Source: an uncultured archaeon | Lineage (GTDB): Archaea > Iainarchaeota > Iainarchaeia > Iainarchaeales > Iainarchaeaceae | DNA: 47,189 nucleotides | Reading direction: 5' to 3' | NCBI GenBank assembly: GCA_902386385.1 | Contig: CABMIU010000044.1 | Span: 1 to 47,189 of the forward strand | Shown: one piece after another, positions 1-47,189 of the stretch | How positions within the stretch are numbered: the stretch's first letter is position 1 | Layout: each line of letters starts with the position of its first letter | Notes under the pieces: generated by a model | Databases searched by the model: none | What the model saw: only the letters and a program-made list of their open reading frames with translations | What the model was told of the DNA's origin: nothing | Translations under genes and position numbers: made by a program

Positions 1-25
1 ATTGTTTGCCCGAGAAAATTTCACT

Positions 26-670
26 TTACTTCGCCGTGTCTTTCTTGTATTCAATGAACGAATACGCCACGAGGATAGCCGCTGAAACAAGCACCGGGAC
101 AAGCACAAAGAACATCGCATGCTGCCCATCCAGGGCACCGAGGATTGCAATTATGCCTGAAGCGGTGAACATTTTCTCGCCGAGCCTGTGCGTTTTGTCC
201 CACACTTTTTCACTGCTCATTGTCCAAGGCGTCCTTATGCCCACAAACCAGTTCCTCTTTGCCTTTCCGAGGAGATTCCCGATGAAAATGAAAAGCAGCC
301 CGATTGCCGGAGCTAGCAGTTGCCCGGAATTGAATGCAAACCCGAGGTTGGAAGAGATTATTATTCCCTGCACATAAAGCATGAACAATGCGAAAACAAT
401 TGGCAATTTGTCATACTCCGCCCTGAATTTTTCTATTCCGCGGAGCGGGTCAAGCACAGGAATTGCAGCAAACAAAAGAACAAGCGCGAGCGAGAGCACT
501 GGCACGATGAACGCACCGAAAAGCTTTCCTGAGTAGCCGTTGGGTTGGCCGTCTGCGCCCCAGTGCGTAACCATTTTTTCAGGTAGCGAATTGTAGAGGA
601 AAATAGTTACACCGAAAATTGCCAGAAGGATTAAGGCCAACGTTATTCCGGCAATGCTGATTTTTGGCAT
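26..670 (-). CDS. SdpI/DUF1648-like multi-pass membrane protein
   Basis: ORF 26..790 (-); internal Met at 670 gives MPKISIAGITLALILL...LPEKMVTHWGADGQPNGY..., typical of the DUF1648/SdpI family. Confidence 0.75.
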   Translation of the reverse strand: MPKISIAGITLALILLAIFGVTIFLYNSLPEKMVTHWGADGQPNGYSGKLFGAFIVPVLSLALVLLFAAIPVLDPLRGIEKFRAEYDKLPIVFALFMLYVQGIIISSNLGFAFNSGQLLAPAIGLLFIFIGNLLGKAKRNWFVGIRTPWTMSSEKVWDKTHRLGEKMFTASGIIAILGALDGQHAMFFVLVPVLVSAAILVAYSFIEYKKDTAK

Positions 671-729
671 TATGCAACTGGCCACAAAGGGAAGATAAAT
701 GAATCCAACAGCCTTTTTCTTTCTCTTGC

Positions 730-788
730 AAGCTTTTTCTTTCTCTTGAGAAGAGAAATAAAAAGCTTGAGCAAAAAGAAAGAGAACC
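730..788. repeat. Polypyrimidine/polypurine hairpin element, divergent copy 1, with purine tail GCAAAAAGAAAGAGAACC
   Basis: AAGCTTTTTCTTTCTCTTGAGAAGAGAAATAAAAAGCTT hairpin followed by a GCAAAAAGAAAGAGAAC tail. Confidence 0.6.
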
Positions 789-881
789 ACTAACGTTGAA
801 AGGCTGGCGAAACCCTAAAGGGGAACAAGAAAGAGAACAACTGCGCAGAAAAAAATATAAAAATAGCAGGATAAATGTAAA

Positions 882-979
882 GGATTGGGAGCCCAAGTAT
901 AAGCTTTTCCAAGCTTGTTCCCTAAGCGGGTGTGGCTTGCTCCCATATCCTCTATCTGGTAACTAGTTCTTGTGAACTA
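882..979 (+). ncRNA. Candidate structured RNA or structured 5' leader
   Basis: Closing stem GGAT-GGGAG-CAAG (882-897) with CTTG-CTCCC-ATCC (936-950), internal AAGCTT-TTCC-AAGCTT hairpin, then TAGTTC-TTGT-GAACTA (964-979); AT-rich promoter-like stretch AAAAATATAAAAATAG upstream. Confidence 0.35.
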
Positions 980-1132
980 TGTTTACACCGTTGAGAAGAA
1001 TGCTGCTCCACAATAAGATTGTTGCGGGTTCGGATTCTGAACGGAGAAAGGTTAATTGCCGGAAGCGCGTAGAAGTAAGGCGGAAATTTGATTGCAATGG
1101 AAAAAGCTTAAGTTCTGCAAAGCGCTAATTTT

Positions 1133-2011
1133 GTGATGGAAAATAGTCCTGACCCGCATGGCATTGGCAAAGATGCCCCATTGCCTGTTGTTCTTGTCCC
1201 GGCTTACAATGAGGAAGCCTACATTGAAACGATTGCCCGTGAACTATCCAATGTACAGAAGGAAGGTGCGATTGGCCACGTGCTTTTTGTGGATGACGGC
1301 AGCACCGACAAGACATCGGAAATCATTAGGCGGGTTGTTGAAGAAACCCACATGGATGCGCGCGTTGTGAGGTTCGAAAAGCGCGGGGGCAAGGGAATGC
1401 CGTTTTACTATTCGCTCCGCTACTTTTTCAAAAGACTCCCAAATATGCATGAGAACCAGTGCCTTGTCACCTTTGACGCTGACATCAGCGGCATTACAAA
1501 GGGGAAGCTGCAGACGCTTACGGCCAAAATCGGCGACAAAAAGCCAACAGGAAGGAAAAATTACCGTGACAAGGAAATTGTTTATACGACAGACTTGGTT
1601 ACTTGCCTTTTGGATGGTTACGATGAATATAGTGGCCAGCAAGCATACAGGCTCAAAGCCCTCAAACCATACCTAATCAATCATACGCTAGGAACAAGGC
1701 TTATGCGCTGCGGCATGGCCATGGAGATTGAACTGAACAGGTTTTTTAGACAAAAAGATCGTAGGGCTAGAGAAGATATCAAATTCCACGTCGCCCCGGC
1801 AACAGGCCATACGGGAAGGGCTGGAAGGACTGATGAGGACTTGCGCCGGCTCAAGGCAGAAATAGACAAACAAACTGCTTTAGATATTTCAAGATGGCTG
1901 GCTGCAAGAAACCTGAAAGGAGGAAGCTCCTATAAAGTCGCATTGCGAAGTGTAAACAACCAAAAAATCAGAACCCCGCCAGCGCTGCCGAAAGTAAGGA
2001 GAATTCACTGA
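1133..2011 (+). CDS. Glycosyltransferase family 2-like protein
   Basis: PVVLVPAYNEEAYIETIAREL...VLFVDDGSTDKTSEI...VTFDADISG, GT-A fold motifs. Confidence 0.8.
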   Translation: MMENSPDPHGIGKDAPLPVVLVPAYNEEAYIETIARELSNVQKEGAIGHVLFVDDGSTDKTSEIIRRVVEETHMDARVVRFEKRGGKGMPFYYSLRYFFKRLPNMHENQCLVTFDADISGITKGKLQTLTAKIGDKKPTGRKNYRDKEIVYTTDLVTCLLDGYDEYSGQQAYRLKALKPYLINHTLGTRLMRCGMAMEIELNRFFRQKDRRAREDIKFHVAPATGHTGRAGRTDEDLRRLKAEIDKQTALDISRWLAARNLKGGSSYKVALRSVNNQKIRTPPALPKVRRIH

Positions 2012-2123
2012 GCAGCGAAGTCATCAGCGAAGCCGTTCTATTTTTTTCCGCCAGCAGAGTGGTTCTCTTTCTTTTCAGCCAGCACTTATTTTGCGGAGCA
2101 GTTCTTTTTCTTTTTCGCCGGCT

Positions 2124-2156
2124 CTTTTTCTTTTTCTTCTCAAGAAAAAGAAAAAG
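2124..2156. repeat. Polypyrimidine/polypurine hairpin, copy 2, 3' of tRNA-Gly
   Basis: Perfect 15-bp stem CTTTTTCTTTTTCTT / AAGAAAAAGAAAAAG, 3-nt loop. Confidence 0.8.
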
Positions 2157-2163
2157 GCCGAAG

Positions 2164-2236
2164 TGCACCCGCCGGGATTCGAACCCGGGTCGCGAGCTTG
2201 GGAAGCTCGAAGCCTGAACCGCTGGCCGACAGGTGC
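2164..2236 (-). tRNA. tRNA-Gly(CCC)
   Basis: Reverse complement GCACCTG...CGAGC TTCCCAA GCTCG...CCGGGTTCGAATCCCGG...CGGGTGC-A; all four stems form. Confidence 0.9.
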
Positions 2237-2299
2237 GTTACAACAGAATGGCAACCCAAAAATTAATTAAACAAACCTTGTCGCTTTTTGGGGATTGGA

Positions 2300-2593
2300 T
2301 TACAGGCTTATCCCGAGCAGGTGCAGTATTACCGCCGCGACCAATCCAAGCAGCCCTCCGAAGAGCACCAGAAGGACGCTCCAGAGCGTGATTGGCAGCT
2401 TCATGAAAGGGGCGAAGTTCAGGGCAATGAGGAGCACGAGGCCAAGAAAGCTGTTCAGCAGCACCAGCACAACTTTTTTCACGGTCTTATAGACAAAGTA
2501 AACCAATATGCCTACAAGGATAAGCACCAAGGCCCCTTTCAACAGCGGGCTAAGAACAATTGCTTCCTGCACCATATAGACAATAATGGGCAA
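2300..2593 (-). CDS. BofA-like (pro-sigmaK processing inhibitor family) small membrane protein
   Basis: 97 aa hydrophobic protein ...VVLVLLNSFLGLVLLIALNF...LPITLWSVLLVLFGGLLGLVAAVILHLLGI, typical BofA-type C-terminus. Confidence 0.65.
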   Translation of the reverse strand: MPIIVYMVQEAIVLSPLLKGALVLILVGILVYFVYKTVKKVVLVLLNSFLGLVLLIALNFAPFMKLPITLWSVLLVLFGGLLGLVAAVILHLLGISL

Positions 2594-2987
2594 GAGGCAT
2601 TAAAGGGGTTTTGCTCGGCGCCTTTCCGCCGCAATAAAGATAGCCCTGCTACGCAGGGCAGTGGCTCGCTCCGCTCGCAAATAGAAAAATAGGGCTAACC
2701 CCTTAAAATTTGGTGTAAACAGGGGTCAGCCTGACCTTAATAGGTTTACCAGGGTAGAGGACCCGCCGAGGCTGAATTTCCGAGCAGCATAACCCAGCCT
2801 GGCAGCTTTGATTCTAGGGACATATATAGCCACACTGTCCTTGACAAAGTTTTTCCAATCCAATTGAATCCCCACCTCAGAGCGAAACCCTGAAGCCAAT
2901 TTTATTCGTTTATATTACGGCGTTGGTATTTAAATAGTAGTTAGTATATTAAGTATACCAGCTTGTTTTTGTATAGTTGAAGTCTAT

Positions 2988-3317
2988 TTGGAACACTGGG
3001 TGCAGTTTTTGCCGGAAGAAAAGGAATTTGACAGGGTTTATGCGTTTTGCGCGAAGAAGCACAACCTGCCGGTGCTGAAGGTTTTGCTTGGCCACCCCCA
3101 TGGAGCAGGATTTAATGCGATTTTGAAGGCTGCCAAGCCAATTACGCCGAGGATTCTTTCAACGCGCCTGAAGGAGCTGGAGAAGCTGAAGCTTGTGACA
3201 AAAGGGATGATTTTTGGCACCCCCCCAAAAATCGAGTACCGCGTGACGGCAAAGGCGGAAGGTCTGAAGAAGATTTTCACTGATTTGGAGGAATGGGGGA
3301 AGAAGGAGCTTGAATGA
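2988..3317 (+). CDS. HxlR-type winged-helix transcriptional regulator
   Basis: ILKAAKPITPRILSTRLKELEKLKLVTKGMI...KIEYRVTAKAEGL. Confidence 0.7.
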   Translation: MEHWVQFLPEEKEFDRVYAFCAKKHNLPVLKVLLGHPHGAGFNAILKAAKPITPRILSTRLKELEKLKLVTKGMIFGTPPKIEYRVTAKAEGLKKIFTDLEEWGKKELE

Positions 3318-3381
3318 GCCACAGAGGCCAGGCACAAATTCAGGCCGGGGGTCAAAAGGCCAAAGACTTTTGTCGGCAGGA

Positions 3382-4101
3382 TTATGTTTTTGCATTCGCC
3401 CAGAGCATTTCGAAGTATCGCTTGTAGCTTTCAGCTACTTCCGGGCTTTTTATGACAATTCCAATCGGGTTTTCCTTCCAGATTATTATCGCGACATTCG
3501 GGTCATAAACCATTGTCGTTGAAAGCTGGTTCACGAATTCCTTGTGCAGGAATCTCGCTTCGCCGATGAATTCCTTGACATATTCCTTTCCTCGTTCATT
3601 CTCGCTGTAAATCCCCCTGCATTGCACCTTGTTCTCGGCCTTTTTGCGCTGGTATATGGGGTAATAGTAAGGCAGTATTTCCTTGAATTTTTCGGCTGAG
3701 CCGAACAAATCATAGTTTGCCCTCGATTTAAGGAGTTCCTCGAAAATGGATTTGAGGCCGTTCTTGCCCTTGAACACCGCGACATCATCAAAAGCCGGTT
3801 TTGCGCGGTAAATTTTCTTCAGCTCGGGCAGGATTGACCTGATTTCGCTTTTCCTGACTTCCAGGAAATCGAGGAGTTTCTGCGGCTCGGTTGCGATGAA
3901 AATGGTCTTTGTCTCGACCTTTGCAAAGCCCACAAGGCCTTTTTTTATCAGCCTTCCGAGGGCGTCATAGGCATTTTTCCGGTAAATTCCGCACCTTTCC
4001 GCGATTTCCGACGCTGAAGCGGAGTTAAGTTCCAACAGGCACAGATAAACCTTTATCTCGGCTTTTGTCAGCCCGAGGTTTTCAAGAAGTTCAGCGTTCA
4101 T
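3382..4101 (-). CDS. TrmB-family transcriptional regulator
   Basis: ENLGLTKAEIKVYLCLLELNSASASEIAERCGIYRKNAYDALGRLIKKGLV plus C-terminal sensor-like region. Confidence 0.8.
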   Translation of the reverse strand: MNAELLENLGLTKAEIKVYLCLLELNSASASEIAERCGIYRKNAYDALGRLIKKGLVGFAKVETKTIFIATEPQKLLDFLEVRKSEIRSILPELKKIYRAKPAFDDVAVFKGKNGLKSIFEELLKSRANYDLFGSAEKFKEILPYYYPIYQRKKAENKVQCRGIYSENERGKEYVKEFIGEARFLHKEFVNQLSTTMVYDPNVAIIIWKENPIGIVIKSPEVAESYKRYFEMLWANAKT

Positions 4102-4274
4102 AAAAGCAACTCACGACAATCATTGCACCTATAACGCCAAACCCAAAACGACCGGGGCGTGGGTCTAATGGCCCTATTTATGTCATCGTAGTATCAATTG
4201 CCACCACACTTATTTATCTTTATGCTTCGCGAGGTATTACTGCATTAAAATTTTGGAGTAAGGGGTGACTAGCC

Positions 4275-4388
4275 ATGGCAAGAAAAAAGAAAGCTGCAAT
4301 GGAACAGGGACAGAATGCCCCTGCACAGGCGCAGGTTCAGCAGAATAACGTGATTCCGCAGCCACAGCAGCCGACGCATTCGGCGTGA
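4275..4388 (+). CDS. 37-aa basic, Gln-rich small protein (not in ORF track)
   Basis: ATG...TGA encodes MARKKKAAMEQGQNAPAQAQVQQNNVIPQPQQPTHSA; AT-rich promoter-like CTTATTTATCTTTATGC upstream. Confidence 0.45.
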   Translation: MARKKKAAMEQGQNAPAQAQVQQNNVIPQPQQPTHSA

Positions 4389-4578
4389 ATCAATCAAAAG
4401 CAGAAAGAATAAAATCAACGGATATAAAATCAGCAAAAGCAGGCAAAAAGTGAAAAAATAAAAAAAGCGAGCAAATACAAGGAAAACCACAGATTTCTTC
4501 GTGAATCCGGTTGCCCCGCCATTAATGCGGGGCACCAAAAGCAAAAATGGCCAAATTTTACATGGTTTTGTTTGGCAC

Positions 4579-5097
4579 CTACTTGAACGTTATGCTCTCA
4601 GCAAAGCTGAGTTGTTTCAATTTTTCAGTTGTGCCTTTCTTCAGCCTGCCGTCAATGATTATTGTCAGGACTGGGTCCGGGAAAAGGTCAGGGTCGTCGC
4701 TTATCGCCTGCCTCAGGGAAATGCCGTCATCTGCGAGGATTTTGGCCACACTGGCAACAATGCCCTTCTTCTTCGGGTCTGCCCTGATTTCGATTGTGTC
4801 ATAGCCCAGCTCGCGGGCTGCGTTGCCCATGAAGGCCCTTGGCTCTAGCCTGTAAAAAACATGGAGCAGCTTCTCGTTTTTCCCGATTTCCTTTGCCGTT
4901 TCAATGACAACGCGCCTGTCCACATCGAGCGCCCTCGCGATTTTGGCGGGCGGGAGCTCTATCCTGCCGGCGTATATTTTTCCGGCGCTGTCCACCTTCA
5001 GGCCTAGGCGCAGGAACTCGATTGCGACAATTTTCCTGCCACGGGCGTGGCCGAAGAACTCTTCCAGAATTCGGAGCATATGCCTATTTTTGTTCAT
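4579..5097 (-). CDS. ACT-domain regulator of amino acid metabolism (COG2150-like)
   Basis: HTH-like ...LPPAKIARALDVDRRVVIETAKEIG followed by ACT-like GIVASVAKILADDGISLRQAISDDPDLFPDPVLTIIIDG. Confidence 0.7.
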   Translation of the reverse strand: MNKNRHMLRILEEFFGHARGRKIVAIEFLRLGLKVDSAGKIYAGRIELPPAKIARALDVDRRVVIETAKEIGKNEKLLHVFYRLEPRAFMGNAARELGYDTIEIRADPKKKGIVASVAKILADDGISLRQAISDDPDLFPDPVLTIIIDGRLKKGTTEKLKQLSFAESITFK

Positions 5098-5098
5098 A

Positions 5099-5120
5099 AA
5101 GGTTTAAATATATACGCCGC
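5099..5120 (+). promoter_or_regulatory. Putative TATA region for the aromatic amino acid cluster
   Basis: AAGGTTTAAATATATACGCC, about 160 nt upstream of the trpE ATG. Confidence 0.4.
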
Positions 5121-5280
5121 AGCAGTTCTGTGTCAAAAGATGCTATAGCCCAAGCCAAGAGGCTTAAGGGACATATTGCATTTAAGGCAAATGATTGGAT
5201 TCTGATGAATTCGCTTCAGTTGATTCTCATGGTTCAGGCACAGAAAAGAAGGGATTTATTTTGGGGTTTCCTCCCTGCCT

Positions 5281-6735
5281 ATGCACTTCAACGCAACGCC
5301 TGAACGACTTTTTTTCGCCCTGGCAGAGAATTACGAAAATGCTTTCCTGCTCGAGAGCAGCAACGGCCCGGAAAAAATTGCCAGGTTTTCCTTTGCCGGG
5401 TTCGGGCCAAAAAAGATAGTGCACATGGAAAAAGGAAATATTTATGTAGATGACGAAGCGGTTGAAGCCCGGAATGGTGACCCGCTTGATGCACTGAAGG
5501 CGCAAATTCCCGCGACAAAACCAAATCAAAACACCGGAAATGCCTGCACAGGCAACAATGCGGCCTACGGCGGTACCGGATTAGACGGGCCAAAGGCAGG
5601 CGGGGCGTTTGTGGGCAGTGGCAACATTGGCAACAAAGGTTCAGGCGGCAGCGTTGGCTTTCTCGGTGGCGCGGTCGGCTATTTCTCTTTCGAATTCTTC
5701 AGGCAGATTGAGGGCTTTTCCTCCAAGCTGAAGGATGAAACGCATTTCCCTGATTTCGAGTTCGGCATTTTCAATGATGCGATAATATTTGACCATGCGA
5801 CAGGCAAACAGAGTTATGTTTACATCGGCGAGAACAGGGCCAGGGAAGTGGAGGCCTGCCTGAAGGATTCTGGCGAGCCTGAGGAACTGAAAGCCATCGG
5901 AAAGGGCAGGCCGGGCTCGAAACAGGATTTTGTTGGAATGGTCGAGAAGGCGAAGGAGCGCATTGTTTGCGGCGACATTTTCCAGGCGGTGCTTTCACGC
6001 AGGCATTCCCTCGCTTTCAGGGGGGGCCTCGGGGAATTTTACAGGATGCTCAAGGTAGCGAACCCTTCCCCTTACCTTTATTTCATGAAGTTCGGCAAGA
6101 GGCAGCTCATCGGCTCCTCGCCGGAGAACCTTTTCAGGGTCGAGGGGAACGAGATTTCGAGTTACGCGACAATCGCGGGCACGAGGCCAAGGGGCAAAAA
6201 CACAGAGGACGACAGGTTCTTGGAGGAAGACTTGCTTTCGGACCCCAAGGAACGAGCAGAGCACTTAATGCTTGTCGACCTCACGCGCAACGATGTCGGA
6301 AAAGTGGCGAAGCCTGGCACAGTGAAGGTTCCTGAACTGATGCATGTGCACAAGTATTCGCATGTGCAGCATCTCGCTTCGTTTGTGAAGGCGGAGCTGG
6401 CAAAAGGAAAGGATTCTTTTGATGCGTTCAGGGCGATTTTCCCAGCCGGCACTGTTTCAGGAGCCCCGAAAATAAGGGCGACTGAAATCATCGGAGAGCT
6501 CTAGAAAATGAGGCGCGGGCCTTATGCCGGGGCATTCGGCTATTTTTCCTCAAACGGAAACGCCGATTTTGCAATCGGGATTAGGTCACTTTACGCGAAC
6601 AAGAATGAGGCTTATGTGCAGGCAGGGGCGGGCATCGTCTATGATTCTGTGCCTGAGCGCGAATTCATGGAAACCGAGAGCAAGGCAAGGGTGCTAATTG
6701 ACTGCTTTTTCAGGAACGGTGAGGGATATGGGTGA
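5281..6735 (+). CDS. trpE: Anthranilate synthase component I, interrupted by an in-frame TAG at 6502-6504 (ORFs 5281..6504 and 6508..6735)
   Basis: ...[44 protein letters not shown]...[26 protein letters not shown]; both parts are in one reading frame. Confidence 0.9.
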
Positions 6736-7357
6736 TTCCGGCGCTGGCGGCCAGCGGGTGCTTCTGCTGGACAATTACGATTCCTTTGTTTACAACATTT
6801 TCCAGTCACTTGGAAAGCTCGGGGCGGAAACCATTGTGAAGCGCAACAACGAAATTTCGCTGGAGGACATCCGCAATGGCGGGTTTGACAAAATAGTAAT
6901 CTCCCCCGGCCCTGGCAGCCCTGAAAGGCCGGAGGATTTCGGCGTGTGCGAAAAAGTCATCCTTGAGCTTGGGAACGAAACCCCTATTCTCGGGGTATGC
7001 CTCGGCCACCAGGGAATTGCTAGCGCCTTTGGCGGGAAAATAACGAGGGCTGCAAAGCCGATGCACGGAAAGGCGAGCAGTGTGGAACACGACGCAAAGG
7101 GGATTTTTGCGGGCATTCCGGTCCCGCTGAAAGCGATGAGATACCATTCGCTCGTTGTTGATGAATCCTCTTTGCCGGATTGCCTTGAAGTTACCGCGAG
7201 GAGCCTTGACGACAAGGCCATAATGGGTATAAGGCACAGGGAACTGCCTATTTTCGGGGTGCAGTTCCACCCTGAATCAATCCTCACCGAAGGCGGGGAA
7301 AAAATATTTGAAAACTTTCTTTGCGTTGGGCAAAATCCTGGCACGGGGCGGACATGA
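6728..7357 (+). CDS. trpG: Anthranilate synthase component II (glutamine amidotransferase)
   Basis: [20 protein letters not shown]...[17 protein letters not shown]...[18 protein letters not shown]. Confidence 0.92.
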
Positions 7358-8389
7358 ATGGAACAGGTAAATAATTTTGTGCAAATCCTTACAAAATTGG
7401 CAGACGCCGAAAATCTCACGGCCGAAGAAGCAAGGGCGGGCATGTCTGAAATAATGGCGGGAAATGTTTCTCCGCCAGGCATTGCATCGTTCCTCACTGC
7501 GTTGAAAATGAAGGGGGAATCTGCCGAGGAAATAACCGCTTTTGCGGGGGTGATGCGCGAAAACATGGTGAAAGTCAAGCCCCCCGAGGATTGCATCGAT
7601 ACCTGCGGCACAGGCGGGGACGGGAAAGGGACTTTCAATGTTTCGACATGCGCGGCTTTTGTCGCGGCAGGCGCGTGGTGCATTGTCGCAAAACATGGCA
7701 ACAGGGCTGCTTCTGGCAAATGTGGAAGCGCTGATGTGCTTGAATGCCTCGGCGTAAGGATGGCATTGAATGCCGAGAATGCGGAAAGGCAGATTGCCTG
7801 CACGGGGATAACTTTCATGTTCGCCCCGGCTTTCCACCCGGCAATGAAAAATGTCGGCCCCGTTAGGAAAGAGCTCGGTTTCAGGACAGTATTCAACATT
7901 CTCGGGCCGTTGTGCAACCCTGCCTCGGTAAAGAGGCAGGTCATCGGGGTCGCGGATGCGCAGTCGCTTGAAAAAGTTGCCGGAAGCCTCGCACTGCTCG
8001 GGCCGGAAAGGGCCCTGGTCGTCAGTTCCGAAACCGATGAAATCGGGATAGGCTCTGACACAATTGCGATCGAGGTCCGGGGCGGAAAAACGAACAAGAG
8101 CATAATACGGCCGGAGGACTTTGGTTTAAAGAGACAGGGCATTGATGCACTGAAGGTGAAAGATGCAGATGAGAGCGCGAAAATCATTCTAGGGGTACTC
8201 TCCGGCGGAAAAGGGCCTGCAAGGGATATTGTTCTCCTGAACGCTGGGGCGGCTATTTACGTTTCTGGGAAGGCCCTTTCGGTAAAGGATGGGGTTGAGA
8301 TGGCGAAGGTTTCAATTGACAGCGGAGAGGCACTGGGGAAACTTGAACGGTTGAAATCGTTGGGGGGATATGATGGCAGACATCCTTGA
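7358..8389 (+). CDS. trpD: Anthranilate phosphoribosyltransferase
   Basis: [49 protein letters not shown]...[10 protein letters not shown]. Confidence 0.93.
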
Positions 8390-10418
8390 CAGGTTCATTG
8401 GGCAGGCAAGGGAAAACGTTGCCTCTGGCTATTATGACACGCGCAATGCTTCAAGGCCGGGGGTGAAAAAGGCCTCGCTGCTCCGCGCCCTGAAGCGAAA
8501 CAGCTTCAGCCTCATCGCGGAGATAAAGCATGCTTCCCCGGCAGGAGAGTATTCATTTGAAAGCATCGATGTGCCAGCAGCGGCCTCTGCTTTCAGGGAA
8601 GCTGGGGCTGACGCGGTTTCTGTCGTGGTTGAGCCGAAAATATTCAGGGGCAATCTCGGCCACATTCCGATTGTGAAGGAACACTCTGGCCTGCCTGTGC
8701 TGTTCAAGGACTTCGTGCTTGATGAAAGGCAGATTGAGGCGGCAGCATTTTACGGCGCGGACTGCATCCTGCTCGTTGCCTCGGTTGCGAAGCGCTGCGG
8801 GTTTGATTTGGACAATTTCATCGGAAAGGCACATTCTCTCGGATTGGAAGTCCTGCTGGAGTGCTATGATTCGGCGGAATTAAAGCAGGCACTCTTGACA
8901 AAGGCGGACGTTTTGGGCATTAACAACAGGGACCTGAAGACCCTCAAAGTTGACCTGGGCCACACCAAAAGGCTCGTGGAAGAAATTTCGAAGGCCGCAA
9001 CAATTGACAGGCCCCTGATAAGCGAGAGCGGGGTGCGCAGCAGGCAGGACGCCGAGTTTTTGATGGCCGCGGGAGCAGGGGGAATCCTTGTTGGCACGGC
9101 GATATGGAAATCCGATGACATCGGGGCGAAAGCGAGGGAATTGAAGGCTGCCAAAACAGGCCAGAGCAATCCGGTGCAGGGGCATTTTTCGGGTGTTGAA
9201 ATGGCGAAAGAATTGCAGGAAAGCCAAAAATCGAGGTTCGGGGATTTCGGCGGAATGTTCGTGCCTGAACTGCTCGTGCCTGTCCTCGAAAGCCTTGAAA
9301 GGGAATTTGAAAAGGCGATTTGCGACAAGGCTTTCAACGCGGAGCTGAACGGGTTGCTTTCACATTATGCAGGAAGGCCGACCCCGCTTTATTTTGCATC
9401 AAATTTGAGCCGCAAGATTGGAATGAAAATTTATTTGAAGCGCGAGGATTTGCTCCACACGGGCTCGCACAAGATAAACAACACCCTTGGCCAGTGCCTC
9501 CTTGCAAAGCGGTTGGACAAGTCAAGGGTGATTGCAGAAACAGGCGCGGGCCAGCACGGAGTCGCAACCGCGACCGCTGCAGCACTTCTCGGGCTGAAGT
9601 GCACTGTTTACATGGGCACTGATGACGCGAAAAGGCAGGGCCTCAACGTTTACAGGATGAAACTGCTCGGCGCTGAAGTGAAAATTGTTGATGCAGGCTC
9701 AAGGACGCTGAAGGATGCAATAAATGAGGCAATGCGCGATTATGCCGCGAACTTTGACACAACACATTATGTACTCGGCTCTGCTTTGGGCCCGCATCCT
9801 TATCCGGGAATTGTGAGGCACTTCCAATCCATCATTGGTTCGGAGGCCATGGAACAGATAATGGAGGCAGAGGGAAGGCTTCCTGATTATTTGGTTGCAT
9901 GCGTCGGCGGCGGCAGCAACTCGATTGGCCTTTTCGGGCCTTTCCTCGACAGCGAGGCGGCAAATGCAGGGTGCGCGGGAATAAAGATGTTCGGGGTGGA
10001 AGCTGGCGGGCACGGAATTGGTTCGGGAAAGCACGCTGCCCGCCTCAGCGGGGACGGCCAGAAAGGGGTTCTGCACGGCACAATGACTTACCTGCTCGAG
10101 GATGAAAACGGGCAGGTGAGGGACACGCATTCAGTTTCAGCGGGCCTTGATTACCCCGCAGTCGGCCCTGAGCATTCAATGCTGCACGAAAAAGGCAGGG
10201 TGAAGTATGTGAACGTGACTGATGAAGAGGCACTTGACGCTTTCAAGTTGCTTTCGGAATGCGAGGGCATAATTCCTGCGCTGGAATCAGCTCATGCAAT
10301 TGCTTACCTGCCGAAAATCGCCGCGCAAGCCAAGAAAGACGAAGCCGCGATTGTGTGCCTCTCAGGGAGAGGGGACAAGGATGTCGAACAGGTTTCAAAA
10401 ATAACCGGGGGGTTATGA
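8370..10418 (+). CDS. trpCB: Indole-3-glycerol phosphate synthase / tryptophan synthase beta fusion (TrpC-TrpB)
   Basis: N-terminal IGPS ([14 protein letters not shown]...[14 protein letters not shown]...ISESGV) continuous with TrpB ([18 protein letters not shown]...[13 protein letters not shown]...[20 protein letters not shown]...[10 protein letters not shown]). Confidence 0.92.
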
Positions 10419-10456
10419 ATGGCTGGCAATGAGGTGAAATTTTTGGACGGGGGAAT

Positions 10457-11248
10457 GTGATGACTTTTGTCCCATATATATGCTTTGGAGACCCGGGCAC
10501 CGGGTTCAGTTCCAGGCTTGTGAAGGCTCTCGCGCCATATTCCTCGCTGATGGAAATAGGGATACCTTTCTCCGACCCGATTGCTGACGGCAAGGCAATA
10601 CAGGGGGCATCGCAAAGGGCATTGAAGCATGGGGCCACCCCCGCAAAGGCCCTTGAATTCGTTGCAGCCCTGCGAAAAGACGGCATTGCGGTGCCGATTG
10701 CTTTCATGACTTATTACAACATCATTTTCAAATTCGGGAAAGAAAGGTTCCTTGCCGGAATGAAGGAAGCCGGGGCGCAGGCTTTGATAATCCCTGATTT
10801 GCCTTTCGCGGAGGACCCTGAATTTGAAAAAATGGCGGCAAGGCATGGGATAGAAATAATCTGGTTGGTGGCACAGAACACCCCTCCTGAAAGGGCGAAG
10901 GAAATTATTGCATCGCAGGGGAAAAGCGGTTTTTCGTTCACTTACCTCGTCTCCGCAAAGGGGACCACCGGCGCGAGGGGGGATGTTGGCGAAGAAAGCC
11001 TTGAATTCGTTAAGCGCATGCGCAAACTCGCGGGAAATGGCAAAAAATTATTTGTTGGATTCGGGGTTTCGAACGCGGAGCAGGCAAAAGCCTACCTTGA
11101 AGCCGGCGCGGACGGTGTCATTGTCGGCAGCGAAATCATCAACATCTACTCGAAATTCATCGGGCCTGACGGGGATATTGATATGGAAGGGGCAGTTGGG
11201 GCGGCGATGGGGTTTGCCGGAAAAATGGCAAAAGCGACAGGCAAATAA
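10457..11248 (+). CDS. trpA: Tryptophan synthase alpha chain
   Basis: MEIGIPFSDPIADGKAIQGASQRAL...GFSFTYLVSAKGTTGAR...GFGVSNAEQAKAYLEAGADGVIVGSEI. Confidence 0.92.
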   Translation: MMTFVPYICFGDPGTGFSSRLVKALAPYSSLMEIGIPFSDPIADGKAIQGASQRALKHGATPAKALEFVAALRKDGIAVPIAFMTYYNIIFKFGKERFLAGMKEAGAQALIIPDLPFAEDPEFEKMAARHGIEIIWLVAQNTPPERAKEIIASQGKSGFSFTYLVSAKGTTGARGDVGEESLEFVKRMRKLAGNGKKLFVGFGVSNAEQAKAYLEAGADGVIVGSEIINIYSKFIGPDGDIDMEGAVGAAMGFAGKMAKATGK

Positions 11249-11569
11249 CGGGGGCCTTTGGCGGGCCACGGGCAAAATGGATGAAATTGTGCATCTGGCG
11301 GGGATAGCGTTTAAAAAGAGGATGAAACATAAGGGTTAGAGCAAATGGTGTCCTGATGGCCAAGGCTTTTTCGAAAACATGGACAGGAAATAACTTTTAT
11401 TATCTCAGCTTTGGCTATGCGTTTTGGTGAATTGGCCAAACGCAGCTGCTTTTTCAAACCAATTTTTTTGCGTTGGCTTTTTTGGAAGGGCAGCCGCGGG
11501 GCTGGATGCGAGATTAGGACTGCAGAGGGAAATAACAATACGGAAATGATGGTTGGCAAAGGTGTTGGC

Positions 11570-12400
11570 ATGGAACTGAAGGGCATAAAGCTCGCGGCTG
11601 CGAACGGCAAGAGGACAATAGTGAAAGTCGGCAAGGTGAATGTTGGCGCCGGCTTTACTGTTATTGCCGGGCCGTGCAGCGTTGAGGGCGAGGAACAGGT
11701 TGTTGAAACGGCGATTGCGGTGAAGAATGCGGGGGCGGACATGCTGCGCGGAGGCGCCTTCAAGCCAAGGACATCGCCTTATGCATTCCAGGGCCTCGGG
11801 TTCAAGGGCCTGAAGCTGCTTGCAAAGGCAAAGGAAGTTACAGGGCTCCCGATTGTGACAGAGGTCCTTGACACGAGGGATGTTTCATGGGTGTGCGAGT
11901 ACGCGGACGTGCTCCAGATAGGGGCGCGGAACATGCAGAACTTCGCGCTCCTGAAGGAAGTGGGCAAGACGGACAAGCCGGTGCTGCTGAAGCGCGGCAT
12001 GCAATCGACAATTGAGGAATGGATTAATTGCGCGGAGTACATCCTGAACGAGGGCAACATGAACGTAATTTTGTGCGAGCGCGGCATAAGGACTTTCGAG
12101 ACATTTACGAGGAACACCCTTGACCTGAGCGCTGTTGTCGCGGCAAGGCAGCTGACACACCTGCCAGTGATAACAGACCCTACGCACGGCACAGGAAAAA
12201 TAGAGCTCATCGAGGGGATGAGCCTTGCCTCGGTAGCGTGCGGGGCTGACGGCCTGATGGTCGAGGTGCATGTGAAGCCAAAGGACGCGATGAGCGACAA
12301 GGAGCAGGCAATGACTCCTGAGCGGTTCAGCGCGATGATGGCAAAAATACGGCCATTAATAGGGCATATGGAGAGGCTAAACAAGGGGGAAAATCAGTGA
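11570..12400 (+). CDS. 3-deoxy-7-phosphoheptulonate synthase (type I-beta/KDO8PS-like); start may be 11546-11570
   Basis: [19 protein letters not shown]...[18 protein letters not shown]...[24 protein letters not shown]...[10 protein letters not shown]. Confidence 0.9.
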
Positions 12401-13506
12401 AAGAAATTACTCTTGAAGCAGGCACGGGGGTCTGCAGGATTATTGCCAATGAAAAATTCGGCAACCTGGCAAAATACTGCGGCGAGGGTAAAGTTGTGCT
12501 GGTTGCGGATGCGAATGCCGCGAAACTGCACGGCGGGAAGCTGGCGGAATCCGGGGCTGAAATAATTGAAATCAGCCCGAGCGAAGCCGCAAAGTCAATG
12601 GAAACTGCAATGGGGCTTTTCCGGAAATTCCTCGGCCTTGAGCTGGACAGGTCTGCAATAATTGTGGGCGTTGGCGGCGGCATTGTATGTGACATCGCAG
12701 GATTTGCAGCGGCGACTTATCTCAGGGGGTTGGGGGTTGGATTCGTGCCGACAACATTGCTCGCAATGGTTGACGCGTCAATCGGCGGAAAGAACGGGGT
12801 GAACCTCGGGGGCTACAAGAATCTCATCGGCACAACAAGGCAGCCGGGGTTTGTGCTAATTGACTTTGACTTTCTGGAAACGTTGCCGGAAAGCGAGCTG
12901 GGTAACGGGCTCGCGGAGATGATAAAGCACGCTGCGATTTCAGGAGGGGAAAAGTTTGATTATCTTGAGAAGAACATTGGCGCCCTAATAAGCCCGGCCA
13001 AAGCAAGCCCTGCCATGCTTGAGAAGCTGATTTCTGATTCCATTGAGGTCAAAACGAGCATTGTCGGGAAGGACGAGCTTGAAGGCGGGGAGCGCATGAA
13101 GCTCAATTTCGGGCACACTGTAGGCCATGCATTGGAGAAAGCGGCGGGAATCCCGCACGGCAATGGCGTGAGTATTGGCATGGCCGTAGCACTTAAAATT
13201 TCGGTTTCTAGGGGGCTGCTGAATGAACCGGATGCCTGCAGGATAATTAATTTGCTGGAAAAAGCCGGGCTGCCGGCCAAGGCAAATTTTGACAAAGCCC
13301 TTGTTTTTGATGCCATAAGGAAAGACAAGAAGAGGCGCAACGGGGCTTGCCGGATGGTGCTGCTGAATGGCATTGGAAAGCCGGTTATCGAAAAAATCGA
13401 ACTGGGTGAGATTGAGACGGCGTTGGAGGACATCGAAAAACAGGATTATATCAAACCGCGAAAGTCTTTCAGCATCAAACGCGGTTTGATAGATAGCAAA
13501 CGGTAA
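12397..13506 (+). CDS. aroB: 3-dehydroquinate synthase, bacterial-type AroB
   Basis: [59 protein letters not shown]...[14 protein letters not shown]. Confidence 0.92.
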
Positions 13507-13538
13507 TTTTTTATCTAAAGATTTCTACCGTTTGCTAT
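13450..13538. repeat. Two consecutive perfect inverted repeats at the aroB 3' end
   Basis: ATCAAACCGCG(13450-13460)/CGCGGTTTGAT(13480-13490) and ATAGCAAACGGTA(13493-13505)/TACCGTTTGCTAT(13526-13538). Confidence 0.85.
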
Positions 13539-13556
13539 AATTGGGCGGCAGAGCGA

Positions 13557-14903
13557 TTGATTGGTGGTTGGATGGAACTGTTTGCTGTAACCGGAAAGCC
13601 TGTGTTCCAAAGCATGAGCCCGCAGATGCACAACGCGGCTTTCAATGAGCTTTCGATGGATTCCCATTATGTCAGGATTGCCGCGGATAGCGGGGAAGAA
13701 TCGGTTGAAACCGCTGCAATGCTCGGGGCGGCTGGAATGAACATCACTGCCCCTTTCAAGGAATGCTTTTTCAGGCTAGCCGGAAAAAAGGACAAATTTG
13801 CCGAAAAGACCGGTTCGGTGAACTGCGCCATGCTTTCCGGCAGGAACGGCAGGGGAATTTCCGGCTTCAATACCGATGTTTTCGGGGTTGCTGAAGCACT
13901 GAGGAATAATGGGGCGGATATTTCAGGGCAAAATGCCTGCGTAATCGGCGCAGGCGGGGCGGCAAGGTCCGCGGTTATAGCCTTGCTGGGTAAAGGCGCG
14001 AATGTTACTGTGCTGAACAGGACCGTTGAAAAAGCAAGGGAAATTTCAGGTTCTTTCGGCTGCGATTATGGGACGCTTTCCCCCGGCGATTTGGAAAAAT
14101 CGATTCCTGGTGCCGGGATAATTATTTCCGCAGTCACAGGCACCGGGGAGATAATCCCTGAAAAGTTATTGCCGGAAAATGCCACGGTGCTGGATGCGAA
14201 TTACTCATCAAAATCAACGCTCACGGATTATGCGGAAAAAAAGGGCTGCAGGCTGATTGACGGCAGGGAGTGGCTCCTTTTCCAGGGGGCGAAATCCTTT
14301 GAAATATTCACAGGCAAAAAGGCACCGCTGGGGGCGATGCGCTCCGCGCTTTATTCCGGCCAATCCGGGCAAGGGAAACAAAAAAACGGGAAAAAGAACA
14401 AAACGAACATTTCACTCATTGGCTTCATGGGCACGGGCAAGTCCTCGGTTGCATTGGAAATTTCGAGGGCATCCGGAATGAGGGCAATCGACACAGATGC
14501 GGGGATTGAAAAGAATTCAGGCGGGAAGGTTGCGGATTTGTTTGCGCGCTTTGGCGAGGCCCATTTCAGGGGGATTGAATCCGCCGAAATCCTGAAGCTT
14601 GAATCTGCGGAGAATTCAGCCATAGCCTGCGGAGGCGGCGCGGTTATTGACCCGAAAAACGCCGAGTCCCTCAGAAGGCACAGCAACATTGTGCTGCTTG
14701 CTTCAAGCGTCGGCAGGATTTTGGAAATGGTTGGAAACGATTCCACGAGGCCGCTCCTCGGAAGAGAAAACAGGGAAGACTCTGTAAGGAAGCTACTTTC
14801 CGAAAGGATTGGGCATTATGCCTGCGCGGCAGATTTGGTCGTGAGCGGGGAAAAAAGGAATCCAAAGGAAATAGCGGAGGTGATACTGCGTGAAATTCGT
14901 TGA
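13557..14903 (+). CDS. aroEK: Shikimate 5-dehydrogenase / shikimate kinase fusion (AroE-AroK)
   Basis: AroE: LFAVTGKPVFQSMSPQMHNAAFNEL...GAGGAARSAVIALLGKGANVTVLNRT; AroK: SLIGFMGTGKSSVALEISRASGMRAIDTDAGIEK...FRGIESAEILKL...ACGGGAVID...STRPLLG. Confidence 0.92.
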   Translation: MIGGWMELFAVTGKPVFQSMSPQMHNAAFNELSMDSHYVRIAADSGEESVETAAMLGAAGMNITAPFKECFFRLAGKKDKFAEKTGSVNCAMLSGRNGRGISGFNTDVFGVAEALRNNGADISGQNACVIGAGGAARSAVIALLGKGANVTVLNRTVEKAREISGSFGCDYGTLSPGDLEKSIPGAGIIISAVTGTGEIIPEKLLPENATVLDANYSSKSTLTDYAEKKGCRLIDGREWLLFQGAKSFEIFTGKKAPLGAMRSALYSGQSGQGKQKNGKKNKTNISLIGFMGTGKSSVALEISRASGMRAIDTDAGIEKNSGGKVADLFARFGEAHFRGIESAEILKLESAENSAIACGGGAVIDPKNAESLRRHSNIVLLASSVGRILEMVGNDSTRPLLGRENREDSVRKLLSERIGHYACAADLVVSGEKRNPKEIAEVILREIR

Positions 14904-16143
14904 GCCTGCAGATGGAATCGATGGCATTGCCAGGGCTCCGCCATCAAAGAGCGTTATGCAGAGGGCGCTCGCGATTGCATGCCTTGCAAGGGGCAAATCG
15001 AGGATTCTTAACCCGTCATTTTGCGATGATTCCGCCGCAGCAATCGGCGCAATAAGGGCATTAGGGGCGAAAGTGAGTGTGAGTGGCGATTGCGTCGAGG
15101 TTGAAGGCCGCGGAATTCCTGGACCTGCAGGCGGGACGATTGATTGCATTGAATCAGGGCTCTGCGCGAGAATGTTCACTCCGGTAGCTTCGCTTTCGGG
15201 CGGAGAATTCACAATTACGGGGAAAGGCCCCCTCGCCTCGAGGCCGATGGGGATGGCTGAGAAGCCGCTCGTCTCTTTGGGGGTTAGGTTCAATTCTTCA
15301 GGCGGAAAATTGCCTGTTACCGTGAGGGGCCCTCTCAGGGGCGGGAAGGCTGAAGTTGACGGCGCCGTGAGTTCGCAGTTCCTCACAGGCCTGCTCATTG
15401 CGCTCCCGGTTTGTGGTGCGGATTCGGTTATTGATGTGGCCGTACTGAAGAGCAGGGAGTATGCTGCGATGACAATCAAAGTTGCTTCATGCTTCGGGGT
15501 GAAAATCATAAATGAAAATTATGAAAGGTTCCTTATTGGCGGCAATCAAAGGTATTTTCCGGGGGATTTCACGGTCGAGGGGGACTGGTCCGGTGCTTCG
15601 TTCCTTCTTGTGGCAGGGGCAATTTGCGGCATGGTGAAGGTCACGGACCTGCGCATGGACTCGCTCCAGCCGGACAGGAAGATTCTGGGGGTGCTTGAGG
15701 CCGCTGGGGCAAAAGTCGGCAAGGGCAAGGATTTTGTTGTTGCTGAAAAGCCCTTTGGCCAGCTTAAATCATTTTATTTCGACGCAACTGACTGCCCTGA
15801 CCTCTTCCCCCCGCTTGCTGCATTGGCCTGCGCCTGCAAAGGCAGGAGCAGGATAAAAGGGGCGGAGAGGCTGGCGCACAAGGAGAGCGACAGGGCATCT
15901 TCCCTCGTGGAGGAGTTTTCCAAAATGGGCGCAAGCCTCAGGGTGGATGGAGATTACATTGAAATACAGGGAGGGAAAAAGCTCGCAGGAGGGACTGTTG
16001 ATTCGCACAATGACCACAGGATTGCGATGGCATGCGCTGTAGCCGGCCTCACATCGGAAAAAGGGGTTCACATTGAAGGGGAAGATTGCGTTTCAAAATC
16101 ATACCCTGGCTTTTTCAGGGACCTTGAAGGGATGAGGCGATGA
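14890..16143 (+). CDS. aroA: 3-phosphoshikimate 1-carboxyvinyltransferase (EPSP synthase)
   Basis: APPSKSVMQRALAIACLARGKSRI...SGLCARMFTPVASL...SSQFLTGLLIALP...DSHNDHRIAMACAVAGL. Confidence 0.92.
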   Translation: MKFVEPADGIDGIARAPPSKSVMQRALAIACLARGKSRILNPSFCDDSAAAIGAIRALGAKVSVSGDCVEVEGRGIPGPAGGTIDCIESGLCARMFTPVASLSGGEFTITGKGPLASRPMGMAEKPLVSLGVRFNSSGGKLPVTVRGPLRGGKAEVDGAVSSQFLTGLLIALPVCGADSVIDVAVLKSREYAAMTIKVASCFGVKIINENYERFLIGGNQRYFPGDFTVEGDWSGASFLLVAGAICGMVKVTDLRMDSLQPDRKILGVLEAAGAKVGKGKDFVVAEKPFGQLKSFYFDATDCPDLFPPLAALACACKGRSRIKGAERLAHKESDRASSLVEEFSKMGASLRVDGDYIEIQGGKKLAGGTVDSHNDHRIAMACAVAGLTSEKGVHIEGEDCVSKSYPGFFRDLEGMRR

Positions 16144-16200
16144 AAATGCCTGCGGCAATTGAAGTGTTTATTGAATTGCATCAAGGCTGGAGGGGATGAA

Positions 16201-17205
16201 ATGGACTCGTTGGGGAGAATATTCAGGACAAGCATTTTCGGGGAATCGCACGGGAAATGCGTCGGGGTCGTTGTTGACGGCTGCCCTGCAGGCATACCTC
16301 TTAGGGAGGAGGACATGTTCCCTGACCTTGAGAGGAGGAAAAGCGGAGCAAAGGGAACAACTCCGAGAAAAGAAGCCGATGCGCCTTTGATCATGAGCGG
16401 GGTTTTCAACGGGAAAACAACAGGCGCCCCGATTATGGTGATGTTCGAAAATAGGGGTGCTGATTCCCCTGTGTATGAAAAAATCAAGTCAGCCCCGAGG
16501 CCTGGGCATGCTGACCTTGTCGCAATGCAGAAGTTCGGCGGATTCAGCGATTACAGGGGCGGGGGCCATTTTTCAGGGAGGCTCACCCTCGGCATTGTCG
16601 CTGCAGGGGTTATTGCAAAGAAAATCCTCGGTAAAATCAAGGTAGACGCAAGGGTCGTTGAGGCTGGGGGGGCAACCGGGGAGGAAGGAATGCGCGCAGC
16701 TATCGAATCTGCACTCGCAGAAGGGGATTCAATCGGCGGAATTTTGGAATGCAGGGCGTCGGGAGTGCCCTGCTGCCTTGGCGAGCCTTTCTTTGACTCA
16801 TTGGAATCATTGGTAAGCCACGCGGTATTTTCCATTCCTTCGGTGAAGGGCGTAGAATTCGGCGCAGGCTTCAGAATTGCGAAAATGAGGGGCAGCGAAG
16901 CCAGTGATGCAATCCTTAATGCTTCAGGAAAAACCGAATCAAACAACAATGGCGGGGTAAACGGCGGAATTTCAAATGGGAATGAAATCTTTTTCAGGGT
17001 CGCAATAAAGCCTGCCTCAAGCACGAGGAAAGCCCAGAAAACATTTGACCTCGCAAAAGGCGATGCGACTGAACTTTCTGTTAGCGGCAGGCATGACGCC
17101 TGCATTGCCCTCCGCGCCCCCGTGATAGTGGAGGCAGCAACCTCAATCGTGCTCGCTGACCTCATGCTGCTGGAGCAGAATGCAAAAAGGGTTCGGGGTG
17201 ATTAG
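16201..17205 (+). CDS. aroC: Chorismate synthase
   Basis: MDSLGRIFRTSIFGESHGKCVGVVVDGCPAGIPL...RPGHADLVAMQKFGGFSDYRGGGHFSGRLT...NNNGGVNGGISNG. Confidence 0.93.
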   Translation: MDSLGRIFRTSIFGESHGKCVGVVVDGCPAGIPLREEDMFPDLERRKSGAKGTTPRKEADAPLIMSGVFNGKTTGAPIMVMFENRGADSPVYEKIKSAPRPGHADLVAMQKFGGFSDYRGGGHFSGRLTLGIVAAGVIAKKILGKIKVDARVVEAGGATGEEGMRAAIESALAEGDSIGGILECRASGVPCCLGEPFFDSLESLVSHAVFSIPSVKGVEFGAGFRIAKMRGSEASDAILNASGKTESNNNGGVNGGISNGNEIFFRVAIKPASSTRKAQKTFDLAKGDATELSVSGRHDACIALRAPVIVEAATSIVLADLMLLEQNAKRVRGD

Positions 17206-18306
17206 ATGGGGATTGCAGAGGTAAGGAAAAGGATAGACCAGATTGACCGCGAGCTTTCAGGGCTCATGAATTCTAGAATGGAGCTCGCGCTAATGGCAAA
17301 GAGGCTGAAGCAAAGCCCTGCCAAAGAAATTTCAGGCAAGGAAAGCGATTCTCTTGCCTGCGGGGACGCGGAAAGGGAATCCGAGGTAATACGCAATGCC
17401 GAGGCAAGTGCGAGGGGCGTAATGCCCAAGGAATTTTCCGCGAGGATTTTCAGGGAAATCATAGAGGAATCCAAGCGGCTCCAGGAAAAGAGCAATGCCC
17501 TTGCAGGTTTCCAGGGGGAACATGGCGCTTACAGTGAAATGGCATTGCAGAAATTCAGCAAGGATGCAATAGGGATACCTTGCAGGGAATTCAACGATGT
17601 GTTCAGCCGGGTAAAGGGCGGGGAGCTGGATTTCGGGATTGTGCCGATAGAGAACTCTATTGAGGGCCATGTGGACCAGGCCACAGACCTGCTCATGTCC
17701 TCCGGGCTTTTCATTGTCGGCGAAGTGCTGATGCCGATTCACCACTGCCTCCTAACCCTTCCTGAAACTGATTACCGCGATGTAAAGGCGGTTTTTTCGC
17801 ACCCCCAGGCACTGGGACAGTGCAGGGCATTCCTTGAGAGGAATAAACTTGAGGCAAGGCCTTATTATGACACCGCCGGGGCCGCGATGATGCTGCTGCG
17901 CGAGAAGCCAAGAGCGACTGCGGTGATTGCAAGCAGGCTATGCGCGGAGATATACGGCATGGAGGTCCTCAAGGAAAATATCGAGGAAAATGACGGCAAC
18001 ACAACACGCTTCCTCATAATCGCGAGAGAAATGCAGAAGGAACAGGGGGACAAATGCACAGTCACATTTGCCCTGAGCCACAAGGCAGGGGCATTGGTTT
18101 CAATACTCAGGGATTTCTCTGATGCGGGGATAAACCTGACAAAGATAGAGTCAAGGCCCCTCAGGAACGAGCCAAATTCCTATGGGTTCATAATGGAGTT
18201 CCTTGGCTCCGGCAAGGATGAAAAGATACTTGGGGCGATGGAAAAGGCAAAGCAGCACACAGGGTGGATTAAGCTCCTCGGCTGCTACAGGGGGGCAAAG
18301 AAATGA
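17206..18306 (+). CDS. pheA: Chorismate mutase / prephenate dehydratase with ACT domain
   Basis: AroQ-like N-terminus (RKRIDQIDRELSGLMNSRMELA), PDT (FQGEHGAYSEMAL...GIVPIENSIEGHVDQATDLL), ACT (ALVSILRDFSDAGINLTKIESRP). Confidence 0.92.
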   Translation: MGIAEVRKRIDQIDRELSGLMNSRMELALMAKRLKQSPAKEISGKESDSLACGDAERESEVIRNAEASARGVMPKEFSARIFREIIEESKRLQEKSNALAGFQGEHGAYSEMALQKFSKDAIGIPCREFNDVFSRVKGGELDFGIVPIENSIEGHVDQATDLLMSSGLFIVGEVLMPIHHCLLTLPETDYRDVKAVFSHPQALGQCRAFLERNKLEARPYYDTAGAAMMLLREKPRATAVIASRLCAEIYGMEVLKENIEENDGNTTRFLIIAREMQKEQGDKCTVTFALSHKAGALVSILRDFSDAGINLTKIESRPLRNEPNSYGFIMEFLGSGKDEKILGAMEKAKQHTGWIKLLGCYRGAKK

Positions 18307-18355
18307 ACAGGGCAATGGAAAAATTGGCAAAATCCTGGGGCGCAGAGGCGGAAAA

Positions 18356-19138
18356 ATGAGGTGCATTGTAATGGGCTGCGGCAAAATGGGTTCGTGGATT
18401 AGCCGTGAGTTAGCCAAATCAGGGAACAAAGTAGCGGTTTTCGACAGGCATGAGGAAAAGGCCCTCGGCCTCGCGGAAGCGGGGTGCGCCCCCCTCGCAA
18501 AAATAAATGACGCCAAAGGTTTCAAGCCGGAAATCCTTGTCAATGCGGTGAGCCTCGGCAACACAATAAGCGCGTTCAATGAGGCAATGCCGCACATTGG
18601 AGAGGAATGCATACTTTGCGATGTTGCATCCATAAAGGATGGCCTCGAAGAGTTTTATGCAAAGGCAGGCCTGCCATTCCTTTCAATGCATCCCATGTTC
18701 GGCCCTACCTTTGCCAGCATGAACACCCCGAAAGGGGAAAATGCGATAATAATAAAGGGTTCGGACAAAAAGGCGTCGGTTTTTTTCAGGGAATTTTTTG
18801 CTGAGCGCGGAGTGAATGTTTCGGATTACACTTTCAACGAGCATGACGGGATGATGGCCTACTCGCTGACAACGCCTTTCTTCTCTTCATTGGTGTTTGC
18901 ATCATGCATAAATGCAACGGTGGTGCCCGGCACTACATTTGGCAGGCACCTCGCGATTGCAAAGGGCCTTCTCGGGGAGGATGACAGCCTCATCTGCGAA
19001 ATACTTTTCAACAGGCACTCCCCGCGCCAGATTGACCGCATAAACTCCAGGATGGAGCACCTCAAGCACATAATAATGGCGAGGGACACGGAAGAGGCGA
19101 AAAAGTTCCTAGCAAGGCTGAGGGAGAACATAAAGTGA
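18356..19138 (+). CDS. tyrA: Prephenate dehydrogenase
   Basis: MRCIVMGCGKMGSWISRELAKSGNKVAVFDR...DVASIKDGLEEF...SMHPMFGPT. Confidence 0.88.
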   Translation: MRCIVMGCGKMGSWISRELAKSGNKVAVFDRHEEKALGLAEAGCAPLAKINDAKGFKPEILVNAVSLGNTISAFNEAMPHIGEECILCDVASIKDGLEEFYAKAGLPFLSMHPMFGPTFASMNTPKGENAIIIKGSDKKASVFFREFFAERGVNVSDYTFNEHDGMMAYSLTTPFFSSLVFASCINATVVPGTTFGRHLAIAKGLLGEDDSLICEILFNRHSPRQIDRINSRMEHLKHIIMARDTEEAKKFLARLRENIK

Positions 19139-19175
19139 CCTGCCAGCGACTTGAATCCGCATGAGGGGGGATTGA

Positions 19176-20309
19176 ATGCAAAATGGCAAAGCATGGACGG
19201 GGCAGCTGGCCCAGGGAAGCAACGGCCTTTACGAAACGTACGAGAAGGCGCTCGCCCTTGAAAGGAAAGGGGCGAAGATTGCGAAGCTCAATGTCGGGGA
19301 ACCTGACTGGGGCCCTCCACTGGAAGCGATCCGGGCAGCGGAAAATGCGATTGCAGGGGGCAAAACAAAATATGGCAGCGCGCAGGGCGAGCTTTCACTG
19401 CGCGAAAAAATCGCCGAGCTTCACGGCGGCAGGGCCGAAAACATCGTAATAACGCCTGGCTCGAAATGGGGGATTTACGCGCTGATGAAAACATGCCTCT
19501 CGCGGGGCGATAATGTTGTTGCCTTTTCCCCGCACTGGAGCGCCTACGAACTGATGGCAAAATCCTTTGGCGCGGAATTCAGGGCAATAGGCCTCGAAAT
19601 GGGGAAAAAATGGGCAACTGACCTCGGGGGCCTAGAGAACGCGGTTGATGCCGGGACAAAGCTGCTCGTGCTGAACAGCCCCGCAAATCCGACTTCAAAG
19701 GCATTCAGCGAAAAGGAAGAGAACGCGGTCATTGGATTCGCGGAAAGCCGGGGCATTACGGTGATTGCGGACGATGCATACAGGGGCATTGCATTCGAAA
19801 AAATGGGGGAACGGCAATTCAGAAACTCCGGCGGGGTTTTTGTTGCGAACACCTTTTCAAAAACATTCGGAATGACAGGCTGGCGCATCGGCTATGTTGT
19901 TGTGCCTGAAGCAAAGGCAAAGGAACTGGTTTCGCTGAACCAAATCACTTTCACGAACGTGCCTGTTTTCATACAGGCATGCGCGGAGAAGGCGATTGAA
20001 TACGGGGAAACCGCCGCCAGAGAGGCAAGGAAAAAATGCGTTCTCCGCGCAGAAGCCGCAGCCAAAATCCTTTCAGGCCATCTTGAATTCACGCGGCCCG
20101 ATGCGGGCTTTTACCTTTTCCCGCGCCTGCCGGAAGGGAGTGACACGCTTAAGTTCCTCGACACAATGCTTGGCATGGGTTATGCAATGGTCCCGGGTGC
20201 CGCATTCGGGGATTTCGGGAGGCACTTCAGGATGTCGCTATGCCTTGAAAAGGAAACAATCGAGGCGGCGTGCGGAGCGGTTGTTGAAACGCTTGAAGAA
20301 CTTGAATAA
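19176..20309 (+). CDS. Class I/II PLP-dependent aminotransferase, likely aromatic/aspartate type
   Basis: KLNVGEPDWGPPLEAIRAAE...VLNSPANPTSKAFSEKE...ITVIADDAYRGIAF...NTFSKTFGMTGWRIGYVV. Confidence 0.9.
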   Translation: MQNGKAWTGQLAQGSNGLYETYEKALALERKGAKIAKLNVGEPDWGPPLEAIRAAENAIAGGKTKYGSAQGELSLREKIAELHGGRAENIVITPGSKWGIYALMKTCLSRGDNVVAFSPHWSAYELMAKSFGAEFRAIGLEMGKKWATDLGGLENAVDAGTKLLVLNSPANPTSKAFSEKEENAVIGFAESRGITVIADDAYRGIAFEKMGERQFRNSGGVFVANTFSKTFGMTGWRIGYVVVPEAKAKELVSLNQITFTNVPVFIQACAEKAIEYGETAAREARKKCVLRAEAAAKILSGHLEFTRPDAGFYLFPRLPEGSDTLKFLDTMLGMGYAMVPGAAFGDFGRHFRMSLCLEKETIEAACGAVVETLEELE

Positions 20310-20346
20310 TCGGGCAATTATTTCCGCAGTAACTTTTGCGATAATT

Positions 20347-21045
20347 TCAGCTATGCAATAATTTTCTCAGCCCCTCGACTGGAATTTGACCCCTGCTGGA
20401 TTCCCTGCCTGCCGCGAGTGAAGCGAAAGTGAGGAAAGCCCCCGCCTTTGCGCATTCCACCCTTGAGGCAGTTCCCTTCCGGCCCATGCAGAATGCAATG
20501 AGCTTCGGCTTCCCTTTGCAGTTTTTATGCCTTGCCACAAAGTCCAGGATTGTTTTGTTGTCCTTTTCGCCGTTTGAAGTGCACACTATTTTGATTGCAA
20601 ATGGCCTGAGGCTGGACATTTTTGAAAAAAGCCGGGCAAGGGATTTTTTCGCAGGGGTGCCTTTGAGGAAATGCCGCGACAAGATTATTTTCGCCCCGTG
20701 CTCTTTTGCCAGGGAGAGAATGCTTTTCCTGAAAAAAGAAGAGCTCGAAAATTCAACATCGGCAAAATCCGCGCCTGCAACAACCGCCCTTCCGAGGAAA
20801 ACAGCCCGCTCCACCTCGCTGCCTTTGAATGCGCCGCCTTCCGCCAAAGGGCGGCAGGTGCATATAACTGGTTTGCTGCAGGCTTTAACCAGCATGCGCA
20901 CCGCACCGGGCTTTTTCAGCAGCCCTCCTATGAGGTCAAGCCTAAGCTCGATAAGGTCTGCCGCTTTGCCCGCCTCTGCAACCTGCCTCTTTGCTTCGGC
21001 AATTGTTTTGCCCATGATTGGGACTGCAATCCTACAAGCCATCAA
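20347..21045 (-). CDS. aroD: Type I 3-dehydroquinate dehydratase
   Basis: LIELRLDLI...PVICTCRPLAEGG...KIILSRHFLKGTP...FAIKIVCTSNGEKDNKTIL. Confidence 0.88.
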   Translation of the reverse strand: MMACRIAVPIMGKTIAEAKRQVAEAGKAADLIELRLDLIGGLLKKPGAVRMLVKACSKPVICTCRPLAEGGAFKGSEVERAVFLGRAVVAGADFADVEFSSSSFFRKSILSLAKEHGAKIILSRHFLKGTPAKKSLARLFSKMSSLRPFAIKIVCTSNGEKDNKTILDFVARHKNCKGKPKLIAFCMGRKGTASRVECAKAGAFLTFASLAAGRESSRGQIPVEGLRKLLHS

Positions 21046-21226
21046 GCCACACCATTAAATGATGTTCCGCCCCGAGTGCGGAGATATTTGAATTATTTAA
21101 TGCGACCCAAAGAAAAATGTTTGGCAGGAAGGCCCTCCACAAACGGGCCCGCCCAGAGGATGGATTGCACAAACGCCCCCATAAAATTTTAAACAAGAGC
21201 GCCTATTTCCTATCACGGGTGATTGA

Positions 21227-21562
21227 ATGGAAACGGCAACAAGGGGCATCCAGGTTTCTAACATGCCTGAGGTGCATGGCATTGACAGGGCTGCGGTCCA
21301 GGCGACAATTGAAAAGGGATATGACAAGCTTGAAAAGAGGCTGCACAGGCCCATTGCAATGGAAGTGCACTTCAAGGAAGGCCACGTGCAGAGGAAAAAA
21401 GACAGCCAGAGGTCACAGGTCGAGGCACATGTCAAGGTCATTGTAGGCGGCGGAGAGGCATTGCTTCACGCGAAGCATGTTGAATGGGATGCCTCGGAAG
21501 CGGTTCGCGGTGCGGTGCTCGCGGTAGAAAAGGAAGCCGAGAAAGTGTTTGCAAAGAAATGA
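21227..21562 (+). CDS. HPF/RaiA-like (ribosome hibernation factor-like) protein
   Basis: KLEKRLHRPIAMEVHFKEGH...SQVEAHVKVIVGGGEALLHAKHVEWDASEAVRGAVLAVEKEAEK, HPF-like layout. Confidence 0.5.
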   Translation: METATRGIQVSNMPEVHGIDRAAVQATIEKGYDKLEKRLHRPIAMEVHFKEGHVQRKKDSQRSQVEAHVKVIVGGGEALLHAKHVEWDASEAVRGAVLAVEKEAEKVFAKK

Positions 21563-21897
21563 CCCCCAACCCAAAAGCGGGCATAACACGCCCGCCAATG
21601 ACCAAAAGCCAAAGAAGCAGTTGAAGCCTCAAGGCAAAGTAATGGGGGCATAGGCTTTGCACCCCTCAAAAGTTGCCTTGCCGCTGATTTTCGCGGAACA
21701 ATTAACGGCAAAATGGTTAAGAAAACCACTCAATGGAATGAAAAAACACGCAAATCAACGAAAAAAAAGCCAAAAATGAAGCACCAAAGTTCGAAAAGCT
21801 AATTAATCACCGCATTATTGTTTGCTTTAAGCCCCCGCAGGGGATATTAATGTCCTGTCCGTTGTATTTAGTGCCATTTTTAATGGAGGAGACGAAA

Positions 21898-22272
21898 ATG
21901 AGCCTTATTACCCTCACCTTTGCAAACGGAAGGAATGATTTCTACAACAACCCCAACGCGTTGGTTTCAAGCCCTGAAAGCCGGTTAAACCAGAGGATGC
22001 TCCGAGACGGGGCAGGAAAAGGAACTGCTGTCGTGAAAAAGGCGTGCAGATTCTATTCCCACGATGACGTGTTCATATTGGCCGAAGTCGCAGATGGCTT
22101 TGTCGCGGAGAACATGAAAGCCAGTTTTGGCGACAAAGAGGTTAGAGTTGTCTCTTTGGAGTCCAAATACGGCAGGTCAGCCAAAAAGGGCATGATTGTG
22201 GGCATGAGCGTCAGCGGAATTGACGAGGAAGAGTTGCCCATTGGCTCCACGCTGAACTTCGAGCTCAAGTAA
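21898..22272 (+). CDS. Conserved-looking hypothetical protein (124 aa)
   Basis: ORF with GGAGGAG ribosome-binding-like site directly upstream of ATG 21898. Confidence 0.6.
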   Translation: MSLITLTFANGRNDFYNNPNALVSSPESRLNQRMLRDGAGKGTAVVKKACRFYSHDDVFILAEVADGFVAENMKASFGDKEVRVVSLESKYGRSAKKGMIVGMSVSGIDEEELPIGSTLNFELK

Positions 22273-22406
22273 TTGCAAAAAAATACAAAATAAAAAAATT
22301 GAAGGATTGCACTTATGGCAAATTGGTGACTGCAGGCAGGAAAAATTGAGCCTGTAGCCCAAAGCCATATTAAAAAAATAATGCCCAAATATTTTGATGC
22401 CTTCAC

Positions 22407-23159
22407 TCAGGGCAAAATTATTTCCGCCTGTTTCCTCTTGTGCCCCGTAGCCTTCATCTGCACAAGGATTTTTTCTGCAACTTCCTTTTTTCCTTCCGGG
22501 ATTTTTTTTCTGGAGAGCAGCAGCGGAAGCAATTCATCAAGGTCCTCGTACTTCAGCCCCAGTTCCTTTTCGTCTTCCTGGCCAAGCCACAGCTCCGCAC
22601 TCGGGGCCTTTTCAATTATCGCCCGCGGAACGCCCATGTGCTTCGCGAGAGCCATTACATCTTTCTTCAGCAGGCCCCCTATTGGAAAGAAATCCGCTGC
22701 GGCATCCCCGTGCTTTGTGAAGTAGCCCATATAATACTCTGACTTGTTCCCTGTTCCGGCAACAAGGCAATCATTGGAGTTGGCATAATTATACAATACC
22801 ACTGCCCTTGCCCTCGGCCCTAGGTTTGCCTTTGCAATATCACTCTGCTTCCAGGGCAGCTCACCCAGTTGCGCAAGCATGTTATCTATTGGCACGACAA
22901 AATAAGCCACGCCACGAGCCTCTGCCAGTTTTCGGGCATCCTCTGTGCTCTTTTCACTAGTCACCGCGGTGTTGGGCATCATAATTGCAGTTACGTTGCG
23001 CTCTCCGAGCGCTTTCACTAGCAGGGAAAGCACCAACGCGGAATCAACACCCCCGCTGAGGCCGAGCACGGCTTTTGATTTTCCCTGCTTAATAAAGAAT
23101 TTTTTGATGCCTGAAACGAGCTTTTTCTCGGTTTTTGATGAATCCATAATTTCCACCAC
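22407..23159 (-). CDS. nadE: NH3-dependent NAD+ synthetase
   Basis: AVLGLSGGVDSALVLSLLVKAL...LVAGTGNKSEYYMGYFTKHGDAAADFFPIGGLLKKDV. Confidence 0.92.
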   Translation of the reverse strand: MVEIMDSSKTEKKLVSGIKKFFIKQGKSKAVLGLSGGVDSALVLSLLVKALGERNVTAIMMPNTAVTSEKSTEDARKLAEARGVAYFVVPIDNMLAQLGELPWKQSDIAKANLGPRARAVVLYNYANSNDCLVAGTGNKSEYYMGYFTKHGDAAADFFPIGGLLKKDVMALAKHMGVPRAIIEKAPSAELWLGQEDEKELGLKYEDLDELLPLLLSRKKIPEGKKEVAEKILVQMKATGHKRKQAEIILP

Positions 23160-23196
23160 AAGCTACTTATTAGGCCCTGCCAACGTGCCACCCCGT

Positions 23197-23880
23197 TCAA
23201 ACTATCCGTTCCAGCTCCGCAATGTCCTTCAACTCGTAATCAGCCTTTCCCCCGGAGTCCGGAAAAATCTGGCCGTACTTCGCGAGCGCGGTTTTCATGC
23301 CAATTTTCATTGCCCCTTCGATGTCGCGCATCGGGTTGTCTCCGACAAACAAAATTTCTTCCGGTTTCATTCCAAGCGCCCTGATTGCGGCGCGGAAGGG
23401 CATTGCATGGGGCTTCCTCCGCCCTGTATCCCCCAAGGTTACAACGACATCAAAAAAATCCGCGAGGCCTATTTCGGTAAGGCGCATCCATGCCTTTAGC
23501 TTCGGGGCATCACTCACAATGCCGAGCTTCAGCCCCTTTCCCTTGAGACAAATGAGGGTGCTCCGCACATGGGGATACGGCTCGAGGTAACCGGCCTGCA
23601 TTTTTCTATAAGCGTTTATTCCGCGCGAGAGTATTTTGTAATCAACCTTGCCGGTCGCCTTCTCCAGGAACTTCTGGAAAATTTCCTGGTGCTCTATGCC
23701 ATGCACGCCATAAAGCTCGAACAGAAGGTCATAAGCGGCCTGCTTTTCCATTTTCAGACCCGCATCAACCATTGCCGAGATTGCTGCCTCGCAGCTGATT
23801 TTCTTCATGTGCATGAAATCAATCAGGGTATTGTCCAGGTCAAAGAGAACCGCTTTCATTGCCATGAAACCACCAAACAA
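23197..23880 (-). CDS. HAD-superfamily hydrolase
   Basis: KAVLFDLDNTLIDF...LKLGIVSDAPKLKAWMRL...EILFVGDNPMRDIEGAMKIGMKTA. Confidence 0.88.
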   Translation of the reverse strand: MFGGFMAMKAVLFDLDNTLIDFMHMKKISCEAAISAMVDAGLKMEKQAAYDLLFELYGVHGIEHQEIFQKFLEKATGKVDYKILSRGINAYRKMQAGYLEPYPHVRSTLICLKGKGLKLGIVSDAPKLKAWMRLTEIGLADFFDVVVTLGDTGRRKPHAMPFRAAIRALGMKPEEILFVGDNPMRDIEGAMKIGMKTALAKYGQIFPDSGGKADYELKDIAELERIV

Positions 23881-23993
23881 CCGTCCAAATGTTAAGCCCG
23901 CCGCCTAATGCCCAGCAGGGCCTTTACCTTCAATAGAGCATTTGCCTGCAACGTGATAAAAAGCTTATATACCTCCTCGGCCATCATTACTCC

Positions 23994-24233
23994 ATGTCCA
24001 AAATGAGCCAGAACGAAGGGGTTTTCCTCAGGTCAGTTTCATTCTTCATTTACGGCGTTGCCCTCGCATCCCTTTTCATCTGGTGCATAATGCAAGGCAT
24101 CATTCTCCACCTCGCAGGAAAAAGTCTCGACGCGTTTCCATACTATTTCATCGGCTGGGTTTCAGGGGTGGGCGGCCTCGCATTGTACTGGCAGGCCCAG
24201 AGCCTTTACCACTACGCGGAAATATCGCGGTGA
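23994..24233 (+). CDS. Small membrane protein of unknown function
   Basis: 79 aa with two predicted TM segments; TATA-like AAAAAGCTTATATACC upstream. Confidence 0.55.
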   Translation: MSKMSQNEGVFLRSVSFFIYGVALASLFIWCIMQGIILHLAGKSLDAFPYYFIGWVSGVGGLALYWQAQSLYHYAEISR

Positions 24234-24293
24234 AATGAAAGGCTGAAAATGCAATTGGCAATGAGATGATTACGGAAACTTGCGGGTAAAAAA

Positions 24294-24914
24294 ATGCCCT
24301 TGATAAAACCCACCGCGGAAACTGCTGAAAGAAGGAAACATTGGGAAGCAAGCAGGATCAAGCCAACCGCACTGAGAATCACGCGGAGGAGAAAGGATTT
24401 CAGGGAAGCCCTAAAGGCTCTTCGGGAAGCGGTCGTGAGGGAATCCATTACGGAAATCCGCAAAAAGCATTCCGGCGAAACAGTTTTTGTTGACAATGCA
24501 GCCGAACTTGCCCTCAAAAAGAGGAGTTTACCTGATGCTGAAAGATTCGCGGCTGAAATAAGCGGCAAGTGCAAAACATTCACTCTCGTTCCGATAAAAT
24601 CCGGCGCCATGAAATCGGCACGAGGCGCCCTCCATTTTCCCTATGCACAGAGATACTTTGGCGCGCCATCACTATTTGCCACCAGGGATTACCTGGAAAA
24701 AAATAAGCCTGTTTCAGCGGATGACCACGCCGCATGCGAAAAGCTCTGTAAAAGGGCCGAGAAAGCAGGAGTGGACAAGGAAAAACTCAAGGAAATGGTT
24801 GGTGCAGCAATAAGGGAGCTTAAGCAGCACCACATGGCCGGCAATACAAACTTTTTGGTGTTTGATGTTGACAATAAAAAGGGCAAATTGAAAATCGGGG
24901 CCACTAATTTGTGA
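24294..24914 (+). CDS. Hypothetical protein (206 aa), basic
   Basis: Full-length ORF without strong shadow ORF competition. Confidence 0.6.
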   Translation: MPLIKPTAETAERRKHWEASRIKPTALRITRRRKDFREALKALREAVVRESITEIRKKHSGETVFVDNAAELALKKRSLPDAERFAAEISGKCKTFTLVPIKSGAMKSARGALHFPYAQRYFGAPSLFATRDYLEKNKPVSADDHAACEKLCKRAEKAGVDKEKLKEMVGAAIRELKQHHMAGNTNFLVFDVDNKKGKLKIGATNL

Positions 24915-24983
24915 ACCCCTGCAAAGCTAAAGCCATTGCTACCTGGCGCCAAACATCGGGACCCATTGCCGAAGAACAATCAG

Positions 24984-25484
24984 TTATATACTTGCAGTTG
25001 GATTCAACTGCTTCCGCATCAGCACCCAATTATTTTCGTTGTACCCGTGCTTTTCGTAGAATTCCTGCGCAGGGCAACCGTGCAAGGCAAGAAGATAGGT
25101 CGATTTCATTTTCCTTTTCCTTGCCTCCGCTTCAACCTGTGAAAGCAGGGCACTGCCAGCCCCTTTCCCCCGGAAGGCTTCCCGCACAACCAGCTCGTCA
25201 ATGAAGCAGATTTTTCCGGCAAACCAGTAGTCCGTATGGAAAATGATGAACCCCGCGATTTCCTTTTTCTCGCGGCAAACCATAATAGTGCAGGTGCGGA
25301 AGTACTTCCCGATTTTCTGTGCTGCCAGTTTACTGCCCCACTTTTCATTGTACGGCGGCTTCGAGAATTCGAGGCGGAAAATCTCCTCGAGCGCAGGCAA
25401 ATCGGATTTTGATGCCTTTTTGATGTTCCGGCGGTTGCTTTGCATAAACAGAATAAAAACTAAAAAATGCCTGCAAATGCCCAA
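24984..25484 (-). CDS. GNAT-family N-acetyltransferase
   Basis: FIDELVVREAFRGKGAGSALLSQVEAEARKRKMKSTYLLAL...AQEFYEKHGY. Confidence 0.88.
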   Translation of the reverse strand: MGICRHFLVFILFMQSNRRNIKKASKSDLPALEEIFRLEFSKPPYNEKWGSKLAAQKIGKYFRTCTIMVCREKKEIAGFIIFHTDYWFAGKICFIDELVVREAFRGKGAGSALLSQVEAEARKRKMKSTYLLALHGCPAQEFYEKHGYNENNWVLMRKQLNPTASI

Positions 25485-25487
25485 TAA

Positions 25488-25826
25488 TCACTTCTTCCTT
25501 TTCTTCGCTTTCAGTGTTGGTTTAGGGTCCCTGGCCGATTCTTCAGACCCCGCTTCTTCCGCCCCGTCTGCTTCGGAATCGGCAATTTCCGTGCCTTCGC
25601 CTTGGCCCCCTTCGCTTTCAGAAACACCCATCAAGTCCTCGAGCTTTTTCCCGCCCTTTGTAGCTGCGTTGAATTCCTCGACATCCTCATCGTCAAGACC
25701 GAGGTTCTTCAGCACGCGGTCATGGTCTTCCAAGGACATCTGGTTGAATTCCTCGCGCCAGATTTTCATGTCCGCTGTCTCAGGCAGGGGCCGGCCTTCG
25801 GATTTTTTCCTTCCTAACATAATCAC
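25488..25826 (-). CDS. Acidic hypothetical protein (112 aa)
   Basis: ORF; acidic C-terminus with terminal KAKKRKK. Confidence 0.45.
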   Translation of the reverse strand: MIMLGRKKSEGRPLPETADMKIWREEFNQMSLEDHDRVLKNLGLDDEDVEEFNAATKGGKKLEDLMGVSESEGGQGEGTEIADSEADGAEEAGSEESARDPKPTLKAKKRKK

Positions 25827-25853
25827 AATTGATGCATTAAGAGTTTATAAAAC

Positions 25854-26930
25854 TTGGCGGCGCAAATTCGCAAAAAAAAACCTACTGGTAAAATACGCCC
25901 CATCGGCAGGTATTTATTCGCAAAAGTGAAAATATTATGGATGCCCGAAAAGGGAATGCAGTATAACCCAGCTCCGCGAGTTGTGGAAAAAGCCCCAAAA
26001 AATGCCAACGCCTTCGGCTCTGCGCCAACCGGACAAGCCGAGGCGGATAAGACGCGGGAAAACAGGGGGAGCGACCAGGAAACAGCCGCACCTGCAAATG
26101 AAATGGTTTCCGGCTGGGTCTCAAAGTTCAGGCAGGAACTCCTCATCGCGGGGTACTCGTTGCGAACGATAAAAATGTACACGCTTTACCTCGATGGATT
26201 CCTCCTTCACGCGAAGAAAGAGCCAAAGGATGTTGGCCGCAGTGACATCGTCAGCTACATGGCTAGCCTCAAGGAAAAGGGGAACTCGAATGCAACGCTC
26301 GGCCTGGTGCACGCCAGCCTCAAATATTTTTTCAAGGAATACCTGAAAATGAATGCTCTTGACGAGGTCAAGGTGCCAAAGAAAGCAAAGGCCTTGCCGG
26401 CAATCCTCACAAAGGAAGAGGTGCGCGAATTGCTTCACGCGACAAAGAATGGGCGAAACAGGCTTCTCCTGCAGTTCATTTACTCCACGGGCGTGCGGGT
26501 GAGCGAATGCGTAAACATGAAGGCCGAGGACATAAATTTCAAGGAAAAAATGGGCAAAGTCAAATCCGGCAAAGGGGCAAAGGACCGCATCATTATCCTC
26601 TCCCGCAACTGGTGCGCGATGGCAAAGAAATATGTGGAGCGCAAAAAGGTGAAGAGCCCCTTCCTTTTTTCGAAGAAGAACGGCAAGCCAATCACTTCTG
26701 ATACCGTTCAGCGCATTGTGCGCAAGGCTGCGCTCCACGCGGGGATAACAAAGGAAATCACACCACACTCGTTACGGCATTCTTTCGCCACCCACCTCCT
26801 CGAGGCGGGGGAAAACATCCGGAACATCCAGGAGCTGCTTGGCCACGCCAACCTCAACACAACGCAGATTTACACCCACGTTTCAACGGAGCAACTGAAG
26901 AAGGTGCAGAGCCCTTTTGACAGGCTGTGA
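25854..26930 (+). CDS. xerA: Tyrosine recombinase, XerA-like; true start may be 25941 or later
   Basis: STGVRVSECVNMKAEDINF...TPHSLRHSFATHLLEAGENIRNIQELLGHANLNTTQIYTHVS, R..HxxR..H..Y signature. Confidence 0.9.
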   Translation: MAAQIRKKKPTGKIRPIGRYLFAKVKILWMPEKGMQYNPAPRVVEKAPKNANAFGSAPTGQAEADKTRENRGSDQETAAPANEMVSGWVSKFRQELLIAGYSLRTIKMYTLYLDGFLLHAKKEPKDVGRSDIVSYMASLKEKGNSNATLGLVHASLKYFFKEYLKMNALDEVKVPKKAKALPAILTKEEVRELLHATKNGRNRLLLQFIYSTGVRVSECVNMKAEDINFKEKMGKVKSGKGAKDRIIILSRNWCAMAKKYVERKKVKSPFLFSKKNGKPITSDTVQRIVRKAALHAGITKEITPHSLRHSFATHLLEAGENIRNIQELLGHANLNTTQIYTHVSTEQLKKVQSPFDRL

Positions 26931-27379
26931 AAGCAAGACCCTGAGGGGTTCATGGCTGAACCAACCCCGCACTTCCGGTAATGGCAACAAAAACCTGCCG
27001 CCGCAAGGCCTTGGCAAACAAATGCCTTTGATTTGCCCCAACCAAGCCAAAACACATTATGTATAGCCCTCTGAAACGGTGGCTGGATATTCACGGAATT
27101 AGACAAAACAAAAACCTATTATGTAGAGGTGTTGTTTTCTTTTGGTTTAGCCGCTTGTTTTGGCGTTTTGGCCTCAAAATAATTTGAGAGGTATAGGGAG
27201 CACACTTTGATTGCATTGGCCAAACAGGTGCGGCCCCTGGTGTTATTGACAAGAAAACACCTGAAAACCGGGCTCTTCTTTTTATACCCCCGCCATTTCC
27301 AGCGGCCGTATCGTAACGTTTATATATATCGTGGTTTTTATTATTTCAACACTTTCATTAATTTGAGGAGGAAGGGACA

Positions 27380-27691
27380 ATGACAGTGAGGATTTCAAAG
27401 CTATTCGGAATGGATATTTACACCGCTGACGGTGACTATAAGGGCAAGGTTTTTGACCTTGTCATAAACCTAGAGAAGGGCAAGATTGAGACAGTGACAA
27501 CCGAGCCGCTCAAGGCAAGGAGCAAAATAGAAGCAAAGAAAATAATAAGCGAAAAAAGCATACCATACAACAGAGTAAGGGCCGCAAAAGACATTCTGAT
27601 TGTTGGCCAGACCGCGAGGCCGGACGCAATACAGGAAGAGGAAGAAGCGCCACAGAGGCCAATGCCGACAAGGCCATACAGAAGGTTCTGA
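27380..27691 (+). CDS. PRC-barrel domain protein
   Basis: RISKLFGMDIYTADGDYKGKVFDLVINLEKGKIETVTTEPL; GTTTATATATATCG TATA and GAGGAGG upstream. Confidence 0.8.
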   Translation: MTVRISKLFGMDIYTADGDYKGKVFDLVINLEKGKIETVTTEPLKARSKIEAKKIISEKSIPYNRVRAAKDILIVGQTARPDAIQEEEEAPQRPMPTRPYRRF

Positions 27692-27818
27692 AGCCAGAAC
27701 CTTCTGCAATTTTTTCTCTTTTTGCAATGGTTTTAACAGAGCCTAAAAATAAAAACCTTATGTTTATACAATATACATAAGATGGTCTTACTATAGTTAA
27801 ATAAGAAGAATACTGGAA

Positions 27819-28418
27819 GTGCGGGGTGCCAACGTGGTCAAGGGTTTTTTCATCCAATACAAGTTCATCATCCCGGAAGGAACGCCGCACTCGTCTTACA
27901 CTTACCAGAAGCTCTTTCGTGCGCTCTATGGTTACACCCAAAATGTTACAAAATCGAACGGGAAAACTTACCATTACCACCGCAGGGGTATTCTTTCGAA
28001 TGTGCCCTATTTGCGCCCAGGGAAAAATTGTGTTGTGATACCGCAGCGCGCGTTCACTTCCTTGGATAATTTTTTCAAAACCGGCAAGAACCCCAGCCAT
28101 GCATGGGTTGTGAAGGGGGACTGGAAAGCGGTCTTTTATATGGATGAAAAAGTGCTTGAGGAGGCGCAGGTAATCTCTTCAATAAAAGAGCAAATCGCTA
28201 GGCTCTTCCAGCCTTCGCTAGGGAGCGAAGGCCTGCCGGATCTTTCAAAGCTTGCCGAAAAAGCCAGGCAGGGGGAAGCTGTTCCGCAGGAAAAGGCTGT
28301 TCCGTCCTTGGTTGAAGCGGAGTCAATAATCAACGAGCCGTGGTTCAAGGAAGTTTATCTGAAGGATAAGGAACTGAGGAAATTTTACGAGGATTACAGG
28401 GCGTTGAAGGGCCAGTGA
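27819..28418 (+). CDS. Archaeal hypothetical protein
   Basis: Full-length ORF (VVKGFFIQYKFIIPEGTPHSSYTYQKLFRALYGYTQ...). Confidence 0.6.
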   Translation: MRGANVVKGFFIQYKFIIPEGTPHSSYTYQKLFRALYGYTQNVTKSNGKTYHYHRRGILSNVPYLRPGKNCVVIPQRAFTSLDNFFKTGKNPSHAWVVKGDWKAVFYMDEKVLEEAQVISSIKEQIARLFQPSLGSEGLPDLSKLAEKARQGEAVPQEKAVPSLVEAESIINEPWFKEVYLKDKELRKFYEDYRALKGQ

Positions 28419-28464
28419 ATACCTGGTGTATTGCTTGCCGCCAGAACTGCGGGGTGAAATCCAC

Positions 28465-28887
28465 CTACCCTTTCCTTGCGGCAACCTTTGCGATTTCCTC
28501 TTCTGTCTCCCGCTCTGGCGGGGTTTTGAGCTTAATTAATGTGTCCCTTTTTCTCCATTTCTTCTTTCCGCCGGTGCTCTGCGTTTCGACAAGCCCCACA
28601 TCGACAAGTGTTTTTATGTATGGGTAGAGGCTCCTGTCGTTCTGGTAATCGACATGGAAAAGCTCGCGGATTCGGCGCATGATTTCTTCCATTGAAATCC
28701 ATTCGTCAAAGCCGAGCACCGCAATGATGTGGCTGGCTTGTGTGTTCTCATTCAGTTTCAGGTAATCCCAGATGCTGTGGATTTCTTCGCGCAAATTTTC
28801 CTGCCCGTAAAGTGGCTTTTCATTTTCTTCCTGCCTGGCAATTCCTTTTGACCGGAAAAATTTTTTGAAGAAATCCACTAAAAACAT
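28465..28887 (-). CDS. Winged-helix DNA-binding protein (putative transcriptional regulator)
   Basis: ISMEEIMRRIRELFHVDYQNDRSLYPYIKTLVDVGLVETQSTGGKKKWRKRDTLIKL. Confidence 0.6.
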   Translation of the reverse strand: MFLVDFFKKFFRSKGIARQEENEKPLYGQENLREEIHSIWDYLKLNENTQASHIIAVLGFDEWISMEEIMRRIRELFHVDYQNDRSLYPYIKTLVDVGLVETQSTGGKKKWRKRDTLIKLKTPPERETEEEIAKVAARKG

Positions 28888-28932
28888 GCCAGAAATATGT
28901 TTAAATCCCTTTAAATAATTATTGTTTTGAGG

Positions 28933-29013
28933 GTAATTACTATTTATAAATAAAGTAATTATTGGTTTTGATAGTAATTACTAAATTTTTGTTATTTGGT
29001 TGTGTAATTACTA
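28933..29013. promoter_or_regulatory. Array of four GTAATTACTA-like palindromic sites (putative operator)
   Basis: GTAATTACTA at 28933, 28974 and 29004; GTAATTATT at 28955. Confidence 0.55.
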
Positions 29014-29459
29014 GTCAATTGTCCGTCTTAAAACGAATTTATGCCTTTTATTTGCTGGTTTTGTGGTATTTTTGGCACAATTTAGAAAATATGTAGCTAA
29101 AAGTGAGTTGCTTTAAGTGGTTCTGTTTTTGCACCGTCGAGGCTTGATGCAACCCTGTTGTGAGTCAAAGCATTTTTGAGTGGGCTTAAGTGGCTTTGTT
29201 TTTGTTGCCCATTGCCTTAATTTTATTGTGTGAAGAAGTGGGTGCGTTTAATTGGTTGCAGTTTTTGCTTTTTTCGGGTTTCTGTGACTGGCCTGGTTTG
29301 TAAGTTGGTTTTATCTGGCATTTTTTGGGCTAATTGCTGGCGTGGTGTATTAGGGGTGAAAAGTAGGTTGTTTTAATTATTGGTATTTTGCCTTGTTTCG
29401 CCAATTTCTGGCGGTATGGTGTTTTTCCGTGGTTTTTCAGGGCAAAAATATTAGTGGAA

Positions 29460-29534
29460 TAGCGGGGGAAGGATTTGAACCTCCGACCTTCGGGTTATGA
29501 GCCCGACGGGCACTCCTGACTGCCCTACCCCGCT
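29460..29534 (-). tRNA. Initiator tRNA-Met(CAT)
   Basis: Reverse complement AGCGGGGTAGGGCAGTCAGGAGTGCCCGTCGGGCTCATAACCCGAAGGTCGGAGGTTCAAATCCTTCCCCCGCT-A; GGG/CCC anticodon stem and A1-U72 typical of initiator. Confidence 0.92.
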
Positions 29535-29682
29535 GCAAATATCATCCTATTATGGTTTTATTAACCCTTTTGAAATCTTTTTTTGGCAAATAAACCGATA
29601 ATTTAGCTCTTTATTTAATTTCATATTCAATTTATGCTTATTTTCAAATAAAAGTAATTATTTGCTCTTGGTTTGGTTGTAA

Positions 29683-30270
29683 TTAAGTATTTTGGTTGTC
29701 ACACCCCCTTGTCCAAGAATTCGCGTTTTTGTCCAGTATCTTTTCAAGCGCGCTCATTTCATTCTTTAGTTCCTCTATCTTGCCTGTCAGTTCCTTCAGC
29801 CTTTTCTTGTTATCTATAAGTGAAAGCGGCTTTCCTGTCTCAGGGTCCTTGAAATCATATTGCGCGGCTATTTCAAAGGGGTATTCCTGCATTCCCTGGC
29901 CGCCGCTGTAAAACTCATGGGTGCCTTCAAATTCAAGGCCTTTCTGCATTTTCTCCACCTGTTCAGACCTCTGTTCTATTATCAGTTCCGCAATCCTTGG
30001 CTCCTTGATTTCCCACGTGTATGAATACCACCCTGTCTTGATGTTCTTTGTTTTCTGGTAACATGCAATGCCCCTGTAATGCAGCCTGTTGAGCACAGTC
30101 CGTATCTCGGTTATTTTCAGGCTTGGCATCTTCTTCCCGATTTCCTCGTCCTTCACCGGCCTTTTCTTGTCGATGCAAATCTTTACGAGCTCTATTGCAT
30201 GTTCCCCCCCGACTGATTTGAGGAAGTCCTGGCAAATCTGCAGCTCATGGATTTTCGGGGCTTTGTCCAT
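29683..30270 (-). CDS. tfe: Transcription factor E (TFE alpha)-like protein without zinc-ribbon cysteines
   Basis: Winged helix and WYSYTWEIKEP, then FYSGGQGMQEYPFEIAAQYDFKDPETGKPLSLIDN in place of FYCPxCG...FxCPxCGxxL...DN. Confidence 0.8.
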   Translation of the reverse strand: MDKAPKIHELQICQDFLKSVGGEHAIELVKICIDKKRPVKDEEIGKKMPSLKITEIRTVLNRLHYRGIACYQKTKNIKTGWYSYTWEIKEPRIAELIIEQRSEQVEKMQKGLEFEGTHEFYSGGQGMQEYPFEIAAQYDFKDPETGKPLSLIDNKKRLKELTGKIEELKNEMSALEKILDKNANSWTRGCDNQNT

Positions 30271-30321
30271 ACAGTATTCCTCCTCCGCGTATTCCTTTTA
30301 AATCGAACATCTGTGGTGGTT

Positions 30322-30861
30322 TCATTCCTGCCCAATTGGCCGTACTTTCTTTCCCTTGCTGACCGGCTCAATCTCAATCTTGGCCCCGCCGAATTTCTTT
30401 CCGAGTTCAGCGCCTTTCTGCAGGCGGTCAAGGAAAACCGCGAGCGCCGCGATTTCAGAATGCGGCTGCAGGGTTATAGAAACATTATAATCCGCTTTCT
30501 CGTAAACTTCCCTTTCAACTTTTTGCGAGCCAATTATGACGAGCAGCTTGTCAATTTTGGCCAGTTCCGCCTCAACGTTCTGAACCGGCAGGCCATACAT
30601 CGTAAGGTGCACCGGGGCGAACCCTTTCTGCTTGTAGAAGCTGAGCCTTTTTTTCCAATCGTCAAAGAATTCCACTTCCGCCCCCTTGCCCCATCGTTCA
30701 TTCATTTCCTGAACGGTTTTGGCTATTTCCCTGTCCTCTTCGCCAATGACTTCAATCCTGTTCGCGCCGAATGCCCTTGCGACAAGGCAGCAGTGGCTCG
30801 TAACCCTGTAATCGCGCACATGCCTGTGGCCGTATCTGAGGACGACGATTTCGCGCTGCAT
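30322..30861 (-). CDS. tRNA (cytidine(56)-2'-O)-methyltransferase (aTrm56)
   Basis: VVLRYGHRHVRDYRVTSHCCLVARAFGANRI...APVHLTMYGLPVQ...LLVIIGSQKVEREVYEKADYNVSITLQPHSEIAALAVFLDRL. Confidence 0.88.
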   Translation of the reverse strand: MQREIVVLRYGHRHVRDYRVTSHCCLVARAFGANRIEVIGEEDREIAKTVQEMNERWGKGAEVEFFDDWKKRLSFYKQKGFAPVHLTMYGLPVQNVEAELAKIDKLLVIIGSQKVEREVYEKADYNVSITLQPHSEIAALAVFLDRLQKGAELGKKFGGAKIEIEPVSKGKKVRPIGQE

Positions 30862-30913
30862 GCAAATAAGCCGGTTCGAGGGTTTTTTATTCCTTCCAGC
30901 CGTTGTTATTTGC

Positions 30914-32191
30914 ATGCTTGACATAAAGCTCCTGCGTGAAAGCCCCGCTTTGATTGAGGCCGACCTGAAGAGACGCGGCGAAACCGAGAAACTGAACTGG
31001 GTTTCAGAAGCAGCGGAAATGGACAAGAAGTACCGGCGCGGCCTGCAGGAAGCCGAGGCCCTCCGCCAGAAGCGGAATGCAATCACGGATGAAATCAACA
31101 AGCTGATGGCCCAGAAAAAGGATTTCAAATCCAAAATAGCCGAGGCAAAGGGGCTTCCCGACAAAATAAAGGGAATTGAGCAGGAAACCGCGCCGCTCAA
31201 GGAACAGATTGACTGGTTCCTGATGCGCTTCCCGAACATCCTGCATGACTCCGTTCCTGCGGGAAAGGACGATTCCGAGAACGTTGTAGTGCGCGAGGTC
31301 GGCAGGAAAGCCTCAAATGCCAAGATGCTTCCGCATGGGGAACTCCTGGAAAAGAATGGGTGGGCGGATTTTGCCCGGGCGGCAAAAACTTCCGGCCAGG
31401 GATTTTATTTCCTGAAGGGTGATTTTGCCCTGCTTGAAATGTCCCTTGTTCGCTTTGCGGTTGACAGGCTGGCCGAGAAAGGCTACACCGCGATTCAGCC
31501 GCCGCTGATGATGAACCGCCCAGCGTATGAAGGCGTCACCGACCTTGCCGATTTCGAGAATGTCATGTACAAGGTTGATTCCGAGGACCTTTACCTGATT
31601 GCAACCTCTGAGCACCCGATGGCCGCAATGTACCGGGACGAAATATTCGGCGAGAAGGATTTGCCGGTAAAGCTCGCTGGCGTTTCTCCCTGCTTCAGGC
31701 GCGAAATAGGCAAGCACGGGATTGACACGCGGGGCATTTTCCGCGTCCACCAGTTCAACAAGGTGGAGCAGTTCGTTTTCTGCCTCCCTGAGGACACATG
31801 GAAGTTCCACGAGGAAATCCTCGCGAATGCGGAAGGCCTGTTCAAGGATCTTGGCTTGGCTTACAGGGTCGTCAACATCTGCACGGGCGACATCGGCACC
31901 GTCGCCGCGAAGAAGTACGACATCGAGGCGTGGATGCCGCGCGAGGAAAAATACCGCGAGGTCGTTTCCTGCTCCAACTGCACTACCTACCAGGCTGTGC
32001 GCTCTAACATAAAATGCAGGAAAAAGGACGGCTCGAAGGAGTATGTGCACACCCTGAACAGCACAATGGTGGCCACATCGAGGGCTTTGCGCGCAATTGC
32101 CGAAACCTACTGCGACGGCGAAACCCTTGAAATCCCCAAGGTGCTGCGGCCGTACATGAACGGGAAGAAGGAGATTAAGGCGGGGAAGTGA
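30914..32191 (+). CDS. serS: Seryl-tRNA synthetase (class II)
   Basis: MLDIKLLRESPALIEADLKRRGE...SPCFRREIGKHGIDTRGIFRVHQFNKVEQFVF...VVSCSNCTTYQAVRSNI...TLNSTMVATSRALRAIAE. Confidence 0.95.
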   Translation: MLDIKLLRESPALIEADLKRRGETEKLNWVSEAAEMDKKYRRGLQEAEALRQKRNAITDEINKLMAQKKDFKSKIAEAKGLPDKIKGIEQETAPLKEQIDWFLMRFPNILHDSVPAGKDDSENVVVREVGRKASNAKMLPHGELLEKNGWADFARAAKTSGQGFYFLKGDFALLEMSLVRFAVDRLAEKGYTAIQPPLMMNRPAYEGVTDLADFENVMYKVDSEDLYLIATSEHPMAAMYRDEIFGEKDLPVKLAGVSPCFRREIGKHGIDTRGIFRVHQFNKVEQFVFCLPEDTWKFHEEILANAEGLFKDLGLAYRVVNICTGDIGTVAAKKYDIEAWMPREEKYREVVSCSNCTTYQAVRSNIKCRKKDGSKEYVHTLNSTMVATSRALRAIAETYCDGETLEIPKVLRPYMNGKKEIKAGK

Positions 32192-32195
32192 AAAC

Positions 32196-32489
32196 GTGGC
32201 TGATGATGATAAAGAGAAGAAATCACAAACAAAATCGCCGGTTACTGGAGACTTCTTAGACCTTAAACAAAAGAGTTTCTGGATTATCTCCTGGACAATG
32301 GGTTGCATTTTTGCTTTTGCTGCAATTTTTATCGACCTCATGGTCTTACTGAAAAAGTTGTTTTTGAATGAACCTATACTTCTCTCAACCGTAAAAATAT
32401 GGGTGTTTGAAATACAAGGGCCTGTATTGGCTCTAACCGGATTCGGATTCCTCGCTTTGTTGCTGATTATTGGAAAGCCAAAAAATTAA
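32196..32489 (+). CDS. Small membrane protein
   Basis: 97 aa, two TM helices; alternative start downstream of serS. Confidence 0.5.
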   Translation: MADDDKEKKSQTKSPVTGDFLDLKQKSFWIISWTMGCIFAFAAIFIDLMVLLKKLFLNEPILLSTVKIWVFEIQGPVLALTGFGFLALLLIIGKPKN

Positions 32490-32490
32490 T

Positions 32491-32555
32491 TCCCGCACCG
32501 GCAATAAGCCCGCCCCCTCGGAAGCGCTTTATATTCTGAAATCCTTTTTTTGTGC
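32491..32555 (+). promoter_or_regulatory. Shared upstream element of endonuclease gene A
   Basis: tCCCGCACCGGCAATAAGCCCGCCCCCTCGGAAGCGCTTTATATTCTGAAAT..., closely matches 38795-38856. Confidence 0.65.
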
Positions 32556-33440
32556 ATGACTTTATCAGAACCAGAAGTTTCAGAGGTCAGGTCGCTCCGC
32601 GAGAAGGGCTTTTCGTATCATCAGATTTCCGCTTCTTTGGGCGTGAGCCCTGCAACTGCTTTGAAATATTCATGCTCGGTTGAGTTAAGCGAAAGTGCAA
32701 GTGAATTGCTCGCAGACCTTGAGTTGCGCAACTGGGGGAAGTTCGCCAAAAAGTATTCCGCGGAAAAGGAAATCGTGCACCCCCTTTTGGATGAGGATTT
32801 CGCGAATTTGCTTGGGCACTTGTTTTTTGACGGTTCGGTTTTTACCTGCAATGGGAAATTTGTCTTAAATTATACTAATGCTTCAAAAGTCGCGATTGAT
32901 GAATTCATTTCTCTGCTTTGGAAGTGCTTTCGCCTGAAACCTGCAATAATTCAGCTTTTGCAGAGAAATAATTTGCCTATTTTTCAGGTCGAGTGCTACT
33001 CGAAAAAAGCTTACACCTTTTTAAGGTCAATTTCGCCTTCTTTCAGCACCTCAAAAAATGCTCGCGTGCCAGGGTTGATTATGACCTCCAACGATTCAAT
33101 AAAATCTGCTTTTTTGATGGCTTTTTGGGACGACGAGGGGTGCATAACCCACAATGGTCAATTGGAAGGGTGTTCCGTGAGTGAAAGCATGATTGATGAT
33201 TTGATTGTTATGCACCGTGGTTTTGGCATTGAATGCAGAAAACTTGTTTGTAATGGCCATGAAAGGGCGCCATTATACCGTATTGTCATTAAAAAGAGCA
33301 AATCCAATTTTGCACGTTTTATCGCCAAAGCCGGGTTCCAGCATGCCATTGTGGCAAAAGGGCACCACATAGGTAAGGCTAAAAAAGACCTTCTATTGGA
33401 AAAGTTCATAGAAGCCTATAATATTTCGGCTTCTGATTAG
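32556..33440 (+). CDS. LAGLIDADG-type endonuclease with N-terminal HTH
   Basis: HTH (VRSLREKGFSYHQISASLGVSPATAL), then FANLLGHLFFDGSV and SAFLMAFWDDEGCI, two degenerate LAGLIDADG motifs. Confidence 0.75.
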   Translation: MTLSEPEVSEVRSLREKGFSYHQISASLGVSPATALKYSCSVELSESASELLADLELRNWGKFAKKYSAEKEIVHPLLDEDFANLLGHLFFDGSVFTCNGKFVLNYTNASKVAIDEFISLLWKCFRLKPAIIQLLQRNNLPIFQVECYSKKAYTFLRSISPSFSTSKNARVPGLIMTSNDSIKSAFLMAFWDDEGCITHNGQLEGCSVSESMIDDLIVMHRGFGIECRKLVCNGHERAPLYRIVIKKSKSNFARFIAKAGFQHAIVAKGHHIGKAKKDLLLEKFIEAYNISASD

Positions 33441-33441
33441 C

Positions 33442-33515
33442 GGGCCCGTAGCTCAGCCTGGTAGAGCACGACGCTCTTAACGTCGCTGTCGTGAGTTCAA
33501 ATCTCACCGGGCTCG
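33442..33515 (+). tRNA. tRNA-Lys(CTT)
   Basis: GGGCCCGTAGCTCAGCCTGGTAGAGCACGACGCTCTTAACGTCGCTGTCGTGAGTTCAAATCTCACCGGGCTC-G. Confidence 0.95.
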
Positions 33516-33522
33516 CTTTCGC

Positions 33523-33555
33523 CTTTTTTCTTTTCTTGAGAAGAAAAGAAAAAAG
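33523..33555. repeat. Polypyrimidine/polypurine hairpin, copy 3, 3' of tRNA-Lys(CTT)
   Basis: CTTTTTTCTTTTCTT-GAG-AAGAAAAGAAAAAAG, perfect 15-bp stem; tail AAAAAAGAAAAGAACGGCTTCGCGGAAAAG. Confidence 0.85.
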
Positions 33556-33667
33556 CCGAGCCAAAAAAGAAAAGAACGGCTTCGCGGAAAAGCTTGGTCA
33601 AAAAGAAAAAGAACCGCCCACGCTTGTTTCTCACCTTTTTTTAATCCGTTCTTTTGAATCCCTTATT

Positions 33668-36121
33668 ATGGCTAAAAATGAAAAACTCGGGTCCAAAGCC
33701 GCAAAGCCGGCAAAGCCCGTTGCCGAAGCTGCACGGTCTGAAAAGCCCAAGGCGGAATTCGTGAGGTCTCAAAAGGTCAATGCAGGAGACGTGCGCCCGG
33801 ACGAGGCGCCCCTTAAGGAGCAGTGGCCTGACAACGTCGCAAGGAAAATTATCGAGGCCAAAGGTGACCTTCCGGGGTATACAATAGCTGCTGGCATCAC
33901 CCCGAGCGGTGTCGTGCACATCGGCAATTTCAGGGAAATAATCACAGTTGACCTCGTTGCCCGCGCCCTGAAGAAGCTCGGGAAAAAAGTAAGGTTCATT
34001 TATTCCTGGGACGATTATGACGTTTTCAGGAAGATTCCCGCGAATTTCCCGCAAAAGGAGATGCTTGAGAAGTATTTGCGCCAGCCGATTGTTGATGTTC
34101 CCGACCCTTTTGTTGGGGCGGACGGCAAGCCCTGCCATTCGAGCTACGCGGAGCACAATGAAAAGGCGGTTGAGGATGTTCTCCCGCTGCTTGGCGTTTC
34201 CCCGATTTTCCTAAATCAAGCCAAGAAATACCGCGCCTGCGAGTATGCTGAGGGCATGAAAACCGCTTTGCAGAACAAGGGCAAGGTCAAGGCAATCCTT
34301 GACGAGTGGCGTGCAGAGGACCTTGAAGGAATATGGAACCCGGTGAGGGTTTTCTGCAGCAAGTGCAACACCGACCGCACGACAATAACCAATTATGACG
34401 GCAATTATACGCTCGCTTATTCATGCGAGTGCGGCTTCAGCGAGTCTTTTGATTTCAGGAAGAAAGGGATTGGCAAGCTGCAGTGGCGCGTTGACTGGCC
34501 GATGCGCTGGGCTTTCGAGAAGGTAACATTCGAGCCTTCGGGGAAGGAGCATTCCTCGCAGGGCGGCAGCAACACCACTGCGGAGGAAATCGTGAAGGCG
34601 GTTTGGGGTTACGAGCCGCCTTTCCACATAATGTATGAGTTCATTGCAATCAAGGGCACTGGAGGGAAGATGTCCAGCTCCAAGGGCAACACCGTTGACC
34701 TGAAGGAGATGATGTCTGTGTATGAGCCTTCCGTAATCCGCTACCTTTTTGTGCGCCCCATCCCTTCCAAGGCATTCGATGTTTCTTTTGACGGCGACGT
34801 TATAACGTTTTACGAGGCCTTTGACCGCCTTGAGCGTGTCTACTTCGGTGTTGAGCCTGCGAAGGAATCCGAGCTTGAGCAGCTGAAGAGCATTTACGAG
34901 TTCAGCGCCGTGGAGATTCCGAGGGGGATGCCTTTCCAGCCGAGCTTCAGGCACATAACGACAATCCTCCAGCTGAACCTGCTTGACGAGAAGAAGGCTT
35001 TTGGCTATTTCAGGAATGAGGTGAAAAGCAGTTTCGACGAGGCGCGGTTGAGGGCGAGGATTTCGTGCGCAAAGTACTGGCTGATGAATTATGCGCCTGA
35101 CCAGTTCCTTTTCAGGGTCCAGGATTCGGTGAGCGATGCAGCCCTTTCAATGCCGCAGCTGCACAAGGATGCGCTCCGCGAGTTCGCCGGCAAGCTGAAT
35201 GGCGGGATGGATGAGGAGAAGCTTGGCTCTGTTTTCAAGGAAATTTCTGAAAAGAGGCAAATCCCTATTGCGGATTTGTTCAGGTCCGCTTACATGGTGC
35301 TTGTAAACAAGGAGCGCGGCCCCAAGCTCTTCAACCTGGTCGGGCATGTCGGTGCTGAAACGCTCAAAAAGCTCGTGGCTGAGCTGAATTCGAGGAAGCT
35401 CGAAAAAAAGCACGAAATAAACCTGCCCGGCCTGAAGCAGCTCAAGGCAAAGTCGGATTTCGAGGTTTCCCCTGCTGTCAGGGCAAAGTTTCCTTCCCTG
35501 CGCGTTGGCGTTGTTGTCGTGGAGGGCATTGACAATTCACAGAAATCTGATGAAATTGTAACTCTCATAAGGTCCCAGGAGGCTTCCCTGCGCGAAAAGT
35601 ATTTCGGCAAGGATTTCGCTTCACTGAAAGGCATAAAGGCCTGGCGCGATGCATACTCCGCTTTCGGGGCGAAGCCGAAGGAATACAGGTCCTCGGTTGA
35701 ATCCCTTGTGAGGCGTGTCCTGAAGGGCGACCCGTTGCCGTCAATAAACCCGCTCGTAGACCTTTACAATTGCATTTCAATAAAATATATTCTTCCTGCC
35801 GGCTCTGATGACCTCGGAAATGTTGAAGGCCCGGTACGTCTCCGCTTTGCGGATGGTGGGGAGCCTTTCATGAGAATCGGCTCTTCGGAGAACGACCCGG
35901 CATTAAATGGCGAGGTGATTTACTCTGACAATTCAGGGGCTTTGTGCAGGCGCTGGAACTGGCGCGAGTGTGACAGGACAAAGCTCACCGAAGATACCGA
36001 GAGGGCGATAATTTACGTTGAAAGCCTCAATGCAGATGACCGGCTGGCTGAAGCCGTTTCCGAGCTGGCTGAGCTTGCAAAGAAGCATCTCGGGGCGAAA
36101 GCGAGTGCATTCATTGTTTGA
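33668..36121 (+). CDS. lysS: Class I lysyl-tRNA synthetase fused to a C-terminal B3/B4 (COG3382-like) domain
   Basis: HIGN and GGKMSSSKGN signatures, class I LysRS body; from ~35455: SPAVRAKFPSLRVGVVVVEGIDN...AWRDAYSAFGAKPKEYRSSVESLVRRVLKGDPLPSINPLVDLYNCISIKYILPAGSDDL...GEVIYSDNSGALCRRWNWRECDRTKLT. Confidence 0.92.
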   Translation: MAKNEKLGSKAAKPAKPVAEAARSEKPKAEFVRSQKVNAGDVRPDEAPLKEQWPDNVARKIIEAKGDLPGYTIAAGITPSGVVHIGNFREIITVDLVARALKKLGKKVRFIYSWDDYDVFRKIPANFPQKEMLEKYLRQPIVDVPDPFVGADGKPCHSSYAEHNEKAVEDVLPLLGVSPIFLNQAKKYRACEYAEGMKTALQNKGKVKAILDEWRAEDLEGIWNPVRVFCSKCNTDRTTITNYDGNYTLAYSCECGFSESFDFRKKGIGKLQWRVDWPMRWAFEKVTFEPSGKEHSSQGGSNTTAEEIVKAVWGYEPPFHIMYEFIAIKGTGGKMSSSKGNTVDLKEMMSVYEPSVIRYLFVRPIPSKAFDVSFDGDVITFYEAFDRLERVYFGVEPAKESELEQLKSIYEFSAVEIPRGMPFQPSFRHITTILQLNLLDEKKAFGYFRNEVKSSFDEARLRARISCAKYWLMNYAPDQFLFRVQDSVSDAALSMPQLHKDALREFAGKLNGGMDEEKLGSVFKEISEKRQIPIADLFRSAYMVLVNKERGPKLFNLVGHVGAETLKKLVAELNSRKLEKKHEINLPGLKQLKAKSDFEVSPAVRAKFPSLRVGVVVVEGIDNSQKSDEIVTLIRSQEASLREKYFGKDFASLKGIKAWRDAYSAFGAKPKEYRSSVESLVRRVLKGDPLPSINPLVDLYNCISIKYILPAGSDDLGNVEGPVRLRFADGGEPFMRIGSSENDPALNGEVIYSDNSGALCRRWNWRECDRTKLTEDTERAIIYVESLNADDRLAEAVSELAELAKKHLGAKASAFIV

Positions 36122-36283
36122 ATTCCGCCCTGTTCTTCAGGCTTTTTAATGTTTGTGCAGGGATTTCTTTTAGCCCAGGAAATCATTATTTCCTCCAAAT
36201 TAGCCCTTGCGGCGAAAGTCCAAGGCCTATTGAGTCCACAAAGGGACGAAGATAGGGCGCTCCCTTCGGGGCGCATGTTCGGA

Positions 36284-36357
36284 GGGCCCGTAGCTCAGCC
36301 TGGTAGAGCACCGGCCTTTTAAGCCGGCTGTCGTGAGTTCAAATCTCACCGGGCTCG
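36284..36357 (+). tRNA. tRNA-Lys(TTT)
   Basis: GGGCCCGTAGCTCAGCCTGGTAGAGCACCGGCCTTTTAAGCCGGCTGTCGTGAGTTCAAATCTCACCGGGCTC-G. Confidence 0.95.
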
Positions 36358-36365
36358 TTCATCGC

Positions 36366-36398
36366 GTTTTTCTTTTTCTTGGGAAGAAAAAGAAAAAC
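36366..36398. repeat. Polypyrimidine/polypurine hairpin, copy 4, 3' of tRNA-Lys(TTT)
   Basis: GTTTTTCTTTTTCTT-GGG-AAGAAAAAGAAAAAC, perfect 15-bp stem; tail GCAAAAAGAAAAAGAACGGCTTCGCGGAAAAG. Confidence 0.85.
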
Positions 36399-36459
36399 AC
36401 GAAGCAAAAAGAAAAAGAACGGCTTCGCGGAAAAGAAGGAGAAACGCTTCGCCGAAGCC

Positions 36460-37794
36460 TCAAATCGCCTCGAGGTATCTTTCCATTTCCCATTTCGTGA
36501 CCTGCACCCTGTACTCGTCCCACTCGGCTTTTTTCATTTCGGCGAATTGCCTTGTGGTCCATTCCCCCAATGTCCCGCAGATCACTTTGTCCTTTTCCAT
36601 TTCCTCCACTGCTTCGCTCAGTGTTCCGGGCAGCGAGGCAATTCCCCTTTTCTTCTTCTGTTCTCCGTCTATTTCGTACAGGTTTTCCTCCATCGGCTCC
36701 GGCGGTTCCAGTTTGTTTTTGATTCCATCGAGGCCCGCAGCGAGCATCACGGCAAAGGCCAGGTAAGGGTTGCAGCTCGGGTCAGGGCACCTCAGCTCCG
36801 CGCGCGTTGCGCTCTCACGGCCCGGCGAAAAGCTCGGAATCCTTATGAGCGCCGAGCGGTTGGTCTGCCCCCAGCTTATGTATACAGGGGCTTCGTAGCC
36901 CGGCACGAGCCTCTTGTATGAGTTCACTGTCGGCGCCACTATTGCGGCGAGTGCCCGTGCGTGCGCGAGTTGTCCGGCAATGAAGTGCAGGGCTGTTTCG
37001 CTCAGCTTGTATTTCCCTTTCTGGTCGAAGAACGCATTCTTGCCTTTGCTGAAAAGGCTCTGGTGCACATGCATTCCCGAGCCATTGATGCCGAAGATTG
37101 GCTTCGGCATGAATGATGCATACAGGCCATGCATCTGCGCAACCGCCTTTGCCGTGTACTTGAATGCTATTACGCTGTCCGCGGATTTGAGTGCTTCGGA
37201 ATACTTGAAATCGATTTCCTGCTGCCCGAATGCGCATTCGTGGTGTGAAGCCTCTATTTCGAGCCCGAGATTTTCCAGTGAAAATATCATGTCGCGCCTG
37301 ACATCGGATGCCGAATCGCGCGGGGCAAAATCAAAGTAGCCGCCAATGTCGTGCGGTGCGGCAATGATTTTGCCGTTCTCGTCAGGCCTGAACAGGAAGA
37401 ACTCCAGCTCCGGGCCGGTGTTGTAGTCAAATCCCATTTCGACAGCGTTTTCAAGTGCCTTTTTCAGTATCCCCCGCGGGTCCCCTTCAAACGGCTTCCC
37501 GTTCGGCATGAAAACATCGCAAATCATCCTTGCTGTCTTGTGCCCGTTCCCGCTTTTCCATGGCAGGATTGCGAAAGTAGCTGCGTCCGGCTCCAGGAAC
37601 ATGTCGCTCTCGCATATCCTTGTGAAGCCCTCTATGCTGGAGCCGTCGAACCACACTCCACGTTCCAAGGCATCCTCAAGCTTGTGGTGCGGTATTGTCA
37701 CGCTCTTTATCGCGCCGTTGATGTCCGTGAACTGCATCTCAAGCAACTCTATGTTCTCCTTCTTTACTGCCTCAAGCACTTCGCTTTTTTCCAT
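36460..37794 (-). CDS. glnA: Glutamine synthetase type I
   Basis: MQFTDINGAIKSVTIP...WFDGSSIEGFTRICESDMFLEPD...GSGMHVHQSLF...NSYKRLVPGYEAPVYISWGQTNRSALIRIP. Confidence 0.95.
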   Translation of the reverse strand: MEKSEVLEAVKKENIELLEMQFTDINGAIKSVTIPHHKLEDALERGVWFDGSSIEGFTRICESDMFLEPDAATFAILPWKSGNGHKTARMICDVFMPNGKPFEGDPRGILKKALENAVEMGFDYNTGPELEFFLFRPDENGKIIAAPHDIGGYFDFAPRDSASDVRRDMIFSLENLGLEIEASHHECAFGQQEIDFKYSEALKSADSVIAFKYTAKAVAQMHGLYASFMPKPIFGINGSGMHVHQSLFSKGKNAFFDQKGKYKLSETALHFIAGQLAHARALAAIVAPTVNSYKRLVPGYEAPVYISWGQTNRSALIRIPSFSPGRESATRAELRCPDPSCNPYLAFAVMLAAGLDGIKNKLEPPEPMEENLYEIDGEQKKKRGIASLPGTLSEAVEEMEKDKVICGTLGEWTTRQFAEMKKAEWDEYRVQVTKWEMERYLEAI

Positions 37795-37955
37795 CCAACC
37801 CCTCCGCCATGCCTGAAGAATGGTGGTTTTACGGCATTAATATAATTATTATAAAAAAAAGTTGTCAATTGTTCAAAAAATGCCCAGATTTTAAATGTTT
37901 TGTCTAATTATTTCCTTATTATTTGCCTTTTATTGAACATTTGTATGGTGGCCTT

Positions 37956-38435
37956 ATGGAAAGCGACATGGTTGGCAAAATTCAGGAAACTGGAAGGATT
38001 GACAAAATCGATTCCGAAATAATAAACTGCCTCGAGGAGGACGCGCGCCTCTCGCTGCGAAAAATTGCGAAGGCTGTCGGCGTTTCAACCGCGACGGTTA
38101 TGCACCGCCTGAAGCGCATCGAGGGGCAGAATGCGATAAGGGCGTACTCCGCCCTGCCGGATTATGACAAATTGGGTTTTACTATCCAGGCAATAATCGA
38201 CATCATTGTCTCAAAGGGCAAGCTTTTCCAGGTTGAGAGGAAAATCGCCTCGCACCCTAATGTTGCCGCGGTGTATGATGTAACGGGCCACTTCGACGTC
38301 ATGGTTGTGGCTTATTTCAGGACGCGGCGCGGCCTCGATGAATTCATAAAGAAAATCCAGACCTACGATTTCGTCGAGAAAACCGAGACGCGAATAATCC
38401 TGAACACGATAAAGGAGGGGCCGGTGAGGGTTTAG
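37956..38435 (+). CDS. Lrp/AsnC-family transcriptional regulator
   Basis: IDKIDSEIINCLEEDARLSLRKIAKAVGVSTATVMHRLKRIE + RAM-like AAVYDVTGHFDVMVVAYFRTRRGLDEFI. Confidence 0.9.
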   Translation: MESDMVGKIQETGRIDKIDSEIINCLEEDARLSLRKIAKAVGVSTATVMHRLKRIEGQNAIRAYSALPDYDKLGFTIQAIIDIIVSKGKLFQVERKIASHPNVAAVYDVTGHFDVMVVAYFRTRRGLDEFIKKIQTYDFVEKTETRIILNTIKEGPVRV

Positions 38436-38794
38436 GGTAATTGGTCAAATGATGATGGCCAAATAATTTATCTTCCGCCTTGCGGTTTTTTTTGCAGTTT
38501 GTTTGCCTTCGGTCTTGCATTAAGGGCTGCTTCGAGTCTGGACTGCCAAAAAGTTGGGTTTCGAGAAACGGAATCAAACTGTATGGCCATTCTACGCAGC
38601 AATGCGATTTTATCTTTGGGCAGCGATGTTAACCTTGGATTTTGCAAAAAAGAGCGAAATTCTTGTTTCGGACCTAACTCTGACAATTGGCCTCCTATTT
38701 TGCCGGGTCGTTAGGGGGATTGCCAAATTAGCGTAATTTGAGCATCATTAACTGTTTGAGCAAACAGGTTTTTTGGTAGCATGCAATTTTGGTT

Positions 38795-38856
38795 TCCGCA
38801 CCGGCAAGGCACCCCCTCTCGGAAACGATTTATATTCCGGATTTGTTTTTGTTTTC
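38795..38856 (+). promoter_or_regulatory. Shared upstream element of endonuclease gene B
   Basis: TCCGCACCGGCAAGGCACCCCCTCTCGGAAACGATTTATATTCCGGATTTG, TATA spacing to ATG identical to gene A. Confidence 0.65.
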
Positions 38857-39618
38857 ATGGGCCTTGGGGAAGTGCTTTTGGATTTTGATGAGTTTGCAGC
38901 TTCCTATGAGAAACCCTATTTGTTTGATTTTAACAGGGTTCGGCATTGGTTCCCGCTTTCTGCTTCCGAGGATTTCGCTGGCTTGATTGGCGACTTGATG
39001 GGCGATGGCCATTTGCAGGCAAAGCCAAAGTGGAGGTTAGATTTCACTTCCAATTCCGCTGAAGAGCTTCAGAGATTTGGCTATGTTGTAAAAAACTTGT
39101 TCGGTGTTGATGGCAAAATAAGGGCCTGCACAACAAATTGCTATGGCACAATGAATTACGGCGTAAATTGCAAGCCGTTGGCAAGGCTGATGGTTCTTTG
39201 CGGTGTCCCTTCAGGTTCGAAGCCTGACAAAGTGTACCAGATTCCAAAGTGGATTCTTGGCAACAAAGCGTATTTCAGGAAATTCGTTTCAAGGTATTTT
39301 ACCTGCGAGGGCTCGGTTGATATGCACGGGGCGATTTCATTGGCCATTTTCAAGGAAGAAAGTTTGGTCGAAAATGGAATTGGCTTTTTGAGTGACATCA
39401 GATTAGGCCTTGACCGGTTTTTTGATGTGCAGACTGAGAAGCCATTTCTTTGGAGCCGGTTGTCTTATAGGAAGGAGAAGCCGCCTTCAAGGGGTATAGT
39501 GTTGAAAATAAGGCGCAGGCGTTCCTTGTTGGCATTTTACAAGAACGTCGGTTTTGAAAGTCTGGAAAAAAATTTGAAACTGAATGCCTTGCTGGAGCGC
39601 CAAGGGAATGTTTTATAA
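38857..39618 (+). CDS. LAGLIDADG-type endonuclease
   Basis: FAGLIGDLMGDGHLQAKPKWRLDFTS...FRKFVSRYFTCEGSVDMHGAISLAIF, two LAGLIDADG-like motifs with acidic residues. Confidence 0.8.
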   Translation: MGLGEVLLDFDEFAASYEKPYLFDFNRVRHWFPLSASEDFAGLIGDLMGDGHLQAKPKWRLDFTSNSAEELQRFGYVVKNLFGVDGKIRACTTNCYGTMNYGVNCKPLARLMVLCGVPSGSKPDKVYQIPKWILGNKAYFRKFVSRYFTCEGSVDMHGAISLAIFKEESLVENGIGFLSDIRLGLDRFFDVQTEKPFLWSRLSYRKEKPPSRGIVLKIRRRRSLLAFYKNVGFESLEKNLKLNALLERQGNVL

Positions 39619-39658
39619 AATACTCCCAGTACCTTTATGTGAGAATGCATTCTTGGTT

Positions 39659-39865
39659 GGGAAGGTAATAAATCAAACAGTTTTATGCTTGTTGATTTAC
39701 CTATTGCTCAGCCTGGGAGAGCACTCGACGGGCACAAGCGCCATTTAATGGCTTGTTTTGCTCGGGTGAAGCTGAAGATGGGGCAATGGGGCGGAAGCTT
39801 CATTGTTAATCTTCATTGCCTCTTCAGGTACCGGGGTGTCGCGGGTTCAAATCCCGCCCTTCCCA
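39659..39865 (+). tRNA. tRNA-Phe(GAA) apparently interrupted by three introns (about 38, 37 and 58 nt)
   Basis: Exon pieces GGGAAGGTA (39659-39667), GCTCAGCCTGGGAGAGCACTCG (39706-39727), GGTGAAG (39765-39771), ACCGGGGTGTCGCGGGTTCAAATCCCGCCCTTCCC-A (39830-39865); acceptor, D, anticodon (CTCGG/CCGGG) and T stems form after removal; total 74 nt. Confidence 0.75.
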
Positions 39866-39951
39866 ATTTTTCTTTTTTTTGCTTAAATCGTTTCCAAATA
39901 ATTCTTTCCCCTCCCAGCGCTTCCTTTTAATTCGTTTCCGCGCAGATATTT

Positions 39952-42237
39952 GTGGTGCTTTTTTTGGCTGGCCTGAAGGGTAATTGGCTTTCTTTGTTTT
40001 TCTGCCTGTGTTTTATTTCTGCGGCAGCTTTTTCCGCCTCGCCTTCGGTTTCGAGTACGACCCACCCGAATGGGCAGTGGGCCAGCGCGCCTTCGGTGAT
40101 AATATCAGTTTCCTTTGATGGCGCCACCAAGTTCATTTATTCTGTTGACAAGAATCCCGATACCGTGCCTGCTGAGGGCGCGACCGAGGTTGATGCAAAA
40201 AGCGGGGCTGCAGCAATAAACCTGCCTAACAAGCTGGATGGCATTTACTGGTTCCATGTTAGGGCGAGGGCTGCTTCGGGCCTGAGTGATGTTTCCCACT
40301 GGGAGCTGAAGGTTGACAATTCCCCCCCTGGCAGGCCGGAGAATATTGTCGGCACAGCGAACGCCGATGGCACAGCGACGCTTTCCTGGTCTGAGCCCAA
40401 GAATGACCTTTCAGGGGTGGTTTCATACGATGTTTACCGGAGTTCCTACCGTGGCATAAAGGATGAGCAGAGCGGCATTCTGAAGGATTTTACCCCGCGC
40501 GACAGGGGCGTCATAAATATTGCCAGTGACTTTAAAGGGACATCTATTATTGATTCCAATTTCGATGTCGGCAAGGGCAAGCCGTTTTTTTACCGTATCC
40601 AGGCGCTTGACGCAGCGGGCAACTTCGGCGCCATTAGCGGGGTAATAACGATAAGGACTGCCTCGCTTTGTGACCTTAGCCTTGTCGTGGATGCAAACGT
40701 TTCGGATGGCAACCTGAACATTTCCGCCCTGTCAGATTCAGAGTTTGACCGGGGCAGACTAACCGTTACCGGCCCTGACAATGCCCAGTTTGTTCTTATC
40801 GAAAAAATTTCAAATGTAAAGTCGGTGTATTCCTCCCTTTCGCTCGACTCGAAGCCTGATGGCGATTACAATATCTCCTTTGTTGGCTATGACCCGGAAG
40901 GGGACCTTTGCGCGGTCCAGAAGATTTTCCCTTATGACACGGTCGCACCTTCCGCAGAGATTGTTTCACCGCCTTCTTCCAGGCAGCTTTCCGGCAAGGT
41001 TTCGTTCGGGGTTGATGCAAAGGACAGCGGAACGAGTCCTTCCGGCATTTCGTCCGTTTCAATTTTCCTTAAATCAGGCCCTTCAGAGTCGAAGCTCTGC
41101 GATGCAGCTGAATCCGGCGGAAAGTATTCCTGTGAGTGGGACTCTTCGGCAACGGAGAATGGGCGCGTAACGATAATCGCGAGGGCATTTGACCGTGGCG
41201 GCAACAAGGCGGAGAATTCCCTGAACTATACCGTCTACAACACCGGTGCCCTCCGCTCAGCCGCGGATTCAGCTATAAAGGCAGCAGAGGAAAAAAAGAA
41301 GGCCGCGGCGGAGCAGGTTTCCTCCCTGAAATCAAAAGGGGTCGATGCATCCCTTGCGGAGCTGGCGTTGCCATCCGCAGATTCGAATCTTTCTTATGCG
41401 AAAAGCCTCCTTGACAGGAACCAGTTCTTCGAGCTTTCCGTGAATGCCGCCAAGTCGGCGGAATCCGCTTATGCCGCGGCAATTTCACGCATTTTGGTGC
41501 AGCAGTACGGCTCCAGGGCATATTCCTACAATGCTTCGCAGCTCGACGTTTTCCTGAAATCCTCCGGCATTGATGCTTCGCAGGTCACTGAGGCAAAGGC
41601 CCTTATCGCGAAGTTCTCGCCTTCGCGCCGGCTCGAGGTCCTCAAGGTAACCGTTGATGGCAATGATTCCTACCGGGCGAACATCGTGATTTCGTTTTCC
41701 AGCCCGGACCGCAACAAGTTTTCCATCAATATCGTTGAGGCGATTCCGAAGGCATTTGCCTCAAGCGCCTCGCTCGTTTCATCGCCGCGGCAGTTCACGG
41801 TCCTTGCTTCCGACCCCGCAATAGCATTCATGGGTGTTGCTGTTGACGGCAACTCCGGGAAAGGGGCGGAGGCAGTGTATTTCCTGAAGGCTGGCCTGCC
41901 GAAGGCAAAGGCGGATGAACTCCTCGATTCCAATGTGATGAATTATTTTGTCTCCCCGCCAATCCTGCTGAACGGTTCTACAAAGCCATTGTACAGCGCC
42001 CCCATGGACCTGCCGGTTCCTGATATCAAGCTCCCGAAGCTTGAGGGCAAGTGGACGGTTATTGCAATTGCAGGGGCGTTGTTCCTGCTGTTCCTCGTTT
42101 TTGCCGCGATTGCCGCCGGCGTTGGCATCTGGTATTTCTTTTTGAGGAAGCAGCCTTCAGGATTTTCCGGAGGGGGCTCAGTTCCAAAGAGGCAGAGGAA
42201 GAGGGGTTGGTGGTTAGCGGTCTCGATAGCTTCCTGA
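39952..42237 (+). CDS. Membrane-anchored surface protein with fibronectin type III-like domain
   Basis: N-terminal signal-like segment, FN3-like PPGRPENIVGTANADGTATLSWSEPKNDLSGVVSYDVYRSS, C-terminal TM TVIAIAGALFLLFLVFAAIAAGVGIWYFF. Confidence 0.75.
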   Translation: MVLFLAGLKGNWLSLFFCLCFISAAAFSASPSVSSTTHPNGQWASAPSVIISVSFDGATKFIYSVDKNPDTVPAEGATEVDAKSGAAAINLPNKLDGIYWFHVRARAASGLSDVSHWELKVDNSPPGRPENIVGTANADGTATLSWSEPKNDLSGVVSYDVYRSSYRGIKDEQSGILKDFTPRDRGVINIASDFKGTSIIDSNFDVGKGKPFFYRIQALDAAGNFGAISGVITIRTASLCDLSLVVDANVSDGNLNISALSDSEFDRGRLTVTGPDNAQFVLIEKISNVKSVYSSLSLDSKPDGDYNISFVGYDPEGDLCAVQKIFPYDTVAPSAEIVSPPSSRQLSGKVSFGVDAKDSGTSPSGISSVSIFLKSGPSESKLCDAAESGGKYSCEWDSSATENGRVTIIARAFDRGGNKAENSLNYTVYNTGALRSAADSAIKAAEEKKKAAAEQVSSLKSKGVDASLAELALPSADSNLSYAKSLLDRNQFFELSVNAAKSAESAYAAAISRILVQQYGSRAYSYNASQLDVFLKSSGIDASQVTEAKALIAKFSPSRRLEVLKVTVDGNDSYRANIVISFSSPDRNKFSINIVEAIPKAFASSASLVSSPRQFTVLASDPAIAFMGVAVDGNSGKGAEAVYFLKAGLPKAKADELLDSNVMNYFVSPPILLNGSTKPLYSAPMDLPVPDIKLPKLEGKWTVIAIAGALFLLFLVFAAIAAGVGIWYFFLRKQPSGFSGGGSVPKRQRKRGWWLAVSIAS

Positions 42238-43268
42238 GGAAGACCGCCGCCGAAGTGGATGCGGAGATTGAAAATTTTTTCCCGAAAAGGGTTTCCGGCA
42301 GGTGGTTCTCCGGTTATCTTGGCAGGATGGAATTCGGCTTTGATTCTGAAGCCGTGCAGAGGTCAGTTGCTGGCCCGGTCTGGGATTTCCTTTCCCGCGG
42401 CGGAAAGCGCTGGCGCCCCGCTTTGATGATTCTCGCGTGCGAGGCGGTCGGCGGCAGGAAAAAAATTGTGATGCCGTTCACTCCGATTCCGGAGCTAATC
42501 CATAACGGGACAATAATAATAGACGATTTGGAGGACAATTCCACTTTGCGCAGGGGCAAGCCGGCACTGCACATTTCATACGGCGTTGATGTCGCGGTCA
42601 ATGCGGGGAATACCCTTTATTTCTTGCCGCTCCTTAAGCTTGTGCAGGACAAGGGGCTTTCGCCAGAGAAGAAGTCCGCGATTTATGACCTTGTTGTTTC
42701 GGAAATGGTGAAGCTTTCCCTTGGCCAGGCCATGGACATCAACTGGCACCGTGGCATTGGCCAGGTTTCGGAAGGACAGTATCTCCAGATGTGCTCTTTC
42801 AAGACAGGCTCCCTTGCAAGGGCTGCAGTGGGCCTTGGCGCAATACTCGGCGATTCGGGCAAAAAGCAGCTTTCCTGCCTCCTCGATTTCGCCACAAGCA
42901 TCGGGGTTGCGTTCCAGATTCATGATGATATCCTCAATGTCAAGCCGCAGGAGGGATGGGGCAAGGAAACAGGCGATGACATCAAGGAAGGCAAGAGGAC
43001 GCTGATGGTGATTCGTGCCTTTGCCGTGCTGCCTGAAAATGAAAAGCAGAGGCTTAGGTTCATCCTCGACTCGAAGAGCAATTCGGATGCCGAAGTTAAG
43101 GAAGCGATTGGGTTGCTTGAGAAGTGCGGTGCGGTTGGGTATGCCTCGAACGCAGCCAAGGCTTTGGTTTCGAAGTGCTGGAAAAAGCTCGATGCGAGCC
43201 TGAAGGCTTCAGAGGCGAAATCGCTGCTGAAGGAGTTCGCGGATTACGTGGTTGAAAGGAAAATATGA
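42210..43268 (+). CDS. Polyprenyl (GGPP/FPP-type) diphosphate synthase; non-ATG start likely near 42210
   Basis: GGKRWRPALMILACEAVGG...HNGTIIIDDLEDNSTLRRGKPALH...FQIHDDILNVKPQEGWGKETGDDIKEGKRTL. Confidence 0.88.
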   Translation: MVSGLDSFLRKTAAEVDAEIENFFPKRVSGRWFSGYLGRMEFGFDSEAVQRSVAGPVWDFLSRGGKRWRPALMILACEAVGGRKKIVMPFTPIPELIHNGTIIIDDLEDNSTLRRGKPALHISYGVDVAVNAGNTLYFLPLLKLVQDKGLSPEKKSAIYDLVVSEMVKLSLGQAMDINWHRGIGQVSEGQYLQMCSFKTGSLARAAVGLGAILGDSGKKQLSCLLDFATSIGVAFQIHDDILNVKPQEGWGKETGDDIKEGKRTLMVIRAFAVLPENEKQRLRFILDSKSNSDAEVKEAIGLLEKCGAVGYASNAAKALVSKCWKKLDASLKASEAKSLLKEFADYVVERKI

Positions 43269-45360
43269 TGCCTCCTGTATGCCATTGCCGCACAGGTTTG
43301 CAGGAATGGGTGAATATGCAATGCCGCCCATGACTGCCAAGGATTTTCTCGGTGCAACGGCTGCAAAAATAAAAAATTTCCTTGATAATGCAATCTACCC
43401 GAACTTCGTGCAGATTGCATTCTTCATTGTCATGGCCCAACTTCTCTTTGCAATAATTCTGCCTTTTTTCCTGTACAACAGTCTGTTTACGGTTGACATG
43501 GGTGGCCACTACTTTTCCGCATGGTACCTAAAAGAATACCTCTTTCCGCGGCCCATGGGATGGAACCCGTTTTTCTTTTTCGGCTTTCCGCAGAACCAGT
43601 TCTATCCCCCGCTGTTTTCCTACCTTGCTGCGCTCACCTCTTTTGCAATGCCGCTCGAATCCGCATTCAAGGCGCTCACAGCACTAATCCTTTTGCTAAC
43701 GCCGGTATCGTTCTTTGTTTTCGCAAAATCCTTCTTCCGGCAAAAAGAGGAGGCTGCTGCGGTGATGCTCCTGATGTACTCGCTTCTACTCCTTCCTGAT
43801 TGGACTGCCGGCGGAACGCTGAGTTCGACAATGGACACAGGCCTCATACCAAACGCATTAGGGTTGGTGTTTTTTTTCTTCTTTTTCGCTTCGCTCAAAA
43901 AGGATTTTGAATCCAAAAAGTTCATTGCAAGTTCGGTGCTTCTGGCACTGATAACGCTGTCCCACACTATAACGCTGGTAGCAGCGCTGGTTGCGCTTGC
44001 GGCATTCGCATTCGTGTACAGGAAACCGGGCGGAGTATTGGGTGCAATCAAGATTGCGGCGCTCGCATTTTTGCTCTGTGCATTCTGGGCTCTTCCGGCT
44101 CTCGCAAAAGCAGAATACCTCAACACATTTTATGTAGGCTGGTCTGACAGCATAATGTGGCTCCTGCCGCTCTCAATCGCGGCAGGCGTGTACATATTTC
44201 TTTCAAACGGAACGAAAGGCTTCCGAACCCTTGCGGCCTATATTGTGGGCCTGCTCGCGCTGATTTTCATTGGCGACATCCTATTACACGCTACAATGCA
44301 CTATTACCGGCTTTTGCCCTTTGCCTGCCTTGCAGTGCCTGCGCTCGTGATGTCTTTTTTCAAAAGCAATGGCCGCAAAGCCATCTATGCGTGCCTGCTC
44401 ATATCGCTCATCGCGATTTTCACGGCCCCTGATATCGGTGCGGGCGGCTCGCTCGAAAAAACCATTGCCCCGCTGCCTCAAAACCTTCTTGACGGAAGGG
44501 TTCTAATAATAACCGTGCCGGTCGAGCACACTTCAGAGCACGAGCTGCAGGAGCAGATACCTATGCTGAACAGGGTGCATGGCGTGCGGGGCCTATACCA
44601 GGAATCTTCGCCCAACTCGCGCTTCATCTATGACCTCGAGCTTGAGATGTATCCGTTCACTACCTCTTCATGGACAATGGTGCCCGATTATAACCTGGTC
44701 AGGGCGCTTGGGGGGAATGCTTCGGCGCTCATCCCGATACAGCTCAACTTGCTCAACATAAACTATGCTGTCGCGGCGAGGCGGATTGACCAGAATTGGG
44801 TGCCGCTAAAGAGGGTTGTCGATATTTTCTTCCTGGATTTCACTGGCAAAAAAATGGACAAGGCCGCTTATATGCTATACAAAACCGGCGACAGCAACCT
44901 TGTCGAGGTGCTTCACTACACGCCGAGGGTTGCCCCAAGGCAATGGTGGCAGGAAACAGTTGCGGAATGGTTTCTCTCGGACAGCATCAAGAAAGGCGTG
45001 TTCACTGACGGCGCGGTTCCGGCCTACGCTGGCAATGGCAAGGAAAATGCGCAGCTGCTTGAGGCAAGCCCAACGCAGGAGTACTTGAAGTTTATGGTAA
45101 ATTCGGATGTCCCGGTGCCCGTGCTCTTAAAAGTCTCGGATTTTCCCAACTGGAAAGCATATCAGGGCGGAAAGGAAATTCACATCTATCGTGCATCGCC
45201 GAATTTCATGCTTGTCAACGCAAAAGGGGTTGTGGAACTGAAATATGAAAACACTTGGAGCGACGACGTGGGAATGCTGCTTACAATAATAGGCGTGCTG
45301 ATTGCGGCAGCGCTTTATTTGCATGGCAGGAAAAAGGCACTTGCTGCAAATGAAAAATAG
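43252..45360 (+). CDS. Multi-pass membrane protein, GT-C/PTPS-related-like; start may be 43306 or 43318
   Basis: Many TM helices, extracytoplasmic motif TVDMGGHYFSAWYLKEYLFPRPMGWNPFFFFGFPQNQFYPPL. Confidence 0.7.
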   Translation: MKGKYDASCMPLPHRFAGMGEYAMPPMTAKDFLGATAAKIKNFLDNAIYPNFVQIAFFIVMAQLLFAIILPFFLYNSLFTVDMGGHYFSAWYLKEYLFPRPMGWNPFFFFGFPQNQFYPPLFSYLAALTSFAMPLESAFKALTALILLLTPVSFFVFAKSFFRQKEEAAAVMLLMYSLLLLPDWTAGGTLSSTMDTGLIPNALGLVFFFFFFASLKKDFESKKFIASSVLLALITLSHTITLVAALVALAAFAFVYRKPGGVLGAIKIAALAFLLCAFWALPALAKAEYLNTFYVGWSDSIMWLLPLSIAAGVYIFLSNGTKGFRTLAAYIVGLLALIFIGDILLHATMHYYRLLPFACLAVPALVMSFFKSNGRKAIYACLLISLIAIFTAPDIGAGGSLEKTIAPLPQNLLDGRVLIITVPVEHTSEHELQEQIPMLNRVHGVRGLYQESSPNSRFIYDLELEMYPFTTSSWTMVPDYNLVRALGGNASALIPIQLNLLNINYAVAARRIDQNWVPLKRVVDIFFLDFTGKKMDKAAYMLYKTGDSNLVEVLHYTPRVAPRQWWQETVAEWFLSDSIKKGVFTDGAVPAYAGNGKENAQLLEASPTQEYLKFMVNSDVPVPVLLKVSDFPNWKAYQGGKEIHIYRASPNFMLVNAKGVVELKYENTWSDDVGMLLTIIGVLIAAALYLHGRKKALAANEK

Positions 45361-45364
45361 TCCA

Positions 45365-45880
45365 CTACCACGAACTGCCGAAATTGTAGGGGGAATATCG
45401 GGCGTCTTTTGTGTTGCGCAGGGTGCAGTTTCTTGGTGCATCAAGCATTCCGGAAGGGGTGTTGTAATCATTTATTCTGATTAAATGGTGCCTGCCAGGA
45501 ATGCAGTCTGAAACAGCGAACGGGTCGAAGTACGGGCCGAGTCCCTCAACCGTGTCGAAGGTACAGCCATTTGAATCCAGGTAATAGAAATAGGATTTTG
45601 CCGAGCCCTTGTCAAAAATCTCCAGGTAATCGAGCGCGCCATTTCCGCCAGGGGCAGGGCCAAAAGAAATCCTCGCCTTCATGGTGTTTGCATCTTCATT
45701 ATAAAAGTATTTCACCTCCGAACCATTGAATGATGCTTCCCAGCTTGCGCCAAAAGGCAACGGCCCTTTGCAAAGCTTTTTATCCGGCGCAAAATAAGCC
45801 GCTGCGGCAATAACAATGAAGGAAACAGACAGCAAGGCAAACGCAACAAGCCACCCTTTGCCAAAAAAAACCAGGCGCAT
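45365..45880 (-). CDS. Hypothetical protein with N-terminal signal anchor
   Basis: MRLVFFGKGWLVAFALLSVSFIVIAAAAYFA... Confidence 0.6.
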   Translation of the reverse strand: MRLVFFGKGWLVAFALLSVSFIVIAAAAYFAPDKKLCKGPLPFGASWEASFNGSEVKYFYNEDANTMKARISFGPAPGGNGALDYLEIFDKGSAKSYFYYLDSNGCTFDTVEGLGPYFDPFAVSDCIPGRHHLIRINDYNTPSGMLDAPRNCTLRNTKDARYSPYNFGSSW

Positions 45881-46251
45881 AAACCAGGTATGGTGATTCT
45901 AATTTAAAATACTAAAAGCGTGCCAAAATTCTGGCGGATAAAAGCAAATGAGGATTGGGGGTATTTCCGTAATGTCAAGTCATTATTTCTCCCTTATTCT
46001 TCTGGGTCATTTCTGGTTGTCTTGGCCTTTTGGCTTATTGCACTCTCCGAAAATTTTTTGGTTAATTTTCCAGGATTGCTGTCCGCCCAGCCTCGAAAAA
46101 TGCCGAAAGATTTCAGCGGTCGGGTAACGCTTCTCAATGCCGGGATCAGGCCAATTGGCAAAACCAAAAAATTATTTTGGAATTTTGGAGTTAAACGCTT
46201 TACTTTGCAATTTCGGCATGTTTAAATATCGCCTGTGGCTTTTATTATTGC

Positions 46252-47189
46252 ATGAAAAATCCGGTGTTTGCAACGTTGGCTTTGGCGGCTTTATTCCTTT
46301 CTGGTTGTGCATCAACCGCTATTTCTCCGCCGGTTTGTGGTGATAGTGTTTGTGAGGCTAGTGAGCAGCTAACTTGTCCGCAGGATTGTGGAACACGGGC
46401 AAGTGCTGGAAGCATCCCGACTGCACCGGTATCGTCTGCTGGCGCAGTACCGCAGGCGCAGTCAATGCCGGCGCCGCAAGCTGCGGCACAAACAACCCAG
46501 CCACAAAGCGGGCAGGCAAGCGGGAGCGGCACAATCATCTACGAATGCCACGCGATACCGGGAACCACCCCTGCAGCATATTATGCGGTTGGCTACAGGA
46601 CAGTCGATGGCAAGAAAACATATACCGGCAGGAACTATGCAATGCCGACAAGCAATTTTGACAGGCTAAAAATATATACTGGCAATCGGGGCAGCAGCAA
46701 TCCATATGTCGCCCGTTATTCTTTGACAAGTGGCACTGGTTCAACATCATTGATTCTACCGATTGGGTATGTGCCTGCAAAATGCGACTCGACAAAGGGG
46801 GCGTATCTGCCGGAAGCTAGCTATGGTATTATGGCAAGCCTGTGCGGGCATGCCCAGGTAGCTTATGATTATGATGGCCCTGATTATTCGATACCGGAAG
46901 TAGAATACGCGCCGGACAAGGAAATCCATTTATCCTATCCTGTGTGCATAAGCATGAAATGCGGCGCCCTGACAGTCAATTCAACGGAGCCGGTAAAGGA
47001 TTCGGATGGAATCATCCGCGCGTATAAAGATGCTGCGACAGGAACGGAATACGCGTCTATAATATCCCTCAAGGCAACCAAAACCACTTCATCAGGGTTT
47101 GAATACACTAAATCTATTTACCTTGAGGAGAAGTTTTACAGCATGGAACTTAAACGGAACATCAGTGACCTGGTTTTTATAGATAGTAA
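46252..47189 (+). CDS. Putative lipoprotein, truncated by window end (not in ORF track)
   Basis: ATG 46252: MKNPVFATLALAALFLSGCASTAISPPVCGDSVCEASEQLTCPQDCGTRAS...; no in-frame stop before the window end. Confidence 0.75.
   Translation, partial: MKNPVFATLALAALFLSGCASTAISPPVCGDSVCEASEQLTCPQDCGTRASAGSIPTAPVSSAGAVPQAQSMPAPQAAAQTTQPQSGQASGSGTIIYECHAIPGTTPAAYYAVGYRTVDGKKTYTGRNYAMPTSNFDRLKIYTGNRGSSNPYVARYSLTSGTGSTSLILPIGYVPAKCDSTKGAYLPEASYGIMASLCGHAQVAYDYDGPDYSIPEVEYAPDKEIHLSYPVCISMKCGALTVNSTEPVKDSDGIIRAYKDAATGTEYASIISLKATKTTSSGFEYTKSIYLEEKFYSMELKRNISDLVFIDS

Follow-up and report, generated by a model that had tools for sequence, protein, structure and literature searches.

How could a tRNA gene whose parts lie in separate pieces supply a genome with its tRNA-Phe, and how would it have come to be interrupted three times? 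These questions are raised by a 207 bp stretch of the archaeal contig analysed here (the window, 47,189 nucleotides in all), whose host genome, like the relatives with which we compare it, belongs to the Diapherotrites (DPANN). ARAGORN and Rfam both report four ordinary tRNAs in the window and neither detects the unspliced gene. A first-pass annotation, made by a model from the sequence alone, had read the stretch as one cryptic tRNA-Phe(GAA) in pieces, with three introns whose removal (133 nt) would leave a 74-nt cloverleaf, and our analysis bears this out: every piece lies where the annotation placed it (Table 1), ARAGORN calls the spliced 74-mer (GGGAAGGTA-GCTCAGCCTGGGAGAGCACTCG-GCTGAAG-ACCGGGGTGTCGCGGGTTCAAATCCCGCCCTTCCCA) as Phe(GAA) with an intact cloverleaf once the introns are taken out, and the corresponding exons of a second genome of the same genus (G001) are identical. 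The acceptor stem has 7 bp (GGGAAGG/CCTTCCC) followed by the discriminator A, the D arm is GCTC-AGCCTGGGA-GAGC, and the T arm is GCGGG-TTCAAAT-CCCGC. With a loose proxy for a scattered tRNA (acceptor and T-stem pairing, a D arm and TGAAG within 200 nt) this is the single place in the window that matches, and 40 Markov copies of the window together gave one match. Elsewhere in the window, at 33442–36357, a lysyl-tRNA-synthetase-like ORF is flanked by tRNA-Lys(CTT) and tRNA-Lys(TTT).

Table 1. Features of the tRNA-Phe locus, in window coordinates
Feature	Position	Strand	Remarks
LAGLIDADG homing-endonuclease gene, type A	38857..39618	+	Pfam PF14528, E=5.6e-5; homologs upstream of tRNA-Phe elsewhere
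TATA-like box TTTTATAAAA, upstream of tRNA-Phe	39611..39620	+	candidate, from sequence only
tRNA-Phe(GAA) gene, 4 exons and 3 introns	39659..39865	+	exons 2-4 identical to the G001 gene
Exon 1, tRNA positions 1-9 (GGGAAGGTA)	39659..39667	+	7/7 pairing with 39858-39864; same in G001
Intron 1, 38 nt, site 9/10	39668..39705	+	homologous intron in G001
Exon 2, positions 10-30	39706..39727	+	
Intron 2, 43 nt, site 30/31	39728..39770	+	site conserved in relatives; absent in G001
Exon 3, positions 31-37 (GCTGAAG), anticodon GAA at 39774-39776	39771..39777	+	unbroken in G001
Intron 3, 52 nt, canonical site 37/38	39778..39829	+	absent in G001
Exon 4, positions 38-73, T arm and 3' acceptor strand	39830..39865	+	

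The exon/intron anatomy is established, at the level of sequence, by comparison between genomes. In G001 the gene consists of exon 1, a 38-nt intron and one unbroken stretch that equals the spliced exons 2–4 of our genome base for base, and this identity settles where introns 2 and 3 begin and end. A TATA-like box resembling the candidate in Table 1 also precedes the G001 gene. Six other relatives (G006, G020, G024, G008, G049 and G043) have introns 2 and 3 and no intron 1. Bulge-helix-bulge (BHB) motifs are present at all three junctions, with three, four and four central pairs in introns 1, 2 and 3, respectively. Intron 1 has the central helix AAGG/CCTA (3/4 pairs), bulges TA^A and TT^G, and the inner helix TAAATCAA/TTGATTTA; the one mismatch in its central helix is found both in the window's genome (G000) and in G001, and a genome of another family, G074, has a 9/10 intron at the same site and in the same register with 4/4 central pairs (GCGG/CCGT). 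Intron 2 has the central helix CACT/GGTG, bulges CG^A and AA^G, the inner helix CGGGC/GCTCG and an outer helix of only 2 bp, and its site is kept with compensatory changes in the six relatives just named. Intron 3 has the central helix CTGA/TCAG and bulges AG^A and GT^A. Introns 1 (one mismatch) and 2 (2-bp outer helix) thus have relaxed BHB motifs. Over 26 scored junctions the central 4-bp helix has a mean of 3.65 of 4 pairs, against 1.4–1.8 in slid registers, and its pairs vary compensatorily between genomes. The annotation's length for intron 1 (about 38 nt) and its total of 133 nt stand, and its values of about 37 and about 58 nt for introns 2 and 3 give way to 43 and 52 nt. Two of its details fall with them. 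The register GGTA/TACC for intron 1 is rejected in favour of AAGG/CCTA, since it would leave four surplus exon bases, and the unusual G32 is an artefact of the wrong intron boundaries: intron 2 ends at GGTGAA^GCTGAAG, and the mature anticodon loop is CTGAAGA with C32, as G001 shows.

Other kinds of interrupted or broken gene fit the locus poorly. It is no split or permuted tRNA, as the four exons stand in normal order inside 207 bp, and an Rfam search at the gathering threshold found no group I, group II or other catalytic-intron family in the window (its only hits are the four tRNAs). The annotation had named a second, intact tRNA-Phe(GAA) elsewhere as the finding that would overturn its reading. 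None turned up in the 84%-complete assembly: no decoded tRNA among the 35 matches of an Rfam tRNA scan reads Phe, and the genome has a single instance of the Phe-type D-arm pattern. Given this completeness a second copy is unlikely, and 39659–39865 is probably the only tRNA-Phe gene of the genome. That the locus is a decayed pseudogene, with the working tRNA-Phe gene hidden in the missing 16%, draws on the incompleteness of the assembly, but all of the tRNA stems are intact, exons 2–4 are identical to those of the sister genome and the introns have retained their BHB pairing, so we regard it as highly improbable. We conclude that the stretch is very probably a three-intron tRNA-Phe(GAA) gene whose introns are spliced by the EndA endonuclease. 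A functional gene of this kind would yield a precursor transcript of about 207 nt, from which EndA, apparently of the short alpha4 type (below), would excise the introns at 9/10, 30/31 and 37/38, and the exons would then be ligated into the 74-nt tRNA. Since such a gene is missed by both ARAGORN and Rfam, genomes that carry one can appear to have no tRNA-Phe.

The number of tRNA-Phe introns across the order runs from none (in most genomes) to four. Four-intron genes are found in G040 (4/5, D loop, 30/31 and 37/38) and G074 (9/10, 30/31, 37/38 and variable region), and introns have been gained and lost rapidly within the Diapherotrites. A tRNA-Phe intron at 30/31 is present in many archaea (Bathyarchaeota, Nitrososphaerales, Desulfurococcales, Aenigmatarchaeota and Micrarchaeota), and three Aenigmatarchaeota loci (L100, L102 and L120), read by eye, carry apparent tRNA-Phe genes with 3–4 introns. 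At L100:2700-3900 a tRNA-Asn gene and a tRNA-Phe gene stand side by side, each apparently with several introns (about four in that for Phe), and a LAGLIDADG ORF reads into the tRNA-Asn. In the window's own genome, the tRNA-Gln(TTG) called by ARAGORN at G000:C10:6525-6584 (L031) resembles a tRNA-Glu(CTC) with a D-loop intron.

The enzyme expected to process these introns presents a difficulty. The host genome has one EndA gene of 170 codons, whose product aligns over residues 3–170 with residues 5–171 of the 171-residue alpha4 enzyme from Methanocaldococcus jannaschii (PDB 1a79), the alignment having one gap of one residue; the two proteins are collinear over their full length, with no extra loop. 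Loops of 11–18 residues have been tied to relaxed EndA specificity (PMC12397907), and the near-gapless alignment therefore leaves no room for them; the CSL/ASL insertion is likewise absent from the host protein in this alignment. No second (beta) subunit was found, there being one convincing PF01974 match in the 84%-complete genome. Exactly one match was also found in 50 of 58 relatives (these 50 being all with any match) and in each of three Aenigmatarchaeota genomes with 3–4 introns, and the same search gave 2–3 matches in Micrarchaeota and another control. The EndA type, which the annotation had proposed checking, thus appears from the PF01974 search and the collinearity with 1a79 to be a single short alpha4-type enzyme, putatively a homotetramer. 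In excerpts of two reviews (PMC4090602, PMC6379350), alpha4 and alpha2 enzymes are said to accompany single canonical introns, and only (alpha-beta)2 and epsilon2 enzymes to process relaxed motifs efficiently. Contrary to what is expected of the M. jannaschii type, the host EndA coexists with introns at 9/10 and 30/31 in the tRNA-Phe gene and at 20/21 in a tRNA-Val(GAC) gene of the same genome, so the rule that alpha4 enzymes go with 37/38 introns only does not fit the Diapherotrites lineage. Position alone may be no obstacle, because the central helices of introns 2 and 3 are fully paired; the critical points for the rule are the mismatch in intron 1 and, in intron 2, the outer helix of only 2 bp, and these, together with an enzyme of a type said to handle canonical introns only, are what counts against splicing by EndA. 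Either this EndA is more tolerant than has been thought or a factor is missing from the picture.

A possible source of the introns lies next door. The annotation, sound on the tRNA, was silent on this EndA paradox and on the gene directly upstream of the tRNA-Phe gene, whose product is a LAGLIDADG homing-endonuclease-like protein with predicted activity. Its PF14528 match passes the curated cut-off and both motif regions align with homologs; the likely start is the ATG at 38857 (a longer ORF begins at a TTG at 38773), and the stop codon lies 40 bp before the tRNA. A scan of the contigs of the genome with this protein as query found nothing. LAGLIDADG genes of three types, A (the type found here), B and C, lie directly upstream of tRNA-Phe on the same strand in relatives, and such a gene or its remnant was found in 17 of the 50 genomes with a decoded tRNA-Phe. 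Introns are present in the tRNA-Phe genes of 16 of these 17 and of 5 of the 33 others (Fisher p=6e-8), in a table for which introns were classified semi-manually, whose genomes are mutually related and in part incomplete as MAGs, and which omits genomes whose tRNA-Phe escaped both searches. The association persists when loci found via the endonuclease are omitted (p=7e-7) and in a within-family permutation (p=0.006). One D-arm match, in G003, proved to be a tRNA-Lys and was removed from the table. The type of gene also goes with the position of the intron, the types having been defined after inspection of the data: introns at 4/5 or 9/10 are present in 6/6 genomes with type A and 2/44 others (p=2e-6), and introns at 30/31 in 6 of 7 intron-bearing cases with type B (p=0.06, not significant alone). 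The type-A gene is reduced to a broken remnant in G001, where introns 2 and 3 are lacking.

In the Aenigmatarchaeota locus L087 the last endonuclease codons overlap the tRNA 5' end. Had the endonuclease gene inserted inside the tRNA, a duplicated tRNA 5' end would be expected upstream of it; a search revealed none. Location of the endonuclease inside an acceptor-stem intron was rejected, as in G040, G042 and G053 the gene ends before the 4/5 intron. Nor is tRNA-Phe the only neighbour. Type-B loci abut or overlap a tRNA gene in 26 of 27 cases (Phe, Thr, Glu, Asn, Gly, Leu and others), counting the best locus per genome with readable downstream sequence, two of them judged by eye. Four of the six testable free-standing LAGLIDADG genes of the window's genome adjoin a tRNA (Phe, His, Val and Met), and 9 of 23 in Aenigmatarchaeota lie beside a tRNA detected by ARAGORN, with several more seen by eye to read into tRNA-like or rRNA-like sequence. 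None of seven intein-type genes is next to a tRNA, and ARAGORN found no tRNA in 89 kb of EndA loci. Among the individual cases in the window's genome, the gene at G000:C30:8492-8602 (L020, L311), which ARAGORN labels Tyr, is a tRNA-Val(GAC) interrupted at 20/21 by an intron of 38 nt whose BHB motif is good; a LAGLIDADG ORF terminates 16 nt inside the 5' end of this tRNA. A 422-codon LAGLIDADG ORF at G000:C10:13757-14490 (L306) extends 16 nt into the 5' end of a same-strand tRNA-His, and another at G000:C10:9765-10084 (L309) is convergent with a tRNA-Met, sharing 62 nt with the 3' part of that gene; neither of these two tRNAs has an intron. In many Diapherotrites (L282-L294, L300) the 3' end of a tRNA-Thr (mostly GGT) is overlapped by a convergent LAGLIDADG gene, and these tRNA-Thr genes are mostly intronless.

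What, then, brought the introns to tRNA-Phe? The most likely cause of their gain, although we hold it at slightly less than even confidence, is collaborative homing. The upstream endonuclease would cut tRNA-Phe alleles that have no intron in its target, repair from an intron-bearing copy would carry over the endonuclease gene and the introns together, and the introns would protect the host's own tRNA-Phe gene from the neighbouring endonuclease. The adjacent, free-standing gene that such homing calls for is present here, as in the other genomes with an upstream gene or remnant counted above. Its association with introns, the match between type A and intron position, the preference of type-B loci for tRNAs and a cyanophage precedent (below) speak for it; the evidence that an intron in the target blocks cutting is indirect, namely the 6/6 type-A genomes with 4/5 or 9/10 introns. 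Against it stand G089, where an intact type-B gene lies beside an intronless tRNA-Phe (with an anticodon stem unlike those of other type-B hosts), five genomes with introns and no adjacent endonuclease gene (G004, G005, G006, G011 and G074), and the intronless tRNA-His and tRNA-Met beside LAGLIDADG genes.

Several of these observations would be expected if the three-intron tRNA is real and spliced and the endonuclease has nothing to do with it, tRNA genes being favoured landing sites for LAGLIDADG genes and introns turning over independently, as in Thermoproteales. The five genomes just listed agree with such independence, as do tRNA-His, tRNA-Met and most tRNA-Thr(GGT), which adjoin endonuclease genes and are intronless. 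We give this explanation, too, nearly an even chance; it accounts poorly for the strength of the association between gene and intron in tRNA-Phe, within families as well as among them, and for the agreement between endonuclease type and intron position. It is also conceivable, if improbable, that the endonuclease does target tRNA-Phe and that something else maintains the introns (RNA folding, modification or avoidance of integrases), the link being a by-product of shared lineage history. The genomes are indeed related, the within-family test reaches only p=0.006 and the classification was semi-manual, but families f2, f8 and f14 all show the pattern, and the type-A case in Aenigmatarchaeota, L087, has a 4/5 intron too. 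Returning to collaborative homing, we put forward, with rather less than an even chance of being right, the wider proposal that in Diapherotrites, and probably in Aenigmatarchaeota, tRNA genes are the targets of a class of free-standing LAGLIDADG endonucleases, and that the BHB introns of tRNA-Phe were gained and kept by breaking these targets, travelling with the endonuclease gene. If this is true, collaborative homing drives the gain of non-canonical tRNA introns, in genomes with a supposedly strict alpha4 EndA. A flanking endonuclease type that predicts intron position makes a mechanism for the gain of such introns directly testable.

The tRNA-Phe gene itself belongs to an already known class, the multi-intron archaeal tRNA genes, described from Thermoproteales, ARMAN and others in excerpts of PMC4033280 and PMC4090602. 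Of the positions listed in those excerpts 30/31 and 37/38 are both present here, whereas 9/10 and 4/5 are not among them, and our case differs further in its Diapherotrites host, its apparently single short alpha4-type EndA, the flanking LAGLIDADG gene and the four introns of some relatives. The available part of PMC4090602 calls the transposition mechanism of the Thermoproteales tRNA introns unknown. LAGLIDADG genes inside archaeal rRNA introns (PMC4496867, PMC6125680) are likewise tied to the introns of a structural RNA gene, but here the endonuclease gene stands upstream of the tRNA gene, on the same strand and within none of its introns; we found no report in the open-licence literature of LAGLIDADG genes adjoining archaeal tRNA genes. 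Collaborative homing has been demonstrated for F-CphI beside the intron-bearing psbA gene of cyanophage S-PM2 (PMC6083498). Our locus differs from that system in lying in an archaeal cell and in a tRNA gene, in having BHB introns, of the kind that protein enzymes splice, and in its nuclease, which is of the LAGLIDADG class rather than Endo VII-type, and for it we propose homing from comparison of genomes. What the two have in common is a free-standing endonuclease gene whose neighbour carries an intron; this intron would keep the enzyme from cutting its own locus, and the cutting could serve to spread it.
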